Below are positions 1-64,000 of a stretch of 64,000 bases of DNA, one piece after another. The translations under genes and the position numbers were made by a program. Under the pieces are notes generated by a model that saw only the letters and a program-made list of their open reading frames with translations, searched no databases and had not been told where the DNA came from. Origin of the DNA: Streptomyces candidus (GTDB lineage: Bacteria > Actinomycetota > Actinomycetes > Streptomycetales > Streptomycetaceae); NCBI RefSeq assembly GCF_014207445.1, contig NZ_JACHEM010000008.1, positions 186,001 to 250,000 of the forward strand. Reading direction: 5' to 3'. Numbering within the stretch: the stretch's first letter is position 1; each line of letters starts with the position of its first letter.

Positions 1-893
1 TGCACCGCGCCGCGTACCGCCGCCGCGACGTCCGGGGCGACCTTCACCTGTCCGCCGAGCGTCGGCGAGTACGCGACGCGCAGCCCCCGCACCCCGTCGA
101 AGAGCCCGGCCCGGGTCCCGTCGTCCGGGGCGGACTGCGACCAGTCCCGCCAGTCCGCCTCCCCTGCCATCACGTCCAGCATCAGGGCGGCGTCCGCGGC
201 GTCCCGCGCCATCGGGCCCGCGTGCGCGAGGGTGCCGAAGGGACTGGAGGGGTAGAGCGGTATCCGGCCGTAAGTGGGTTTCATGCCGAAGACGCCGCAG
301 AAGGAGGCGGGGATGCGGACCGAGCCGCCCCCGTCGGTACCGACCGACAGCGGCCCGGCCCCCGCCGCGACGGCCGCCGCGCTGCCGCCGCTGGAACCGC
401 CCGCGGTGCGCGACGGGTCGTGGGGGTTGCGCGTCACCCCGTGGCGGGGCGAGTCGGTCACCCCCTTCCAGCCGAACTCGGGCGTGGTGGTCTTGCCGAT
501 CAGGACCGCGCCGTGCTCGCGGAGCCTGGCCACGGACGGCGCGTCCTCCGCCCAGCTGCCCGCTTCCACCACCGTCCTGGAGCCGCGCAGGGTCGGCATC
601 CCGGCCGTCTGCAGCAGGTCCTTCACCGTCACCGGCACGCCGTCCAGCAGCCCCCGGGGCTCCTTGCGCCGCCACCGTTCCTCCGAGGCGGCGGCCTGGG
701 CCAGCGCCTCCTCGCCCGCCGTCCGGACGAAACAGTTGAGCGCGCCCTGCACGGCCTCGGCCCGCTCCAGTACGGCCCGGGTCGCCTCCACGGGCGAGAC
801 CTCGCCCTTCTCGTACGCGGCGAGCAGCCCGCGGGCGGTGAAGCCGGTGAGGGAGGTGGGTCCGGTCCCGGGTTCAGTCCTGTGTGAGGTCAT
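1..893 (-). CDS. Amidase signature family enzyme, C-terminus beyond window edge
   Basis: Translating the minus strand from the ATG at 893 gives an amidase-signature hydrolase whose C-terminus lies beyond base 1; about 297 residues are visible. The Ser-cisSer-Lys triad is readable: Lys91 in GVPVTVKDLL, the cis-Ser in TAGGSSGGSAAA (about 167) and the nucleophile Ser191 in GTDGGGSVRIPAS. The family hydrolyses C–N amide bonds; the substrate cannot be read from sequence. The start overlaps the end of the upstream dehydrogenase gene by 20 bases on the same strand, which points to translational coupling and a shared substrate pathway. Role inferred, family certain. Confidence 0.9.
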   Translation of the reverse strand, partial: MTSHRTEPGTGPTSLTGFTARGLLAAYEKGEVSPVEATRAVLERAEAVQGALNCFVRTAGEEALAQAAASEERWRRKEPRGLLDGVPVTVKDLLQTAGMPTLRGSRTVVEAGSWAEDAPSVARLREHGAVLIGKTTTPEFGWKGVTDSPRHGVTRNPHDPSRTAGGSSGGSAAAVAAGAGPLSVGTDGGGSVRIPASFCGVFGMKPTYGRIPLYPSSPFGTLAHAGPMARDAADAALMLDVMAGEADWRDWSQSAPDDGTRAGLFDGVRGLRVAYSPTLGGQVKVAPDVAAAVRGAV

Positions 894-1872
894 GGGAGGG
901 GACGTACCCAACATTCTTGTCGACTACATTCGGCAGCGGCTTCCCGCTTGCCCAGATGCCGAACAACTCAAGGAACTGCGAGCCCAGTTCGTCGCGCCAG
1001 CCGATCACGTCGCCGCTCATGTGGGGCGAGACGGTCAGGCCGGGGACGTCCCACAGGGGGCTCTCGGGCGGGAGGGGTTCGTGGGCGAAGACGTCGAGCG
1101 CGGCGCCGGCGATCCAGCGTTTCGCCAGTGCCGCCAGAAGGTCCTCCTCGACGACGAGCTGCCCGCGGCCGACGTTGATGAAGTACGCGGCCGGGCTCAT
1201 CGCGTCGAAGGTCCGCGCGTCGAACATGCCCCGCGTCGCGTCGGTCAGCGGCGCCGCGCACACCACCCAGTCCGCCCGCGCCACCAGCGCCAACAGGTCC
1301 TGCGGGCCGTGCACCCCGGGCCGGGCGGTGCGCCCGGTCACCGCCACCCGGACCCCCAGCGCCTCCAGGGTCCGCGCGATCGCCCGCCCGATCGGCCCCG
1401 ATCCGACCACCACGGCCCGCGTACCGGCCACCCGCCGCGTCTCGCGGTGTCGCCAACGCCGCTGCCGCTGGAGCTCGTTGGTGCCCGCGAAGTCCTTCGC
1501 CCAAGCGATCACCAGCCCGGCGACGTACTCCGCGATCGGTGTCTCGAAGATGCCCCTGGCGTTGGTGACGACCGTGTCCGAAGCGGCCAGCTCCGGGCAC
1601 ATCAAGTGGTCCACGCCGGCGCTCGCGGTGTGCACCCAGCGCGGCCGCGCACCCTCGCCCGGCCAGGCGCGCCGTACCGCGTCCGAAAGGAAGTCCCACA
1701 CCAGCAGAACATCTGCCACAGGCAGTTGACGGGCGATCGTCGAGTCGTCACCGTGCAGAATGCGGGCGCGTCCGGTCAGGCTGCCGAGCCGGGGCGGCGG
1801 GTCGGCGTCGAGCACGAGGAGGGTGATTCCGTCGTCCCCGGGGGCTGCCAGTGCTTCGTGTGCGTCGGTCAT
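874..1872 (-). CDS. D-2-hydroxyacid dehydrogenase (NAD-dependent)
   Basis: A 332-residue protein of the D-isomer-specific 2-hydroxyacid dehydrogenase family, which interconverts 2-keto acids and D-2-hydroxy acids. The NAD-binding loop VVGSGPIGRAIARTLEALG is clear, followed by NVGRGQLVVE, the Glu region DVFAHEPLP and the catalytic-His region LTVSPHMSGD. I chose the ATG at 1872; a GTG at 1917 would add 15 residues, and neither has a strong ribosome binding site. It is the first gene of a unit with the overlapping amidase and is divergent from two racemase-fold genes, so the four may serve one catabolic route for an amide or dicarboxylic acid (inference). Confidence 0.88.
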   Translation of the reverse strand: MTDAHEALAAPGDDGITLLVLDADPPPRLGSLTGRARILHGDDSTIARQLPVADVLLVWDFLSDAVRRAWPGEGARPRWVHTASAGVDHLMCPELAASDTVVTNARGIFETPIAEYVAGLVIAWAKDFAGTNELQRQRRWRHRETRRVAGTRAVVVGSGPIGRAIARTLEALGVRVAVTGRTARPGVHGPQDLLALVARADWVVCAAPLTDATRGMFDARTFDAMSPAAYFINVGRGQLVVEEDLLAALAKRWIAGAALDVFAHEPLPPESPLWDVPGLTVSPHMSGDVIGWRDELGSQFLELFGIWASGKPLPNVVDKNVGYVPSHDLTQD

Positions 1873-1966
1873 GGTGAGGAACCGTTTCGAGACGTCGCAG
1901 AGGTGCGGATCGACCACGCTCGTACCCGCACCCCACGGTCGTCAATACCCGTCCCTGGGGGCCGCA

Positions 1967-2857
1967 TTGGACATCGCATTCCTCGGGGGGCCACAGCCGC
2001 AGCGCGGCGTAGGGGTCGTGGCCCCCTTCGACTTCGCTCTCGACCGGGAACTGTGGCGCTGGGTGCCGGACGGCGTCTCCCTCCACCTCACCCGCACGCC
2101 CTTCGTCCCCGTCGAGGTCAGCCTCGACCTCGCCCGGCTGATCAGCGAACACCAGACGCTGCGCGAGGCGGTCCGGGCGCTGATCGCCGTCGGACCGCAG
2201 GTCGTCGCGTACGCCTGCACGTCGGGCAGCTTCGTCGACGGCACCGCGGGGGAACGCGCCATGTGCGAGGCGATGTCCCGGGCGGGGGAGACCGAAGCGG
2301 GCGCCCTGCCCGCGGTCACCACCTCGGGTGCCCTGCTCGAAGCCCTCGCCGAACTGGGCGCACGGCGCCTCGCGCTGGTCACCCCGTACACCGAATCGGT
2401 CACCCGGGCTCTGGAGGGCTACCTCGGCGAGGCCGGGATCGCGGTCACCGGACGGGAGTTCCTCGGCCTCACCCGGCACATCTGGAAGGTGCCCTACCGG
2501 GACGTGGTGGACCTGGCGCGGCAGGCGGTGGCCGGCGCCGCCGACTGCCTGTTCATCAGCTGCACCAACCTCCCCACCTACGACGTGATCCCCCAACTGG
2601 AGGCGGAGCTGCGGATGCCCGTCATCTCCGCGAACCAGGTCACCATGTGGGCCGCGCTGCGCCGCCTGGGAGCGCGGGCGGTCGGCCCGTACCAGCGGCT
2701 GCTGATGGCGGCGCAGCCCCAGCCGGCGGCCGACGCGGTGCTGCCGGAGGTGCTGTCGGGGGCCCTCTCGGAGGCGCTCCCGCCCGGCGGGCCGCCGGTC
2801 CTCCCGCCGGTGCTCCAGGACCCGCCTCCGTTCCCCGAGCAGAAAGGCCAGACCTGA
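1967..2857 (+). CDS. Asp/Glu racemase superfamily protein, maleate isomerase-like (two cysteines)
   Basis: A 296-residue protein of the maleate cis-trans isomerase / arylmalonate decarboxylase / Asp-Glu racemase fold. Both catalytic cysteines are present: Cys84 in VVAYACTSGSFVDG and Cys199 in LFISCTNLPTYD, as expected for an isomerase or racemase. I chose the TTG at 1967 (MDIAFLGGPQPQRG) because a GGGGG lies 5 bases upstream and longer versions run into the divergent dehydrogenase gene. The C-terminal tail (from about residue 255) is Pro/Ala-rich and probably disordered. The stop is one base from the ATG of the paralogous next gene. Substrate unknown; maleate or a related diacid is inferred from family only. 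Confidence 0.85.
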   Translation: MDIAFLGGPQPQRGVGVVAPFDFALDRELWRWVPDGVSLHLTRTPFVPVEVSLDLARLISEHQTLREAVRALIAVGPQVVAYACTSGSFVDGTAGERAMCEAMSRAGETEAGALPAVTTSGALLEALAELGARRLALVTPYTESVTRALEGYLGEAGIAVTGREFLGLTRHIWKVPYRDVVDLARQAVAGAADCLFISCTNLPTYDVIPQLEAELRMPVISANQVTMWAALRRLGARAVGPYQRLLMAAQPQPAADAVLPEVLSGALSEALPPGGPPVLPPVLQDPPPFPEQKGQT

Positions 2858-2858
2858 C

Positions 2859-3578
2859 ATGACGGCGATCGGATTCCTCTACCCCGGCCACTCCGCCGAG
2901 GACGACTACCCCCGGATGGAAGCACTGCTCGCGGGCGCCGACGTACGGTTGCCGCTGGCCCACACCGACATCGGCACCGACGCGCACCGGGTCGAGGCCC
3001 TCCTGGAAATGGGCGCCGGGGCCCGCCTCGCCGCCGGTATCGAGGAGCTGCGCCTCGCCGGCGCGGAGGCGGTCGTCTGGGCCTGTACGAGCGCCAGCTT
3101 CGTGTACGGCTGGGACGGCGCCCACGACCAGGTCCGCAGGCTGGCCCGGGACGCGGGGCTGCCCGCCTCCTCCACGTCCCTCGCCTTCGCCCGCGCGGTA
3201 CGGGCGCTGGGCGCGAGCCGCGTCGCGGTCGCCGCCACCTACCCGCCGGACGTCGCGGAACTCTTCCGCGACTTCCTCAAGGCGTCCGGTGCGGAGGTCG
3301 TCGCGACCCGGGGAAGCGGCATCGTCACGGCCGCCGAGGTGGGCACCTGGGGCCGCACCGAGGTCCTCGCCCTGGCCCGCGCCGGTGACCACCCGGAGGC
3401 GGAAGCGCTCCTGCTGCCGGACACCGCACTGCACACGGCGGCGCACCTCCCTGACCTGGAACGGGAGGTGGGCAAACCCGTCCTGACCGCCAACCAGGTC
3501 ACCGTCTGGGAAGGCCTGCGGCTGACCGGCAGGCGGGTGCGGGCGAAGGGGCTGGGCGCGCTGTTCGACAGGGCGTGA
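2859..3578 (+). CDS. Asp/Glu racemase superfamily paralogue, second cysteine replaced by Asp
   Basis: A 239-residue protein of the same fold as the preceding gene, separated from it by one base and clearly co-translated. The first cysteine is kept (Cys76 in VVWACTSASFVYG). The position that aligns with the partner's second cysteine is Asp188, in LLLPDTALHT. The flanking blocks align well (TANQVTVWEGLR against SANQVTMWAALR), so the loss is real and not a frameshift. A one-cysteine version should not do a two-cysteine racemization; it may be a decarboxylase, a one-base isomerase or a regulatory subunit of a heterodimer (inference). Confidence 0.85.
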   Translation: MTAIGFLYPGHSAEDDYPRMEALLAGADVRLPLAHTDIGTDAHRVEALLEMGAGARLAAGIEELRLAGAEAVVWACTSASFVYGWDGAHDQVRRLARDAGLPASSTSLAFARAVRALGASRVAVAATYPPDVAELFRDFLKASGAEVVATRGSGIVTAAEVGTWGRTEVLALARAGDHPEAEALLLPDTALHTAAHLPDLEREVGKPVLTANQVTVWEGLRLTGRRVRAKGLGALFDRA

Positions 3579-3739
3579 CAGGAGGGCCGGGCCACGCCTC
3601 CCGCACCCGCCGCACGCCCCCGCACCACGTGCCGGCGCCGCCCCCGCTTCCGTACCCCGCCGGGAATAACCGGAGTGTCCCTCCTGTTGCTACGGGGACG
3701 TACGGATGATCAAACGCCCCACCCTCAGGAGGACCCCCG

Positions 3740-4815
<1,076 letters not shown>

Positions 4816-4828
<13 letters not shown>

Positions 4829-4843
4829 CGGGCTCCGCGGCGG
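4816..4843. terminator. Hairpin at convergent gene ends
   Basis: Perfect 9-bp arms (CCGCCGCGG at 4816–4824 and CCGCGGCGG at 4835–4843) with a 10-base loop, overlapping the stop of the monooxygenase gene and just before the convergent cdgA stop. No T-tract. A plausible shared terminator, supported by position only. Confidence 0.4.
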
Positions 4844-4861
4844 GCGGCCCCACGACTGCGG

Positions 4862-6700
4862 CTAGCCGCTCCGTTCGCCGAGCATCACCGAGATCCGGTC
4901 CGGCGACACGGGCCGTGAGTACAGCCAGCCCTGGCCCGTGTCGCAGCCGATGCGCCGCAGCCGCGCCGCCTGGCCGGCCGTCTCCACGCACTCCGCGGTG
5001 ACGGTCAGGCCCAGGCGGTGCGCGAGCTGCACCAGCGCCTCGACGATCGTCTCGTCGGCCGGATTGGGATGCGCCTCGTCCTGGAAGCCCCGTACGAACG
5101 AACCGTCCAGCTTCAGTACGGACACCGGGAGCCGGCTCAGGTAGGCGAGGTTCGAATACCCGGTCCCGAAGTCGTCGATCGCGATGTGCACCCCCATGTC
5201 GCTGAGCGCCTGGAGCGCCTGCAGGGGACGGCCCGCCGAGCCCATCACCGCCGACTCGGTCAGCTCCAGTTGCAGCAGCCCGGGGGCCAGCCCGGTCTCT
5301 TCGAGGATGTCGGCGACGTCGGCCACCAGGTCGGAGTCCCAGACCTGCCGCACCGCCACGTTCACCGATACGAACAGCGGTTCCGCCTGCGGGTGCTGCA
5401 GCTGCCACCGGCGCGCCTGCTCGCAGGCCGTGCGCAGCACCCACCGCCCGAGGTGCACGATGGAGCCGTCCTCCTCCGCGATGCCGATGAACCGATTCGG
5501 CGCGAGCGTCCCGAACTGCGGATGACGCCACCGCACCAGGGCCTCCACCCCGCGCACCAGGCCGCCCTCCAGGTCCACCAACGGCTGGTACTCCAGCACG
5601 AACTCGCCCCGCTCCAGCGCAGGACGCAGCGTCGAGGACAGCGCCTGACGGGTCATCCGGTGGGCGTTGCGCTCCGGGTCGAAGAGGGTCCAGCGGCCCT
5701 TGCCGTCCGCCTTCGCCCAGTACAGCGTGGTGTCGGCGGCCTGCATCAGCCCGGTCGCCGTCGTGCCCGCCGCCGACCGCTCCAGCACGCCGATCGACGC
5801 CGACACGGACAGCCGCTGCCCCGCCAGGTCGAAGGGCTGCTGGAGCGCGGTCAGCACCGTCTGCGCCAGTTCCGTGAGCTGCTCGGTGCCGGTCGAGTCC
5901 TCCACCAGCAGCGCGAACTCGTCACCGCCGAGCCGCGCCACCAGGTGACCGCCGCCCGGCCCGTACCCGCTCTGGTCCGCGCACCGGGTCAGCCGGGTCG
6001 CCACCGCCGCCAGCAGCCGGTCGCCGACGCGGTGGCCCAGCGTGTCGTTGACGGCCTTGAAGCCGTCCAGGTCCAGGTAGCAGAGCCCGATCCGGCCGGT
6101 CCCGCCCCGCTCGTACGTGGAGGTCTCCAGCGCGGCCGACAGCCGCTCGAAGAAGAGCGCCCGGTTGGGCAGCCGGGTCACCGGGTCGTGCATCTGGAGG
6201 TGCCGCAGCCGGGCCTGGAGCTCCCGCCAGTCGCTGATGTCGGCGACGGACAGCAGCACGTTCTCGCTGTCCGCCACGGGGGCCACGGAGACCTCGACCC
6301 ACAGGGCGTGCCCGTCGCGGTGCTTGAGGCGGCGGGTGCAGCGGAAGCGGGTGCGACGACGGTCCAGGACCTCCCGGTACGCGTTCCAGGTACGGGCGTC
6401 GGTGGCCAGGTCCACCAGCTGGGCGGCCTCCGCGCCGGGCAGCTGCGCCGGGTCGGCGCCGAGCAGCGTGCCGAGCGCGGTGTTCGCGGCGATCACGGTG
6501 CCGCCCGGGGTGACCAGCGCCATCGGGAGGGCGCCCGCGTGGAAGGCGGCCCGGTAGTCGCGGGCGTCCGCGCCCTCGCAGGTGCGCAGCTCCGCGGGGA
6601 GGGGACCCCCGGGATGACGCTGCGTGATGAACGCCGGAAGGCGAGGCGCGGCTGGGACGTCGTCGGTGCCTGAACCGGACTCTTCGGGGATTCCGCTCAC
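4862..6700 (-). CDS. cdgA: PAS–GGDEF–EAL bifunctional c-di-GMP enzyme
   Basis: A 612-residue composite protein: a PAS-like sensor with PAC-like tail (about 50–170), GGDEF diguanylate cyclase (about 175–340) and EAL phosphodiesterase (about 350–610). The cyclase motif LGGDEFALLV is intact. EAL residues are present (VEALVRWRHP, ELTESAV, DDFGTGYSNLAYL, LKLDGSF, QGWLYSRPV), so both activities are possible. The inhibitory RxxD (RCAD) is there, but about 10 extra Gly-rich residues (QSGYGPGGGH) separate it from the GGDEF loop. No membrane segments, so cytoplasmic. The GTG start at 6700 has GGGAG 6 bases upstream. Domain order and neighbourhood match Streptomyces CdgA, a BldD-regulon enzyme controlling development (family knowledge). 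Confidence 0.88.
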   Translation of the reverse strand: MSGIPEESGSGTDDVPAAPRLPAFITQRHPGGPLPAELRTCEGADARDYRAAFHAGALPMALVTPGGTVIAANTALGTLLGADPAQLPGAEAAQLVDLATDARTWNAYREVLDRRRTRFRCTRRLKHRDGHALWVEVSVAPVADSENVLLSVADISDWRELQARLRHLQMHDPVTRLPNRALFFERLSAALETSTYERGGTGRIGLCYLDLDGFKAVNDTLGHRVGDRLLAAVATRLTRCADQSGYGPGGGHLVARLGGDEFALLVEDSTGTEQLTELAQTVLTALQQPFDLAGQRLSVSASIGVLERSAAGTTATGLMQAADTTLYWAKADGKGRWTLFDPERNAHRMTRQALSSTLRPALERGEFVLEYQPLVDLEGGLVRGVEALVRWRHPQFGTLAPNRFIGIAEEDGSIVHLGRWVLRTACEQARRWQLQHPQAEPLFVSVNVAVRQVWDSDLVADVADILEETGLAPGLLQLELTESAVMGSAGRPLQALQALSDMGVHIAIDDFGTGYSNLAYLSRLPVSVLKLDGSFVRGFQDEAHPNPADETIVEALVQLAHRLGLTVTAECVETAGQAARLRRIGCDTGQGWLYSRPVSPDRISVMLGERSG

Positions 6701-7222
6701 CGTGTGCTCCCGCGGGCGATTGAGTCGTACAGGTGTCGTCGGGCGATGTTCGGGTCCTGCTGTCTGGCGGTCCTGAGGTCGGGGCGGGCAAGGGACGAGG
6801 GGGTCGGCCGGTCGGGGGAGAACCCGGGGAATCGGAGGGAGACGGGGGCGAAATCCGCTGCCCTGGGGCGGAATCCGCGCGAGAAAGTGTGCCGATCATA
6901 GAGGCTGCCGCGACGGCCGATCCAGCTTCGTCACCGCGGAACCCCGCTCCGGCGCCGGTCCCGCACGCCCCCGCTCCTCCCGAGCGATCGTTTCTGCACG
7001 GGTGTGCCTTGACCTGTCTTCCCCCTGACCGCTTGTGACTTTCTGTGACCTTACGGAGTGTCGCCCCGGGTACCCGAGTGGCGCACTGGAACAGGGCATA
7101 TCTATGTAAAACAGAACAATGTGGGTGAGGTGTTCCGAATTCCGCGCCCGGAGGACCGGGAGGACCCGGAGGTCGAAGTGCAGGGTCAGTTGACGCCCGG
7201 AGGAATGGCGGCGGAGAACGGC
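6701..7222. other. Intergenic region with divergent promoters
   Basis: About 520 bases between the divergent cdgA and metalloprotease genes, with no credible gene. A stretch around 7098–7130 is unusually A/T-rich for this chromosome (CATATCTATGTAAAACAG) and is the likely promoter area of the protease. I could not fix −10/−35 boxes or a BldD site with confidence. Confidence 0.5.
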
Positions 7223-8476
7223 GTGCCCGAGTCCGGCGCGCTCGGCGCCACCGACCGCTCGCTGCTGCGACTGCGCAGCACGGCCGCCCTGCTCACCGCG
7301 CTGACCGCGCTCGCCGCGGCCGGCCTCGTGGCGGGTCCGGCCGTCGCCGACGAGTCCCCGGCCGGCCGGTGCGCCCTGCCCCGTACGGCCGCCCACCACT
7401 CACTGGGCCTCGACACCTGGAACGGGCACTACCCCCGCCCGCTGAAGACCCTGAACGCCGTCATGGTCTTCCTCTCCTTCCCGGACGCCGAGCCGCTCAC
7501 CACGCCCCGGGAGCTGACCGCCGACTACTTCCCCGCCACCTCCGACTTCTTCCACCGCGCGAGCTACGGGAAGTTCCGCCTCAGGCCGCACCCCGTGCCC
7601 GAGTGGATCGAAATGCCGGCCGACTCCACCTCGTACGCCATACAGCGCGACTGGAGCGCCGAGCGGCGCGGCGCCTATCTGCGCGACGCGGTGGCCGCCG
7701 CCGACCGCCGGGTGGACTTCTCCCGGTACGACATCGTCTACCTGGTCGCGGACCCGGACGCGCCCGGCGTCGACTCCGACGCCACCAAGGTCGTCAACTT
7801 CGACACCCCGCTGCGCGCCGACAACACCGACATCCGACGCATCGTCACCGTCTTCGAGAAGCACCCGCCGGACCGCAACGTTCTCGCCCACGAGACCGGG
7901 CACGTCTTCGACCTGCCCGACCTCTACCGCCGGCCCACCGACGGCAAGGGGGACTGGGACACCCACGTCGGCGACTGGGACGTCATGGGCAGCCAGTTCG
8001 GGCTGGCCCCCGAGCCCTTCGGCTGGCACAAGTGGAAGCTGGGCTGGCTGGAGCGCGACCAGGTCGCCTGCGTGCCCTGGGGCGCCACCACCCGCCTCAC
8101 CCTGGGCCCCCTCGCCGCCCCGCCCCCGCGCGACGGCCGGCGCGGCGGCACCCGCCTCGCCGTCGTCCGCACCGGGGAGCACACGGCCCTCGCCATCGAG
8201 GCGCGCGGCGATCACGGCAACGACCGCGACGCCTGCGTGCGGGGCGTCCTCATCTACCGGGTGCAGGCAGGGTCGGCCTCCGGCGGCGGACCCATCGAAG
8301 TCGTCGACACCCACCCGCGCACCGGGGCCTGCGCGGACCGCTCCGTCTACCCGCCCCTCGCGGACGCCCCGCTCGGCGTCGGCGAGACGTTCACGGTGGC
8401 GGACGAGAAGACCCGGGTACGGGTCGCCGACCGGACCCGCTCGGGCGGCTGGACCGTCGAGATCACCACGGGCTGA
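7223..8476 (+). CDS. Secreted M6-family metalloprotease
   Basis: A protein of about 417 residues with an N-terminal signal peptide (basic SLLRLR, a long Ala/Leu core, cleavage near AVADES) and the zinc site HETGHVFDLPDLY typical of M6 peptidases (immune inhibitor A type). The GDWDVMGSQFG block downstream fits the family's Met-turn. It should be an exported protease. Start: the GTG at 7223 has GGAG with a 6-base spacer; an ATG at 7205 has GGAGG only one base away, and a further start at 7058 is unlikely. A strong hairpin follows at 8577. Confidence 0.85.
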   Translation: MPESGALGATDRSLLRLRSTAALLTALTALAAAGLVAGPAVADESPAGRCALPRTAAHHSLGLDTWNGHYPRPLKTLNAVMVFLSFPDAEPLTTPRELTADYFPATSDFFHRASYGKFRLRPHPVPEWIEMPADSTSYAIQRDWSAERRGAYLRDAVAAADRRVDFSRYDIVYLVADPDAPGVDSDATKVVNFDTPLRADNTDIRRIVTVFEKHPPDRNVLAHETGHVFDLPDLYRRPTDGKGDWDTHVGDWDVMGSQFGLAPEPFGWHKWKLGWLERDQVACVPWGATTRLTLGPLAAPPPRDGRRGGTRLAVVRTGEHTALAIEARGDHGNDRDACVRGVLIYRVQAGSASGGGPIEVVDTHPRTGACADRSVYPPLADAPLGVGETFTVADEKTRVRVADRTRSGGWTVEITTG

Positions 8477-8576
8477 GGGGGCCCACGGGCGGGCCCGCAC
8501 GCACGCGGAGACGCCGACGGAGCGCCCGCGGGAAAGACACCCCCGCGGGGGAAGGGCACCGGGGCGGCGCCGCACG

Positions 8577-8610
8577 AAAAGGCCCCCGAGCCGAAGCTCG
8601 GGGGCCTTTT
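8577..8610. terminator. Bidirectional rho-independent terminator
   Basis: A symmetrical hairpin, AAAAGGCCCCCGAGC – CGAA – GCTCGGGGGCCTTTT, with A and T tracts on both sides. It can end the protease transcript on the plus strand and the tRNA-Lys transcript on the minus strand. Confidence 0.9.
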
Positions 8611-8617
8611 CCGTCTG

Positions 8618-8691
8618 TGCGCCGCCAGGGACTCGAACCCCGGACCCGCTGATTAAGAGTCAGCTGCTCTAACCAACTGAGCTAGCGGCGC
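8618..8691 (-). tRNA. tRNA-Lys (anticodon CTT)
   Basis: The minus strand folds into a full cloverleaf: acceptor GCGCCGC/GCGGCGC, D-arm GCTCAGTTGGTTAGAGC, anticodon arm GCTGA-CTCTTAA-TCAGC with CTT anticodon, and T-arm GGGGTTCGAGTCCC. CCA is not encoded. The last 10 bases of the upstream protein gene overlap its 5' end. Confidence 0.97.
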
Positions 8692-9245
8692 CTGCTGACG
8701 TCGTAGACATTAGCACCCTGATCGGCGGGAGGAAAAATCGATAACCGGGACGCCCGCACGCACGCCCAGAACAGCACCTCGGGCCCCGGCAGCCAGGGAT
8801 GCCGCACGTCGGGCGCCACCACCCAGCGCGGTCCCTCCCCGGTCCCGGGGACGAGCGCGGGCACCGTCACCGCGTCGCCCGTGCCGTGGCACAGCAGCGG
8901 CGGCACCTGCCCGGCGCGGGCGTCCCACGCCAGCAGGGCGGGCAGCCGCTGGGCGGTACCGGGGGCGGCGAACAGCAGCGTCCGGCCGCGCTGACCGGCC
9001 ACCGGACCCGACCCCGGCCCCTGCGCCCACAGCGCGTCGAGCATCCGGCGGCCGAAGACGGCGGGCACGTTGACCACGTCGAAGGCCGACCCGCAGGGGA
9101 GCACGGCGGGTGCGCCGGGACGCGACTCCCACGCGGAGAGAGTGCTGCGGGGGTGCGTGGACGCGGAGACGAGCCAGGCCGCGCCCGCGGGGGTGACGCG
9201 GTCGAGCGAGTGGGTGTGGTGGGGGGCGGGCGCGTGAGTGGTCAT
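8682..9245 (-). CDS. Primase/polymerase-fold-like Streptomyces protein, probably non-catalytic
   Basis: A 187-residue protein starting MTTHAPAPHH. The central block LPCGSAFDVVNVPAVFGRR, a GPV turn and PRWVVAPDVRHPWLPG recall the N-terminal part of actinobacterial proteins annotated as bifunctional DNA primase/polymerase. I see no acidic metal-binding triad, so catalysis is doubtful. Two other window genes (16663–17403 and 30314–30799) share the same pattern. The TAG stop at 8682–8684 lies inside the downstream tRNA-Lys gene. Function unknown; the family call is by pattern only. Confidence 0.7.
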   Translation of the reverse strand: MTTHAPAPHHTHSLDRVTPAGAAWLVSASTHPRSTLSAWESRPGAPAVLPCGSAFDVVNVPAVFGRRMLDALWAQGPGSGPVAGQRGRTLLFAAPGTAQRLPALLAWDARAGQVPPLLCHGTGDAVTVPALVPGTGEGPRWVVAPDVRHPWLPGPEVLFWACVRASRLSIFPPADQGANVYDVSRRR

Positions 9246-9406
9246 ACCCCAGGTGTACGGGGGGTAAGGGTTCCGTTTCTGTGTGTTGCCGGAAACGCGG
9301 ACAGATCGGGTGGCTGGGGAGTATCGTGCGGCCCTCGCATATGCCAGCAGCGAACCCGGGGTGCACGGGCCGTACGCACGGCCGGCCCCGGCACCCTCCC
9401 CGCGCG

Positions 9407-9748
9407 CTACTTCGGGGGCTGGCTGCGCAGCAGGTCCCGCCCGAAGTCGACCATCTTCTTCGCGTAGTCCTCGGTCCACGCCGCCCGCTCCGCGATGTCC
9501 GCAGCCGTCAGCCGGTCGAACCGCTTCGGATCCGCGAGCTGGGCCGCCGCGAGGGCCTGGAACTCCACCGCCCGGTCCGTCGCCGCCCGGAAGGCCAGCG
9601 TCAGATCGGTGGCCCGGGACAGCAGCTCCCGCGGGTCCTCGATCTTCTCCAGGTCGAAGAAGTGCTCGTCGTCGGCGGCCGCCTCGGCGGGCTCGAAAAG
9701 CAGCGGTGCGGGGCGCAGCCGCCGCTCGGGCCGCTCGGTCTCCGCCAT
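9407..9748 (-). CDS. Conserved hypothetical protein, helical, 113 aa
   Basis: The ATG at 9748 is preceded by GGGAGGAAAC with good spacing; a longer upstream version is not needed. The protein is acidic then amphipathic, with blocks FFDLEKIEDPRELLSRATDL and RAAWTEDYAKKMVDFGRDLL, predicted mainly helical and soluble. It lies 117 bases downstream of the SF1 helicase gene on the same strand and could be the last gene of that unit. I do not recognise its family. Confidence 0.75.
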   Translation of the reverse strand: MAETERPERRLRPAPLLFEPAEAAADDEHFFDLEKIEDPRELLSRATDLTLAFRAATDRAVEFQALAAAQLADPKRFDRLTAADIAERAAWTEDYAKKMVDFGRDLLRSQPPK

Positions 9749-9865
9749 GTGTTTCCTCCCTTTCACGGCCCCCGGGGGACAGGCGGCCACCCTCCATTGT
9801 CCGGGTGCGCGCAAGTGGGCATCCGGGCCTGCCCGGCGCCCGCGCCCACCCGGCGCGCCCCGTGG

Positions 9866-11224
9866 TCACCGTCCCGGTACCCACCGCACCCGGTGTTCCG
9901 CCAGGTGTGCCAGCACCGAGTGATTGGCCTCCCACCCGTCCGGGAACTTCACCGTCACGCCCAGCTGCACCGGTTCCGTCGAGGGGTGTTCGTCGAGGAG
10001 GCCGGTGACGCCTTCCCGGCAGATGACGATGCACGCGTGCCGGTGGCGGGAGGCCAGGACGCAGAGGCGGCCGGTCTCCAGGTGGAAGGCGGTCGCGTCG
10101 GGGCGGCCGGAGAGCGGGTGCAGGACGACCGTGACGTCGAACTCGCGGCCCTGGAGCCGGTTCGCGGTGTCCACCGCGACGCCCGTCACCCCCAGCGCGG
10201 CCAGCGCCGCCCGGACCGCCGCCGCCTGGTCGCGGTGCGCGGTGCCCACCGCGACGCGGTCGGCGGTCAGCGGCGTGGGGTCGGGGGAACGCTCGCTGAG
10301 CGCGGCGCCTCCCCGGTCGAGCAGGCGCCGGACGACCTGGGCGAGCGCTCCTACCGCCTCCGGATCGGTACGGGGGGTGTGCCGGGCGGGCAGTTCGAGC
10401 AGTCCCCAGCCGCTCTCCGCGGCCTCGTCGATGACGCGGTCGGGGGCCGAACCGGAGGAGGGGACGCCGAAGGACAGCCGCCGGTCCTCCGGGCCCGTAC
10501 CGCTGCGGAAGGGCGTGTACGGGTAGAACGCGTCGGAGACCAGCGGCGCCGCCGACGCCGGGAGCCGCCACGACACGGGCAGCCGGTGCTGGGGCAGCTG
10601 CGGGTTGTGGGCCAGGAGCGTGGAGACGGCACTCGCGGAAGGGTCGTACGACAGTCCCGCCCACTGGTCCGCGCCGACGATCGAGAACGGGTCGAGCTGG
10701 CCGGGGTCGCCCACGAAGAGCGCCTGCTCGAAGAGGCTCGCCACGGCCAGCAGCGAGTCCGAGCGCATCTGGTACGCCTCGTCGACGATCGCGTGCCGCC
10801 ACGGTTCGACGCCCTTGACGTGCGCCCACTTCGCGGCGGTGGACAGGACGACGTCGATCCCCGCCAGGTCGGCGGCCTTCGCGGACTTCCTGACCTGCGG
10901 GAGGTCGTCCAGGGCCTTGTCGTACGGATCGGACTCGGAGCTGTGCAGGCGGCCGACGGGCAGGTCCGGCTGCTTCTCCGCGAGCCGTAGGACGAGGTCG
11001 TCCACCTGGGCGTTGGTCTGCGCGACGACCATCAACGGACGTCCTGCGGAAGCGAGTTCGAGCGCGGCCCGTACGACGAGGGTGGACTTGCCCGCGCCGG
11101 GCGGTGAGTCGACGACGACTCCGCGGTGCGTGCCGTGCAGGGTGTCGTGCAGGATCCCGGCGGTGGCGCGGGCGGCTTCGGCGCCGGGATCGAACCCCGG
11201 GCGGTCGGCGGGCGGACGGGTCAC
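9866..11224 (-). CDS. SF1 (Upf1/Dna2-like) DNA/RNA helicase
   Basis: A 452-residue compact helicase. Walker A is SPPGAGKST (Gly43–Thr48), Walker B HAIVDEAYQM, motif III FVGDPGQLDPF, and the C-terminal RecA half shows VDTANRLQGREFDVTVVLHP and a LCVLASRHRHACIVI motif VI region, an order typical of SF1B enzymes of the Upf1/Dna2 type. It has no accessory domains. The GTG at 11224 has CGAGGA upstream. It follows the 535-residue unknown (166-base gap) and the Cas4-like nuclease on the same strand. Predicted role: unwinding in concert with the nuclease (inference). Confidence 0.85.
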   Translation of the reverse strand: MTRPPADRPGFDPGAEAARATAGILHDTLHGTHRGVVVDSPPGAGKSTLVVRAALELASAGRPLMVVAQTNAQVDDLVLRLAEKQPDLPVGRLHSSESDPYDKALDDLPQVRKSAKAADLAGIDVVLSTAAKWAHVKGVEPWRHAIVDEAYQMRSDSLLAVASLFEQALFVGDPGQLDPFSIVGADQWAGLSYDPSASAVSTLLAHNPQLPQHRLPVSWRLPASAAPLVSDAFYPYTPFRSGTGPEDRRLSFGVPSSGSAPDRVIDEAAESGWGLLELPARHTPRTDPEAVGALAQVVRRLLDRGGAALSERSPDPTPLTADRVAVGTAHRDQAAAVRAALAALGVTGVAVDTANRLQGREFDVTVVLHPLSGRPDATAFHLETGRLCVLASRHRHACIVICREGVTGLLDEHPSTEPVQLGVTVKFPDGWEANHSVLAHLAEHRVRWVPGR

Positions 11225-11390
11225 GTGCGGTCCTCGGGGGAGTACGGGTGCGGGCGGGGCGGCGGCGGGGGCACGGTGGACGGACGGGACACGAGTGGTC
11301 GCCGGGGGCGTACGGGCACGGCGGCGCGACGCGAGGACGGGGTCTCCCGCAGTGCTGGGCGCGGTACCGGTGCGGGGGTGCGGCGTCCGG

Positions 11391-12998
11391 TCACAGGAGG
11401 TCGTCGGGGGTGATCGGGTCCGGGCGTTCGTGTGCGTCGTCGCCGTCCACGGCCGGGGGGCCGCCGTGGGTCCACGGGGTGTCCTCGGGGTCGGGGAGTT
11501 TTGCCCCGCCGCGCTGTTCGTGGGGGAAGAGGGTCCAGCAGATGCGGTCGCCCACCTCGGGGACGGTGCCGGGCGCGGGATCCTTGGCGCGGCCCATCGC
11601 GTTGAGCAGGCGCAGCGTGAGCACGCCCGCCGCCTCCCACCGCACGAACTCGGCGCTCTGCGACCCGCCGTCCAGCGAGCGGTACACCTTGACCTGCTCG
11701 TCGCCCCCGCCGAGCTGCGGCAGATCGGCGGTGCGCACGGTCACCAGGGGGCGGGGGGTTGGTCGCTTGGTCTCCGTCCAGGCCGGCTCGACACCGGTCA
11801 CCTCGCTCGTGAACGCCTCGCCGGTCAGCCTGCGGGCCGCCATCACCAGCGGGTCGTCCAGCGCTTCCTGGGCTTCGAGCCGGGCCTGCTCCGTCTCCCG
11901 GGAGGCGAGCTTCTGGGCGGCGCCGACCGCGCTGTCGCGGCGCGGCTGCGGAGGCTCGCCCGCCCGTACGCGGTCCCGGTGGCCGGTGTACGACCAGCGG
12001 TCCCGGGTCCAGCGCTCGGCGGCCCGCGGCCCCTCGGGCAGGGCGCGCACCAGGTCCAGGGCGCGCCAGGTGGCGTGCCAGGCGGGCAGGAGCTGGGCGG
12101 ACAGCAGGTCGCGGACGTGCCGCTCGGCGGCGGCGAGTTCCCCGAGCCGGGCGTCGGCGCTCCCGCCGTCCTCGGCGCCGGCGAAATTCTTGCGGGCCAG
12201 GTCGTACGCGTCGATGGCCGGGGCGAGGAGCGCGTTGTCGAAGGCGGGATCGGTGGCCGGGCCCGCGGGCGGGCACAGCAGCTGGCCCCGCGCGTCCCGT
12301 CCGGTCTCGGCGCGCCGCGCGGCCTCGGCCCCGCTCTCGCCCTCCGGCGGATCGATCCAGGCGAGCAGGGCGCCCAGGTGCAGGTCTTCGAGGCTGCTCT
12401 GACCGGTCGCCCAGTGCCGGGAGAGAAGGTCGGTGGCGCACAGGAGGAGGGCGGCGCCGGGAGTGCGGACGCGTTCGCCGTAGTGGGTGAGCCAGCGGCC
12501 GAGCAGCGGAATGTGCGGCGGCGCCGGGTACGGGGCGTCGGGGTCCTGCTCGGCCGTGCGGCGGAAGCGCATGGAGCGGCCGAGCAGGCGTACGTAGTCG
12601 ATGCCGGAACGGCTGGGGACGATCAACTGGGGTGCGTCGCGGCACAGTTCGACCTCGACCTTGACGCGCTTGCCGGTCTCCGGGTCGGTCTCGTTGCGTT
12701 CCGCGGGCTCGGTGTCGTCGGCGTACGAGTCCAGGTGGGGCAGGACGGTCTCGGCGAGGTCGGCGAGGAAGGCGAACCGGAGGTCGCGGTCGCGGGGCTG
12801 GGGGACGACCAGGAGGCGGGGAGCCTCGCGGTCCGTCCCGACGAGCGCGCCCAGCGGCGCGCCGGCCTCACCGGCGGTGGTGAGCGGCACGAGCACCAGC
12901 GGGCGGTCGGAGAGGTGGCGGTGGCGAGTGGTGGCGAGGGGCTGGGCATGTCCGGACCGGGTGGCTTCCAGCCGGGCGAGGGTGTTGATGAGCGACAT
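11391..12998 (-). CDS. Conserved protein of unknown function between nuclease and helicase
   Basis: A 535-residue protein starting MSLINTLARLEATRSGHAQP, with no signal peptide, membrane segment or motif I recognise. Visible features: a β-rich N-terminus (PLVLVPLTTAGEAGAPLGAL), an Ala/Glu/Arg-rich, probably coiled-coil middle (about 250–370), and a C-terminal part with TKRPTPRPLVTVRTADLPQL and GDRICWTLFPHEQ. The C-terminal tail is acidic and Pro-rich. It sits 66 bases after the nuclease gene and before the helicase gene, so it is probably a subunit or adaptor of that complex (inference). Confidence 0.8.
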   Translation of the reverse strand: MSLINTLARLEATRSGHAQPLATTRHRHLSDRPLVLVPLTTAGEAGAPLGALVGTDREAPRLLVVPQPRDRDLRFAFLADLAETVLPHLDSYADDTEPAERNETDPETGKRVKVEVELCRDAPQLIVPSRSGIDYVRLLGRSMRFRRTAEQDPDAPYPAPPHIPLLGRWLTHYGERVRTPGAALLLCATDLLSRHWATGQSSLEDLHLGALLAWIDPPEGESGAEAARRAETGRDARGQLLCPPAGPATDPAFDNALLAPAIDAYDLARKNFAGAEDGGSADARLGELAAAERHVRDLLSAQLLPAWHATWRALDLVRALPEGPRAAERWTRDRWSYTGHRDRVRAGEPPQPRRDSAVGAAQKLASRETEQARLEAQEALDDPLVMAARRLTGEAFTSEVTGVEPAWTETKRPTPRPLVTVRTADLPQLGGGDEQVKVYRSLDGGSQSAEFVRWEAAGVLTLRLLNAMGRAKDPAPGTVPEVGDRICWTLFPHEQRGGAKLPDPEDTPWTHGGPPAVDGDDAHERPDPITPDDLL

Positions 12999-13063
12999 GG
13001 GGGTCCGGGTGCCTTTCGGGCGGGGCGTGCACGGAGAGGGTGTACGGGCCGGTGGCCGCCTTC

Positions 13064-14203
13064 CTACCCGCCGCCCCGCGCGGCCAGCGCCTCGGCCCGC
13101 AGCGCCGCAGCCCTCCGCAGTGCCGCGACCGCAGGGTCGGCGGGGTCGCCCGCCCGCCCGTGCGCCGCGTCGAGCACCTCCGCGACCGTGCTCAGGCCGC
13201 CCAGTTCGCCCCGGACACTGCGGCCGAGCGCCTCGACGGCGCCCGCCTCGCGCGCCCTCCCCCGGCAGTGGAAGGCCAGTTCACAGGCGGCCAGGCACTC
13301 CGGCGCGTACGCCGCGCCGACCGCCTCGACCGACGCCAGCAGCTCCTCGGTGCTGCCCGACGGGTCGAACGACGTCCCCCCGGGCAGCGCGGCGGCCAGT
13401 TCCTCCACCCGCCGCATCCGCGCCAACTGCCTGCGCGTAACCGACAGTTGCTTGCGCACGTCCACCACCGAACCCGTCGGCAGGTTCGAGAAGTCCTTCG
13501 GGCACACCAGCAGCACATGGTGGCCGACCTCCGCGCCCGGTACCCGCGCCGCGACCCGCTCCAGCGCCAGCACGTACACCGCCGCCTGCCGGGCCGCCGC
13601 CCCCACCTTCGCGGGGTCGGCCGAACCGTCCAGCATCGGGAAGGACTTGATCTCGACGACCGTCCAGTGCCCGTCCGGGTGCACCACCACCGCGTCGGGC
13701 TCCAGGTAGGCGGGAGTGCCCGCCACCTCCAGGGCCAGCATCGGGTGGTCCAGCAGCGTCCACGCCTTCGCCGTCGTCGCCTCGCGCAGCGCCAGGGCCG
13801 TGCGCGCCGTGCGCCCCTCGGGTCCGGCCGCCGACACATCCGGGGTCAGCGCCGCCTCCGGGTCCGCTACGCCCAGCAGGCGCAGCAGCTCCGTACCCCC
13901 GTCGGACTTCACCCGGGCCTCGAAGGCGTTGCCGCGCATGAACGCGAACTGGGACTGGCCGTACGGGGCGGGGGAGCCGAGCGCCGCCGCCAGCGCCGCC
14001 TTGTCCACGCCCGCCCCGTCCAGCAGGGTCCGCCGCTCGCACCCCGGGTTGGCCGCCAGCGCCGCCAGCGCGCGGGCGTCCAGCGGGTGCGGCGGGCGCG
14101 TCGGGCCGCGCAGCTCGGCGAGCCGCTGCCGGACCGGAACACCGGCGTCGGCACGTGCGGTCGGGGGCGTGGGGTCGGGTCCGCTGCCCAGGGATGCGTT
14201 CAC
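13064..14203 (-). CDS. Cas4/AddB-like PD-(D/E)XK nuclease with predicted Fe–S cluster
   Basis: A protein of about 379 residues. RecB-family nuclease motifs occur in order: RGNAFEARV (Glu95), YLEPDAVVV (Asp170), TVVEIKSF (Glu184-x-Lys186) and RQAAVYVLA (Gln206-xxx-Tyr210). One cysteine precedes the core (Cys55, NPGCERRTL) and three follow it in CLAACELAFHC (Cys303, 307, 313), the layout of the 4Fe–4S cluster in Cas4, AddB and Dna2. It should cut DNA, probably single-stranded ends. Start uncertain: GTG 14203, or an in-frame GTG slightly upstream (about 14230 or 14242). First gene of the run towards the helicase; no CRISPR array or other cas gene is nearby. Confidence 0.82.
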   Translation of the reverse strand: MNASLGSGPDPTPPTARADAGVPVRQRLAELRGPTRPPHPLDARALAALAANPGCERRTLLDGAGVDKAALAAALGSPAPYGQSQFAFMRGNAFEARVKSDGGTELLRLLGVADPEAALTPDVSAAGPEGRTARTALALREATTAKAWTLLDHPMLALEVAGTPAYLEPDAVVVHPDGHWTVVEIKSFPMLDGSADPAKVGAAARQAAVYVLALERVAARVPGAEVGHHVLLVCPKDFSNLPTGSVVDVRKQLSVTRRQLARMRRVEELAAALPGGTSFDPSGSTEELLASVEAVGAAYAPECLAACELAFHCRGRAREAGAVEALGRSVRGELGGLSTVAEVLDAAHGRAGDPADPAVAALRRAAALRAEALAARGGG

Positions 14204-14347
14204 CCTCGGAAGTCTCGCATCCGCCACTGACAACACCCCCGTCACCGCTCTTTCGGCCGGTGGGTGATGATGGAAAGCGGTCCGGTCCCATTCCGGGCCC
14301 AACGCCCCATATGCACATCACAGCCCAGCTCCCAGGGAGAGAACGCC

Positions 14348-14950
14348 ATGGCACCCCGCATCCTGCTGGCGCGGCACGGTCAGACGGAGTGGTCGCTGTC
14401 CGGCAGGCACACCGGCCGGACGGACATCCCGCTGCTCGACGAGGGCCGGCACGGCGCGAAGGTGCTCGGCGAGCGACTGCACCGCGCCCCGTGGAACGGC
14501 CTGCCCGGCGTCGAGGTCCGCTCCAGCCCGCTGCGCCGCGCCCGCGAGACCTGCGACCTGGCCGGTTTCGGCGACCGCGCCCGGAACTGGGACGCCCTCA
14601 TGGAGTGGGACTACGGCGCGTACGAGGGGCTGAAGCCGGACGAGATCCACGCGCAGGAGCCCGGCTGGATGGTCTGGCGCAACGGAGCCCGCGACGGCGA
14701 GACCCTCGCGGACGTCACCGCCCGCGTCGACGAGGTCGTCGAGTGGGTCCGCTCCGAGGACCGCGACGTGCTCGTCTTCGCGCACGGCCACATCCTGCGT
14801 TCGCTGGGCGCCCGCTGGCTGGGCCTGGACATCGGCTTCGGCGCCCACCTCCGGCTCGACCCGACCTCGCTGTCGGTCCTGGGCTGGGCGTACGGCGAGC
14901 CCGCCGTCGAGCGCTGGAACGACACCGGCCACCTGGACGCCCGGCCGTAA
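14348..14950 (+). CDS. Histidine phosphatase family protein (phosphoglycerate mutase-like)
   Basis: A 200-residue protein with the phosphohistidine motif [21 protein letters not shown] at its N-terminus, the Glu region EWDYGAYEG and a second His in [17 protein letters not shown]. It belongs to branch 1 of the family (cofactor-dependent mutases and broad phosphatases); its substrate is not predictable. The ATG at 14348 has AGGGAGAG upstream. It is divergent from the nuclease gene (144-base gap) and convergent with the TPR regulator. Confidence 0.9.
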
Positions 14951-14956
14951 CGGCGC

Positions 14957-16387
14957 TCAGCGCCGCCGCACCGTGTTCGCGTGCCGCGCCAGGAACGCGC
15001 CGACCTCCGGTGAGCGCCGGTGCGGCAGCAGGGTGCGGATCGTCCCGGCGAGCATCGTGTGGATCCGCGACGACTGGACCTGTTCGAGCAGGTCCAGTAC
15101 CCGCTGGCCGGCCGCCGCCGCCTCGTCCGGCACGCCGGAGCGGGCCAGGTCGTCCGCCAGTTCGGCGTGGTAGAGCGCCAGGTTGCGGGCGAAGTGCGGG
15201 TCCTGGAGGGAGGCGGCGCGGTGCGCGTACCGGACGGCCCGCCGCCAGTCCCCCAGCGCCGACCAGCACTGCGCCTCCAGCCCGGCGATCTCGGCGGGCC
15301 CGAAGAAGGACATCCACTCCGGGTCGTCGTCGCACGCCCCGCACTGGAACAGGGACTTGGCCCGAACGAGCGCCTCGCTGCAGCCCGTGCGGTCGCCCAG
15401 CGCCGCCCAGCCGCCCGCCTCCCGCAGGGTCAGCAGCGACATCAGCCGCATGGACCCCAGCCCCCGGGCCGCCCGCTGCCCCGCCTGCGCCGCACGCAGC
15501 GCCTCGCGCGGCCGGCCCGCGTCCCTGGCCAGGAACGCCGTGTTGCAGAAGGCGTGCGCCTCCAGCCCCGCGTCTGCGGAGACCCGGGCGGTGGCCAGCG
15601 CCTCCGCGTAGTGCGAGCGGGCCTCCTCGTAGTGGCCCGAGTCGTGTGCCAGCCAGCCCACCGACAGGGCGAGTTCGCCGGCCCCCGAGTGCAGCCGGTC
15701 GGACACCGCGCGGCGCACCGTCCCGGCGTCGAGCAGGGCGTACGCGGCCTGGAGCGGCTTGTCGGCGTGCCGGTGCAGGGCGTCGGCGCCGTACCGGTCG
15801 TCGAGCAGCCGGATCCGCCGTACGGCTTCCTCGACCGCGGCGGCCTCGCTCGCCCCGACGCGCCCGACGGGGGCGCCGCCGGGCAGGACGGGCGTGCTCG
15901 CCCAGGCGGCGCCCAGCGGGCCGAGCGCCCCCAGGGTGCCGAGAGTGGCAGCGGTCGCCATGGTGGCGGAGCCGCTCGTCATGAACGCGCGACGCAGCAC
16001 GTCGCTCTCCTCGTCGCTGTGGGACATGGTTCGATCGGGCGCACCGCACGCGGCGGGAGCGGGCGTACCGAGGTGCGGTGCGGGCGCGTCGGCACCGGTG
16101 CGCGCCGACCGTCCCCGTACCGCCTCGCGGGTGGCGAACCCCAGGTCCGGCAGGGACCGGCCGGGGAACATGTGCAGGAACACCCGTTCGTAGGCGTAGT
16201 TGGGGCAGCGGATCTCGCCCGCCTCCACCCGTCCGATGTACCGGGCGTCGCAGGCGACCTGCTCACCGATCTCGCGCGCCGCCCTGCGCACCGCCGCCGC
16301 GAACTCCCCCGGTGAGCGGTGCCCCCGCAACGCCCGGAAGGCGAGGTTCGGGCCGGACGGCCGGAATGCAGCTGATGACGACGCCAT
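14957..16387 (-). CDS. TPR-type regulator with N-terminal HTH-like domain (NsdA-like)
   Basis: A 476-residue protein: an N-terminal HTH-like segment (AAREIGEQVACDARYIGRVEAG and following, about 20–75), a low-complexity linker, then Ala/Leu-rich helical repeats resembling TPRs to the C-terminus. An Ala/Gly-rich stretch near 160–190 (FMTSGSATMATAATLGTLGA) looks like a buried remnant of a signal or linker. The build is that of Streptomyces NsdA-type negative regulators of antibiotic production and sporulation (family knowledge); which genes it controls is not visible. The ATG at 16387 was preferred to a longer form because GAGAGGG lies upstream and the homologous HTH region follows directly. Confidence 0.78.
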   Translation of the reverse strand: MASSSAAFRPSGPNLAFRALRGHRSPGEFAAAVRRAAREIGEQVACDARYIGRVEAGEIRCPNYAYERVFLHMFPGRSLPDLGFATREAVRGRSARTGADAPAPHLGTPAPAACGAPDRTMSHSDEESDVLRRAFMTSGSATMATAATLGTLGALGPLGAAWASTPVLPGGAPVGRVGASEAAAVEEAVRRIRLLDDRYGADALHRHADKPLQAAYALLDAGTVRRAVSDRLHSGAGELALSVGWLAHDSGHYEEARSHYAEALATARVSADAGLEAHAFCNTAFLARDAGRPREALRAAQAGQRAARGLGSMRLMSLLTLREAGGWAALGDRTGCSEALVRAKSLFQCGACDDDPEWMSFFGPAEIAGLEAQCWSALGDWRRAVRYAHRAASLQDPHFARNLALYHAELADDLARSGVPDEAAAAGQRVLDLLEQVQSSRIHTMLAGTIRTLLPHRRSPEVGAFLARHANTVRRR

Positions 16388-16662
16388 GGCCGAGCCCTCT
16401 CTGGCGGGTGGTGCTGTCGTGCCCGTGGTTCCCGCCGGGACGGATGTTCTCACCCCGGACGGGCACGAAACGTACCGGCTGTAACGGGGCCGACACGCGG
16501 AGTTTGCCTACAAAACGGAAATCCCACCCGCGATCCGCCATGAACTGCCATCCTTTGCGGCGGTGTGCAGCCGTAGCCGATGACGGCGTCCGCGCGTTGA
16601 CAGGGAACGGAGGGGGTGCGGCCCTCTCCCGAGCGAGGAGCGTTCCCTTGTTGGAGGCCGGC

Positions 16663-17403
16663 ATGGAGACCGTGGAAGCTGTTCCCGGGACCGCAGTGAC
16701 CTGCGCAGCCCACGAGTCCGCAGCACGCACGACGCCCGTCCCCCCGTCGGCCCCGGCCGCGTGTCCCGTCCGCGCCGCCTCGCACACGACGGCCCAGCAC
16801 CGGCCGACCCCCGAGTGCAGCCCGGCCCCCCGGTTCAGGTCCGCCCACGAGCCCGCCGCCGCTCCCGCCGCGTCGGCGCCCGTCTCCGCCGCGCACGCCG
16901 ACCCGGCGCACGCCCTCCCCTGGGGCCCGGTCGCCGGGGGGTCCGCCGAACCGCTCGACCTCGTCACCGTCCCCGCCCGCCAGGGCCTGGAGGCGGTGGA
17001 CATCCTGCGCCGGGCGGCCGCCGGAGCCGCCGGGTCCGGGACGCCGGGAGCGCCCCCGGCCGGCGTCGGCCCGGTCCTGCACGACGGCCCGTGCGACACC
17101 CTGGGCTTCCTGGTTCCGCCCGGCACCGCCGACTGCTGGGACCTGCCGGGCAGCGCCTGTACGCAGACGCTGGGGCGCGGAACGAGTTTCGCGGCCGACG
17201 CCCCGGACCTGCCCGAGTACGACCCGGTCACCACCCTGCCCTCCCGGGAGACCGCGGCCCGCGTCGTGCCGCAACCGCCCGTCACCGGCACCGGCTGGCT
17301 GCTGCCGCCCACCGACACCGGCCCGGTCACCGACCCGGCGATACTGCGCCGGGCCCTCGATCAGGCGGCCCGCCTGATCGAAGCGGCGGACCGCTGCCGC
17401 TGA
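16663..17403 (+). CDS. Primase/polymerase-fold-like Streptomyces protein, second copy
   Basis: A 246-residue protein from the ATG at 16663 (GGAGG 5 bases upstream). The first 75 residues are Ala/Pro/Ser-rich and disordered. The remainder has LDLVTVPARQGLEAVDILRR, GVGPVLHDGPCDTLGFLVPPG, and a C-terminal GTGWLLPPTDTGPVTDPAIL. The FD/LD-V-x-x-PA, GPV and W-x-x-PP pattern matches the genes at 8682 and 30314. No catalytic carboxylates are obvious. Divergent from the TPR regulator, it is followed 81 bases later by the spermidine-synthase-like gene. Function unknown. Confidence 0.7.
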   Translation: METVEAVPGTAVTCAAHESAARTTPVPPSAPAACPVRAASHTTAQHRPTPECSPAPRFRSAHEPAAAPAASAPVSAAHADPAHALPWGPVAGGSAEPLDLVTVPARQGLEAVDILRRAAAGAAGSGTPGAPPAGVGPVLHDGPCDTLGFLVPPGTADCWDLPGSACTQTLGRGTSFAADAPDLPEYDPVTTLPSRETAARVVPQPPVTGTGWLLPPTDTGPVTDPAILRRALDQAARLIEAADRCR

Positions 17404-17484
17404 ACCGGCCCCCCGCCCGGCTCCCCGTCGCGCCGGCCCCGGCCCCGCTGGGCCGGCCCGGCCGCACGGCCCGATACTGGCCAG

Positions 17485-18396
17485 GTGGCGAAGAAATCCC
17501 GGACGGCGACCTCAGAGACAGCGGCCAGAAGCACCAGCGGCCGGCGGCGCGAGCGAAGCGCGGCCCCCGAGGCCGTCGTGGAGAAGGTCGACGGCGGGCT
17601 CGCCGAGCTGATTCCCGACCGGGACCGCCCGCGCGGCTGGACCCTCCTCCTCGACGGCGCACCCCAGTCGCACGTCGACCTGGACGACCCCGCACACCTC
17701 GACTTCGCGTACCAGCGCAGGCTCGGCCACATCGTCGACCTGATCGCCCCGCCCAAGCAGCCGCTCCAGGTGCTGCACCTGGGCGGCGGCGCGTTCACGA
17801 TGGCTCGGTACGTCGCCGCCACCCGCCCCCGCTCCACCCAGCAGGTCGTCGAGATCGACGTCGCGCTCGCCCAACTGGTGCGCCGGGAGCTTCCGCTGGA
17901 CCCCGGCGCGCGGATACGGGTGCGCGGCGTGGACGCCCGTGAAGGGCTCGCGAAACTGCCCGGGGAGTGGGCCGACCTGGTGATCGCCGACGTGTTCAGC
18001 GGTGCCAGGACCCCGGCCCACCTCACCAGCGCCGAGTTCCTCGCCGACGTACGGCGGGTGCTGAAGCCGGCCGGGCACTACGCGGCCAACCTGGCCGACG
18101 GGCCGCCGCTCGCGCACCTGCGGGGGCAGATCGCCACGGCCGCCGCCGTCTTCCCGCACCTCGCGCTCGCCGCCGATCCGGCCGTACTGCGCGGCAAGCG
18201 CTTCGGGAACGCCGTCCTGCTCGGATCGCGGGCGGCCCTGCCGGTCGCCGAGTGGACCCGGCGGGTGGCGACCGACCCGCACCCGGGCCGGGTCGAGCAC
18301 GGGCGCGACCTGGCGGACTTCACCGGGGGCGCGGCGGCGGTGACGGACGCGCACGCGCAGCCCTCGCCGGTTCCCCCGGCCGCCGTGTTCAAGTGA
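17485..18396 (+). CDS. Spermidine synthase-fold SAM-binding protein
   Basis: A 303-residue Rossmann-fold protein. Motif I is VLHLGGGAFTMARYVA near residue 95, the acidic loop is QQVVEIDVALAQLVRR, and ADLVIADVFSGARTPAHLTS holds the Asp of the catalytic region. Such stand-alone homologues are usually annotated as spermidine synthase or fused-MFS spermidine synthases; no membrane part is present here. The N-terminal 30 residues are basic and probably disordered. Whether it makes polyamines is not certain; it could be another aminopropyl- or methyltransferase. GTG start at 17485. Confidence 0.8.
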   Translation: MAKKSRTATSETAARSTSGRRRERSAAPEAVVEKVDGGLAELIPDRDRPRGWTLLLDGAPQSHVDLDDPAHLDFAYQRRLGHIVDLIAPPKQPLQVLHLGGGAFTMARYVAATRPRSTQQVVEIDVALAQLVRRELPLDPGARIRVRGVDAREGLAKLPGEWADLVIADVFSGARTPAHLTSAEFLADVRRVLKPAGHYAANLADGPPLAHLRGQIATAAAVFPHLALAADPAVLRGKRFGNAVLLGSRAALPVAEWTRRVATDPHPGRVEHGRDLADFTGGAAAVTDAHAQPSPVPPAAVFK

Positions 18397-18410
18397 GTCC
18401 CGGCGCGGCG

Positions 18411-18434
18411 GAGCCGGGCCCGGCCGTCCGGCTC
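18411..18434. terminator. Hairpin between convergent genes
   Basis: GAGCCGG (18411–18417) and CCGGCTC (18428–18434) form a short perfect stem between two convergent stop codons, with a GC-rich loop that can extend it. No T-tract. Confidence 0.45.
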
Positions 18435-18984
18435 AGGTCTTGACGGTCTCGACCAGCGGCGGGTGGTTGTGCCAGGTGCAGAAGACCGTCAGCTTCTTGG
18501 CCGCGCCGCCCGAGAACTCGACGCGGATCCACGACGGGTCCTTCCACACCTGCATCGCCCAGCCGGAGGCGGGCGTCGCCGACACCAGCTTCGCCGAGTC
18601 CTTCCCCAGCGAGAGGACGACTCGGCCCGCGTCCGTGTTGACCACCTTGAGCTCGCCGGGCGGCTGCGGGGGCCGGGCCGGGGTACGGGAGACGGCGGAG
18701 GCCGAGGGCCTGCCGGGGCTGCTCGTGCCGCGTTCCGGTTCCCGTTCCGGCGTGGGGGCGCGGGCGGGCGTCGGGGCCTGCGGGGGACGGTGGGTCGAGG
18801 AGGACATCGGGCGGGCCGACGGGGCGGGGCCGGCGCTCGCGCCGCTCACGTGCGGGATCGGCAGGGCGCGCGGCGGGTCGTACACCGTCCCGGACATCAC
18901 CGTGTGCACGCCCCACCACGAGAGGGTGACGGCCGCGCCGGTGGCCAGCAGCCACGCCCCGGCATGTATGAGTCCTCGTCGCAT
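18433..18984 (-). CDS. Membrane-anchored Pro-rich protein of unknown function
   Basis: A 183-residue protein: short basic N-terminus (MRRGLIHAGAWLLATGAAV), one membrane or signal segment (about 6–30), a Pro/Thr/Ser/Glu-rich spacer (about 45–110) and a C-terminal globular domain (about 112–183) ending TVFCTWHNHPPLVETVKT. The spacer suggests the C-terminal domain stands off the membrane in the cell wall space. Transcribed away from a two-component system whose regulator starts 112 bases off; it could be a target or sensor accessory (inference). Family not recognised. Confidence 0.75.
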   Translation of the reverse strand: MRRGLIHAGAWLLATGAAVTLSWWGVHTVMSGTVYDPPRALPIPHVSGASAGPAPSARPMSSSTHRPPQAPTPARAPTPEREPERGTSSPGRPSASAVSRTPARPPQPPGELKVVNTDAGRVVLSLGKDSAKLVSATPASGWAMQVWKDPSWIRVEFSGGAAKKLTVFCTWHNHPPLVETVKT

Positions 18985-19095
18985 TCATGTCATCCTGCCC
19001 CACGCGCGTCGCGGCCGTTCCGGGGGGCTGCCGGGGAGGCCGGAGGGCGGTCCCCGCGGGATGGGGATGCGCCGAATGGCGTACGGTGCCGTTCC

Positions 19096-19791
19096 ATGGC
19101 AAGTGTGCTCGTGGTCGAGGACGACCAGTTCGTACGCTCCGCCCTCATCCGGCACCTGACCGAGGCCTCCCACACCGTGCGGAGCGTCGGTACGGCCCTG
19201 GAGGCGTTGCGCGAGGTCGCCCATTTCCGCTTCGACGTGGTCATCCTGGACCTCGGTCTGCCCGACCTGGACGGGGCCGAAGCGCTCAAGATGCTGCGCT
19301 CGATCACCGACGTACCGGTGATCATCGCCACTGCCCGGGACGACGAGGCGGAGATCGTACGGCTGTTGAACGACGGCGCCGACGACTACCTGACGAAACC
19401 CTTCTCGGTGGAGCACCTGTCGGCCCGGATGGCCGCCGTCCTGCGCCGCTCGCGCGCCGCGGGGGCGGAGCCGCCCCCGCGCGTCCTGCGGGTCGGCGCC
19501 CTGGCCATCGACCCGCTGCGGCGCCAGGCCGAGCTGGACGGGAAGCGGCTGGACCTGACCCGGCGGGAGTTCGACCTGCTGGCCTTCCTCGCGGGACGGC
19601 CCGGTGTGGTGGTCCCGCGCAAGGAACTCCTCGCCGAGGTCTGGCAGCAGAGCTACGGCGACGACCAGACCATCGACGTGCATCTGTCCTGGCTCCGCCG
19701 CAAACTGGGCGAGACCGCCGCCCGTCCCCGCTACCTGCACACCCTGCGGGGTGTCGGGGTGAAGCTCGAACCTCCGGGGCCGCAGCAATGA
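19096..19791 (+). CDS. OmpR/PhoB-family response regulator
   Basis: A 231-residue regulator. The receiver domain (1–115) shows the acidic pocket VVEDDQF, the phosphorylation Asp in VVILDLGLPDLDG and Lys in DYLTKPFS. The winged-helix DNA-binding domain (about 130–225) ends in RRKLGETAARPRYLHTLRGVGVKL. The ATG at 19096 follows directly after a promoter-sized gap from the divergent membrane protein gene. The stop overlaps the ATG of the kinase gene by four bases (ATGA), so the two are co-translated. Confidence 0.93.
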   Translation: MASVLVVEDDQFVRSALIRHLTEASHTVRSVGTALEALREVAHFRFDVVILDLGLPDLDGAEALKMLRSITDVPVIIATARDDEAEIVRLLNDGADDYLTKPFSVEHLSARMAAVLRRSRAAGAEPPPRVLRVGALAIDPLRRQAELDGKRLDLTRREFDLLAFLAGRPGVVVPRKELLAEVWQQSYGDDQTIDVHLSWLRRKLGETAARPRYLHTLRGVGVKLEPPGPQQ

Positions 19792-21215
19792 GATGGGCCC
19801 TGGTCAAGGTCTGTCTGGCCGTCACGGCGATGGTCGTGGTGGCGTTCGCGGTGCCGCTCGGGCTGGTCATACGGGAGATGGCCGGCGACCGCGCCTTCTC
19901 GGGCGCGGAACGGCAGGCGGCGTCCATCGGACCCACGCTGTCCATCACCACCGACCGCGAACAGCTCCTGCGCGCGATGGCGATCACCGAGCCGGGCAGC
20001 AAGGGGTGGATGGCCATCCACATCCCGGGCACCGGCGGACAGGACGCCCAGGAGGTCGGCACCCGACGGGCCTCGCGCGCGGACGTGGAGGCCACCCGGC
20101 GGATCGGCCGCGCCTACACCGCGCAGGCGGCCGGCGGTTCCGTGATCCTCCAGCCCACCGCCCTGGGCAGCGGAGCCATCGCCATCGTCGAGGTCTTCGT
20201 CCCCGAGGAGGACGTCAGCAACGGCGTCGCGACGGCCTGGCTGGTGCTGGCGGGGGTCGGCCTGGCGCTGATCGTCGGATCCGTCGCGGTGGCCGACCGG
20301 CTGGGCGTACGGATGGTCCAGCCCGCCCAGCGGCTGGCGGGAGCCGCGCAGGACCTGGGGGACGGGAAGCTCGGGGTGCGGGTCGCCGAGGAGGGTCCGC
20401 CGGAGCTGAAGTCCGCGGCCGTCGCCTTCAACTCGATGGCCGACCAGGTCGTCCAACTGCTCGCCAACGAGAGGGAGCTGGCCGCGGACCTCTCCCACCG
20501 GCTGCGCACCCCGCTGACCGTGCTGCGGCTCAACGCCGCCTCGCTGGGGGAGGGGCCCGCCGCCGACCAGACCCGGGCGGCGGTCGAACAGCTGGAGCGC
20601 GAGGTCGACACCATCATCCGGACGGCGCGGGAGCAGCGCCCGCAGACCCAGCCGGCCACCGGGGCGGGCTGCGACGCGTCGGAGGTCATCCGGGAACGGA
20701 TGGAGTTCTGGTCGGCGCTCGCCGAGGACGAGGGGCGGGAGGTACGGCTCGCCGGAGTGGACCGGCCGGTCCGGATCCCGGTCGCGCGGCCCGAACTGGC
20801 GGCTGCTCTGGACGCGTTGCTGGGGAACGTCTTCCGGCACACCCCGGAGGGCACGCCCTTCTCCGTGGACGTGCACAACGGCGAGGACGCGGTGATCGTC
20901 CTCGTCTCCGACGCGGGTCCGGGCATCGCGGACCCGGAGGCGGCGATGGCACGCGGCAACAGTGGTGAGCGGACCGGCTCGACGGGGCTCGGCCTGGACA
21001 TCGTGCGGCGCGTCGCGGAGTCGACGGGCGGCGACGTGCGGATCGGCTACTCGGTGCTCGGCGGCACGGAGGTCCGGATCTGGCTGGCGCTGCACGGCGC
21101 TGGACGCTGGGAACGCCGCGGCCACCGGGTCGTACGCCGCCGCAAGGGCCGGCGGGACGCGGTCGCCCCCGGCGGCCCCCCGCGGCACCGGACCGCCCCG
21201 GGGGGCCCGGCCTGA
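19788..21215 (+). CDS. Sensor histidine kinase of the adjacent response regulator
   Basis: A 475-residue kinase: membrane segment 1 (about 5–25), an extracytoplasmic loop of about 125 residues, membrane segment 2 (about 150–170, WLVLAGVGLALIVGSVAV), HAMP, HisKA with the phospho-His in ELAADLSHRLRTPLTVLR, and HATPase with N box LLGNVFRHTPEG, G1 DAGPGI and G2 GSTGLGLDIVRRVAES. The C-terminal 40 residues are Arg/Pro-rich. Its signal is unknown. Confidence 0.92.
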   Translation: MRWALVKVCLAVTAMVVVAFAVPLGLVIREMAGDRAFSGAERQAASIGPTLSITTDREQLLRAMAITEPGSKGWMAIHIPGTGGQDAQEVGTRRASRADVEATRRIGRAYTAQAAGGSVILQPTALGSGAIAIVEVFVPEEDVSNGVATAWLVLAGVGLALIVGSVAVADRLGVRMVQPAQRLAGAAQDLGDGKLGVRVAEEGPPELKSAAVAFNSMADQVVQLLANERELAADLSHRLRTPLTVLRLNAASLGEGPAADQTRAAVEQLEREVDTIIRTAREQRPQTQPATGAGCDASEVIRERMEFWSALAEDEGREVRLAGVDRPVRIPVARPELAAALDALLGNVFRHTPEGTPFSVDVHNGEDAVIVLVSDAGPGIADPEAAMARGNSGERTGSTGLGLDIVRRVAESTGGDVRIGYSVLGGTEVRIWLALHGAGRWERRGHRVVRRRKGRRDAVAPGGPPRHRTAPGGPA

Positions 21216-21352
21216 CGCCGTGCCCCCGGCGCCCCGGTCCATAGGGATGCGGCCCGTGGGGTGTCCTGTTGACCGGCCGGAAAGCCACTTGACGGGCAGG
21301 CGTAAGAGATCTGCGTCACTGCGCCCGTATGCCGGCGACGTAGGGTCCCCGC

Positions 21353-22195
21353 ATGACCTCCACCGGCCACTGGCACCTCACCCGCACCTTCCCCAGCTCC
21401 GCAGGCGAAGTCCGCTGGGACCGCCTCGGGGATTCCGGGGCGCCGCCGGTCGTCCTGCTGCACGGCACGCCGTTCTCCTCGTACGTGTGGCGGGCCGTCG
21501 CCCGCACCCTCGCCGCCCGCGGCCACCAGGTGTACGTGTGGGACATGCCCGGCTACGGGCAGTCGGAGAAGCGCGAGGGGCAGGACGTCTCGCTCGGTGC
21601 GCAGGGGACGGTGTTCGCGGAACTCCTCGCGCACTGGGCGCCCAGGACCCCGCCCGCCGTCGTCGCCCACGACTTCGGCGGCACGACCGCACTGCGCGCC
21701 CACCTGCTGCACGGCGCCCGCTACCACCGGCTGGCCCTCGTGGACCCGGTCGCCCTCGCCCCGTGGGGGACGTCCTTCTTCCGGCTGGTCGGGCAGCACG
21801 CCGAGGTCTTCGAGCAGCTTCCCCCGCATCTGCACGCCGCCCTGGTGCGCGAGTACATCGGCACGGCGTCCGCACGCGGCCTGCACCCCGCCGTCGCGGA
21901 GGAACTCGCCGCGCCCTGGCTCGGCCCCGCCGGGCAGGGCGCCTTCTACCGGCAGATCGCCCAGTCCGACCAGAGGTGGACCGACGAGATCGAGGGACGG
22001 TACGGGGAACTCGACCTGCCCGTGCTCGTCTGCTGGGGCGAGGACGACACATGGATTCCGCTTGAGCGGGGGCGCGCGCTCACCGCCCGCATTCCGGGCG
22101 CCGCCTTCATTCCGATTCCGGGCGCGGGCCATCTCGTACAGGAAGACGCCCCGGCCGAACTGACCGGGGCACTCCTGGAATTCCTCGCGTCGTGA
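21353..22195 (+). CDS. Alpha/beta hydrolase with Asp nucleophile (haloalkane dehalogenase / epoxide hydrolase-like)
   Basis: A 280-residue hydrolase. The oxyanion block LLHGTPFSSYVWRAV, the nucleophile elbow VVAHDFGGTTALRA with Asp in place of Ser, the acid loop VLVCWGEDDTWIP and the His in GAGHLVQED are all in place. An Asp nucleophile points to haloalkane dehalogenase or epoxide hydrolase chemistry, not to an esterase. It is convergent with the SRPBCC gene (16-base gap). Substrate unknown. Confidence 0.85.
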   Translation: MTSTGHWHLTRTFPSSAGEVRWDRLGDSGAPPVVLLHGTPFSSYVWRAVARTLAARGHQVYVWDMPGYGQSEKREGQDVSLGAQGTVFAELLAHWAPRTPPAVVAHDFGGTTALRAHLLHGARYHRLALVDPVALAPWGTSFFRLVGQHAEVFEQLPPHLHAALVREYIGTASARGLHPAVAEELAAPWLGPAGQGAFYRQIAQSDQRWTDEIEGRYGELDLPVLVCWGEDDTWIPLERGRALTARIPGAAFIPIPGAGHLVQEDAPAELTGALLEFLAS

Positions 22196-22211
22196 CGCAC
22201 GGCGCCACGGC

Positions 22212-22649
22212 TCAGGGCGCGAGACGGTTCGCGGCGTTTTCCTCGACCAGGCGCTGGAACTGGCCCAGGTCGTAATTGGTCAGCGTCTTGTCGAGATTGG
22301 TGAGCGCCCCGAGGCGTTCCACGAATCCCTGCGGTTCGTACTCGATCTGCAGTGCGACCCGGCTGGTGGTGTCGCTCAGCCGGTGGAACGTCACGACCCC
22401 GGCGTGGCGCACCCCGGCCGTCGTCCTCCACGCGATGCGTTCCTCCGCCATGACTTCGGTGAGTTCGGCGGTGAAGGCCTTGTCCGCGCCCGGCAGCGAC
22501 AGCCACCAGGTGAAGGTGCGCTCGTCGACCGGGTCCACCCGCTGTACGTGCGAGAGGAAGGTCGGCCACTTCGTGACGTCGCTCCACAGTGCCCAGCTGT
22601 CCGCCACCGGGGCATTGACGTCAATGGTCTCGACGATCGAAGACGACAT
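22212..22649 (-). CDS. SRPBCC (START-like) family protein
   Basis: A 145-residue protein. The N-terminus (SSSIVETIDVNAPVADSWAL) and pattern WSDVTKWPTFLSHVQRVDPV are standard for the polyketide cyclase/dehydrase and lipid-transport group of SRPBCC proteins, which bind hydrophobic ligands in a deep cavity. No polyketide genes are nearby, so it is more likely a general ligand-binding or stress protein. Convergent with the hydrolase gene. Confidence 0.85.
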   Translation of the reverse strand: MSSSIVETIDVNAPVADSWALWSDVTKWPTFLSHVQRVDPVDERTFTWWLSLPGADKAFTAELTEVMAEERIAWRTTAGVRHAGVVTFHRLSDTTSRVALQIEYEPQGFVERLGALTNLDKTLTNYDLGQFQRLVEENAANRLAP

Positions 22650-22841
22650 GGTGCGGATCCTCCTTGCGGCCTCGTGCGGCCTTGTCCGGCGGATGGCGTG
22701 TTCCGCGCGTTGCTGTCGTGGGGCCGCCTACCCGAAACCCCCTCGGCAATTACCTGCGCGTAATCCGAATGACCCGGGGCAGACGTGACTGTGTCGTACA
22801 CCGGAAGTCCATGAACATCCATGTATGCGGAGGGATTTGAC

Positions 22842-23729
22842 GTGTTGCGTTTAAAGAGCGGTCTTCGTGTTGCTGCCGTCGGCGTTGCCGGAGTGCTCGC
22901 CTGTACGACGCTGACCGCCTGCGGAAGCGATAGCGGAAACAAGGACGGCGGCACGGCGGACAAGACCCCGGCGGCGGGAGCGGCGAACACGCCGGCACCC
23001 GAGGGTGACGACGGTGCGGCGGCCGTGCGCAACGTCAACCAGAAGACCACCGAGGCGAAGACCGCCCGGATGGTGCTCCGCACCCAATCCACCGCCGACG
23101 GCAAGTCCGCCGCCGTGGACGGCGAGGGAGTCATCGACCTCGCCGGCGGCAACAGCGTCATGAACCTGTCCGCCGAGGGCGAGAAGATGGAACAGCGCAT
23201 CGTCGACCAGGTGCTGTACCAGAAGCTCCCGCCCAAGCAGCGCTCCGGCGTCCCCGGTAACAAGCCCTGGGTCAAGATCGACCTCAAGAAGGCCGCGCAG
23301 CAGCAGGGCGGCAACGCCCAGGCGGCCAACCCCGCCGACAACACGGCCTACCTCAAGGGCATCAACGACAAGGACGTCAAGAAGCTCGGCGAGGAGCAGG
23401 TCGGCGGGGACGACACCACCCGCTACCGGGTGACCGTCGACGTCGCCAAGCTCGCCAACGGCGAGCAGCTCAAGAAGCAGCTCGGCCCGACGATGCCCAT
23501 GGACATCTGGCTCGACGACGACGGCCGGCTGCGCCGCCAGCAGGTCGACATGACGATCTCCGCCCCTCAGGGCACCGGCGCGGACTCCAGCACCCCGAAG
23601 AAGGTCAAGGTCCGTACGGTCTTCGAGCTGTCCGACTTCGGCACGGAGGTCGACGCGAAGGCCCCGCCGGCCGCCGAGACCGCCGACATGACGGGCAAGA
23701 CGGGCCGGGGGGCCAATACGAAGGCCTGA
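22842..23729 (+). CDS. Secreted lipoprotein (LppX/LprAFG-like) with a TTA codon
   Basis: A 295-residue lipoprotein. The GTG at 22842 has GCGGAGGG 7 bases upstream. The signal peptide MLRLKSGLRVAAVGVAGVL leads to the lipobox LTAC (Cys27), then a Gly/Ala/Pro linker and a domain with MVLRTQSTADGKSAAVDGEG, KMEQRIVDQVLYQKLP and a C-terminal MPMDIWLDDDGRLRRQQVDM, as in the LppX_LprAFG family of lipid-binding lipoproteins. Codon 4 is TTA (22851–22853), a rare Leu codon in Streptomyces that needs the bldA tRNA; there is no downstream alternative start that keeps the signal peptide. Cell-surface location inferred. Confidence 0.87.
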   Translation: MLRLKSGLRVAAVGVAGVLACTTLTACGSDSGNKDGGTADKTPAAGAANTPAPEGDDGAAAVRNVNQKTTEAKTARMVLRTQSTADGKSAAVDGEGVIDLAGGNSVMNLSAEGEKMEQRIVDQVLYQKLPPKQRSGVPGNKPWVKIDLKKAAQQQGGNAQAANPADNTAYLKGINDKDVKKLGEEQVGGDDTTRYRVTVDVAKLANGEQLKKQLGPTMPMDIWLDDDGRLRRQQVDMTISAPQGTGADSSTPKKVKVRTVFELSDFGTEVDAKAPPAAETADMTGKTGRGANTKA

Positions 23730-23762
23730 CGTCCCGACGAGGGGACGGGGGAGTACGGAGGT

Positions 23763-25187
23763 TCAGGCCGGCAGGCCGGGCAGCGCGCCCGTGCCGGCCA
23801 CCTCCGCATACCACCGGGCACTCGACTTCGGTGTGCGGGTCTGCGTCTCGAAGTCGACGTACACCGCACCGAACCGCTTGCCGTACCCGTACGCCCACTC
23901 GAAGTTGTCCAGCAGCGACCACAGGAAGTAGCCGCGCACGTCGGCCCCCACCTGGACCGCCCGCTGCACGGCATCGAGGTGGGCGTGCAGGTAGGCGATC
24001 CGCTCCGGGTCGTGGACCGTACCGTCGGCGCCCGGCTTGTCGTCGTACGCGGCCCCGTTCTCGGTGACGTACAGGGCGGCGCCGGGGGCCTCCCGCCCGT
24101 ACCTGACGAGGAGTTCGTACAGTCCGGACGGGTCGACGGACCAGCCCATCTCGGTGCGTTCGCCCGGGGGCTGGTGGAAGGCCACCGCGTCCGCCCCCGG
24201 CCAGGGGGAGTGTGCGCTGGCGCCGTGCCCGTCCGTGCGCGGGGCGTCCGGCTCCGTGGTGTGCGAGACGACGGCCGGGGTGTAGTAGTTGATGCCCAGG
24301 AAGTCGAGCCGCTGGTGGGCGAGCGCCTCGTCACCGCTCTCGACGAACGACCAGTCGGTGAGCGCCGCGGTGTCGGCGAGCAGGTCCGCCGGGTAGCCGC
24401 CGTGCAGCAGCGGCCCGCTGAACACCCGGTTGGCGAGCGCGTCGATGCGCCGCGCGGCGTCCACGTCCTCGGCGGACGGGGTCAGCGGGCGCACCACGCT
24501 CGGGTTGAGGCTGATGCCGATCCGGGCCCTGGCGGGCAGCGCCGACCGCAGCGCCTGCGTACCCAGACCGTGCGCCAGGTTGAGGTGGTGGGCGGCGCGC
24601 AGGGCGGCCACCGGGTCCGTGCGGCCCGGGGCGTGCACCCCCGACCCGTACCCCAGGAAGGCGCTGCACCAGGGCTCGTTGAAGGTCGTCCACATCTCGA
24701 CGCGGTCGCCGAGCGCCTCGGCGACGATGCCCGCATACTCGGCGAACCGGTACGCGGTGTCCCGCTCCGGCCAGCCGCCCGCGTCCTCCAGCTCCTGCGG
24801 GAGGTCCCAGTGGTAGAGGGTCAGCGACGGCGTGATGCCCTTCGCCAGGAGGTCGTCGACGAGGCCGCGGTAGAAGTCCAGGCCGCGCTGCACGGCCGGA
24901 CCCCGGCCGGTCGGCTGCACCCGCGACCAGGACACCGAGAAGCGGTACGCGTTCAGGTTCAGGTCCGCCATCAGCCGCACGTCGTCGGCGCGGCGGTGGT
25001 AGTGGTCGCAGGCCACGTCGCCGGTGTCGCCGTTCTCGACACGGCCCGGCGTGTGGCTGAAGGTGTCCCAGATGGACGGCGTACGGCCGTCCTCGGCGGT
25101 CGCGCCCTCGATCTGGTAGGCGGCGGTCGCGGAGCCCCAGAGGAATCCGGGCGGAAAGCTGCCGGAGGACGAAGTGGCGGAAGGCAT
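23763..25187 (-). CDS. bglC: GH1 beta-glucosidase
   Basis: A 474-residue family GH1 enzyme. The start [18 protein letters not shown], the acid/base motif TTFNEPW and the nucleophile motif [11 protein letters not shown] are all present. No signal peptide, so it is intracellular and splits cellobiose and cello-oligosaccharides after uptake. It closes the ceb operon (cebE–cebF–cebG–bglC), 89 bases after cebG. The symbol rests on this context. Confidence 0.93.
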
Positions 25188-25276
25188 GGATCAACTCCGT
25201 ATGAAGGATCGGTTGTTGGGCGGGGAGGAGGCAGGGGCGGGGCCGGTGGAAGGCCCGGCCCCGGACCGCGGAGGGC

Positions 25277-26182
25277 TCAGCCCTTGACCGCGCCCTGCAT
25301 GATGCCGCCGACGATCTGCTTGCCGAAGAGCACGAAGGCGATCAGCAGCGGCAGCGTGCCCAGCAGCGCGCCCGCCATGATCACGGACTGGTCGGGGATG
25401 AATCCCCGGCCGAGCCCGGTCAGCGCCACCTGCACGGTCGGACTGCCGTTCTGGGTGAGGGCGATGATCGGCCAGAAGAAGTCGTTCCAGGCCATCACGA
25501 AGGTCAGCATCCCGAGGACCGCCATCGCCGGCCGGGCCGCCGGGAAGACGATGTGCCACATCACCCGGATACTGCTCGCCCCGTCCATCCGCGCCGCCTC
25601 GATCAGCTCGATCGGCAGGGCCTCCATCAGGTACTGCCGCATGAAGAACACCCCGAAGGCGCTCACCAGCGTCGGCAGGATCACGGACTGCAGCTGATCG
25701 GTCCACTGGAGCTTGGCGACCATCATGTACAGCGGCACCACGCTCAGCTGCGGCGGCACCATCATCGTGCCGATCACCAGCAGGAGCAGCAGGTTCTTGA
25801 AGCGGAACCGCAGCTTGGCGAAGGCGAACCCGGCGAAGGTCGAGAAGAGCACCGTGCCCGCCGCGACCGAGCCCGCCACCACCGCGGTGTTGAGCAGCGC
25901 CGTCCCCATGTTGGCGTCGGTCCACGCGATTTCGAGGTTCTTGAACAGGTTCCCGCCGAACCAGAACGGCGGCGGGGTCTGCGCGAGCCGGGTGTTGTTG
26001 CGGGACGCGGCGATCGCCGTCCACACCAGCGGGAAGAGCGAACCGACCGTGAAGACGATCAGGATCGCGTACGTCAGTTTCCCGGCGTGCCGCTGCCGGC
26101 CCGCCTTGCGCACCCCCCGGGTACGTTCCGGCTTGAGGTCCCGCGGTGCCCGCACCTCGTCTCGTACGGCCGTCGTGCTCAT
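25277..26182 (-). CDS. cebG: Cellobiose ABC transporter permease CebG
   Basis: A 301-residue MalG-type permease with six membrane segments and the EAA loop near ELIEAARMDGASSIRVMWHIV. The first 35 residues are a cytoplasmic basic extension. The ATG at 26182 overlaps the stop of cebF by four bases (ATGA). With CebE and CebF it imports cellobiose and cellotriose; the ATPase (MsiK, shared by several sugar systems) is encoded elsewhere (family knowledge). Confidence 0.92.
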   Translation of the reverse strand: MSTTAVRDEVRAPRDLKPERTRGVRKAGRQRHAGKLTYAILIVFTVGSLFPLVWTAIAASRNNTRLAQTPPPFWFGGNLFKNLEIAWTDANMGTALLNTAVVAGSVAAGTVLFSTFAGFAFAKLRFRFKNLLLLLVIGTMMVPPQLSVVPLYMMVAKLQWTDQLQSVILPTLVSAFGVFFMRQYLMEALPIELIEAARMDGASSIRVMWHIVFPAARPAMAVLGMLTFVMAWNDFFWPIIALTQNGSPTVQVALTGLGRGFIPDQSVIMAGALLGTLPLLIAFVLFGKQIVGGIMQGAVKG

Positions 26183-27210
26183 GACCGGGACCCCTTCTCG
26201 CTCTTGGTCAGCCGTCGCGAGATCAGCCAGTTGACCAGCCCGATCAGCACCAGGATCAGGAACATCGTCCAGGCGATGGCCGAGGCCCGCCCCAGGTGCA
26301 GGTTCACCCACCCCTGCTCGTACAGATACAGCCCCAGCGTCTGGAACTGGTGGTCGGAGCCGCCGGTGGCACCCGCGCTGCCGCTGAACAGCAGCGGCTC
26401 ACCGAAGAGCTGCGTCGCGCCGATCGTGGAGACGACCACCGTGAACAGGATCGTGGGCCGCAGCGACGGGACCGTCACGTGCCGGAACTGCTGCCAGCGC
26501 GACGCCCCGTCCAGCTCCGCCGACTCGTACAGGTCGGGGGAGATGGCCTGCATGGCTGCCAGGTAGATCAGCGCGTTGTAACCCGTCCAGCGCCAGATGA
26601 CGATCGTGGAGACGGCGAACTGCGAGGTCAAGGTGCCGTTCTGCCAGTCGACCGGGTCGACGCCGAGCATCCCCAGCGCCCAGTTGAACATTCCGTAGTC
26701 GCGCCCGAAGAGCAGCACGAAGACCAGGGTGGCCGCCGCCACGGACGTGGCGTACGGGGTGAGGACGGCGACCCGGAAGAACGACGAGCCGCGCAGCTTG
26801 TAGTGCAGCAGATGGGCGATGCCCAGGGCGATCACCAACTGCGGAACGGTGGACAGGATGCCGATGGTGACGGTGTTGCGCAGCGCGTTCCAGAAGAACT
26901 CGTCGCTCATCAGCCGGCTGAAGTTGCGCAACCCCACCCAGTTCATGTCGGTCGGCGCGGTCAGCTCCACCTGGTGGAGGGACGCCCAGCCGGTGTACAG
27001 GAGCGGGAAGAGACCGAAGGCGACGAAGAACACGAAGAACGGCGCGACATAGGCGTACGGGCTGAACTTCGTGTCCCAGCGGTAACGGCGGCTGCGCCAC
27101 GCGCTCGGCCTGCGGGCCGGCTCGGCGCCGGGCCCGGCGGTCCCGCCCTCCGCCCCCTCGACGGAGGGGGAGGGCGGGACCTTGACGGACTGACTGCTCG
27201 GGCTGCTCAT
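26179..27210 (-). CDS. cebF: Cellobiose ABC transporter permease CebF
   Basis: A 343-residue MalF-type permease. The first 45 residues are Pro/Ser/Gly-rich and cytoplasmic; the first membrane segment is YVAPFFVFFVAFGLFPLLYT and the EAA-loop region is LYESAELDGASRWQQFRHVT. Placed 13 bases after cebE and overlapping cebG. Confidence 0.92.
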   Translation of the reverse strand: MSSPSSQSVKVPPSPSVEGAEGGTAGPGAEPARRPSAWRSRRYRWDTKFSPYAYVAPFFVFFVAFGLFPLLYTGWASLHQVELTAPTDMNWVGLRNFSRLMSDEFFWNALRNTVTIGILSTVPQLVIALGIAHLLHYKLRGSSFFRVAVLTPYATSVAAATLVFVLLFGRDYGMFNWALGMLGVDPVDWQNGTLTSQFAVSTIVIWRWTGYNALIYLAAMQAISPDLYESAELDGASRWQQFRHVTVPSLRPTILFTVVVSTIGATQLFGEPLLFSGSAGATGGSDHQFQTLGLYLYEQGWVNLHLGRASAIAWTMFLILVLIGLVNWLISRRLTKSEKGSRS

Positions 27211-27223
27211 CAGAGGTGTCCGC

Positions 27224-28567
27224 TCACTGGTCGAGTGCGTTGTCGATCGCCTTCACCGCCGCGTTCCAGCCCTCCTCGGAGGAGCGGCCCTTCTGGTCGA
27301 CCTGCAGCATCCCGATGTCCGCGAGGTTCTGCGCGATGACGAGGTCCTTCGGGCCGATGATCTGGACCGGAACCCCCTTCGCGGCCTGCGAGAAGATCGT
27401 CCCGATGGGCGCGTTGTTGAAGTACTCGTGCTTGGCCCCGGCCACCTCGGGCAGCGAGTAGGCGGCCTGGGCGCTCGGGAAGCTGCCGCGCTTGGCGAAG
27501 AGCTTCGCCTGCTGCGCCGGAGCGGTCAGCCAGGCGGCCAGCTTCGCCGCGGCCTCCTTGTTCTTGCCCGCCTCGGGCACGGTCAGGAACGCCCCGCCCC
27601 AGTTGCTGGGCTTCGGCGCGGCGGCCACGTCCCACTTGCCCTTGCCCGCGTCACCGGCCTTGTCCTGGATGTAGCCGAGCATCCACGGCGGACAGGACAC
27701 GGTCGCGAACTGACCGTTGGCGAAGCCCTGGTCCCAGCCCTTCTGGAACTGCTGGTGCTTGGCCGTCAGCCCGGCCGCCGCCGACTCCGCGGCGATGTCC
27801 CAGGCCTCCTTCACCGCTGGGTTCGACTTGTAGATGACCTTGCCGTCGGTGTCGTAGTACCGCTTCTCGTCTCCGCCGGTGACCGCGGCCATCAGCCCGG
27901 ACGCCGAATCGAGGAACTTGGTGTCCCCGGGTGCCTTCGCCTTGTACTGCTTGCCGACCTCCAGGTACTTGCGCCAGTCGCCGGCCCACAGCTTGCCGAC
28001 CGCCTCGCGGTCCGTGGGCAGCCCGGCCTTCTGGAAGAGGTCCTTGCGGTAGCAGATGCCCATCGGCCCGACGTCCGTGCCGAGGCCGACGGTCTTGCCG
28101 TCCTTGCTCGTGCCCTGCGCCCACTTCCACGGCAGGAACGCGTCCTTCTGCACCCCCTCGGCCTTCCCCAGGTCCATCAGCCGGGCCGACTGGGTGGCCG
28201 TGATCTCGGCGATGTTGTTCACCTCGACGGCCTGGATGTCGGACAGGCCGCTACCGCTGGTCAGGTGATTCAGCAGCTGAGGATAATAGTTCTCGTTGCG
28301 TTCGATCGAGTTCTGCTCGATGACGACATCCGGGTTGGCCTTCATGTAGTCGTCGTACAGTCCGGCCTCCTTCAGGCCGAAGGCGCCGAAGACGCCGATC
28401 CGGAGAACGGTCTTCCCCTTCTTGTCCGCGTCCGTCTTGTCCGTCCCAGGACTGCTGCTGCCGGCCGGTGCGTCGTCCGAGGCACAGCCCGAGAGAACGG
28501 CACCGCCCAGCAGAGCGGCAGCGGTGGACAGAGCGATTGCGGTCTTGCGTACTGCGAAGATCTGCAT
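27224..28567 (-). CDS. cebE: Cellobiose-binding lipoprotein CebE
   Basis: A 447-residue family 1 extracellular solute-binding lipoprotein. The signal peptide MQIFAVRKTAIALSTAAALL ends in the lipobox LSGC near residue 28, followed by a Ser/Pro/Asp linker. The body has typical binding-protein blocks (LNHLTSGSGLSDIQAVEVN, GTDVGPMGICYRKDLFQKAGLP, GSFPSAQAAY). First gene of the operon; its start is 36 bases downstream of the CebR operator. Confidence 0.93.
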   Translation of the reverse strand: MQIFAVRKTAIALSTAAALLGGAVLSGCASDDAPAGSSSPGTDKTDADKKGKTVLRIGVFGAFGLKEAGLYDDYMKANPDVVIEQNSIERNENYYPQLLNHLTSGSGLSDIQAVEVNNIAEITATQSARLMDLGKAEGVQKDAFLPWKWAQGTSKDGKTVGLGTDVGPMGICYRKDLFQKAGLPTDREAVGKLWAGDWRKYLEVGKQYKAKAPGDTKFLDSASGLMAAVTGGDEKRYYDTDGKVIYKSNPAVKEAWDIAAESAAAGLTAKHQQFQKGWDQGFANGQFATVSCPPWMLGYIQDKAGDAGKGKWDVAAAPKPSNWGGAFLTVPEAGKNKEAAAKLAAWLTAPAQQAKLFAKRGSFPSAQAAYSLPEVAGAKHEYFNNAPIGTIFSQAAKGVPVQIIGPKDLVIAQNLADIGMLQVDQKGRSSEEGWNAAVKAIDNALDQ

Positions 28568-28602
28568 AGCGGCTCTCCTGAAGCCCGATGGGTCAGGTAC
28601 GG

Positions 28603-28616
28603 TGGGAGCGCTCCCA
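28603..28616. promoter_or_regulatory. CebR operator
   Basis: A perfect 14-bp palindrome, TGGGAGCGCTCCCA, in the gap between cebE and the LacI-type regulator. It equals the CebR box described for streptomycetes (family knowledge). From this place one site can repress the ceb operon and possibly the regulator itself; cello-oligosaccharides would release it. Confidence 0.93.
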
Positions 28617-28734
28617 CGAGTGATGTGTTGAAGGTTCGCGGCTCGCCGCTGGGGTGTCAAGGCACTGGACGGCGAGACTTGGCGTCACAAGCGTGATTAC
28701 GTACGCGCGGACGCGCTGGGAGGAGTCGATTCAA

Positions 28735-29814
28735 TTGGCGATACGGGAAACAGGCGGCCGGGGCCCAATCCGCGGGGGACGCGGCGCGGGCCGCCCCACC
28801 CTCGAAGAGGTGGCCGCCCGGGCGGGCGTCGGCCGGGGCACGGTGTCCCGGGTCGTCAACGGCTCGCCCAGAGTCAGCGAGAGCACCAGGGCCGCCGTGG
28901 AGGCGGCGGTGGCCGAACTCGGCTACGTGCCCAACCGGGCGGCTCGCGCGCTGGCCGCCAACCGCACGGACGCGATAGCCCTCGTCGTCCCCGAGGTCGA
29001 GCACCGTTTCTTCGTCGAGCCGTACTTCTCCGACATCCTGCGGGGCGTGGGCGCCGCCCTCGACGACACCGACATGCAGCTCCTGCTCACCATCGTCGGC
29101 AACGACCGCGAACGCGGCCGTCTCGCCCACTACCTGGCCGGCCACCGCGTCGACGGCGTCCTCGTCGTCTCCCTGCGCGCCGACGACCCGCTCCCCGACC
29201 TGCTCACCGGACTGGGCATCCCCGCCGTCATCTCCGGCCGCCGCTCCGCCGACGAACCCCTTCCCTGGGTCGACGCCGACAACGTGGCCGGCGCCCGCGA
29301 GGCCGTCGCCCACCTCGTGGCGCGGGGCCGCCGCCGGATAGCCACCATCACCGGCGCCCTCGACGTCTACGGCGCCCAGTGCCGCCTGGACGGCTACCGC
29401 GCCGGCCTCGCCGAGGCCGGCCTGCCCGTCGACGAGAGCCTCGTCGTGCCCGGCGACTTCACCGAGGCGAGCGGCCGGGCCGCCATGGAGTCCCTGCTCA
29501 CCAGGGACCCGCTGCCCGACGCCGTGTTCGTCGCCTCCGACGTGATGGCCGCCGGCGCCCGCCAGGTACTGCGCGAACGCGGCATCCGGGTTCCCGAGGA
29601 CATCGCCATGGTCGGCTTCGACGACTCCGCCATCGCCCGCCACATGGAGCCCCCGCTCACCAGCGTCCGCCAGCCCATCGAGGAAATGGGCCGGGTGATG
29701 GCCCAGACCCTGCTCACCGAGATCGCCCGCCCCACCCTCCCGGTGGGCATCCCGCGCCCGCCGCAGCCCCGGCTGATGCTGCCGACGGAACTGGTGGCGC
29801 GGTCGTCCTCGTGA
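28735..29814 (+). CDS. cebR: LacI-family cello-oligosaccharide repressor
   Basis: A 359-residue LacI/GalR repressor. The HTH and hinge segment reads LEEVAARAGVGRGTVSRVVN, followed by LGYVPNRAARALAANRTDAI. The ligand domain includes VASDVMAAGARQVLRERG and IAMVGFDDSAIARHM. I chose the TTG at 28735 (GGGAGGAG upstream); a GTG-led extension to 28654 would reach into the operator region and is less likely. Divergent from cebE with the CebR box between them. Confidence 0.9.
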   Translation: MAIRETGGRGPIRGGRGAGRPTLEEVAARAGVGRGTVSRVVNGSPRVSESTRAAVEAAVAELGYVPNRAARALAANRTDAIALVVPEVEHRFFVEPYFSDILRGVGAALDDTDMQLLLTIVGNDRERGRLAHYLAGHRVDGVLVVSLRADDPLPDLLTGLGIPAVISGRRSADEPLPWVDADNVAGAREAVAHLVARGRRRIATITGALDVYGAQCRLDGYRAGLAEAGLPVDESLVVPGDFTEASGRAAMESLLTRDPLPDAVFVASDVMAAGARQVLRERGIRVPEDIAMVGFDDSAIARHMEPPLTSVRQPIEEMGRVMAQTLLTEIARPTLPVGIPRPPQPRLMLPTELVARSSS

Positions 29815-29832
29815 CGGCGGGCGGAGCGGGTG

Positions 29833-29912
29833 AACCCGGCGGACCCGGCGGACGGGACGGGCTCAGCGGACCCGGCGGACCCGGCGGGCGGGCGGACCCC
29901 GGCGACCCCGTA
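29833..29912. repeat. Short direct repeats of CGGACCCGG
   Basis: After the regulator stop, GGACCCGGCGGAC-type units recur several times in about 80 bases. Probably local slippage in a G/C-rich spacer; no gene. Confidence 0.5.
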
Positions 29913-29949
29913 GGACGCCAGACGTCCCCTGAGGGGCGCGCAGGAAACG

Positions 29950-30108
29950 CTACTTCTCCGGCTCGACCGGGAGGGGAGTGGCGGGAGTGAGGTCCTCCGG
30001 GGTGATCGGCGGTCCGTGCCACAGCAGCGTCACGCCCCGCTCGGCGCAGTACGCCAGGCCCTCGTCGGGGAGCTCGTGCTCGGTGTCGCCGTGGATGCAC
30101 CACATCAT
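29950..30108 (-). CDS. Small Cys/His-containing protein, 52 aa
   Basis: Starts MMWCIHGDTEHELPDEGLAY and contains Cys and His (CIHG and YC), a possible metal site. The ATG overlaps the stop of the preceding small gene and has CGGGAGG directly before it. Last gene of the XRE cluster. I do not recognise a family; the coupling and ribosome binding site argue that it is real. Confidence 0.6.
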   Translation of the reverse strand: MMWCIHGDTEHELPDEGLAYCAERGVTLLWHGPPITPEDLTPATPLPVEPEK

Positions 30109-30314
30109 CGGCCGGCCTCCCGCAGCGCCCGGCGCAGGCCCTTGCCGGTCTCGCACTCCCGGTCCCCCATGCAGGCGGCACACGGCCAGAGGTGGGCCAG
30201 GTACGCGCTGTACGCGGCGGTGTGCGCGGCCTCCTGCTCGTGAGTCGGCCGTACGGTCGGCCATCGTGTCCCGTGACCGGTGGCGGGCGCGGGTGACGCC
30301 AACCCGGTGAACAT
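30105..30314 (-). CDS. Small Cys-rich protein, 69 aa
   Basis: A 69-residue protein with a helical middle (HEQEAAHTAAYSAYLAHL) and CAACMGDREC near the C-terminus, a C-x2-C-x5-C pattern that could bind zinc. The start overlaps the stop of the upstream gene (GTGATG), with GGGAGG properly placed for the ATG at 30314. Translationally coupled with both neighbours. Function unknown. Confidence 0.62.
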   Translation of the reverse strand: MFTGLASPAPATGHGTRWPTVRPTHEQEAAHTAAYSAYLAHLWPCAACMGDRECETGKGLRRALREAGR

Positions 30315-30799
30315 CACGGCCTCCCCGTCAGTCGGGCGGCGCCGACCGCGACCAACTCGGCCACCCGGGCCAGGTCGCAGAGGCGGCCGGGTTCCTGCAT
30401 GGGGACGGCCCAGTACGCGCCCGGTGGTGCGACCTGGTCCACCTGGGGGACGCCGAGCCAGGCGCCCCGGCCCAGGTACCTGGCTGCCCGGGACTGCCAG
30501 CGGTCCGCCCGGCCGACCGGGACCAGCGGGTAGAACCAGCGGTCCGCGTCCTGGACCACGGGCCCGCCGAGCAGCTGGTCAAGGAGCCGGCTCACTCCCG
30601 CCGGGCGGACGTTGAGGATCGCCGCGTACAGGACATCGGCCGGGATACGGACCGCGTCGAAGCGGACGCCGAGCGGGAGCACGGTGAGGGTGCGGGCTTG
30701 CCAGTCGTGGTGGGCGGTGGGTGGGTCGGCGTGGGCATGGGCGAGCCAGTTCGCTGCGTCAGCGCGAGCGGCGTCCCCGGCCGTGAGGCGTGTGATCAT
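30314..30799 (-). CDS. Primase/polymerase-fold-like protein of the XRE cluster, third copy
   Basis: A 161-residue protein (MITRLTAGDAARADAANWLA). It has FDAVRIPADVLYAAIL, a GGPVVQDADRWFYPLVPVG turn and PGAYWAVPMQEPGR, the same pattern as the genes at 8682 and 16663. The ATG at 30799 has GGAG with 6-base spacing; an ATG at 30811 is also possible. Lies 104 bases after the XRE regulator, beyond a 36-base palindrome. Function unknown. Confidence 0.7.
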   Translation of the reverse strand: MITRLTAGDAARADAANWLAHAHADPPTAHHDWQARTLTVLPLGVRFDAVRIPADVLYAAILNVRPAGVSRLLDQLLGGPVVQDADRWFYPLVPVGRADRWQSRAARYLGRGAWLGVPQVDQVAPPGAYWAVPMQEPGRLCDLARVAELVAVGAARLTGRP

Positions 30800-30850
30800 G
30801 GTCGGCTCCATGTCATCGAGGCTGATGAGGACATGGTGGGCGCACGGCCA

Positions 30851-30886
30851 GGCCCCGGCTATCAACAGATGTTGATAGCCGGGGCC
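30851..30886. promoter_or_regulatory. Near-perfect 36-base inverted repeat
   Basis: Arms of 17 bases (30851–30867 and 30870–30886) match perfectly around a 2-base centre; the arm begins GGCCCCGGCTATCAACA. It lies between the XRE regulator stop and the next gene in the same direction. No T-tract follows, so it may be an operator or an attenuator as well as a terminator. Confidence 0.8.
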
Positions 30887-30902
30887 AATGGGTGACTGCC
30901 TG

Positions 30903-32087
30903 TCAGACGTGCAGCCAGGAGCCGAAGGAGAGGAAGCTGTCCGGCAGCTGGCGCTTCGCGGCCTCCAGCCCCGCGTACGTCTCCCGCACAGTCGGGTGGT
31001 ACCTCGCCTGCTGGGGCGCTGCCCTCCGTGCCGACAGCAGATTCCGGTATGACGTCTCGATGTCGCCCGTCCACATCTGCGCACGGGCCAGCTCCGCGAA
31101 GTGGTGCGAGCGGCGGGAGGCCGGCCAGGATTTCGGAAGCTGGAGGCCGGTCCCCTTCGCGGCCGCCGCGCCATATTCGTCCAACTCGGCGAGGACCGAA
31201 ACCTGGTGCACCTTCACGTTCGTCGGCCCGAAGGCGAGCCAGTGCACTTCGATAGCCTCGCCGGTCCCGGCCGCGATGCGCTCGGCCTCACCGAGGTGCC
31301 CGTCCGCGCGGTCCTTGTCCTTCGACCGGCCGGCCATCACCGCAGCACCGAGGTGCAGCTGACCGGTGACCACCTCGCGCTCGCGTCCCGCGTCGGCCTG
31401 TTCCAGAGTGCGAAGACCGAGCTGTACCAGCCGCTCCCCGGTCCGGTACTCGCCTTCGCGCAGGTAGGTGAGCGCACGCATGTACCGGTACATGCCGCCC
31501 ACTGCTGCGTCCGATCCGCGCTGTGCGGCCCAGTCCATGCGGGACAGTGCGATGGCGGCCAGGTCCGCGTATCCGAGTTTGGACGCGACGTCGTACGCCG
31601 TGCGGTAGGTACTGGCCAGCAGGAGCCAGGAATCCCGGCACGGTGCAGTGTGAGCTGCGGTCGTCGACTCAAGGATTAGGCCGGGCAGTTGTGCGGCCAC
31701 TTGCTTGATCTCGCCCGCCCGGACGGAGACGAGCATCGCCTCCGCATCGTCGGCGAGTAGGCGATGTGCGCGCGGGGTGATGTCCGGGTCCGCACCGAGG
31801 TCATACACGTCCAGCGACTGCCGGATGGGCCTGATCAGTATGTCCAGCTCATCGGCGCGCAGCTCGGTGGCGTAGGGCTGGCCGGTGACCGTGGCGACGT
31901 CGACGCGAAGGGCGCGGGCGACGGACGCGATGACGTGGGGCGAGGCAGGGATGACGCCTTGCTCGGTCTTGGTGAGGGTGCTGTACGCCACCTGCGACAG
32001 ATCGCTGAGGGCTCTCTGGGTGAGGTGCCGTTCCAGGCGCAACCGCTTGATGCGTGCGCCGGTGTGGTCATGGGGCAGAGCGTGCAT
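30903..32087 (-). CDS. XRE-family regulator with C-terminal TPR-like domain
   Basis: A 394-residue protein. The N-terminal HTH (about 10–65) reads IKRLRLERHLTQRALSDLSQ and YSTLTKTEQGVIPASPHVIA; the rest is helical TPR-like sequence that probably binds a peptide or partner. The ATG at 32087 has GGAG 6 bases upstream. It heads a four-gene unit with three small proteins. Such regulator-plus-small-gene sets are common and multi-copy in Streptomyces and often act in development (family knowledge). Confidence 0.85.
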   Translation of the reverse strand: MHALPHDHTGARIKRLRLERHLTQRALSDLSQVAYSTLTKTEQGVIPASPHVIASVARALRVDVATVTGQPYATELRADELDILIRPIRQSLDVYDLGADPDITPRAHRLLADDAEAMLVSVRAGEIKQVAAQLPGLILESTTAAHTAPCRDSWLLLASTYRTAYDVASKLGYADLAAIALSRMDWAAQRGSDAAVGGMYRYMRALTYLREGEYRTGERLVQLGLRTLEQADAGREREVVTGQLHLGAAVMAGRSKDKDRADGHLGEAERIAAGTGEAIEVHWLAFGPTNVKVHQVSVLAELDEYGAAAAKGTGLQLPKSWPASRRSHHFAELARAQMWTGDIETSYRNLLSARRAAPQQARYHPTVRETYAGLEAAKRQLPDSFLSFGSWLHV

Positions 32088-32247
32088 ACCGAACTCCGTT
32101 CTGACTCGACAGCAGAACGGTAACCGTGGGCGGCTCCGGGAGTACACGGCTGGATACTCGGCCCGGGGAGCCGGAAACTGCACCCCGCAGGGCGCGGAAG
32201 TCGGTCCGTCGTCCACTGCGGCGGCCGGTCGGAGCCGTCCGGAAACA

Positions 32248-32287
32248 GATCGAGGCCCGACCTGCTTTCGCAGATCGGGCCTCGATC
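32248..32287 (-). terminator. Hairpin downstream of tRNA-His
   Basis: An 18-bp stem with one G·T pair (GATCGAGGCCCGACCTGC at 32248–32265 and its complement at 32270–32287) around a TTTC loop, just after the tRNA 3' end. Terminator of the tRNA transcript. Confidence 0.75.
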
Positions 32288-32293
32288 ATTCAG

Positions 32294-32367
32294 GGTGAGT
32301 GACGGGACTTGAACCCGCGGCCACCTGGACCACAACCAGGTGCTCTACCAACTGAGCTACACCCACC
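32294..32367 (-). tRNA. tRNA-His (anticodon GTG)
   Basis: Full cloverleaf on the minus strand: acceptor GTGGGTG/CACTCAC with an extra 5' G (G−1) pairing C73, as His tRNAs need; D-arm AGCTCAGTTGGTAGAGC; anticodon arm CCTGG-TTGTGGT-CCAGG with GTG anticodon; T-arm GCGGGTTCAAGTCCCGT. CCA is not encoded. Confidence 0.97.
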
Positions 32368-32470
32368 GTGACCGGTCTTTTTCGTGACCGGCTGAGAAAA
32401 AGTGTACAGGGTTCGCGAGGGTGCTCGCGCCAGGGTTTCCGCCGGCCTCTCCAGGGCCTGTGACGGACCG

Positions 32471-33082
32471 CTAATCAGCCCCCTCAGCTGGGGCGACGTG
32501 CTTGGCGGCGATCTTCTTCGCGGTCTCCGAATCCGGCCCCGGCTGCGGTACGAACACGGCCTCGCGGTAGTAGCGCAGCTCGGTGATCGAGTCGCGGATG
32601 TCGGCGAGGGCGCGGTGGTTGCCGTTCTTGTCCGGGCTGTTGAAGTACGCCCGCGGGAACCAGCGCCTGGCCAGTTCCTTCACGGACGACACGTCCACGA
32701 TCCGGTAGTGCAGATAGCTCTCCAGCTCCCGCATGTCGCGGGCGAGGAAACCGCGGTCGGTGCCGACGGAGTTCCCGCACAGCGGGGCCTTCCGCGGCTC
32801 CTTCACGTGCTCCTTGATGTATGCCATGACCTGCGCCTCGGCGTCGGCGAGGGTCGTGCCCCGCGCGAGTTCGTCGAGGAGGCCGGAGGAGGTGTGCATC
32901 TGGCGCACGATCTCCGGCATGGTCTCCAGGGCGGCGTCGGGCGGGCGGATCACGATGTCCACGCCTTCGCCGAGCACGTTGAGCTCCGAGTCGGTGACCA
33001 GTGCGGCCACCTCGATAAGTGCGTCGTCCGTCAGCGAGAGCCCGGTCATCTCGCAGTCGATCCACACCATGCGATCGTTCAT
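32471..33082 (-). CDS. orn: Oligoribonuclease
   Basis: A 203-residue DEDDh 3'–5' exoribonuclease. Motif I is [27 protein letters not shown] holds motif II and [20 protein letters not shown] the His/Asp of motif III. It degrades the last 2–5 nucleotide RNAs, including pGpG from c-di-GMP breakdown, so it completes the turnover begun by EAL enzymes such as the CdgA product in this window. In S. coelicolor it lies next to adpA, as here (ornA). Confidence 0.96.
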
Positions 33083-33162
33083 GCGGTCACCCTATGGGGT
33101 GCGGGGGCGCTTGGGAGCTTGCGGTCCCGGGGGTGGGTGAGTGGGTGGCCGGCCGGGTGCGG

Positions 33163-33210
33163 TCGCTGCGGGTGCGGGGCGGCTGGCCGCGCAGTTCCGC
33201 GCGCCCCTGA
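33163..33210. repeat. Streptomyces intergenic repeat, copy 1
   Basis: The segment containing GGCTGGCCGCGCAGTTCCGC and GCGCCCCTGA occurs again at 56852–56896 with few changes. It lies between ornA and adpA in a non-coding gap of 265 bases. Related repeats recur in many Streptomyces genomes; function unknown. Confidence 0.75.
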
Positions 33211-33347
33211 GTGGGCAGCTCCGTAGCCCCACGTCAGCCTCTTCGGCCACGGGGATGGCGGGGGCGGGCAGGGGGGCGGCCCCCGGCGGACGCCGCGCCC
33301 CTGCTTGCGGCTCGCCGCCCCCCCCGGTACGCCGCCCCCCGTACCGT

Positions 33348-34538
33348 CTACCTCATCCGGCCCGGCACGTAGTCCGAGCCCAGCCGTCCGTTCTCCGGCT
33401 GGATCGCCGCCGACGCGCTCCCCGCCCCGGGCATACTCGCCGCCGCCGCTCTGCGTACCTGCTGCGGTACCGCCTCCGTGAGGGAGGTCGCGGAGGACGA
33501 GCCGACGGTGACCGGGTCGCCGGAGGGCCGCCGGGCGCGGTACGCCGCCCGGTAGGCGGCGGGCGACGACCCGAGCTGCCGCCGGAAGTGCCCGCGCAGC
33601 GCGACGGGGGAGCGGAAGCCGCACCGGCCGGCCACCTCGTCCACCGAGTAGTCCGACGTCTCCAGCAGCCGCTGCGCCTGCAGCACCCGCTGGGTGATCA
33701 GCCACTGGAGTGGAGCGCTCCCAGTCAGCGTTCTGAAACGGCGGTCGAATGTGCGGCGGCTCATGTAGGCCCTCGCCGCCAGCGTCTCCACGTCGAACTG
33801 CTCGTGGAGGTGCTCCAGGGCCCACGCGACGACCTCCGCGAGCGGATCCGCGCCGATCTCCTCAGGTAAAGACCTGTCGAGATAACGCTCCTGTCCGCCG
33901 CTGCGGCGCGGCGGCACGACGAGCCGCCGGGCCAGTGCCCCCGCCGCCTCCGTGCCGTGGTCGGTGCGCACGATGTGCAGGCACAGGTCGATCCCGGCGG
34001 CCGTTCCCGCCGACGTGAGCACGTCGACGTCGTCGACGAAGAGCTCCCGCGGATCGACGTGCACCGACGGATAACGCTTGGCGAGCGTCGGCGCGTACAT
34101 CCAGTGGGTGGTGGCCGGCCGGCCGTCGAGCAGACCGGCGGCGGCGAGCACGAAGGCCCCCGTGCACAGTCCGACGATCCTCGCCCCCTCCTCGTGCGCG
34201 CGCCGCAGCGCGTCCAACGCCTCCGCGGGCGGTGGGGAGGTGATGGACCGCCAGGCCGGTACTACTACCGTCCCGGCGCGGCTCATCGCCTCCAGGCCGT
34301 ACGGTGCGGTCAGTTCGAGGCCTCCGGTGGTACGGAGTGGTCCTTCCTCGCCTGCGCACACCAGCAGTCGATAGCGCGGAACCCCGGCGTCCTGGCGGTC
34401 GATACCAAAGACGGAGAGCGGGATGGAGCTCTCAAAAATGGGTCCCCCGCTGAAAAGCAGCACCGCTACGATTTCCCGGCGGCGTCGCCCGGACAGCTTC
34501 CGGGCAGCCTCCGGCGGTGCGGCCAAGTCCTGGCTCAT
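33348..34538 (-). CDS. adpA: AdpA, global developmental and secondary-metabolism regulator
   Basis: A 396-residue protein: DJ-1/PfpI-like dimerization domain (about 25–210; IVGLCTGAFVLAAAGLLDG) and AraC-type double HTH (about 230–330; FDVETLAARAYMSRRTFDRR, and CGFRSPVALRGHFRRQLG). N-terminal KLSGRRRREIVAVLLFSGG is near-identical to known AdpA. Leu224 in RSLPEEIG is encoded by TTA (33867–33869), placed in the linker as in S. coelicolor, so translation needs bldA tRNA. The ATG at 34538 gives the known length of about 400; longer forms are not supported. Activates morphogenesis and antibiotic genes (family knowledge). Confidence 0.97.
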   Translation of the reverse strand: MSQDLAAPPEAARKLSGRRRREIVAVLLFSGGPIFESSIPLSVFGIDRQDAGVPRYRLLVCAGEEGPLRTTGGLELTAPYGLEAMSRAGTVVVPAWRSITSPPPAEALDALRRAHEEGARIVGLCTGAFVLAAAGLLDGRPATTHWMYAPTLAKRYPSVHVDPRELFVDDVDVLTSAGTAAGIDLCLHIVRTDHGTEAAGALARRLVVPPRRSGGQERYLDRSLPEEIGADPLAEVVAWALEHLHEQFDVETLAARAYMSRRTFDRRFRTLTGSAPLQWLITQRVLQAQRLLETSDYSVDEVAGRCGFRSPVALRGHFRRQLGSSPAAYRAAYRARRPSGDPVTVGSSSATSLTEAVPQQVRRAAAASMPGAGSASAAIQPENGRLGSDYVPGRMR

Positions 34539-35075
34539 GGCGCTAAGCCCCCCTCGGTGGTCGCGGCTCCCTGTTCGTGACGGGCCTGTCGCTCCTGCAC
34601 ACTGCTCCTCGAAGTCGCAGTCCCTAGGTCCTGCACGGTTCCCCCGCCGTCGAATAACCCCATGATCGAATCTACTGTGTCGCGTGGCGCCGCCGTGACA
34701 AGTTCCGGAACCGGCGCTATGTCGACATGGCAACTTGGCGCGAAGCATTCGATCAGGAAGCGTTCCACTCCGGGGCCCCGCAGGGAAGTGCGCCTCTCGC
34801 TCATGGCCCGTCCCCGTAGGGTGCGCGGGCGGCGAGCGGTCCTTTCTTCCCAGGTGGCAGGGGGGTTGGCGGGGGAACCCCCCAAGGGTCGGAGCCAAGC
34901 CGGAAGTTGGCTGAAAAGCTACGGGCGCGCGTGTGCGAAACCGTCACTCACCCGGCGCACGACCCTGCGGTGAGTGATCGGGCTCAAGCAAAGTTCGTGC
35001 GGTGTTCAAGTGCCGTGCGAGCGCAATGGGTGGAATCGCGAACGCGCCCGGAGCCTGCCGGGAGCCCGGTCCGTC
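34539..35075. promoter_or_regulatory. adpA upstream region
   Basis: About 540 bases without a gene. It holds an AdpA-like site TGGCGCGAAG at 34736–34745 (9 of 10 to the TGGCSNGWWY consensus; possible autoregulation), a 10-bp palindrome GTTCCGGAAC at 34702–34711, and a 9-bp inverted repeat TCACTCACC (34944–34952) / GGTGAGTGA (34969–34977). adpA promoters are typically long and multi-regulated (family knowledge). Assignments are by eye. Confidence 0.5.
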
Positions 35076-35528
35076 CTAGGAGTCCGCCCTGTGTCCGCCG
35101 CGGTGCGTCCTGGAGCCTGTGCGACTGTGCCGGCCGCGGTGGACGCCGCCCCGGAGTTCCTCGGGAAGGTCTCGGGCGGCCGTGCGCTCGGACTGGCGCA
35201 GCAGCAGACGGCAGACGACGGTGACGGCGGCCAGCCCGGCGGCCGCCACCGCCGCGCCACCCGGGGAGCCCCCGTAGGCGATCAGGACGCCCGGGACGAG
35301 CAGGCAGCTGAATGCCGCCCAGCGCACCACGTCCCCGGCCGATCCGGACACCGGTCCAGGGGCGGGCGACGGGAGGGAGGGGCTGCGGTGGTGGCCGTGG
35401 GGTGCGTGGTGCCTGTGGGCGCCCTGGTACGGGTGGGGCGTCGGGGATTGCTGGTGCGGACGGGAGCCTTGGAGTTCCTGAGGGGGCTCGTCACCGCAGG
35501 GCGACGAGAAGTGCGAGGGGCCGTGCAC
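35076..35528 (-). CDS. Small membrane protein upstream of adpA
   Basis: A 150-residue protein from the GTG at 35528 (GGGAG upstream). The N-terminal 70 residues are His/Pro/Gly-rich and cytoplasmic or disordered. Two membrane segments follow (WAAFSCLLVPGVLIAYGG and GAAVAAAGLAAVTVVCRLLL), then a basic tail. The membrane part resembles a Streptomyces protein of unknown function kept beside adpA. Transcribed towards adpA. Confidence 0.72.
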   Translation of the reverse strand: MHGPSHFSSPCGDEPPQELQGSRPHQQSPTPHPYQGAHRHHAPHGHHRSPSLPSPAPGPVSGSAGDVVRWAAFSCLLVPGVLIAYGGSPGGAAVAAAGLAAVTVVCRLLLRQSERTAARDLPEELRGGVHRGRHSRTGSRTHRGGHRADS

Positions 35529-36057
35529 GGCACTCTCCCTTCCTGCTGGACGCCGGCCGGGCGGGCCCGGGAGGACGGAGGTGGCGGGGGCGGACGGGGA
35601 ACGGAACCTGATCAACGAACGGGCGGGCCGGACGGTCACGAGGGACGGCCGGCTGTCCCTCCGGAGACGGCCGCGAAGCAGCCCCGTGGCGACGGTTCGG
35701 AGCCACCGGAAGCAGCCCCTCGGTGCCGGCCGCGACAGCCCGTGCGGGAGTGGTGCACGCGGCGCTCGCCCGTCCGGTGGCGCGGAGGTGAAAACCGCTG
35801 TACAGGCCAGCGGGCATTGCGATACGGGCCGGTGTCGTGCATGCTCCCTGGAACCCGCACACCTCAACCCGCCGTTCGCGGGTACCGGCTCGCGGGGACT
35901 GGGCAGGGGAGGAGTGCCGCCGTACCCTTGGGGGTATGGCCTTGGGAAGATGATTCCCGGACAGCTCCACCGCCGCCGGGTTGTCGTCGGGCAAGCCAAC
36001 CAGTTGTTCGTACGTCCACTGTTGTAGCCCTCTGAGGATCCAGACGCCGAGACACCG
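35529..36057. other. Intergenic gap of about 530 bases
   Basis: Divergent gap between the small membrane protein and the universal stress protein gene. A readable frame at 35581–36027 is Arg/Gly/Pro-rich, lacks a plausible domain or ribosome binding site and is probably not a gene. Likely promoter and leader of the stress gene. Confidence 0.5.
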
Positions 36058-36603
36058 ATGGCCGGTCACGAAATTCCCGAACCCGCGGACCGCAAGCAGG
36101 TCGCCGATCCGCGCGCCGAACGCGGCGCCGAGCCGAGCGGCGACCTCTACGCGCTGCCGGAGCCGCGGCACGCCTGCGATCCCGCCTTCCGGCACGGTGT
36201 CGTCGTCGGTTTCGACGGCTCCACGTCCAGCGAGCGGGCCCTCGCGTACGCGATCGGCATGGCCAGGCGGCTCGGTCAGGGCCTGATCATCGTGCACGTC
36301 GCCAACCGGCTGCCGACGACCGTGTGGGCGGGCTGCGAGCCGCCGGTCTTCGTCGACGTGCCGGACCACCGCACCGAGGTGCTCGGGCTCGAACTCGCCT
36401 GCGCGGACTACCTCGCCGAGGTGCCCTGGATCCTGGTCGAGCGCGGCGGCGACATCTGCCACGAGCTGGAGGAGGTCGGCCGGGAGTACGAGGCCGACGC
36501 GATCGTGGTGGGTTCCACGCACGGCCTCGTGGGGCGGCTCTTCGGCTCGGTGGCGGGCCGGCTGGCGAAGCGGGCCCAGCGCCCGGTCGTGGTCATTCCG
36601 TAA
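36058..36603 (+). CDS. Universal stress protein (UspA family), ATP-binding type
   Basis: A 181-residue single-domain USP with a disordered N-terminal 40 residues. The core has VVVGFDGSTSSERALAYA and the ATP-binding loop VVGSTHGLVGRLFGSVAGRL, ending RPVVVIP. ATP-binding USPs act in dormancy, stress and redox control (family knowledge). Lies between adpA and glmS and ends before a strong hairpin. Confidence 0.88.
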   Translation: MAGHEIPEPADRKQVADPRAERGAEPSGDLYALPEPRHACDPAFRHGVVVGFDGSTSSERALAYAIGMARRLGQGLIIVHVANRLPTTVWAGCEPPVFVDVPDHRTEVLGLELACADYLAEVPWILVERGGDICHELEEVGREYEADAIVVGSTHGLVGRLFGSVAGRLAKRAQRPVVVIP

Positions 36604-36729
36604 CGCCCACGGGATGGCGCGACGGCCCCTGGCCTCCGTGACGCGCCCGGGTTTCCGTGCCGCCCCCAAGGTTTCGTCATGCGCTCCGGTGCGCCCGTAG
36701 CGCCCTCAAGGATGTTCTGACGCCCGAAC

Positions 36730-36763
36730 GGGCCCCGCACGCCGTGGCGGCGGTGCGGGGCCC
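36730..36763. terminator. Bidirectional hairpin
   Basis: GGGCCCCGCAC (36730–36740) and GTGCGGGGCCC (36753–36763) form a perfect 11-bp stem between the convergent stress-protein and glmS genes. Confidence 0.75.
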
Positions 36764-36793
36764 TGCTCGTGTGCGGGGGTGCGGGACCCGGGG

Positions 36794-38611
36794 CTATTCG
36801 ACCGTGACGGACTTCGCCAGGTTGCGCGGCTTGTCGATGTCGCGGCCCATCGCCAGCGCGGTGTGGTAGGCCAGGAGCTGGAGCGGGATGCCCATCAGGA
36901 TCGGGTCCAGTTCCGGCTCGTTCTTGGGCACCACGAGGGTGTGGTCGGCCTTCTCCTGCTCGCGGTGGGCGACCGCCAGGATCCGGCCGCTGCGGGCCTT
37001 GATCTCTTCGAGGGCGGCGCGGTTCTTCTCCAGCAGGTCGTCGTCCGGGACGATCGCCACGGTCGGCAGGGCGGGCTCGATGAGGGCCAGCGGGCCGTGC
37101 TTGAGCTCGGAGGCCGGGTAGGCCTCGGCGTGGATGTAGGAGATCTCCTTGAGCTTCAGGGAGGCCTCCAGGGCGACCGGGTAGCCGCGCACGCGCCCGA
37201 TGAACATCATCGACTGGGCACCCGCGTAGGCCTCCGCGACCTCCTTGATCCGGTCCTCGGTCCGCAGGATCTCGGCGATCTGCTCGGGCAGCTTGCGCAG
37301 GCCCTCGATGATCCGCTTGCCGTCGGAGACGGACAGGTCGCGGATGCGGCCCAGGTGCAGGGCGAGGAGCGCGAAGGCGACGACGGTGTTGGTGAAGCAC
37401 TTGGTGGAGACGACGCAGACCTCGGGGCCCGCGTGCACGTACACGCCGCCGTCGGCCTCGCGGGCGATGGCGGAGCCGACCACGTTGACGACGCCCAGCA
37501 CCCGGGCGCCCTTGCGCTTCAGCTCCTGCACGGCGGCGAGCACGTCGTACGTCTCACCGGACTGGGAGACGGCGATGTACAGGGTGTCGGGGTCCACGAC
37601 CGGGTTGCGGTAGCGGAACTCCGAGGCGGGCTCGGCGTCGGCGGGGATGCGGGCCAGGGACTCGATGAGCCCGGCGCCGATCAGACCCGCGTGGTACGAG
37701 GTGCCGCAGCCCAGGATCTTGATCCGGCGCACGCCGCGGGCCTCGCGGGCGTCCAGGTTGAGACCCCCCAGGTGCACGGTGGAGAAGCGGTCGTCGATCC
37801 GGCCGCGCAGCACGCGGTCCACGGCGTCGGCCTGCTCGCTGATCTCCTTGTGCATGTACGTGTCGTGGCCGCCCATGTCGTACGACTCGGCCTCCCACTC
37901 CACGGTGGTCGGCGTCGCCGAGGTGGTCGAGCCCTCGGTGGTGTACGTGCGGAAGTCGTCGGCCTTCAGCGTGGCCATCTCGCCGTCGTCGAGGGTGACG
38001 ATCTGGCGGGTGTGCGAGACGAGCGCGGCGACGTCGGAGGCGACGAACATCTCCTTCTCGCCGATGCCCAGGACGACCGGGGAGCCGTTGCGCGCGACCA
38101 CGATGCGGTCGGGGAAGTCGGCGTGCATGACGGCCAGGCCGTACGTGCCCTCGACGTGGCGGAGGGCCTCGCGGACCTTCTCCTCCAGCGTCTCGGCCTG
38201 GGCGCGGGCGATCAGGTGGACGACCGTCTCGGTGTCGGTCTCGGAGGCGAAGACGACGCCGTCGGCGGTCAGCTTGGCGCGCAGGTCGTCGGCGTTGTCG
38301 ATGATGCCGTTGTGGACGACGGCGACCTTGCCCTCGGTGTCCAGGTGCGGGTGCGAGTTGTCGTCGGAGGGGGCGCCGTGGGTGGCCCAGCGGGTGTGCG
38401 CGATGCCGGTGGTGCCCGCGAAACGCTTGGGGACCCTGGCCTCCAGGTCGCGGACCCGTCCCTTGGCCTTGACCATGCGCAGACCGGCGGCCTTGGGGCT
38501 GGTGATGACGATGCCCGCCGAGTCGTATCCCCGGTACTCCAGGCGCTGGAGGCCTTCCAGGAGCAGGGGGGCGACGTCCCGCTTGCCGATGTAACCGACG
38601 ATTCCGCACAT
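36794..38611 (-). CDS. glmS: Glutamine–fructose-6-phosphate aminotransferase
   Basis: A 605-residue enzyme: Ntn-hydrolase glutaminase domain with Cys2 (MCGIVGYIGKRDVAPLLLEG), then two SIS sugar-isomerase domains (SQSGETYDVLAAVQELK; GYPVALEASLKLKEISYIHA) and the conserved end LAKSVTVE. It makes glucosamine-6-phosphate, the first step to UDP-GlcNAc for peptidoglycan. Glucosamine-6-phosphate is also the effector of DasR, and a DasR-like site lies upstream of the operon. Confidence 0.97.
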   Translation of the reverse strand: MCGIVGYIGKRDVAPLLLEGLQRLEYRGYDSAGIVITSPKAAGLRMVKAKGRVRDLEARVPKRFAGTTGIAHTRWATHGAPSDDNSHPHLDTEGKVAVVHNGIIDNADDLRAKLTADGVVFASETDTETVVHLIARAQAETLEEKVREALRHVEGTYGLAVMHADFPDRIVVARNGSPVVLGIGEKEMFVASDVAALVSHTRQIVTLDDGEMATLKADDFRTYTTEGSTTSATPTTVEWEAESYDMGGHDTYMHKEISEQADAVDRVLRGRIDDRFSTVHLGGLNLDAREARGVRRIKILGCGTSYHAGLIGAGLIESLARIPADAEPASEFRYRNPVVDPDTLYIAVSQSGETYDVLAAVQELKRKGARVLGVVNVVGSAIAREADGGVYVHAGPEVCVVSTKCFTNTVVAFALLALHLGRIRDLSVSDGKRIIEGLRKLPEQIAEILRTEDRIKEVAEAYAGAQSMMFIGRVRGYPVALEASLKLKEISYIHAEAYPASELKHGPLALIEPALPTVAIVPDDDLLEKNRAALEEIKARSGRILAVAHREQEKADHTLVVPKNEPELDPILMGIPLQLLAYHTALAMGRDIDKPRNLAKSVTVE

Positions 38612-38666
38612 AAAGACTGTCCTCCGAGTGGTGTGGGGTGCTGCCTGCTGCCTGACCGCGGCAGGT

Positions 38667-38954
38667 TCAGCCGTAGACGATGCGGCGCAGCTGCCGGAGC
38701 GAGAGCTCCGGCGGTGCGACCGCGCGGTGCGGCAGTTCGGCCGCGATCCGCTCGAAGATCTCCGTGTTCACGGCGCCGCCGGCCTGCAGCTCGCGGTGGC
38801 GGCGCCGGACGAAGTCCTCGGTCGTCTCGTCGAAGTAGGCCAGTACGTCGAGCACGACCCGGGCCGCCTCGCCGCGCGGCAGCGCGGTGGAGCGGACCAG
38901 ATGGTCGACGAGGTCGTCGTGGGACGACGTGGGAGACGTACGGCGTTCGAGCAC
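38667..38954 (-). CDS. Conserved hypothetical protein upstream of glmS
   Basis: A 95-residue helical protein (SHDDLVDHLVRSTALPRGEA; AAELPHRAVAPPELSLRQLR) from the GTG at 38954; the start has only a weak ribosome binding site. Likely co-transcribed with glmS (55-base gap). No recognised family. Confidence 0.75.
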   Translation of the reverse strand: MLERRTSPTSSHDDLVDHLVRSTALPRGEAARVVLDVLAYFDETTEDFVRRRHRELQAGGAVNTEIFERIAAELPHRAVAPPELSLRQLRRIVYG

Positions 38955-38988
38955 CCGTTGATACTGGGGCAGACGGCGACTCTATGCA

Positions 38989-39018
38989 AGAATCCTGCCC
39001 GATATCGGGCAGGATTCT
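38989..39018. promoter_or_regulatory. Perfect 30-base palindrome
   Basis: Arms AGAATCCTGCCCGAT at 38989–39003 and its exact complement at 39004–39018. It lies 35 bases downstream of the DUF4429 stop and 35 bases upstream of the next gene's start. It could be a terminator (no T-tract) or an operator of the glmS unit. Confidence 0.75.
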
Positions 39019-39041
39019 CCTTGATCGCCCCACGAATGGCC

Positions 39042-39057
39042 GTTGGTCTGGACTAAA
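39042..39057. promoter_or_regulatory. Possible DasR response element upstream of the glmS unit
   Basis: GTTGGTCTGGACTAAA matches the DasR consensus ACTGGTCTAGACCACT at 10 of 16 positions, including the central TGGTCT and GAC. It sits about 90 bases upstream of the gene preceding glmS and overlaps the stop of the DUF4429 gene. A weak match taken alone; the second site 950 bases away makes it more credible. Confidence 0.4.
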
Positions 39058-39925
39058 GCCGCTTCAGTACCGCCTGCTTGGCGAGCGTGAACTCCTCGTC
39101 GGTGAGGACCCCCGCCCGGTGCAGCTCGCCCAGCTCGCGCAGCCGTCGCAGCAGCGCGTCGTGGTCGTCGGCGGCCGGGGCGGAGTGCTTGTCCAGTACT
39201 GGTACGGATCCGGTCGGCGCCGCCGGGTGCGGGAGGCGGACGAGCACGGCGGCGGCCACCAGTGCGGCCGTGTACTCCTTCTTCGACAGCCCCCACAGGT
39301 CCACCGCGCACGGGTCGTACTTGGGTGCCGGGACCTTGCCGGTGGGCCGGCCGGTGCGGAAGCGGAGGTAGCCGTTCTCCAGGCCCATCGCGGGCAGCCA
39401 CTCCACACCGGTGATGTCCGACAGCGGCACGGTGGACGGCCCGCCCGAGGACTTGGACTCCTCGGCCTTCCAGTTCCACGTCAGCCGCACCGCCTCCCCG
39501 TCGAAGGAGGCCGTCCCGTCCCCGCCGCCGCCCGAGACCGGCACCGAGGGCCCCGGCAGCAGGAAGCGGTCCACCGGGTCGGCGGGCACCTGGTCCAGGA
39601 GCAGGGCGTTGCGGACCTCGTCCACGAAGTACTCGGCGACGCCCGTACGGTCCGGCTCGACCGCGAGCCGGTAGGGGTCCGCGCTGTCGCCGAGCCGGCC
39701 GTTGGCGGCGAGCAGCAGGGGACATGCCCCTTCCCGCAGGCGCAGCCGCAGTCCACCGCCCTTGCGGCCGGGCTCGTACGCCACCCCCGCCAACGCGCTC
39801 AGGGGTACTTCCAGTTCGCCCAGCGCCTGCCGCAGGGGGTGCACCTTGCTGCCGCGGCCGGGGACGATGCGCACCGTCTCCCCGTCGAAGGTCCAGGTGC
39901 CGTCCTTCTGGAGAATTTCCGCCAT
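39053..39925 (-). CDS. DUF4429 protein with C-terminal SHOCT domain
   Basis: A 290-residue protein. Two similar β-rich halves (DGTWTFDGETVRIVP near the start; GTASFDGEAVRLTWNWK in the middle) are the duplicated DUF4429 unit, and the C-terminus RRLRELGELHRAGVLTDEEF is a SHOCT oligomerization motif. Both families have unknown biochemical function. The ATG at 39925 was chosen by the family start MAEILQKDGTWTF. Confidence 0.88.
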   Translation of the reverse strand: MAEILQKDGTWTFDGETVRIVPGRGSKVHPLRQALGELEVPLSALAGVAYEPGRKGGGLRLRLREGACPLLLAANGRLGDSADPYRLAVEPDRTGVAEYFVDEVRNALLLDQVPADPVDRFLLPGPSVPVSGGGGDGTASFDGEAVRLTWNWKAEESKSSGGPSTVPLSDITGVEWLPAMGLENGYLRFRTGRPTGKVPAPKYDPCAVDLWGLSKKEYTAALVAAAVLVRLPHPAAPTGSVPVLDKHSAPAADDHDALLRRLRELGELHRAGVLTDEEFTLAKQAVLKRL

Positions 39926-39995
39926 ACGGGGGATTCTCCCACCGGGATGGGTGCGATCGAGGGGCGTCGGGGAGACGCTGTGGGACGCACGGGGG

Positions 39996-40011
39996 ATTGG
40001 TCTACACCCTT
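39996..40011 (+). promoter_or_regulatory. DasR response element upstream of the hexosaminidase gene
   Basis: ATTGGTCTACACCCTT matches the dre consensus ACTGGTCTAGACCACT at 12 of 16 positions and lies about 95 bases before the start of a chitin-degrading hexosaminidase, a known type of DasR target (family knowledge). DasR would repress, and glucosamine-6-phosphate relieve. Confidence 0.7.
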
Positions 40012-40104
40012 GACCCCGCTGCGACTTGGGCGGTACGCATGTGTCTGCCACGTACGTGCCGAGTACACGCCACAGTTGCGCCGCCCCTTCGAAGGGACCC
40101 GCTT

Positions 40105-41712
40105 GTGAGACACCGTCGTACGATTCCGCGCCTGCTCGCCCCGCTGCTCCTCGTCGCCGCCGTGGGTGTGTCGGGCGTCGGCGCGGCCCCCGCGCCCGAA
40201 GCCGCGCCCGCCCCCGCCCCCCGGCCGCTGGGGCAGGTCGTCCCCGCCCCGGCGTCCGTCGCCGCCAGCGGGCCCGGCTACACGATCACGCCCCGCACCG
40301 CGATCCGGGTCGGCCACCAGGCCGACGCGAAGAAGGTCGGCGACGCGCTCGCGAAGGTGCTGCGGCCCTCCACCGGGTTCGCGTTGCCCGTCACCGCGTC
40401 CGACGGCCGCGACGGCATCCGGCTCAAGCTCAAGCACCGGGACGCCTCCCTCGGCGAGGAGGGCTACAAGCTGGAGTCCGACCGCCACGGGGTCACCGTC
40501 ACCGCCCGCAGGCCCGCCGGTCTCTTCCACGGCATCCAGACCCTGCGTCAGCAGCTCCCGGCCTCCGTCGAGCGGACGACCCGGCAGCCCGGCCCCTGGC
40601 GCATCGCCGGCGGCACGATCAAGGACGTACCGCGCTTCGGGTACCGCGGCGCGATGGTCGACGTCTCCCGCCACTTCTTCGCCGTCGGCCAGCTCAAGCG
40701 CTACATGGACCAGCTGGCGCTCTACAAGATCAACAGGCTGCATCTGCACCTGTCCGACGACCAGGGCTGGCGCATCGCCGTCGACTCCTGGCCCCGACTC
40801 GCCACGTACGGCGGCTCCACCCAGGTCGGCGGCGGTCCGGGCGGCTACTACACCAAGGCCCAGTACAAGGAGATCCTCCGGTACGCGGCCGACCGCCACA
40901 TGGAAGTGATCCCGGAGATCGACGTCCCGGGCCACACCAACGCCGCCCTCGCCTCGTACGCCGAACTGAACTGCGACGGCGTCGCCCCGCCGCTCTACAC
41001 CGGCATCGAGGTCGGCTTCAGTTCGCTGTGCGTCGACAAGCCCCTCACGTACAAGTTCCTGGACGACGTGATCGGCGAGATCGCCCGGATGACGCCCGGC
41101 CAGGTCATCCACATCGGCGGCGACGAGGCCCACGCCACGCCGCACGAGGACTACGCGAAGTTCATGGCGAGGGCGCAGGCCATCGTCGGCAAGTACGGCA
41201 AGACGGTGATGGGCTGGCACCAGCTCGCCACCGCCGACCCGGCCCCGGGCTCGGTCCTGCAGTACTGGGGCACCGACAAGGAGGCCGGCGAGCGCAAGAA
41301 GGTCGCCGACGCCACGCACCGCAACGGAGCGAAGGTCGTCGTCTCCCCGGCCGACCGCAGCTACCTCGACATGAAGTACACCAAGGACACCTCGCTGGGC
41401 CTGAAGTGGGCCGGCCTCGTCGAGGTGCAGAAGTCGTACGACTGGAACCCGGGCGCCTACTTCGAGAACGCCGCCCCCGGCTCCGTCATCGGCGTCGAGG
41501 CCCCGGTCTGGTCCGAGACGCTCAAGACGTCCGCGGACATCGAGTACATGGCCTTCCCGCGCCTGCCGGGCATCGCGGAACTGGGCTGGTCCCCGGAGTC
41601 CGCGCACAACTGGGAGGGGTACCGGACGCGGCTCGCACAGCAGGGGCCGCGGCTCACCGCGCTGGGCATCGACTTCTACCGGTCGCCGCAGGTGCCCTGG
41701 GCGAAGGAGTAG
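40105..41712 (+). CDS. Secreted GH20 beta-N-acetylhexosaminidase
   Basis: A 535-residue enzyme. The signal peptide RLLAPLLLVAAVGVSGVGAA is followed by a Pro/Ala linker, the GH20b-type N-terminal domain and the catalytic (β/α)8 barrel with the Asp–Glu pair in VIHIGGDEAHATPH. It releases GlcNAc from chito-oligosaccharides outside the cell. Start GTG at 40105 with GAAGGGA upstream. A dre site lies upstream. In S. coelicolor the gene (SCO2786) is followed by desD–desA; here it is followed by desF. Confidence 0.95.
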   Translation: MRHRRTIPRLLAPLLLVAAVGVSGVGAAPAPEAAPAPAPRPLGQVVPAPASVAASGPGYTITPRTAIRVGHQADAKKVGDALAKVLRPSTGFALPVTASDGRDGIRLKLKHRDASLGEEGYKLESDRHGVTVTARRPAGLFHGIQTLRQQLPASVERTTRQPGPWRIAGGTIKDVPRFGYRGAMVDVSRHFFAVGQLKRYMDQLALYKINRLHLHLSDDQGWRIAVDSWPRLATYGGSTQVGGGPGGYYTKAQYKEILRYAADRHMEVIPEIDVPGHTNAALASYAELNCDGVAPPLYTGIEVGFSSLCVDKPLTYKFLDDVIGEIARMTPGQVIHIGGDEAHATPHEDYAKFMARAQAIVGKYGKTVMGWHQLATADPAPGSVLQYWGTDKEAGERKKVADATHRNGAKVVVSPADRSYLDMKYTKDTSLGLKWAGLVEVQKSYDWNPGAYFENAAPGSVIGVEAPVWSETLKTSADIEYMAFPRLPGIAELGWSPESAHNWEGYRTRLAQQGPRLTALGIDFYRSPQVPWAKE

Positions 41713-41726
41713 CCGAACCCGTGGGG

Positions 41727-41763
41727 GGAGGGGGCGCGCCGGGACCGTCGGCGCGCCCCCTCC
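41727..41763. terminator. Strong bidirectional hairpin
   Basis: A perfect 14-bp stem (GGAGGGGGCGCGCC at 41727–41740; complement at 41750–41763) with a 9-base loop, between convergent hexosaminidase and desF genes. It fills the 72-base gap where desABCD would be expected. Confidence 0.85.
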
Positions 41764-41784
41764 TGCTCGTGGGGCGGGCGCGGG

Positions 41785-42678
41785 CTACGAGACCTCGTGC
41801 TCCGAGGTGGCCTCGCGCAGGCCGTCCTCGGTCAGCCCCTGCCGCCAGTAGCCGGTGAAGGTGACGCGGCGGCGGTCGTAGCCGCGGTCGTTCACGAAGT
41901 GGCGGCGCAGCGCACGGACGCAGGAGGCCTCGCCCGCGATCCAGACGTACGGGGCCACCGCGTCCGGGAGTTCGGCGGCGGCGAGCGCCTCGGCGGGGCC
42001 GGGTGCCTGCTCGTCCCGTACGAGATAGGTGATCCGGGCGCCTGCCGGGGCCTTCAGTGCGAGCGCGTCCTGCGCGTGCTGCACGGTGATCCACGCCGTG
42101 ACGGGCATGTCGGCGGGGAGCTGCTCCAGGGCGGCGGACGCGGCGGGCAGGGCCGTCTCGTCGGCCCACAGGACGACCTGGTCGGTGTCGGGGGCGGGGC
42201 GGAAGCGGACACCGGTGTTGTCCGGGACGGCCGGGCCGAGGACGGCCACGCGGTGGCCCGGGGCCGCCCGCTCCGCCCAGCGGCAGGCGGGGCCGCCGTC
42301 GGGGTGCAGGGCGAAGTCGATGTCGATCTCGGGCGCCGGCTGTGTGCGCTGGGCACGGACGGTGTACGAGCGCATGACCGCGCGGACGTCGGCGTCCATC
42401 GTCCGGTACGAGGTGAACCAGTCCGGGTCCGTCTCCGGCGGAAGGATGGGCTCCGGCTGGCCCGGGTGCGGCAGGAAGAGGGAGAGCGACTGGTCCCGGC
42501 CGCCGGAGCGGAAGGCGTCAAGACCGTTGCCGCCGTCCCGGCCGTCCCCGCCGAAGGTGACCCGCAGCAGCGAGGGGCTGAGCCGCTCGGTGCGCAGCAC
42601 GGTCAGGCGGAACATGCGGTACGGGAGCGTCCGGTCGGACTGCGCGTTCTGCGCCGGCTGGTCGGACAGGTCGGTCAC
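41785..42678 (-). CDS. desF: Siderophore-interacting FAD protein (ViuB-like), DesF
   Basis: A 297-residue SIP-family ferric-siderophore reductase. FAD-binding motif RSYTVRAQRTQPAPEIDIDF; the N-terminal β-barrel with LSPSLLRVTFGGDG; C-terminal NAD(P)H-like domain ending GYDRRRVTFTGYWRQG. It releases iron from ferrioxamine in the cytoplasm. Second gene after desE in the same direction, 152 bases apart. Symbol from S. coelicolor neighbourhood. Confidence 0.88.
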   Translation of the reverse strand: MTDLSDQPAQNAQSDRTLPYRMFRLTVLRTERLSPSLLRVTFGGDGRDGGNGLDAFRSGGRDQSLSLFLPHPGQPEPILPPETDPDWFTSYRTMDADVRAVMRSYTVRAQRTQPAPEIDIDFALHPDGGPACRWAERAAPGHRVAVLGPAVPDNTGVRFRPAPDTDQVVLWADETALPAASAALEQLPADMPVTAWITVQHAQDALALKAPAGARITYLVRDEQAPGPAEALAAAELPDAVAPYVWIAGEASCVRALRRHFVNDRGYDRRRVTFTGYWRQGLTEDGLREATSEHEVS

Positions 42679-42830
42679 GGGCTGCCTCCTGGCGGGGGAG
42701 CGGAGCGGTGGGGTGCGACGGCGGGGCGGGTCCGGGCGCGGCGCGCGGTGCGGCGGGGCCGGGGTACGGCGGCGGGGCCGGCCGGGGGGTGCGTGCGCGC
42801 CGGGCCCCGCCGAAGCGGGCCGCCCCGGGG

Positions 42831-43862
42831 TCAGGAGACCTTCTTGGCCGTCTCGATGGCCTTGGCGAGGTCGTCAAGGACCGGCGCGCACTTGGCGTAC
42901 GAGAAGATCGGCTCGGTGACGCGCGGAATGACCTGACCGGCCTTGACCGCCGGGAGTTGCGCCCAGGTCGGCTTGGCGGTGAGGTCCTTCGGCTGGAGCA
43001 CGGCCGAGCGGTTGTCCATCATGATCACGTCGGCCTCGTACTTGCCGACCTGCTCCCAGCTCAGGCCCTCGAAGAAGCCCTGGGCGTCCACCTTCGGCTC
43101 GACGAACTTCACGCCCAGCTCCTGGAAGTACAGGGTGTCGGCGCTCATCTTCGCGAGCGAGACGTAGAACAGCTCGGCGGACGCCGAACCGATCATGACC
43201 TTGATCTCCGGGCGGGCCTTGGCGGCGGCGCGCAGCCGGGCGGCGGCCTTCTCGAAACGGGCCTTCGCGTCGACGGTCGGCTGCGCCTTGAGGTCGGCGC
43301 CGAGGGAGGCGGCCAGGCCCGCGTGGCGGGCCAGGGCCTTCTCCATGTTGGTGTTCGACGCCCACAGGGCGACGGAGGGGGCGAGGGAGTCGATCTTCTT
43401 CGCGGACTGCTCGGGGACGTACCACAGGACGTCCTTCTCCCACATGGGCGCGATCAGCAGCTCCGGTACGAGCTTGGCGTACTTCTCGACGTTGAACTCG
43501 CCGTAGACGTTGCCGATGATCTCCAGCTTGGCGACGTCCATGTCGCCGGCCTGGACGTCGGCCTTGCCGTCCTTGGTCTTCGTCGGACCGAAGACGCCCT
43601 TGACCTCGATGCCGTAGTCGTACAGGGCGGCGGCCGTGCCGGTGAAGGCGACGATGTTCTTCGGGACGGCCTTCGTCTCGACCTTCCGGCCGCGGTCGTC
43701 GGTGAAGGACCACGGGCCGGACTTCTCGGCGGCCTTCTCTGCCTTGCCGCCGGAGGTCTTCTCGCCGCCGCACGCGGCCAGTGCGGCGCCGGCGCCGAGC
43801 GCACCGCCGACGGCGAGCAGGCCGCGACGGGTGGGACGGGAGAGGCGGGACTGGGAGGGCAT
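42831..43862 (-). CDS. desE: Ferrioxamine-binding lipoprotein DesE
   Basis: A 343-residue FepB-type siderophore-binding lipoprotein. The signal has a twin Arg (PTRRGLLAVGGALGAGAALA) and the lipobox LAAC, then PKNIVAFTGTAAALYDYGIE, KGVFGPTKTKDGKADVQAGD and a C-terminal PIFSYAKCAPVLDDLAKAIE, closely like S. coelicolor DesE (recalled, not aligned). It captures ferrioxamines and other hydroxamate complexes for an ABC importer encoded elsewhere. Preceded by an iron box. Confidence 0.92.
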   Translation of the reverse strand: MPSQSRLSRPTRRGLLAVGGALGAGAALAACGGEKTSGGKAEKAAEKSGPWSFTDDRGRKVETKAVPKNIVAFTGTAAALYDYGIEVKGVFGPTKTKDGKADVQAGDMDVAKLEIIGNVYGEFNVEKYAKLVPELLIAPMWEKDVLWYVPEQSAKKIDSLAPSVALWASNTNMEKALARHAGLAASLGADLKAQPTVDAKARFEKAAARLRAAAKARPEIKVMIGSASAELFYVSLAKMSADTLYFQELGVKFVEPKVDAQGFFEGLSWEQVGKYEADVIMMDNRSAVLQPKDLTAKPTWAQLPAVKAGQVIPRVTEPIFSYAKCAPVLDDLAKAIETAKKVS

Positions 43863-43924
43863 GGCGACTCGGCTTTCGTACGGGCGGAACAGCGGATCCT
43901 CCGGACGCTTTCCGGAAGCTTTGC

Positions 43925-43947
43925 GGGAAGGTTAGCCTAACCTTCCC
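43925..43947. promoter_or_regulatory. Iron box (DmdR/IdeR operator) of desE
   Basis: A perfect 23-base palindrome with 11-bp arms, GGGAAGGTTAG and CTAACCTTCCC, around a single C. Its centre AGGTTAG-CTAACCT matches the iron box TTAGGTTAGGCTAACCTAA. It is 63 bases upstream of the desE start; ferrous DmdR1 should repress desE–desF there. Confidence 0.92.
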
Positions 43948-43999
43948 AGTGGCTGGAAAGTGCCGTCCCTGTTCCGCCCGTACGCGGGCTCCGCACCGG

Positions 44000-45166
44000 T
44001 TACGCGTTCATCCCCAGCTCCCGCGCGATCAGCATCCGCTGCACCTCGCTCGTGCCCTCGCCGATCTCCAGGATCTTCGAGTCGCGCCACATGCGGGCCA
44101 CCGGGTACTCGTTCATGAAGCCGTATCCGCCGTGGATCTGGGTGGCCTCGCGGGCGTTGTCGACGGCGACCGTGGAGGAGTACAGCTTCGCGATGGCCGC
44201 CTCCTTCTTGAACGGCTCGCCGTTGACCAGGCGCGACGCGGCGTCGTGCCAGCCGATGCGTGCCATGTGGGCGCGCATCTCCATGTCGGCGATCTTGAAC
44301 TGGACGGCCTGGTTGTCGCCGATGGGCTTGCCGAACGCGTGACGCTCCGCGGCGTACTTCAGCGACTCGTCCACACAGCCCTGCGCGAGTCCGGTGGCCA
44401 GTGCGGAGATGGCGACCCGGCCCTCGTCGAGGATGCGCAGGAACTGGGCGTAGCCGCGGCCCTCCTCGCCGAGCAGGTTGGCGGCCGGGACCCGTACGTC
44501 CGAGAAGGACAGCTCCCGGGTGTCCGACGCGTTCCAGCCGACCTTCGAATAGGGGGCGGCGACGGTGAAGCCCGGGGTGCCGGAGGGGACGATGATCGAG
44601 GAGATCAGCGGCTTTCCGTCCGGCTTGCGGCCGGTGACCGCGGTGACCGTCACCAGTGCGGTGATGTCGGTGCCGGAATTGGTGATGAAGCACTTGGAGC
44701 CGTTGATCACCCACTCGTCGCCGTCGCGGACGGCGGTCGTCCGGGTGCCGCCCGCGTCCGAGCCCGCGCCCGGCTCCGTGAGGCCGAACGCGCCGAGCGC
44801 CTCGCCCGCGCACAGCTTCGGCAGCCACTGCCGCTTCTGCTCCTCCGTGCCGAACCGGAAGACCGGCATCGCGCCGAGCGAGACCCCCGCCTCCAGCGTG
44901 ATCGCCACCGACGAGTCCACCCGGGCCAGTTCCTCCAGCGCGATGCCCAGGGCCAGGTAGTCGCCGCCCATGCCGCCGTACTCCTCCGGGAACGGCAGTC
45001 CGAACAGACCCATGCGGCCCATCTCGCGCACGATCTCGTACGGGAACTCGTGCCGCTCGTACAGGTCGCCGATCTTCGGGGCGACGACGTCGTGCGCGAA
45101 CTCCTCGACAGTGCGGCGGAGTTCTTCGTGCTCGGAGCTGAGGCGGTGGTCCATCTGGCTGCTCAT
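44000..45166 (-). CDS. acdH: Acyl-CoA dehydrogenase (branched-chain/isovaleryl type)
   Basis: A 388-residue FAD enzyme with signatures GAFGLTEPGAGSDAGGTRTT and QIHGGYGFMNEYPVARMWRD and end EGTSEVQRMLIARELG. It oxidizes branched-chain acyl-CoA to enoyl-CoA. Last gene of the operon; the ATG at 45166 overlaps the HMG-CoA lyase stop by four bases (a second ATG at 45154 is possible). The operon context argues for isovaleryl-CoA in leucine breakdown; the symbol follows S. coelicolor acdH, linked to valine use, so the preferred substrate is open. Confidence 0.9.
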   Translation of the reverse strand: MSSQMDHRLSSEHEELRRTVEEFAHDVVAPKIGDLYERHEFPYEIVREMGRMGLFGLPFPEEYGGMGGDYLALGIALEELARVDSSVAITLEAGVSLGAMPVFRFGTEEQKRQWLPKLCAGEALGAFGLTEPGAGSDAGGTRTTAVRDGDEWVINGSKCFITNSGTDITALVTVTAVTGRKPDGKPLISSIIVPSGTPGFTVAAPYSKVGWNASDTRELSFSDVRVPAANLLGEEGRGYAQFLRILDEGRVAISALATGLAQGCVDESLKYAAERHAFGKPIGDNQAVQFKIADMEMRAHMARIGWHDAASRLVNGEPFKKEAAIAKLYSSTVAVDNAREATQIHGGYGFMNEYPVARMWRDSKILEIGEGTSEVQRMLIARELGMNA

Positions 45167-46104
45167 TCCTGGTGAGAGAGGGCGCGGACGGTGCGGGACG
45201 GGCTGGGCCGGCCCAGTTGCTCCGCCATCCACACGCTTGTGGCGGTGAGGCGGGCGAGGTCGACCCCGGTGTCGATGCCGAGGCCGTGCAGCATCCAGAC
45301 GAGGTCTTCGGTGGCGAGGTTGCCGGTGGCGGACTTGGCGTACGGGCAGCCGCCGAGCCCTCCGGCGGAGGCGTCGACGGTGGTGACGCCGTGCCGGAGT
45401 GCGGCCAGGGTGTTGGACAGGGCCTGGCCGTAGGTGTCGTGGAAGTGCACGCCGATGCGGTCGGTGGCGATGCCGGCGCCCGTCAAGTCGCCGAGCAATG
45501 CGGTCACTTGGCCGGGGGTGGCGACGCCGATCGTGTCGCCGAGGGAGAGCTCGTCGCACCCCATGTCGGTCAGGCGACGGGACACGGCCACCACCTGGGC
45601 GGCCGGAACCGGGCCCTCCCAGGGGTCGCCGAAGCACATGGAGAGATAGCCGCGCACCCGCGCACCCGCCGCCTTCGCACGGGTGACGACCGGCTCGAAC
45701 ATGGCGAGTGCCTCGTCGACCGTCCGGTTGAGGTTGGCCCTGGCGAACGACTCGGTGGCGCTGGCGAACACGGCGACGTCGCGCGCGCCCAGGGCGAGCG
45801 CGCGGTCCAGGCCCCGCTCATTGGGGACGAGGACGGGCAGCCTCGTGCTGCCCGCGAGGTCGCCGAGCTGCGGGAACAGCGCCTCGGCGTCCGCGAGTTG
45901 GGGCACCCATTTGGGGTGGACGAAGCTGGTGGCCTCGATCGTGGCCAGGCCGGCGGCGGCCAGCCGGTGGATGAACTCCGCCTTCACTCCGGTGGGGACG
46001 GCCGTCTTCTCGTTCTGCAGGCCGTCGCGGGCGCCGACCTCGTAAATGCGCACGCGGGCGGGCAGTTCGGGGTCCCGTACGGTCATGGGCAGGCCGTGTG
46101 TCAC
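45163..46104 (-). CDS. Hydroxymethylglutaryl-CoA lyase
   Basis: A 313-residue DRE-TIM metallolyase: [20 protein letters not shown] (metal and catalytic Asp), [20 protein letters not shown] and [20 protein letters not shown], with the catalytic Cys. It splits HMG-CoA into acetoacetate and acetyl-CoA, the last step of leucine breakdown. The GTG start overlaps the stop of the biotin-carboxylase gene (GTGA), with GGAGGAG upstream. Confidence 0.93.
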
Positions 46105-48077
46105 GACTCCTCCTCGGGGGCGACGACCGCCAGGACCTGGTCCATGGCGACGGTGGCACCGGCCCGCACGTCGAGTTCGGTGACGGTGCCGGCGTGCGGG
46201 GCGGAGATGACGTGCTCCATCTTCATCGCCTCCACGACCAGCAGGCTCTGCCCCGCCGCCACGTGCTCGCCCACGGCCACCTTGACGACGGTGACCGTGC
46301 CGGGCATCGGCGCGGTCAGGGCGTCGAGGCCCGAGTGCGCGGCGCCGGAGAGGGTGGCGGCGACGGGGTCGTACGTCTGGACGTGCCAGGCGTCGCCGTC
46401 CCGTCCCAGCCAGACGCCGTCGGGCGACGCGGCGGTGCGGAAGGTGTGGGTGAGACCGTCCAGTTCCACGGTCACCCGGCCGGGCTCCACCCGGTGCACG
46501 CCCCGGGCCACGTGCGTGACGGGTTCAAGTCCCGGCACTCGCAGCCAGTGGGACACCGGCGCGGGCACGCCGCCCATCCGCCACCCGTCGAGGACGGAGA
46601 ACGGGTCGACCCACCCCCCGGCGTCGGGACGCGGCGTCCGGGCGTCCTCGGCGACGGCGACCGCCGCCTCGTACACCTCCTGCGGCACGCCGTCGCCGGT
46701 CAGCGACTCCGCGTCCCGTTCCACCAGGCCGGTGTCCAGATCGCCCGCGATCACGTCCGGGTGGGCGAGGAGCCTGCGCAGGAAGCCCGCGTTGGTCTGG
46801 ACGCCGAGCGTCACGGTGTCCGCGAGGGCCGCGCGCAGCTTGCGCAGGGCACTCGTCCGGTCGGGCCCGTACGCGATGACCTTCGACAGCATCGGGTCGT
46901 ACAGGCTGCCGATCTCGGTGCCGACGGAGAGCCCCGAGTCGGTGCGGACGCCGTCGCCCTGCGGTTCGTGCAGGGCCAGGACCGTGCCGCCGGACGGGAG
47001 GAAGCCGCGCGCGCCCGCTTTCACGGACACGGTCTCGGCGCAGACGCGGGCCTCGATCGCGTGCCCGGTGAGGGCGATGTCGCTCTGGGCGAAGGGGAGC
47101 GGGGCCCCCGACGCCACCCGGAGCTGCCACTCCACCAGGTCGATGCCCGTGATCAGTTCGGTGACCGGGTGCTCGACCTGGAGACGGGTATTCATCTCCA
47201 TGAAGTAGTACGAGGCCGGGTCGTCGCCCGGGACGATGAACTCGACCGTGCCGGCCCCCGAGTACCCGCAGGACCGCGCCGCCTGGACCGCCGCCTCGCC
47301 CATCGCGGCCCGGGTCGCCTCGTCGAGCAGGACCGACGGGGCCTCCTCGATGATCTTCTGGTGGCGGCGCTGGAGCGAGCACTCGCGCTCACCGAGGTGG
47401 ACGACGTTGCCGTGGCCGTCGGCCAGTACCTGGATCTCGATGTGGCGGGGACGGTCGATCCACCGCTCCACCAGCAGGGTGTCGTCGCCGAAGGAGGAGC
47501 GGGCCTCGCGGCGGGCGGCGGCGATCTCGTCGGCGAGCAGGGCCTCGTCCCGGACCAGCCGCATGCCCTTGCCGCCGCCGCCGGCCGACGGCTTGAGGAG
47601 CACCGGCATGCCGATCTCCCGCGCGGCGTCGCGCAGTTGGGCGTCCGTCAGTCCGGAGCCCGACGAGCCCGGTACCACCGGGACGCCCGCCGCCCGCACC
47701 GTCGCCTTCGCGCGGATCTTGTCGCCCATGAGGGAGATCGCGGACGCGGGCGGGCCGATGAACACGAGCCCGGCCGACGCGCACTTGGCGGCGAACTCGG
47801 CGTTCTCCGCGAGGAAGCCGTACCCCGGGTGGATCGCCTGCGCGCCCGTGCGCACGGCCGCCTCGATCAGTCTGTCGGCGCGCAGGTAGCTCTCGGCGGC
47901 GGCGGGCGGGCCGATGCGTACCGCCGTGTCAGCCGCGCGTACGTGCCGGGCGTCCGCGTCGGCGTCGCTGAAGACGGCCACGGAGCGGATGCCCAGCTCA
48001 CGGAGGGTGCGGATGACGCGAACCGCGATCTCGCCCCGGTTGGCGACCAGAACCGTGTCAAACAAGGAAGTCATCAC
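46101..48077 (-). CDS. Acyl-CoA carboxylase alpha subunit (biotin carboxylase + BCCP)
   Basis: A 658-residue subunit: biotin carboxylase domains ([35 protein letters not shown]-grasp loop; [20 protein letters not shown]), a linker domain and C-terminal biotinyl domain with [11 protein letters not shown] (Lys carries biotin). With the next upstream gene's product it carboxylates 3-methylcrotonyl-CoA (inferred from HMG-CoA lyase and acyl-CoA dehydrogenase neighbours). Start GTG 48077 or ATG 48074. Confidence 0.93.
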
Positions 48078-48080
48078 TTC

Positions 48081-49709
48081 TCACATCCGGAAGACGCCGA
48101 AGGCGGGGTCGGCGAGCGGGGCGTTGGCGCAGGCGGTGAGGGCGAGGCCGAGGACCTGACGTGTTTCGAGGGGGTCGATGACGCCGTCGTCCCAGAGGCG
48201 GGCGGACGCGTAGTAGGCGTTGCCTTGCGTCTCGTACTGGGCGCGGATCGGGTCCTTGAACTCCTCCTCGGCGTCCGCAGGCCACTGCTCGCCCCGGCCC
48301 TCGATCTGGTCGCGCTTGACCGTGGCCAGTACGGAAGCGGCCTGCTCGCCGCCCATGACGGAGATCTTCGCGTTGGGCCACATCCACAGGAAGCGGGGGG
48401 AGTACGCCCGCCCGCACATCGAGTAGTTGCCCGCGCCGTACGAACCGCCGACGACGACGGTCAGCTTCGGCACCCGCGTGCACGCGACGGCGGTGACCAT
48501 CTTCGCGCCGTGCTTGGCGATGCCGCCCGCCTCGTAGTCGCGTCCCACCATGAAGCCGGAGATGTTCTGGAGGAAGACCAGCGGAATGCCGCGCTGGTCG
48601 CACAGTTCGACGAAGTGCGCGCCCTTCTGGGCGGACTCGGAGAACAGGATGCCGTTGTTGGCGACGATGCCGACCGGGTGTCCGTGGACGCGGGCGAAGC
48701 CGGTGATCAGCGTCTGCCCGTACTCCGACTTGAACTCCTGGAAGCGGGAGCCGTCGACGACGCGGGCGATGACCTCGCGGACGTCGTAGGGGGTGCGGGA
48801 GTCGACAGGAACGGCGCCGTACAACCCGGCCGGGTCGGCCTTCGGCTCCTCGACCTCCCGTACGGTCCACGGCAATTGAGCCCGAGCGGGGAGCGTCGCG
48901 ACGATGTTCCGCACGATCCTGAGCGCGTGCGCGTCGTCCTCGGCGAGGTGGTCGGTGACGCCGGACGTACGGGAGTGGATCTCGCCGCCGCCCAGTTCCT
49001 CGGCGGTGACGACCTCGCCGGTGGCGGCCTTCACCAGAGGCGGGCCGCCCAGGAAGATCGTGCCCTGGTTCCGGACGATCACGGCCTCGTCGCTCATCGC
49101 GGGAACGTAGGCCCCGCCCGCCGTGCACGACCCGAGCACGGCCGCGATCTGAGGGATCCCGGCCCCCGACATCCGGGCCTGGTTGTAGAAGATCCGCCCG
49201 AAGTGCTCGCGGTCGGGGAACACCTCGTCCTGCATGGGCAGGAAGGCCCCGCCGGAGTCCACCAGGTACAGGCAGGGGAGGCGGTTCTCCAGCGCCACCT
49301 CCTGCGCCCGCAGGTGCTTCTTGACGGTCATCGGGTAGTACGTGCCGCCCTTGACGGTGGCGTCGTTGGCGACGATCACGCACTCGCGCCCGCTGACCCG
49401 GCCGATGCCGGCGATCACCCCGGCCGCCGGTGCCTGGTCCTCGTACATCCCGTTCGCGGCGAGCGGGGCCAGCTCCAGGAAGGGCGAGCCCGGGTCGAGA
49501 AGGGTGTCCACCCGGTCGCGCGGCAGGAGCTTGCCGCGTGCGACGTGCCGCGCCCGGGACTTCTCGCCACCCCCGAGCCGGGCGGCGGCGAGCCGGGTGC
49601 GGAGGTCGTCCGCGAGCTCGCGATGGGCTGCCTCGTTGGCCTGCCAGGCCGCCGACGAGGGATCGGCGGTGCTGGTCAGCACCGGTGCCTGGGGTGGCTG
49701 CTGCTGCAT
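48081..49709 (-). CDS. Acyl-CoA carboxylase beta subunit (carboxyltransferase)
   Basis: A 542-residue carboxyltransferase. [20 protein letters not shown] and [20 protein letters not shown] in the N-terminal half, and [20 protein letters not shown], are typical of methylcrotonyl-CoA carboxylase β. First gene of the operon, preceded by two operator copies. Order: β, α, lyase, dehydrogenase. Confidence 0.93.
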
Positions 49710-49777
49710 TCTGTCGAGCTCCCTTGCCCGCCGGATGTGCGTGCCGCGCGGGCGGGGATGGGTACGCGCCGCGCGCG

Positions 49778-49793
49778 GTTAGTGACCGTTAAC
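49778..49793. promoter_or_regulatory. Operator-like repeat 1 for the TetR regulator
   Basis: GTTAGTGACCGTTAAC, an inverted repeat sharing 12 of 16 bases with two downstream copies. Lies 69–84 bases upstream of the carboxylase β start. Confidence 0.65.
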
Positions 49794-49804
49794 GTCCTTC
49801 CGAG

Positions 49805-49820
49805 GTTAACGAGCGCTAAC
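49805..49820. promoter_or_regulatory. Operator-like repeat 2 for the TetR regulator
   Basis: GTTAACGAGCGCTAAC, identical to the copy at 50006–50021, in the divergent gap between the carboxylase operon and the TetR gene. Confidence 0.75.
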
Positions 49821-50005
49821 GGCCCTGTCCAGGGGTGGCCGGGGCGGGCGGAGGGGGAGTTGGCGGGAGGGGCGGGGCGGGTGCCGGGGAAAGGGGTGGA
49901 CCCGTCATGATCATCGGATGTCCGTGAGCGGACGAGTGGCTGCTGCGCACGTTCACCCTGTGGCGCGGACCGGCCGCCGCCTCCCCGCGACCGGATGACG
50001 CACGA

Positions 50006-50021
50006 GTTAACGAGCGCTAAC
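50006..50021. promoter_or_regulatory. Operator-like repeat 3 for the TetR regulator
   Basis: GTTAACGAGCGCTAAC, 21 bases upstream of the TetR gene start, so placed for autoregulation. The gap of 333 bases holds no other gene. Confidence 0.78.
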
Positions 50022-50042
50022 CGCACGGTCTAGAATGCCCCC

Positions 50043-50660
50043 ATGAGCACCCGAGCCGCCCCCGGCGGAACGTCGCGGGTCGCGGCCCCGACCCGCCGCG
50101 AGCAGATCCTCAGGGAAGCCGCGCGCCTCTTCGCCGAGCGCGGCTTCCACGGGGTGGGCGTCGACGAGATAGGCGCGGCGGTCGGCATCAGCGGACCCGG
50201 CCTCTACCGCCACTTCGCCGGCAAGGACGCGATGCTCGCGGAACTCCTGGTCGGCATCAGCGAACGCCTCCTGGAGGGCGGTCGGGCCCGGGTGGAGGCC
50301 TCGGCGGGAGACCCCGACACCCTCCTCGCCGCCCTCGTCGACGGCCACATCGACTTCGCCCTCGACGACCGCCCCCTCATCACCCTGCACGACCGCGAAC
50401 TCGACCGCCTGCGCGACGACGACCGGCACCGGGTGCGACAACTCCAGCGCCAGTACGTGGAGTTGTGGGTCGCCACGGTCCGCGATCTGCACCCCGCCAC
50501 CCCCGAGTCCGAAGCCCGCGCCGCCGTCCACGCCGTCTTCGGCCTGCTCAACTCCACCCCCCACCTGGGCTCGGGCCTCCCGGGCCGGGGTGCGACGGAG
50601 GCACTGCTGCGCCGGCTGGCCCACGGGGCGTTCGGGGCGCTGGGCGTGCCGGGCGCCTGA
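50043..50660 (+). CDS. TetR-family regulator of the acyl-CoA carboxylase operon
   Basis: A 205-residue TetR protein; HTH VGVDEIGAAVGISGPGLYRH near residue 40–60 followed by FAGKDAMLAELL. Divergent from the four-gene operon with a repeated palindrome at both promoters, so it very probably represses that operon and itself (inference). Ligand likely a branched-chain acyl-CoA. Confidence 0.88.
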   Translation: MSTRAAPGGTSRVAAPTRREQILREAARLFAERGFHGVGVDEIGAAVGISGPGLYRHFAGKDAMLAELLVGISERLLEGGRARVEASAGDPDTLLAALVDGHIDFALDDRPLITLHDRELDRLRDDDRHRVRQLQRQYVELWVATVRDLHPATPESEARAAVHAVFGLLNSTPHLGSGLPGRGATEALLRRLAHGAFGALGVPGA

Positions 50661-50817
50661 GCGGGGAGCGGGTGACCGCGGCGCGCCGGCCCGGGGGCGC
50701 CGAGGGGGTCGGGCCGAGGGAAGCGGCCATGCCGGGGCCGTTGCCGCCCGTGCGCCGTTTCGTCCACCCGCCGGAACTCCCGGCCCGTCCCCGCGCGCGC
50801 CCGGCAGAATGGAACGC

Positions 50818-51597
50818 ATGCCGATACTCAGCCGCGCCGCCCTCGTCGACCATCTCGTCCGTACGCGTATCGCCGGGGACGTGGCCACCCCGCGCGACAA
50901 CAACCTCTCCCACTACCGCAAGCTCGCGAACGGTGACCGCCACTACTGGCTCGGGATCGAGCTGGGGGACCGGTGGGCGGACGAGCAGGACGTGCTCGCC
51001 GTGATGGCCGAGCGGTGCGGGGTGAGTGACGACCCGGAGCACCGGCACGGGCAGGACACCATCGACCCCGAGCTGACCGTCGACGCGCTGGACCGGGCGG
51101 CGGCGCGGCTGCGCAAGGCGGTGGACGACCGGCAGCGGGTGCTGTTCGCGACCGGGCACCCCGGCTCGCTGCTGAACGTGCACGGGGCGACCGCGCGGGC
51201 GCTGCGGGCGGCCGGGTGCGACGTGGTGCGGATTCCCGGCGGGCTGACCGCCGACGAGGGGTTCGTGGTGCAGTTCGCGGACGTGGCGGTCTTTGAACGG
51301 GGAGCGACCCTGTGGCACACGCACTCGCCCGCGCCGATGACCGCGATCCTGGACGGGCTGGAGCGCAACGGCGAGGCCCTGCCCGACCTGGTGTTCGCCG
51401 ACCACGGGTGGGCGGGGTGCGCCGCGCAGCGCGGGGTCGATTCGATCGGCTACGCGGACTGCAACGACCCGGCGCTGTTCCTCGGGGAGGCGGAGGGGGT
51501 CATGGCGGTGACCATTCCGCTCGACGACCACGTCGTCGACCCGTACTACTACGAGCCGATGACGGACTACCTGCTGGACGCGGCCGGCCTGCTCTGA
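50818..51597 (+). CDS. Phosphatase-like protein
   Basis: A 259-residue soluble protein (MPILSRAALVDHLVRTRIAG). It has a Rossmann-like FATGHPGSLLNVHGATARAL and VFADHGWAGCAAQRGVDSIG, with several conserved His, Asp and Gly. Similar Streptomyces proteins are usually annotated as phosphatases; I cannot place it in a catalytic class. The start may be ATG 50809 or 50818. The 3' end overlaps the convergent CDF gene by 31 bases. Confidence 0.7.
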   Translation: MPILSRAALVDHLVRTRIAGDVATPRDNNLSHYRKLANGDRHYWLGIELGDRWADEQDVLAVMAERCGVSDDPEHRHGQDTIDPELTVDALDRAAARLRKAVDDRQRVLFATGHPGSLLNVHGATARALRAAGCDVVRIPGGLTADEGFVVQFADVAVFERGATLWHTHSPAPMTAILDGLERNGEALPDLVFADHGWAGCAAQRGVDSIGYADCNDPALFLGEAEGVMAVTIPLDDHVVDPYYYEPMTDYLLDAAGLL

Positions 51598-52544
51598 CCC
51601 CGGCGGGGGGTCGGGTCGAGGTAGACGCGGGTGATGGCCGGGTAGCGCTCGCGGAGTTGCTGTTCGGCCTCTTCGCAGGCCCATTCGACCTCGGCGGCGG
51701 AGGAGACGTCCCGGAAGTCGATCTTCGCGGCGACGAGGACCTCCGACGGGCCCTGGATGAGGGTGGTGAGGTCGAGGACGTCCTCGATGTGCGGGACGGA
51801 GAGGAGTTCCTCCCGTACCCCCGCGCGCATCTCGGCCGGCAGGGCGCGGCCGATGAGGAGCTGGGCGTTGCTGCGGCCCAGCACCCATGCCACGTACACC
51901 AGGAGCAGTCCGATGAGCACGGAGGCGAGGCCGTCCCACACGCCGGAACCGGTGAGCTGGCCCATTCCCAGGCCGGCCGCCGCCAGCAGCAGACCGGCCA
52001 GGGCCGCCGAGTCCTCCATGACGACCGCCTTGACGGCCGTGTCCGGGGTGAGCCGGAAGTAGCGGCCGGCGGGAACGCCCAGCCGGGCGGCCTCGCCCCG
52101 GACCTGCTTGACGCCGGTGCGCAGCGAGTACGCCTCCAGGAGGAAGGCGACGGCCAGGACGATGTAGGAGACAAGCGGGTTCCCGAGCTCCTCACCGTGG
52201 GTGAGGGTGTGGATGCCGTCGTAGACCGAGAAGACCGCGCCGCCGACGAAGGTGGCGACGGAGGCGAGCATCGCCCAGATGTACCGCTCCGGGCCGTGCC
52301 CCAGCGGGTGCCTGGCGTCGGCGGGTTTGCCGCTGCGTTTGAGCGCGGTGAGCAGGAGGAGTTCGGTGACGGTGTCGGCCACCGAGTGGGCCGCCTCCGA
52401 CAGCATCGCGCTCGAACCGCTGATCGCGCCCGCGACCGCCTTCGCGACGGCGATGCCGAGGTTGGCGACCGCCGCGACGACGACCGTGAAGGTGCTCTCG
52501 CCGCTCTTTTCGCCCGCAGGGGGTTCCTCGCCCTTTTCGCTCAT
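51567..52544 (-). CDS. Cation diffusion facilitator transporter (ZnT9/SLC30A9-like)
   Basis: A 325-residue six-segment membrane protein. Metal-site motifs AAHSVADTVTE in segment 2 and VVMEDSAALAG in segment 5 (Glu-x-x instead of a second His) fit the SLC30A9-type subgroup. A cytoplasmic C-terminal ferredoxin-like domain follows. Exports zinc or related metals, or acts as a proton-coupled organelle-type carrier. Third gene after the acyl-CoA dehydrogenase and thioesterase (32-base gap). Confidence 0.88.
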   Translation of the reverse strand: MSEKGEEPPAGEKSGESTFTVVVAAVANLGIAVAKAVAGAISGSSAMLSEAAHSVADTVTELLLLTALKRSGKPADARHPLGHGPERYIWAMLASVATFVGGAVFSVYDGIHTLTHGEELGNPLVSYIVLAVAFLLEAYSLRTGVKQVRGEAARLGVPAGRYFRLTPDTAVKAVVMEDSAALAGLLLAAAGLGMGQLTGSGVWDGLASVLIGLLLVYVAWVLGRSNAQLLIGRALPAEMRAGVREELLSVPHIEDVLDLTTLIQGPSEVLVAAKIDFRDVSSAAEVEWACEEAEQQLRERYPAITRVYLDPTPRRGQSRPAASSR

Positions 52545-52576
52545 GTATGGACCGTAATACGGGGCGGGCGAAAGGT

Positions 52577-53485
52577 TCAGCGCGGGACCCGCACCACGCC
52601 CTCCTGGATGACGGAGATCGCGAGCCGGCCGTCCTGGGTGTAGATGCGGGCCTGGCCCAGGCCCCGGCCGCCCGACGCGGAGGGCGACTCCTGGTCGTAG
52701 AGCAGCCACTCGTCCGCGCGGAACGGGCGGTGGAACCACATCGCGTGGTCCAGCGACGCCCCGACCACGTCGCCCGTCGCCCAGCCGCCCCGGCCGTGCG
52801 CCAGCAGGACGGAGTCCAGGAGGGTCATGTCGGAGACGTACGTGGCGAGGCAGACGTGCAGCAGGGGGTCGTCGGCGAGCTTGCCGTTGGTACGGAACCA
52901 CACCTGGGAGCGGGGCTCGCGGGGCTCACCGGCCGTGGCGTACGGGGGCGGGCCGACGTACCGCAGGTCGATCGCCGCACGGGCCTCCAGGATGCGGTCG
53001 GCGGCGCTCGGGTCGAGGAAGCGGTCCGCGTACCGGGGCAGGGTCTGGGCCGAGGTGGGCAGGGCCTCCGGGTCCGGGGCGGCGGGCATCGCCGCCTGGT
53101 GCTCCAGGCCCTCCTCGTACGTCTGGAAGGACGCCGAGAGGTGGAAGACCGGGTGCCCGTGCTGCACGGCGACGACCCGGCGCGTGGTGAAGGAGCGGCC
53201 GTCGCGGATCCGGTCGACGGTGTAGACGATCGGTGCGGCCGGGTCGCCCGCGCGCAGGAAGTACGCGTGCAGCGAGTGCGGGAGCCGGTCCGCTGGGACC
53301 GTCCGGCCGGCGGCGACCAGGGCCTGCGCGGCGACCTGGCCGCCGAAGACGCGGGGGACGACCGCCGAGCGGCTCACGCCCCGGAAGATGTCCTGCTCGA
53401 TCTGCTCCAGGTCGAGCAGATCGAGCAGGGCGTCAAGTGCCTCTCGGGGGTGCGGGGGGTGTCCCCCGGGAGATGAGTGCGACAT
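52577..53485 (-). CDS. tesB: Acyl-CoA thioesterase II
   Basis: A 302-residue double hot-dog enzyme. FGGQVAAQALVAAGRTVPA in the first half and LDHAMWFHRPFRADEWLLYD, with the catalytic Asp, and SASGGRGLGQARIYTQDGRL in the second half are TesB hallmarks. It hydrolyses acyl-CoA to free acid. 23 bases after the acyl-CoA dehydrogenase gene, likely the same transcript. Confidence 0.92.
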   Translation of the reverse strand: MSHSSPGGHPPHPREALDALLDLLDLEQIEQDIFRGVSRSAVVPRVFGGQVAAQALVAAGRTVPADRLPHSLHAYFLRAGDPAAPIVYTVDRIRDGRSFTTRRVVAVQHGHPVFHLSASFQTYEEGLEHQAAMPAAPDPEALPTSAQTLPRYADRFLDPSAADRILEARAAIDLRYVGPPPYATAGEPREPRSQVWFRTNGKLADDPLLHVCLATYVSDMTLLDSVLLAHGRGGWATGDVVGASLDHAMWFHRPFRADEWLLYDQESPSASGGRGLGQARIYTQDGRLAISVIQEGVVRVPR

Positions 53486-53508
53486 GGTCGAGTTGTAGCA
53501 GGTGAGTG

Positions 53509-54666
53509 CTACAGGCCCATGTCCTTGGCAATGATCATCTTCATGACCTCGCTGGTGCCGCCGTAGATCCGGTTCACGCGGTTGTCGGCGTACAGGCGGG
53601 CGATCGGGTACTCGTTCATGAAGCCGTAACCGCCGTGCAGCTGGAGGCACTTGTCGATCACGCGGTGTGCGACCTCGGTGGTGAACAGCTTCGCCGACGC
53701 GGCCTCCGCGGCCGTCAGCTCACCGGCGTCCAGCGCCTCCAGGGCGCGGTCGGCGACCGCCTCCGCGGCGTCCACCTCGGCCTGGCAGGCTGCCAGCTCG
53801 AACTTGGTGTTCTGGAACGCGGCGACCGGCTTGCCGAAGACGGTGCGCTCCTGCACGTACTGCTTGGCGAAGCGGACGGCCGCCTTCGCCTGGGCGTACG
53901 CGCCGAACGCGATGCCCCAGCGCTCGGACGCCAGATTGTGGCCCAGGTAGCCGAAGCCCTTGTTCTCCTCGCCCAGCAGGTCCTCCACCGGCACCTTCAC
54001 GTCGACGAACGCCAGCTCGGCGGTGTCGGAGGTGCGCAGGCCCAGCTTGTCCAGCTTGCGGCCGATGGAGTAGCCCTCGGACTTGGTGTCCACGGCGAAC
54101 AGGGAGATGCCGAAGCGGCGGTCGTCCTCGCGCGGGGCGGAGGTACGGGCGCAGACGATCACGCGGTCCGCGTGCACGCCACCCGTGATGAAGGTCTTCG
54201 CGCCGTTGAGGACGTAGTGCGTGCCGTCCTCGGAGAGCTTCGCGGTGGTCTTCATGCCCGCGACGTCCGAGCCGGTGCCCGGCTCCGTCATGGCGAGCGC
54301 CCACATCTCCTCGCCGGAGACGAACTTCTCCAGGTAGCGCTTCTTCTGCTCGTCGGTGGCGAGCATCTTGAGGTACGGGAGGGCGAGGAGCACGTGCACC
54401 CCGGAGCCGCCGAAGGTGACGCCCGCGCGCGCGGTCTCCTCGTACAGCACCGCTTCGAACTTGTGCGTGTCCAGGCCCGCGCCGCCGAACTCCTCGGGCA
54501 CGTTGATGCCGAAGACGCCCAGCTCGCCGAGCTTGTAGTAGAACTCGCGCGGCGCCTGACCCGCGGCGAACCACTCGTCGTACACGGGGACGACCTCGGC
54601 CTCGATGAAGGCCCGGATGGTGTCCCGGAACGCCTCGTGGTCCTCGTTGAATACGGTACGGCGCAC
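53509..54666 (-). CDS. Acyl-CoA dehydrogenase
   Basis: A 385-residue FAD enzyme: MWALAMTEPGTGSDVAGMKT, LQLHGGYGFMNEYPIARLYA and end YGGTSEVMKMIIAKDMGL. The GTG at 54666 has AAGGAGG upstream. It heads a unit with tesB and a CDF gene. Chain-length preference unknown. Confidence 0.92.
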   Translation of the reverse strand: MRRTVFNEDHEAFRDTIRAFIEAEVVPVYDEWFAAGQAPREFYYKLGELGVFGINVPEEFGGAGLDTHKFEAVLYEETARAGVTFGGSGVHVLLALPYLKMLATDEQKKRYLEKFVSGEEMWALAMTEPGTGSDVAGMKTTAKLSEDGTHYVLNGAKTFITGGVHADRVIVCARTSAPREDDRRFGISLFAVDTKSEGYSIGRKLDKLGLRTSDTAELAFVDVKVPVEDLLGEENKGFGYLGHNLASERWGIAFGAYAQAKAAVRFAKQYVQERTVFGKPVAAFQNTKFELAACQAEVDAAEAVADRALEALDAGELTAAEAASAKLFTTEVAHRVIDKCLQLHGGYGFMNEYPIARLYADNRVNRIYGGTSEVMKMIIAKDMGL

Positions 54667-54893
54667 GGGAACGCCTCCTTCGGAGCTCGGGGAGCGGCGG
54701 CGCTAAGCGCTTGCTCAGCTGTCTGGCAAAAGTTACCGGTCGGTTATGGGGGTGTCCAGAGGAGAGGGGTGTTGGGGGGACCACACGGGGGGCGCACCGC
54801 CCACACCAGGCGTCACCCGTGCGGGCGGCGGTAACGTCGTACGGGGCCGTGAGCGCCACGGACTCCGACACCGTCCCCTCCCAGGGAGCAGCG

Positions 54894-55511
54894 ATGGCCG
54901 CAGAAGCAGCACGGAAAGCGCAGTGCGAACGGGCCAACACCGAGAACTGGATGCTCACGCCGCCGGACGGCTGGACATACGGCCAGGTCCGGGACCTCCG
55001 GTTGCCGTTCGACTGGGACCTCGTCGACGGGGCGATCATGCCGCGGGGAATGACGGACCAGTGGCACGACATGGTGCGGGACGGACTGGCCTTCGCGCTG
55101 CGGCAGGCGCGGACCCAGCCGTACGCCGCCGGGGTGCAGCGCTGCGTCCTGCTCGACGAGGGCAATGTGCCCCGGCCCGACGTCGTCGTCTACGACCACC
55201 GGGGGCTCGACCCGCTGGTCCTGGAGTGCGTCCCCATCGGGAGGCTCGCCCTCGCGGTCGAGGTCGTCTCGCACGGTTCGCGCTCGGACGACAGGTTCCG
55301 CAAGCCCGGCACGTACGCGGCCGTCGGGGTCCCGTACTACTGGCGGGTCGAGCGTGGCGAGGGCGGCAGGCCGGCGGTGTACGAGTTCTGGCGGCATCAC
55401 GGGGCGGGTGTGTACGCACCGAGCCCCGAGATGCCCGTGCACCAGGGGACGCTGAGGACGTCCGTGCCCTTCCCGGTGGAGATCGACCTCGACGCGCTGC
55501 TGCAGTTCTGA
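54894..55511 (+). CDS. Uma2-family putative endonuclease (DUF820)
   Basis: A 205-residue PD-(D/E)XK-fold protein. The Uma2 blocks are WDLVDGAIMPRGMTDQWHD, RPDVVVYD (catalytic Asp) and LALAVEVVSHGSRSDDRFRK. Uma2 genes are numerous in Streptomyces; function unknown despite the endonuclease label. ATG 54894 has AGGGAG upstream. Confidence 0.88.
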   Translation: MAAEAARKAQCERANTENWMLTPPDGWTYGQVRDLRLPFDWDLVDGAIMPRGMTDQWHDMVRDGLAFALRQARTQPYAAGVQRCVLLDEGNVPRPDVVVYDHRGLDPLVLECVPIGRLALAVEVVSHGSRSDDRFRKPGTYAAVGVPYYWRVERGEGGRPAVYEFWRHHGAGVYAPSPEMPVHQGTLRTSVPFPVEIDLDALLQF

Positions 55512-55780
55512 GGGACGGGGCGGCGGCGCGGGGCGGGGTGCGAGCCGAGCCGTTGGCCTCCGGGGTGGGGGGCTGCGCTGCGGGTCCGGAGGCGAACCGC
55601 TGCGGTGGGGCTGCGCTGCGGGCCCGGGGGGCGGACCGTTGCGGTGGGGCCGCGGTGCGGGTCCGGGGGTGATTCGGGCGGGCCCGTCGGTGTCGATCTG
55701 TCCGGTGCGGCCAAAACCGCGCCCCGCTTCATCGCATCCGTACATGTGCGGAATCCGCAGCCCTGCCTACGCTCGACCGT

Positions 55781-56752
55781 ATGAACACTCCCTCCTCCGA
55801 GCCCCGCGGCCCCGTCGACTCGTCCCGCATCCCCCGGTACGCCGGACCGGCGACGTTCGCCCGGCTGCCGCGTCTGGACGAGGTCGGCGGACGTACGGAT
55901 GTCGCGGTCGTCGGCGTGCCCTTCGACACCGGGGTCTCCTACCGGCCCGGCGCGCGCTTCGGCGGCAACGCGATCCGCGAGGCCTCCCGGCTGCTGCGTC
56001 CGTACAACCCTGCACAGGACGCCTCCCCCTTCGCGCTCGCCCAGGTCGCCGACGCCGGTGACATCGCGGCGAACCCGTTCAACATCAACGAGGCCGTCGA
56101 CACCATCGAGGCCGCCGCCGACGACCTGCTGGGGTCGGGTGCGCGGATGATGACGCTCGGCGGCGACCACACCATCGCGCTGCCGCTGCTGCGTTCGGTG
56201 GCGAAGAAGCACGGTCCGGTGGCGCTGCTGCACTTCGACGCGCACCTCGACACGTGGGACACGTACTTCGGAGCGGAGTACACGCACGGCACGCCGTTCC
56301 GGCGGGCGGTCGAGGAGGGCATCCTCGACACCGAGGCGCTGTCGCACGTCGGTACGCGCGGTCCGCTGTACGGCAAGCAGGACCTGCGGGACGACGAGAA
56401 GATGGGCTTCGGCATCGTGACGTCCGCCGACGTCATGCGGCGCGGCGTCGATGAGGTCGCCGACCAGCTGCGCCAGCGCATCGGGGACCGGCCGCTGTAC
56501 ATCTCGATCGACATCGACGTACTGGACCCCGCGCACGCGCCGGGCACCGGTACGCCGGAGGCCGGCGGGCTCACCTCCCGCGAGCTGCTGGAGATCATCC
56601 GTGGCCTGTCCTCCTGCAACCTGGTCTCCGCCGACGTGGTCGAGGTCGCCCCGGCCTACGACCACGCGGAGATCACCTCGGTCGCCGCGTCCCACACGGC
56701 GTACGAGCTGACGACGATCATGTCGCGGCAGATTGCGGCTGAGCGGGGCTGA
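55781..56752 (+). CDS. speB: Agmatinase / ureohydrolase
   Basis: A 323-residue arginase-fold manganese enzyme. Metal motifs [19 protein letters not shown] and [19 protein letters not shown] are complete. It releases urea from agmatine or a similar guanidino compound (guanidinobutyrate is possible). Followed by a TPP enzyme gene after 605 bases. Confidence 0.92.
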
Positions 56753-57357
56753 GCGGTTCCCGTGCGGGGCGGGGGCGGGCCCCATCCTCCGTAGTCCCCT
56801 TGGGCGGCGGGGTGGTGCCCCCGGGGTGCCCGTCCGGGCGGGGATTTCTGCGTGCGGGTGCGCCGTGGCTGGCCGCGCAGTTCCCCGCGCCCCTGACTGC
56901 CCCCTGCCCAGCCCCCTTGGGTAGCGGGGGCCGCCCCTTCCCACCCGTCACCCCCGCCTCCTTGGGTAGCGGGGCCGCCCCCCGGGGGCGGGACGGGTGG
57001 GCAAGGGGGCGGCCCCCGCGCGAAGCGCACCCTTTCGCGACCGCACCACCTCGCGCCCGCACGCTCGCGACCGCACCCGCACCCTGCGGACCGGTGGGCC
57101 GCTTCGCAGAGAAGGCCCCTCCCCGCCCCTCCACCTAAGCCGCTCGCCGCGGGGCAAAGACGCTTCGCAGCTCGCGCCGGTGGGGGCAGGCGTCCCGGGC
57201 TGCGCCCGGTGCACGGCTCCGCCGCGCGTCCTCAAACGCCGGACGGGCTGGAATGTGCCGCCCATGGCTGAAGAGGCCGCCCAGGGCTGAGGTGCCGCCC
57301 ACAGCCGAAGGCGACCGCCCGGACGCCCGGCACCCCCGCATGCGCGAAGCTGGACCC
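56753..57357. repeat. Repeat-rich intergenic region
   Basis: No gene in about 600 bases. It holds the second copy of the intergenic repeat (56852–56896, compare 33163–33210), two copies of CCTTGGGTAGCGGGG-type sequence (about 56915 and 56960), the common Streptomyces element CTCAAACGCCGGACGGGCTG (about 57231–57250) and three 15-mers GCCGCCCANGGCTGA at 57257, 57276 and 57294. These are non-coding mosaic repeats. Confidence 0.7.
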
Positions 57358-59061
57358 ATGACCCACGATCACGACCTCCCCCTGCGGCCCACCCCCGCCC
57401 AGACCGTCGCCGCCCTGGCCCCGCCCGCCGGGCGTACCGGTGGGGATCTGGTGGTGGAGACGCTGCGGGGGCTCGGGGCGACCACCGTCTTCGGGCTCCC
57501 GGGGCAGCACGCCCTCGCGCTGTTCGACGCGCTGCGGCGGTCGCAGCTGTCGTACGTCGGCCTGCGCGTCGAGAACAACGCCGGGTTCGCCGCCGACGGC
57601 TACGGCCGCGTCACCGGCGAGGCCGCCCCCCTCTTCCTCTCCACCGGGCCCGGCGCGCTGACCTCCCTCCCCGCCCTCCAGGAGGCCGCGGCCGCATCCG
57701 CCCCGGTCCTGGCGATCTCCAGCCAGGTCCCGGCCGCGGGCCTGGGCGGTGGCAGGCACGGGCACCTCCACGAGCTGCGCGACCAGCAGGCGTCGTTCCG
57801 GGACGTGGTCAAGTCCGTGCACCTCGCGCGCACTCAGTCCCAGATCCCGTCCGCGATCGCGGCGGCCTGGGAGTCCGCCCTGAGCGCCCCGCACGGTCCG
57901 GTCTGGATCGAGATCCCGCAGGACGTACTGGAGGCGGAGACACAGATTCCGGTCGTGCTCGCGCCCGACGCCACCCCGCACGACCTGCCCCCGCGCCCCG
58001 AACTCACCGCCGTGGCAGCCCACTTGCTGTCGACCGCCACCCGCCCGGTGATCGTCGCGGGAGGCGGCGTCGTACGCTCCGACGCGTCGAAGAAGCTGAA
58101 GCAGCTCGCCGAGCGGCTGAACGCCCCCGTCGTCACCACCTTCGGCGGCAAGGGCGCCTTCCCCTGGCACCACCCGCTCTCCCTCCAGTCCTGGCTGGAG
58201 GACCGGCACATGACGGATTTCCTGGAGGAGGCCGACGTCCTGCTCGTCGTCGGCTCCGGGCTCGGCGAGCTGAGCAGCAATTACGGAACGTTCGCCCCGC
58301 GCGGCCGGATCATCCAGATCGACGCCGACCTCGGCAAGCTGGAGTCCAACCACCCGGCGCTGGGCATCCACGCCGATGCCCGGCCGGCGCTCACCGCGCT
58401 TCTTGAGACGATCGAGGAGGACCGGCCAGACGAGGGCGCCGCCGCGGCGGTACGGGAGGTGCTCGGCCGGATCCGCGCGCGCATCGACGCCCAGGGACTG
58501 GATGCCGAACAGCAGCTCCTCGCCTCGATCCGGGAGGCCCTGCCCGCCGCGTCCCCCAGCTTCTGGGACATGACGATCCTGACGTACTGGGCCTGGTCCG
58601 CCTTCGACCCCGCCCGACCCAACACCATGCACTCCGCCCAGGGCGCCGGGGGACTGGGATACGCCTTCCCCGCCGCCCTGGGCGCTGCCGTCGCCGACCC
58701 GGACACCCCCGTCCTCGCCGTCTCCGGTGACGGGGGCGCGATGTACTCGATCGCGGAGCTCGCCACCGCCCGTCAGCACGGACTGCCCGTCACCTGGCTG
58801 ATCGTGGACGACGGCGGCTACGGCATCCTCCGCGCGTACATGAGCGAGACGTACGAGGACACCACGGGCACCGACCTCGCCCGCCCCGACTTCGCCGCCC
58901 TCGCCGAATCCTTCGGCGTGCCAGGGGTCCGTACGACACCGGAGACGCTGGCCGCCGACCTGGCGGCGGCGCTCAAGGCGCCAGGGCCGTCAGTCGTCGT
59001 GCTTCCAGCCGTACTGAAGATGTTCGCGCCCACTCACCTCAGCGGGGACCGGAGTGACTGA
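57358..59061 (+). CDS. Thiamine diphosphate-dependent enzyme (acetolactate synthase / benzoylformate decarboxylase-like)
   Basis: A 567-residue three-domain ThDP enzyme: N-terminal PYR domain with GLPGQHALALFDALRRSQ and the catalytic Glu in RVENNAGFAADGYGRV; middle domain with PVIVAGGGVVRSDASKKL; C-terminal ThDP/Mg motif SGDGGAMYSIAELATARQHG. Substrate unclear. Start ATG 57358 is the first Met of the family core. Next to agmatinase, so it might act in guanidino or amino acid metabolism (weak inference). Confidence 0.87.
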   Translation: MTHDHDLPLRPTPAQTVAALAPPAGRTGGDLVVETLRGLGATTVFGLPGQHALALFDALRRSQLSYVGLRVENNAGFAADGYGRVTGEAAPLFLSTGPGALTSLPALQEAAAASAPVLAISSQVPAAGLGGGRHGHLHELRDQQASFRDVVKSVHLARTQSQIPSAIAAAWESALSAPHGPVWIEIPQDVLEAETQIPVVLAPDATPHDLPPRPELTAVAAHLLSTATRPVIVAGGGVVRSDASKKLKQLAERLNAPVVTTFGGKGAFPWHHPLSLQSWLEDRHMTDFLEEADVLLVVGSGLGELSSNYGTFAPRGRIIQIDADLGKLESNHPALGIHADARPALTALLETIEEDRPDEGAAAAVREVLGRIRARIDAQGLDAEQQLLASIREALPAASPSFWDMTILTYWAWSAFDPARPNTMHSAQGAGGLGYAFPAALGAAVADPDTPVLAVSGDGGAMYSIAELATARQHGLPVTWLIVDDGGYGILRAYMSETYEDTTGTDLARPDFAALAESFGVPGVRTTPETLAADLAAALKAPGPSVVVLPAVLKMFAPTHLSGDRSD

Positions 59062-59166
59062 GCGAGGCTCGTGCTCCTGGCCGTCCACGACGAGGTGTGG
59101 GCCCGGTGGCCGGGGGAAGCGAATGTCTGTGCGTGCGGTTACTCTGTGCCGCGAGAGGAGGACAGC

Positions 59167-60435
59167 ATGCTGCTGAGGTTCCGCGCGGCGAACGTACGGT
59201 CCCTGCGCGACGAGCAGGAGCTGTCATTCGTCGTCCCTGAGATTGATCCCGCGAGCGAGCCGGGCGATGCGGTGCGTCCGCTGGAACTGGCGGGCGGCAA
59301 GACCGCCGGAGTGCTCCCTCTGATCGGTATTTTCGGGGCGAACGCCTCGGGCAAATCGAGTGTGCTGTCAGCCATGACGGACATGCGCACGGCTGTCCTC
59401 AACTCCTACGCGCGCTGGGCGTCCTACGACGGTGTTCCGCGCAAGCCCTTCGCATTCGACGAGAAGGCCCAGCGGGAGCCGAGTTTCTTCGAGGTCGACC
59501 TCGTCATCGACTCGGTGCGCTGGACGTACGGATTCGAGCTGGGCTCCGAGCGCATCGAAGCCGAGTGGATCCACAGCTACCCCCGGGGCCACCGCCAGGT
59601 GTGGCTGGACCGCGATGCGTCGCGCACCGAGGTGTACGACTGGCCCGGCAGCCGGGTCAAGGACCGTGCACAGCTCGTACGGCGCACGCGCGCAAACGCC
59701 CTGCTCCTGTCCACGGCGGGTACGGACAACCACCCCCAACTCTCCCCGCTCTTCCACTGGTTCCGCCGCAACTTGTGGAAGATCGACCCGGAGACCGAGC
59801 GGGCCGAGCGCGAGCGGTTCACCACGGACGAACTGTCAGGGCGCCGCGCGGGCCGTATCCGTGAACTGCTGAGGGTCGCCGACCTGGGCATCACCGACGC
59901 ACAGGCCGTCCGCGAGGGCGAGAGCAGGCCGACGGTCCGCCTCACCCACCGCACCGCCGCCGGAGAAACTGCCCTCGACTGGCGCAACGAGTCCCTGGGC
60001 ACCCGGTCGTGGTTCGCGCTCCTCGGGCCGATGCTCCTCGCCCTCGACGAGGGGGCGGTCCTGCTCGTGGACGAACTCGATGCGAGCCTGCACCCGCGGT
60101 TCGCCGCCGAGGTGGTCCGGCTCTTCAACGATCCGCAGGCCAACCCCGAGGGCGCACAACTGGTCTTCACCTCGCACGACCCCTCCGTCCTGGCCACCCC
60201 GAGCGGCGAGCGGCTGCTCGACCCCGAACAGGTCTGGCTGACGGAGAAGGACCGCGACGGCGCGACCGAGATCTACCCGCTGACCGCCGCCGAGCCCGGG
60301 GAGGGCGAGGACCTGATGCGGTCCTATCTGGCCGGTGCCTTCGGCGGAGTCCCCGCCCTCCTGGAGGGGCAGATCACCCGGCGCCTGCTGGGCGCGCGGG
60401 AGAAGGAACACGTGCACGAGAAGGGGCGGGTCTAA
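59167..60435 (+). CDS. AAA ATPase of the RloA / AbiLi group (defence)
   Basis: A 422-residue ABC/OLD-type ATPase. Walker A GANASGKSS (Gly57–Ser65), signature NESLGTRSWF, Walker B VLLVDELDASLHPRF and switch FTSHD. The ATG at 59167 has GAGGAGGAC upstream. It forms a tight pair with an RloB-family gene (4-base gap) beside a type I restriction locus, the arrangement of RloA–RloB and of the AbiL abortive-infection system (family knowledge). The ATPase probably senses phage and controls its partner nuclease. Confidence 0.85.
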   Translation: MLLRFRAANVRSLRDEQELSFVVPEIDPASEPGDAVRPLELAGGKTAGVLPLIGIFGANASGKSSVLSAMTDMRTAVLNSYARWASYDGVPRKPFAFDEKAQREPSFFEVDLVIDSVRWTYGFELGSERIEAEWIHSYPRGHRQVWLDRDASRTEVYDWPGSRVKDRAQLVRRTRANALLLSTAGTDNHPQLSPLFHWFRRNLWKIDPETERAERERFTTDELSGRRAGRIRELLRVADLGITDAQAVREGESRPTVRLTHRTAAGETALDWRNESLGTRSWFALLGPMLLALDEGAVLLVDELDASLHPRFAAEVVRLFNDPQANPEGAQLVFTSHDPSVLATPSGERLLDPEQVWLTEKDRDGATEIYPLTAAEPGEGEDLMRSYLAGAFGGVPALLEGQITRRLLGAREKEHVHEKGRV

Positions 60436-60439
60436 GCAG

Positions 60440-61111
60440 GTGGCGCGGACGAGGGGCAAGGAAGAGCTGGGCAAGAAGTCGTACGGGGCGAAGCGCAAGG
60501 CGGTCGTCTACGTCTTCACCGAGGGCAAGGCGACCGAACCCTCCTACATCGACATCATCTGGCAGCGACGGCTCGCCGACAAGGAACTCCCCGCCCCGGC
60601 CATCGACGTACACATCTCGAACCGCAAGGCGACCGGTCCCGACCGCAAGCCGATCACGCTCGTGGAAGCTGCCGAGAGGACACTGCGGGAGGAGACTCGC
60701 GCGGCGAAGAAGAACAAGACCCCTCTGCCCGAAGTCTGGGTCCTCTTTGACCGGGACCAGCACGAGCACGTTCAGAAGGCGATCGACGAGGGCGAGGCCG
60801 CCGGGCTTCATGTGGCCTTCTCCCATCCGTGCTTCGAGGTGTGGCGGCTGCTCCACCACAAGCCTGTGCTGAGTACTCAGTTCTCCGGAGTGTGCGATGA
60901 GGCGGAGAGGCTGCTGCCGTTCGTGCAGACCTCGGCGAACATCAAGATCGTGCAGCCCGAAGAGATCCCCAAGGGCAGCTACACGAAGGCCAGGGACCGT
61001 GCGCACAAGATGAACGCGCAGCACAAGCCCCACGTGCCGCGTTCGCGCCGCGACCCGTACACCGATATGCCGGAATTCATCGAGAAGGGGCTCCGAATCA
61101 CCACGTACTGA
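60440..61111 (+). CDS. RloB-family TOPRIM-like protein (AbiLii-like, defence)
   Basis: A 223-residue protein. The conserved start [19 protein letters not shown] (Glu28) and the acidic motif [12 protein letters not shown] (DxD) are the TOPRIM-type residues of RloB proteins; [10 protein letters not shown] follows. Predicted nuclease effector, toxic on activation. GTG at 60440, 4 bases after the ATPase stop. Confidence 0.83.
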
Positions 61112-61205
61112 TCGTGCCGATTCTGTTCGCTCCCGCAATTTCGGTCCCGCCGCCGACGGCCGTAAGGTTCCTACGTCATTCCAGGGTCGTAGGGAGTCGG
61201 TACCG

Positions 61206-63827
61206 TTGGCAAAGCTCACGCTCGCGCAGCTGGAGCGGCATCTGTTCGCCGCTGCGGACATCCTCCGGGGCACGATGGACGCCTCCGAGTACAAGGACTA
61301 CATCTTCGGCCTGCTTTTCCTGAAGCGGGCGAATGACGAGTTCGAGGCCGCGCGGGAGGTGGCCCGTGAGCAGGCGGTCAAGGAACTGGGCATCCCGGCC
61401 GAGATCCTGGACGGCTACCTGGAGCAGGAGTCCACGTACCCCGCGGATGTGCTTTTCGTTCCGTCGGAAGCGCGCTGGGAACTGATCTCCTCCGCCACCC
61501 ACAACATCACCGAGGATCGGCTGCGGCCGGCGCTCCAGGCCCTGGAGTCCCAGAACGCCAAGCTCAAGGGCCTCTTCGACCATCTCGACTTCAACCGCAT
61601 CGGCGGCTCCGGAGCTGCGGCGGGTGCGGCGAAGCTGGCCGACCAGCGGCTGAAGCTGCTCATCGCCCACTTCGGCCGTATCCGGCTGCGTACGAACGAC
61701 TTCGAGTTCCCGGACCTGATCGGTGCCGCGTACGAGTACCTGATCAAGGAGTTCGCGGACTCGGCCGGCCGCAAGGGCGGCGAGTTCTACACCCCGCGTG
61801 CGGTGGTCCGCATGATGGTCGAGCTGCTCGGTCCCAAGCAGGGCATGCGGATCTACGACCCGTGCGTCGGTTCGGGCGGCATGCTCATCCACGCGAAGGA
61901 GTACGTGGAGGAGCACGGCGGGGACACGTCGGACATGTTCTTCGCGGGCCAGGATGCGAACAGCGGCTCGTGGATCATGTCGACGATGAACATGGTGCTG
62001 CACGGTGTGCGGCGCTTCGACCTGACCACGGGCGACACCCTGGCTTCGCCGACGCATGTGCCGAGTTCGGACGCGGACCGGTTCGACGGGGTGCTCAGTA
62101 ATCCGCCGTTCTCGATGGACTACGTACTCGACGAACTCGACTACAAGTCGGAGCGCACGAAGTACGGGGAGACGAGCGAGCGCGGCAAGGCCGACCTGAT
62201 GTTCCTCCAGCACATGCTGTGGGAGACGAAGCGGGAAGGGCGGGGCGGCATGACGATCACGGTCATGCCGCACGGAGTCCTCTTCCGTGGGGGCGGTGAG
62301 CAGACGATCCGTACGAATCTGCTGGACGACGATGCCATCGAGGCGGTCATCGGCCTCGCCCCGAACCTCTTTTACGGGACGGGAATCCCGGCCTGCATTC
62401 TGGTGCTGAGGCCGCCGGGGCTGAAGGAAGAGCGCCGTAAGAACAAGGTGCTGTTCATCAACGCGGACCGGGAATTCCACAAGGAATCCGCGCAGAATGT
62501 GCTGCTACCTGAGCACGCGGAGAAGATCACTTCCACTTTCCGTGACTACGCGGAAATCCCCGGCTTCTCGCGGGCCGTCTCGCGCGAGGAACTCCGCGAC
62601 AACGACGACAACCTCAACATCCGCCGGTACGTGGACAACACGCCGCCGCCGGAGCCGCAGGATGTGCGGGCGCACTTGGTGGGTGGTGTTCCGCGCGCGG
62701 AGATCGAGGCGAAGAAGGAACTGCTGGACGCGTACGGGCTGGTGGTGACCGACCTGTTCGCCGAGCGGGACCCCGTGGACCCGGACTACGTGGACTTCCT
62801 GCCGGAGGGCGAGCGCCCGGACGCGGCGCGGCTGGCTGAGCTGGCGCGCCCTCGTGAGGACGAGCTGCGGGCGGCGTTCGACGCGTGGTGGGAGGCGGAG
62901 GCGCGGCAGCTGGAGGCAGTGGCGGCGACGCCGGAGCGGCTGGCTGCGCTGACCCCGTCGGAGCGCAAAGCGGCGCTGATGGCGGTGCGGGGTTCGCTGA
63001 TCGAGTCGTTCGTGGAACGGCTGGGCAGGGTGGGCCTGTTGGACCGGTACGCGTTGGCGGGAGCGGTGGCCGGCTGGTGGTACGAGGCCAAGTACGACTT
63101 GCTGGCGCTGTCGGAGAACGGGTTCGGGGGAGTGGTGGACGGCTGGGTCGAGAACGTCGACACCATGCTGGCCCCGGAGCAGGACCCGAAGTCGAAAAAG
63201 CTGCGGAAGAGGAGCGGGGCGGAGCGCCGTCAGGCGTACGACCACAAGGTGGTCGCGGCGATCGCTCCGGACTTCCTGGAGGAGCTGGCGGCGGCCGACG
63301 CCCGGAAGGCCGAGCTGGACGCACGCTGGAAGGAGCTGAACGCGGAGCCGGAGGCGTCGGAGGGCGGCGAGGGGCCGGACGATGGCTCGGACGAAGGTGA
63401 CGAGGACGCTGTCACACGCGAAGTGGTCGAGCTGAGCATCGAGCAACTGGCCGAGCTGGCGCAGGTGAAGAGGGACCGGGCGAAAGCGAACGCGGTCATC
63501 AAGCGGCTTGAGGCGGACTTCTGGTTCGAGCGGGGCAAGAAGGACGGGGACCAGCCGCAGTTGGGGGAGGAGCTGCTGCCGAGGCTGTTCCGGGCGCGGG
63601 GGGCGCTGGATGCGGCGGGGGAGCGGCGGGTGGTGTTGGGGCTCGAAAGGGATGACCTAGCCTCAAAATTGAACGGCCATGTAGCGCGCCGTAGGGCCGA
63701 CTTGGCTAATTCATATGCGGTATGGGAAGGTAAATATTGCAGCTCTTTCCAGGAAATCACGCTTGCTCGCGAGGTAGCTGCGGCCGAAATGGCCGATTTC
63801 CTGAAAGGGCTCGGCTATGGTGAATAA
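61206..63827 (+). CDS. hsdM: Type I restriction-modification methyltransferase subunit HsdM
   Basis: An 873-residue N6-adenine methyltransferase. N-terminal helical domain, SAM motif [20 protein letters not shown] and catalytic [12 protein letters not shown] (Asn299). A long C-terminal extension (from about 480) with Glu/Ala-rich coiled coils makes it longer than the usual 500–550 residues. TTG 61206 has AGGGAG upstream. After about base 63650 the codon usage becomes markedly less GC-rich. No hsdR is seen; it may lie beyond the window. Confidence 0.93.
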
Positions 63828-64000
63828 AGCGCGGCTGCAAGTTCCCCTCTCTTCGGTTCTGGTTGGTCATTTCAGCGGCGCTTGGGGTGACTCTCCATCG
63901 GATGCTCGCGTGGGCAACGTCCTTGTCCTGCGGGCAACCAATATCGATGGGAAAGGTGGTTTCGGATCGGCTGCCCCGGCCTCGCGTATCTTTACTGATG
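63817..64000 (+). CDS. hsdS: Type I specificity subunit HsdS, N-terminal part (cut by window edge)
   Basis: The ATG at 63817 overlaps the hsdM stop by 11 bases. About 61 residues are visible: [20 protein letters not shown], then [17 protein letters not shown], a normal start of the first target-recognition domain. It sets the DNA sequence recognised. Base composition is AT-richer than the upstream genes. Incomplete at the edge. Confidence 0.85.

What the first reader, a model, noticed from the sequence alone, without database searches (positions are those of the whole stretch)
9407..14203. Split Dna2-like module: Cas4-type nuclease, unknown 535-aa protein, SF1 helicase
The nuclease has all RecB/Cas4 motifs (Glu95, Asp170, Glu184-x-Lys186, Gln206-xxx-Tyr210) and a 1+3 cysteine layout (Cys55, then CLAACELAFHC) typical of 4Fe–4S Cas4, AddB and Dna2 nucleases. 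The helicase two genes on is SF1B-like. In Dna2 these two activities are fused; here they are separate genes flanking a large unknown protein, followed by a small helical protein. There is no CRISPR array. This could be a DNA-end-processing or defence complex not yet described. Co-function is inference from gene order.
Basis: partly seen in the sequence, partly recalled or inferred. Interest (0 to 1): 0.72.

Follow-up and report, generated by a model that had tools for sequence, protein, structure and literature searches.

The report
Split Dna2-like nuclease–helicase module
Nearly all Streptomyces carry a three-gene set that looks like the DNA-cutting-and-unwinding enzyme Dna2 taken apart into separate proteins, and its mobile cousins sit beside known anti-plasmid defence systems, which suggests a new DNA-processing part shared by several bacterial immune systems.

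Summary
A Cas4/RecB-type nuclease, an orphan 535-aa protein and a UPF1/DNA2-type SF1 helicase lie in a row on the minus strand. They form a conserved three-gene unit: present in 39/40 Streptomyces in one sample and lost together in the fortieth, in 15/137 sampled Actinomycetes genera, and absent elsewhere in the phylum sample. One Streptomyces has the 535-aa protein and helicase fused. The orphan is probably the middle of a split Dna2: its predicted C-terminal half is long helices plus a beta barrel, the piece the helicase chain lacks. The 135-aa gene does not belong.

Beyond the window, 28/344 Streptomyces genomes carry extra copies with a fourth gene upstream. Of these, 14 adjoin SbcCD, often with Wadjet of type I, II or III, and 11 adjoin pPIWI-RE. 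Closely related SbcCD-plus-module blocks (9.6 kb) carry different Wadjet types. Two Streptomyces plasmids carry the whole array. All 23 SbcCD-linked nucleases read keep an intact active site; all 11 pPIWI-RE-linked ones have lost it, yet keep all four cysteines. PADLOC, NCBIfam and the papers searched do not describe this. Biochemistry is untested. The window's own copy is the chromosomal, vertically inherited form, whose role is inferred only.

The parts
13064..14233 (-). nuc: Cas4/RecB-type PD-(D/E)XK nuclease with four conserved cysteines (predicted 4Fe-4S), about 389 aa; start TTG 14233 preferred over GTG 14203
11391..12998 (-). unk: 535-aa orphan subunit; predicted N-terminal alpha/beta part (about 30-245), long helices (251-392) and beta barrel (395-490); proposed stalk/barrel and bridging subunit
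   Evidence: fused to the helicase in L201
9866..11224 (-). hel: SF1 UPF1/DNA2-like helicase core (domains 1A and 2A), Walker A SPPGAGKST near residue 40, DEAYQ, GDPGQLDP, SWRLP, QGRE, SRHR
9407..9814 (-). small helical protein, conserved at this site in Streptomyces but absent from the divergent copies of the module; judged not part of it

Best explanation
The three genes encode the subunits of a split Dna2-like helicase-nuclease. The helicase subunit has only the two RecA-like motor domains. The 535-aa subunit supplies the stalk and beta barrel that Dna2 and UPF1-type helicases carry in the same chain, plus an extra N-terminal part, and bridges the motor to the nuclease. The nuclease has an Fe-S-stapled RecB/Cas4 fold and cuts single-stranded DNA fed by the motor. 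The complex would resect or degrade DNA ends, flaps or ss-ds junctions. The mobile, c3-containing form is a processing part of anti-plasmid/anti-invader islands: with SbcCD and Wadjet it would destroy DNA that Wadjet has opened, and with pPIWI-RE its motor would be used while the pPIWI-RE nuclease does the cutting. The window's copy is the chromosomal, vertically inherited, c3-less form, probably acting in DNA-end processing or as constitutive defence. Shown by sequence: composition, order, conservation, fusion, joint absence, partner loci, active-site state. Inferred: complex formation, barrel homology, polarity, substrates, function.
For: Order nuc-unk-hel is kept across Streptomyces and several other Actinomycetes families, with nuc/unk overlapping by 4 bp in most copies outside the core set. 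unk and hel are one 933-aa frame in L201. In genus g65 (L156, L157) hel has moved 36-49 kb away but is kept (E about 1e-213). G285, the one Streptomyces of 40 without unk, also lacks nuc and hel. In IGHMBP2 and DNA2 about 200 and 640 residues, including barrel and stalk, precede the motor; hel has about 33. The DNA2 structure has nuclease, barrel with stalk, then helicase in that order (PMC4716839); the unk model shows helices 251-392 then barrel 395-490, the barrel weakly matching F1-ATPase and flavin-reductase barrels. Nuclease fold. Island copies: 28/344 Streptomyces; 14 with SbcCD, 11 with pPIWI-RE, 3 with neither; plasmid arrays SbcC-SbcD | c3-nuc-unk-hel-JetA-JetB-JetC-JetD. Homologous blocks run from the SbcC stop to the hel stop while the Wadjet type next door differs. 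Active site intact in 23/23 SbcCD-linked copies, lost in 11/11 pPIWI-RE-linked copies, four cysteines kept in all.
Against: No biochemistry or genetics. The unk model is only moderate (mean pLDDT 68.6) and no Foldseek hit passes E 0.001, so barrel homology to UPF1/DNA2 is a proposal. unk shows no similarity to fused actinobacterial RecB-helicases; Geobacillus Bad could not be compared. pPIWI-RE-linked copies form one clade and share K186R, so their loss of the active site is not fully independent. Most Wadjet type I and pPIWI-RE loci in Streptomyces lack the module, so it is optional there. The window's own copy has no defence neighbours, and its genome has no c3, JetA1 or pPIWI_RE_Z match.
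Confidence: 0.62

Rival explanations
1. A stand-alone defence system (nuclease + helicase + sensor) that recognises and degrades invading DNA by itself; the neighbouring Wadjet, SbcCD and pPIWI-RE are only co-residents of defence islands.
For: Extra copies sit in defence islands, on plasmids and near chromosome ends, and three of the 28 have neither partner in the stretch read; L196 adjoins a DUF4011 helicase.
Against: SbcCD-linked blocks have sharp common ends, with JetA starting about 120-265 bp after hel on the same strand in most type I and II cases; nuclease state tracks the partner; near-universal vertical inheritance of the core copy is unusual for a defence system.
Confidence: 0.2
2. 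A housekeeping DNA repair or replication machine (end resection, flap or hairpin processing) fixed in the Streptomyces chromosome; island copies are secondary recruits.
For: 39/40 Streptomyces, strong conservation (hel 83-92% identity), fixed synteny and no defence neighbours; no recognised defence contexts for most copies in the other families.
Against: One complete Streptomyces genome lacks all three genes; scattered across the class, so not essential; no LexA-type box upstream of nuc.
Confidence: 0.35
3. unk is not a helicase part but a separate sensor or DNA-binding protein that merely shares the operon.
For: No detectable homology to any helicase domain and a large N-terminal part with no match.
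Against: Natural unk-hel fusion, joint absence and co-retention, and hel lacks the region that unk's predicted C-terminal half resembles.
Confidence: 0.2

Closest known systems
DNA2 / Bad (bacterial DNA2-like helicase-nuclease, Geobacillus stearothermophilus; PMC7430649)
   Same: Four-cysteine RecB-type nuclease, then a large middle region, then SF1B UPF1-like helicase, in the same order; the Bad paper also reports a conserved central domain of unknown structure and function, and a type III methyltransferase neighbour.
   Different: Bad and DNA2 are single chains; here three separate proteins. Homology of unk to Bad's central domain could not be tested. Known Bad proteins are sporadic; this is nearly universal in Streptomyces.
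TM0106-family RecB-like nuclease / bifunctional RecB nuclease-helicase (for example L218)
   Same: Fused RecB-type nuclease with cysteine cluster and UPF1-like helicase, found in actinobacteria.
   Different: Single chain with an unrelated middle; the unk profile does not match it.
Cas4 / solo-Cas4 and Argonaute-associated Cas4 (ACE1)
   Same: Fold and cysteine layout of the nuclease.
   Different: Constant neighbours unk and hel; no cas genes recognised; C-x3-C-x5-C spacing.
Wadjet (JetABCD), types I, II and III
   Same: Island copies lie beside complete or partial Wadjet loci of all three types.
   Different: None of nuc, unk, hel or c3 matches a PADLOC Wadjet component; most Wadjet type I loci lack them.
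pPIWI-RE three-gene islands (PMC3702460)
   Same: Eleven module copies adjoin the pPIWI-RE nuclease and DinG helicase.
   Different: The module is not among the genes described for pPIWI-RE in the passages read; 53 of 64 pPIWI_RE_Z places lack it nearby.

Membership tests
DNA2/Bad-type helicase-nuclease | RecB-family nuclease motifs | tested here: met
   E95, D170, E-x-K, Q-xxx-Y in the window copy and most relatives
DNA2/Bad-type helicase-nuclease | four cysteines, one N-terminal and three C-terminal (iron staple) | tested here: met
   invariant in every aligned copy; iron itself not testable
DNA2/Bad-type helicase-nuclease | UPF1-like SF1B motor domains | tested here: met
DNA2/Bad-type helicase-nuclease | nuclease and helicase in one polypeptide | tested here: not met
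   separate genes in all copies; only unk-hel is fused once (L201)
DNA2/Bad-type helicase-nuclease | beta barrel and stalk between nuclease and motor | tested here: inconclusive
   predicted in unk at moderate confidence; no Foldseek hit with E below 0.001
DNA2/Bad-type helicase-nuclease | unk homologous to the central domain of Bad | not tested
   Geobacillus Bad sequence was not retrieved; the TM0106-type actinobacterial protein does not match
DNA2/Bad-type helicase-nuclease | 5'-3' translocation and nuclease activity | not testable with these tools
   needs purified proteins
Cas4 (CRISPR adaptation) | association with cas1/cas2 or a CRISPR array | not tested
   PADLOC found no Cas match for the four window proteins; arrays and wider neighbours were not searched
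Wadjet | genes are JetA, JetB, JetC or JetD | tested here: not met
   no PADLOC Jet match for nuc, unk, hel or c3; they adjoin Jet genes in island copies only

The most novel reading that the evidence does not exclude
A six-gene mobile unit, SbcC-SbcD-c3-nuc-unk-hel, is an interchangeable DNA-processing part that plugs into different bacterial immune systems (Wadjet I, II and III; and, without SbcCD and with its nuclease switched off, pPIWI-RE), and Streptomyces has fixed a c3-less form as a core chromosomal machine.
Probability: 0.45. Interest if true: 0.87.

Novelty: new variant of a known kind. Interest (0 to 1): 0.73.

Why it matters
Wadjet cleaves plasmids; what finishes the cut DNA is a natural question, and here a resection-like set is found beside all three Wadjet types. 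The pPIWI-RE-linked copies, which keep the fold and cysteines but not the active site, offer a natural separation of motor/scaffold from cutting. The 535-aa family gives a way to study the DNA2 barrel/stalk and the unknown middle of bacterial DNA2-like enzymes as a separate protein. And a near-universal but unannotated machine in Streptomyces, whose linear chromosome ends need careful handling, becomes a defined target.

Tried and rejected
Phage and viral collections: no unk relative, no nuclease hit in phages, one trivial helicase fragment, so it does not look like a phage module. Homology of unk to the middle of fused RecB-helicases: none. NF040671 (PLuB helicase) as the parent family: far below its cut-off, generic helicase similarity only. 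NucC similarity of unk: E 0.2, rejected. SOS control: LexA-like boxes no more frequent than chance and none upstream of nuc. Wadjet lacking JetD and using nuc instead: not supported, since JetD is present in the loci where the Jet genes could be read to their end and were checked (L167/L179, L106/L174, L163/L176, L183, L184, L189); in some other loci the end was not reached. Inclusion of the 135-aa gene: rejected.

Full report
Setting. The window lies in a 7.4-Mb genome that I take to be Streptomyces (its nearest relatives are counted as one genus with it; it is syntenic with named Streptomyces). On the minus strand, in order, are nuc (13064-14233), unk (11391-12998), hel (9866-11224) and a small protein (9407-9814), followed by a short gene and tRNA-Lys; a phosphoglycerate-mutase-like gene diverges from nuc.

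The three proteins. Its model (mean pLDDT 73) has Cas4 SSO0001, RecE, EXO5, MGME1 and the Argonaute-associated Cas4 ACE1 among its best PDB matches; only the first hit passes E 0.001. Hel carries the SF1 motifs with near-perfect conservation and is closest among solved structures to IGHMBP2 and DNA2. Unk has no match in Pfam, NCBIfam, PADLOC or PHROGs and no significant PDB match.

They are one unit. Unk is present in all 37 same-genus genomes of the first sample and 39 of 40 of the second. The exception, G285, also has no nuc and no hel. Outside the genus, 31 of 355 sampled Actinomycetes genomes have it; a phylum-wide sample of 296 genomes gave no hit outside the class. Order is nuc-unk-hel in nearly every copy read, and nuc and unk overlap by 4 bp in most copies outside the core Streptomyces set. 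In the window itself nuc and unk are 65 bp apart. In genus g65, hel lies 36-49 kb from nuc-unk on the same strand but is retained. In L201 unk and hel form a single 933-aa frame. The 135-aa gene accompanies the Streptomyces site only.

A split Dna2. In DNA2 the order is nuclease, beta barrel held by a two-helix stalk, then about 450 residues of motor; UPF1-type helicases share barrel and stalk (PMC4716839). Hel has only about 33 residues before the point that aligns with residue 207 of IGHMBP2 and 645 of DNA2, so barrel and stalk are missing from it. The unk model (mean pLDDT 68.6; helices 251-320 mostly above 80, barrel 391-490 mostly 70-84) shows long helices followed by a beta barrel. The barrel weakly matches F1-ATPase and flavin-reductase barrels (probability up to 1.0 but E above 0.03). 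The simplest reading is that unk is the missing middle. That is inference; no sequence homology was shown. Bad, a fused bacterial DNA2-like enzyme, has a central domain of unknown structure and a restriction-like neighbour (PMC7430649); I could not retrieve its sequence. Fused actinobacterial RecB-helicases do not match unk.

Extra copies in defence islands. Divergent copies carry a fourth gene, c3 (255-330 aa, no family), directly upstream of nuc. In a survey of 344 same-genus genomes, 28 have c3 (a 29th match is marginal), while the window genome has none. Reading about 20 kb around each: 14 adjoin SbcD-SbcC transcribed divergently, 11 adjoin the pPIWI-RE nuclease and DinG-type helicase, and 3 adjoin neither (one of these is next to a DUF4011 helicase). 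Further SbcCD-linked copies occur in other families (L105, L106, L111, L155, L163). Wadjet genes lie beside many: type I (L167, L183, L184, L187, L189; a DUF3375 fragment in L105), type II (L106, L109, L110, L155, L163, L188, L190), type III (L111, L194, L197). Two Streptomyces plasmids carry the complete array SbcC-SbcD | c3-nuc-unk-hel-JetA-JetB-JetC-JetD. Several copies lie within 25 kb of chromosome ends, some in both terminal repeats.

Exchange of partners. A tree of concatenated nuc, unk and hel puts core Streptomyces, Catenulispora-like (f3), Streptosporangiaceae-like (f19) and other lineages in mostly separate clades; SbcCD-linked copies with different Wadjet types are intermixed, and pPIWI-RE-linked copies form one clade (family names other than Streptomyces and Nonomuraea are my inference). 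Pairwise DNA alignment shows the shared block beginning at the SbcC stop and ending within about 80 bp of the hel stop, while the neighbouring Wadjet type differs or is absent; L187 (type I) and L110 (type II) are 98% identical across the shared part, which starts inside SbcD because SbcCD is cut short in L110. So a roughly 9.6-kb unit behaves as a module.

Nuclease state follows the partner. In all 23 SbcCD-linked copies, and in the core copies examined, E95, D170, E184, K186, Q206 and Y210 are intact. In all 11 pPIWI-RE-linked copies the site is destroyed: eight have H, L and R at 95, 184 and 186; three have Q, R and S at 170, 186 and 210. L196, in the second subclade but without pPIWI-RE in the stretch read, shares the latter changes. 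All keep the four cysteines. K186R is common to both groups, so the first step may be shared. pPIWI-RE brings its own PD-(D/E)XK nuclease (PMC3702460). L152, in another family, also has an altered site.

How strong is the association? pPIWI_RE_Z occurs at 64 places in 62 of 344 genomes, 11 of them beside the module; JetA type I occurs at 13 places in 12 genomes, 3 places (2 genomes) beside it. A random 20-kb stretch would meet pPIWI-RE with a probability of roughly 4 in 10,000 (my estimate from these counts and an 8.5-Mb genome). Clustering of defence genes inflates such counts, so I rest more on the fixed block ends, the partner swaps and the active-site pattern.

Mechanism proposed. Motor plus unk feeds single-stranded DNA to nuc, as in DNA2/Bad. 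With SbcCD, which from general knowledge opens hairpins and protein-blocked ends, it would remove DNA cut by Wadjet. With pPIWI-RE, motor and scaffold are kept and cutting is left to the partner nuclease. In the core Streptomyces copy, DNA-end processing or constitutive defence is likely; which of the two is not decided here. None of this has been tested at the bench.

Novelty. PADLOC, NCBIfam and PHROGs gave no match for unk, and PADLOC and PHROGs none for c3; searches of the open literature for Wadjet with SbcCD, pPIWI-RE or this gene set found no description; most subscription papers and preprints were not searchable. I rate it a new variant of a known kind (split DNA2-like enzyme) with an unusual modular setting.

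Noticed in passing
L202:1622-3987, and the matching places in L201, L203, L204 (beside SbcC): A Mu-transposase-like protein (Mu-transpos_C, rve) and an AAA ATPase follow SbcC, resembling a Tn7/Tn5053-type transposition pair, which could explain how these islands move.
   Followed up: partly
L186, L189, L203, L204, L167: Several SbcCD-linked copies lie within 25 kb of the ends of linear Streptomyces chromosomes, some duplicated in both terminal repeats.
   Followed up: partly
L152: A lone copy in another family with an altered nuclease site (E95T, E184A, Q206E) and no recognised defence partner in the stretch read.
   Followed up: no
window 4862-6700; L156:5070-7346 and L157:6749-9082: A GGDEF-EAL protein lies a few kb from the module in the window and close downstream of nuc-unk in genus g65; possibly old synteny, possibly chance.
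   Followed up: no
L166, L167, L168: A DEAD-box helicase with helicase-associated (HA) domains sits right after hel in this SbcCD-linked subgroup.
   Followed up: partly
L108:12235-19901: Downstream of hel is a further set: HKD/SNF2 helicase (PADLOC C3a139-like) and a type III restriction-modification pair.
   Followed up: no
L163 and L176: The most divergent copy with c3, SbcCD and Wadjet type II (JetD2 present), from another family; order is SbcD-SbcC-JetA-JetB-JetC-JetD diverging from c3-nuc-unk-hel.
   Followed up: partly
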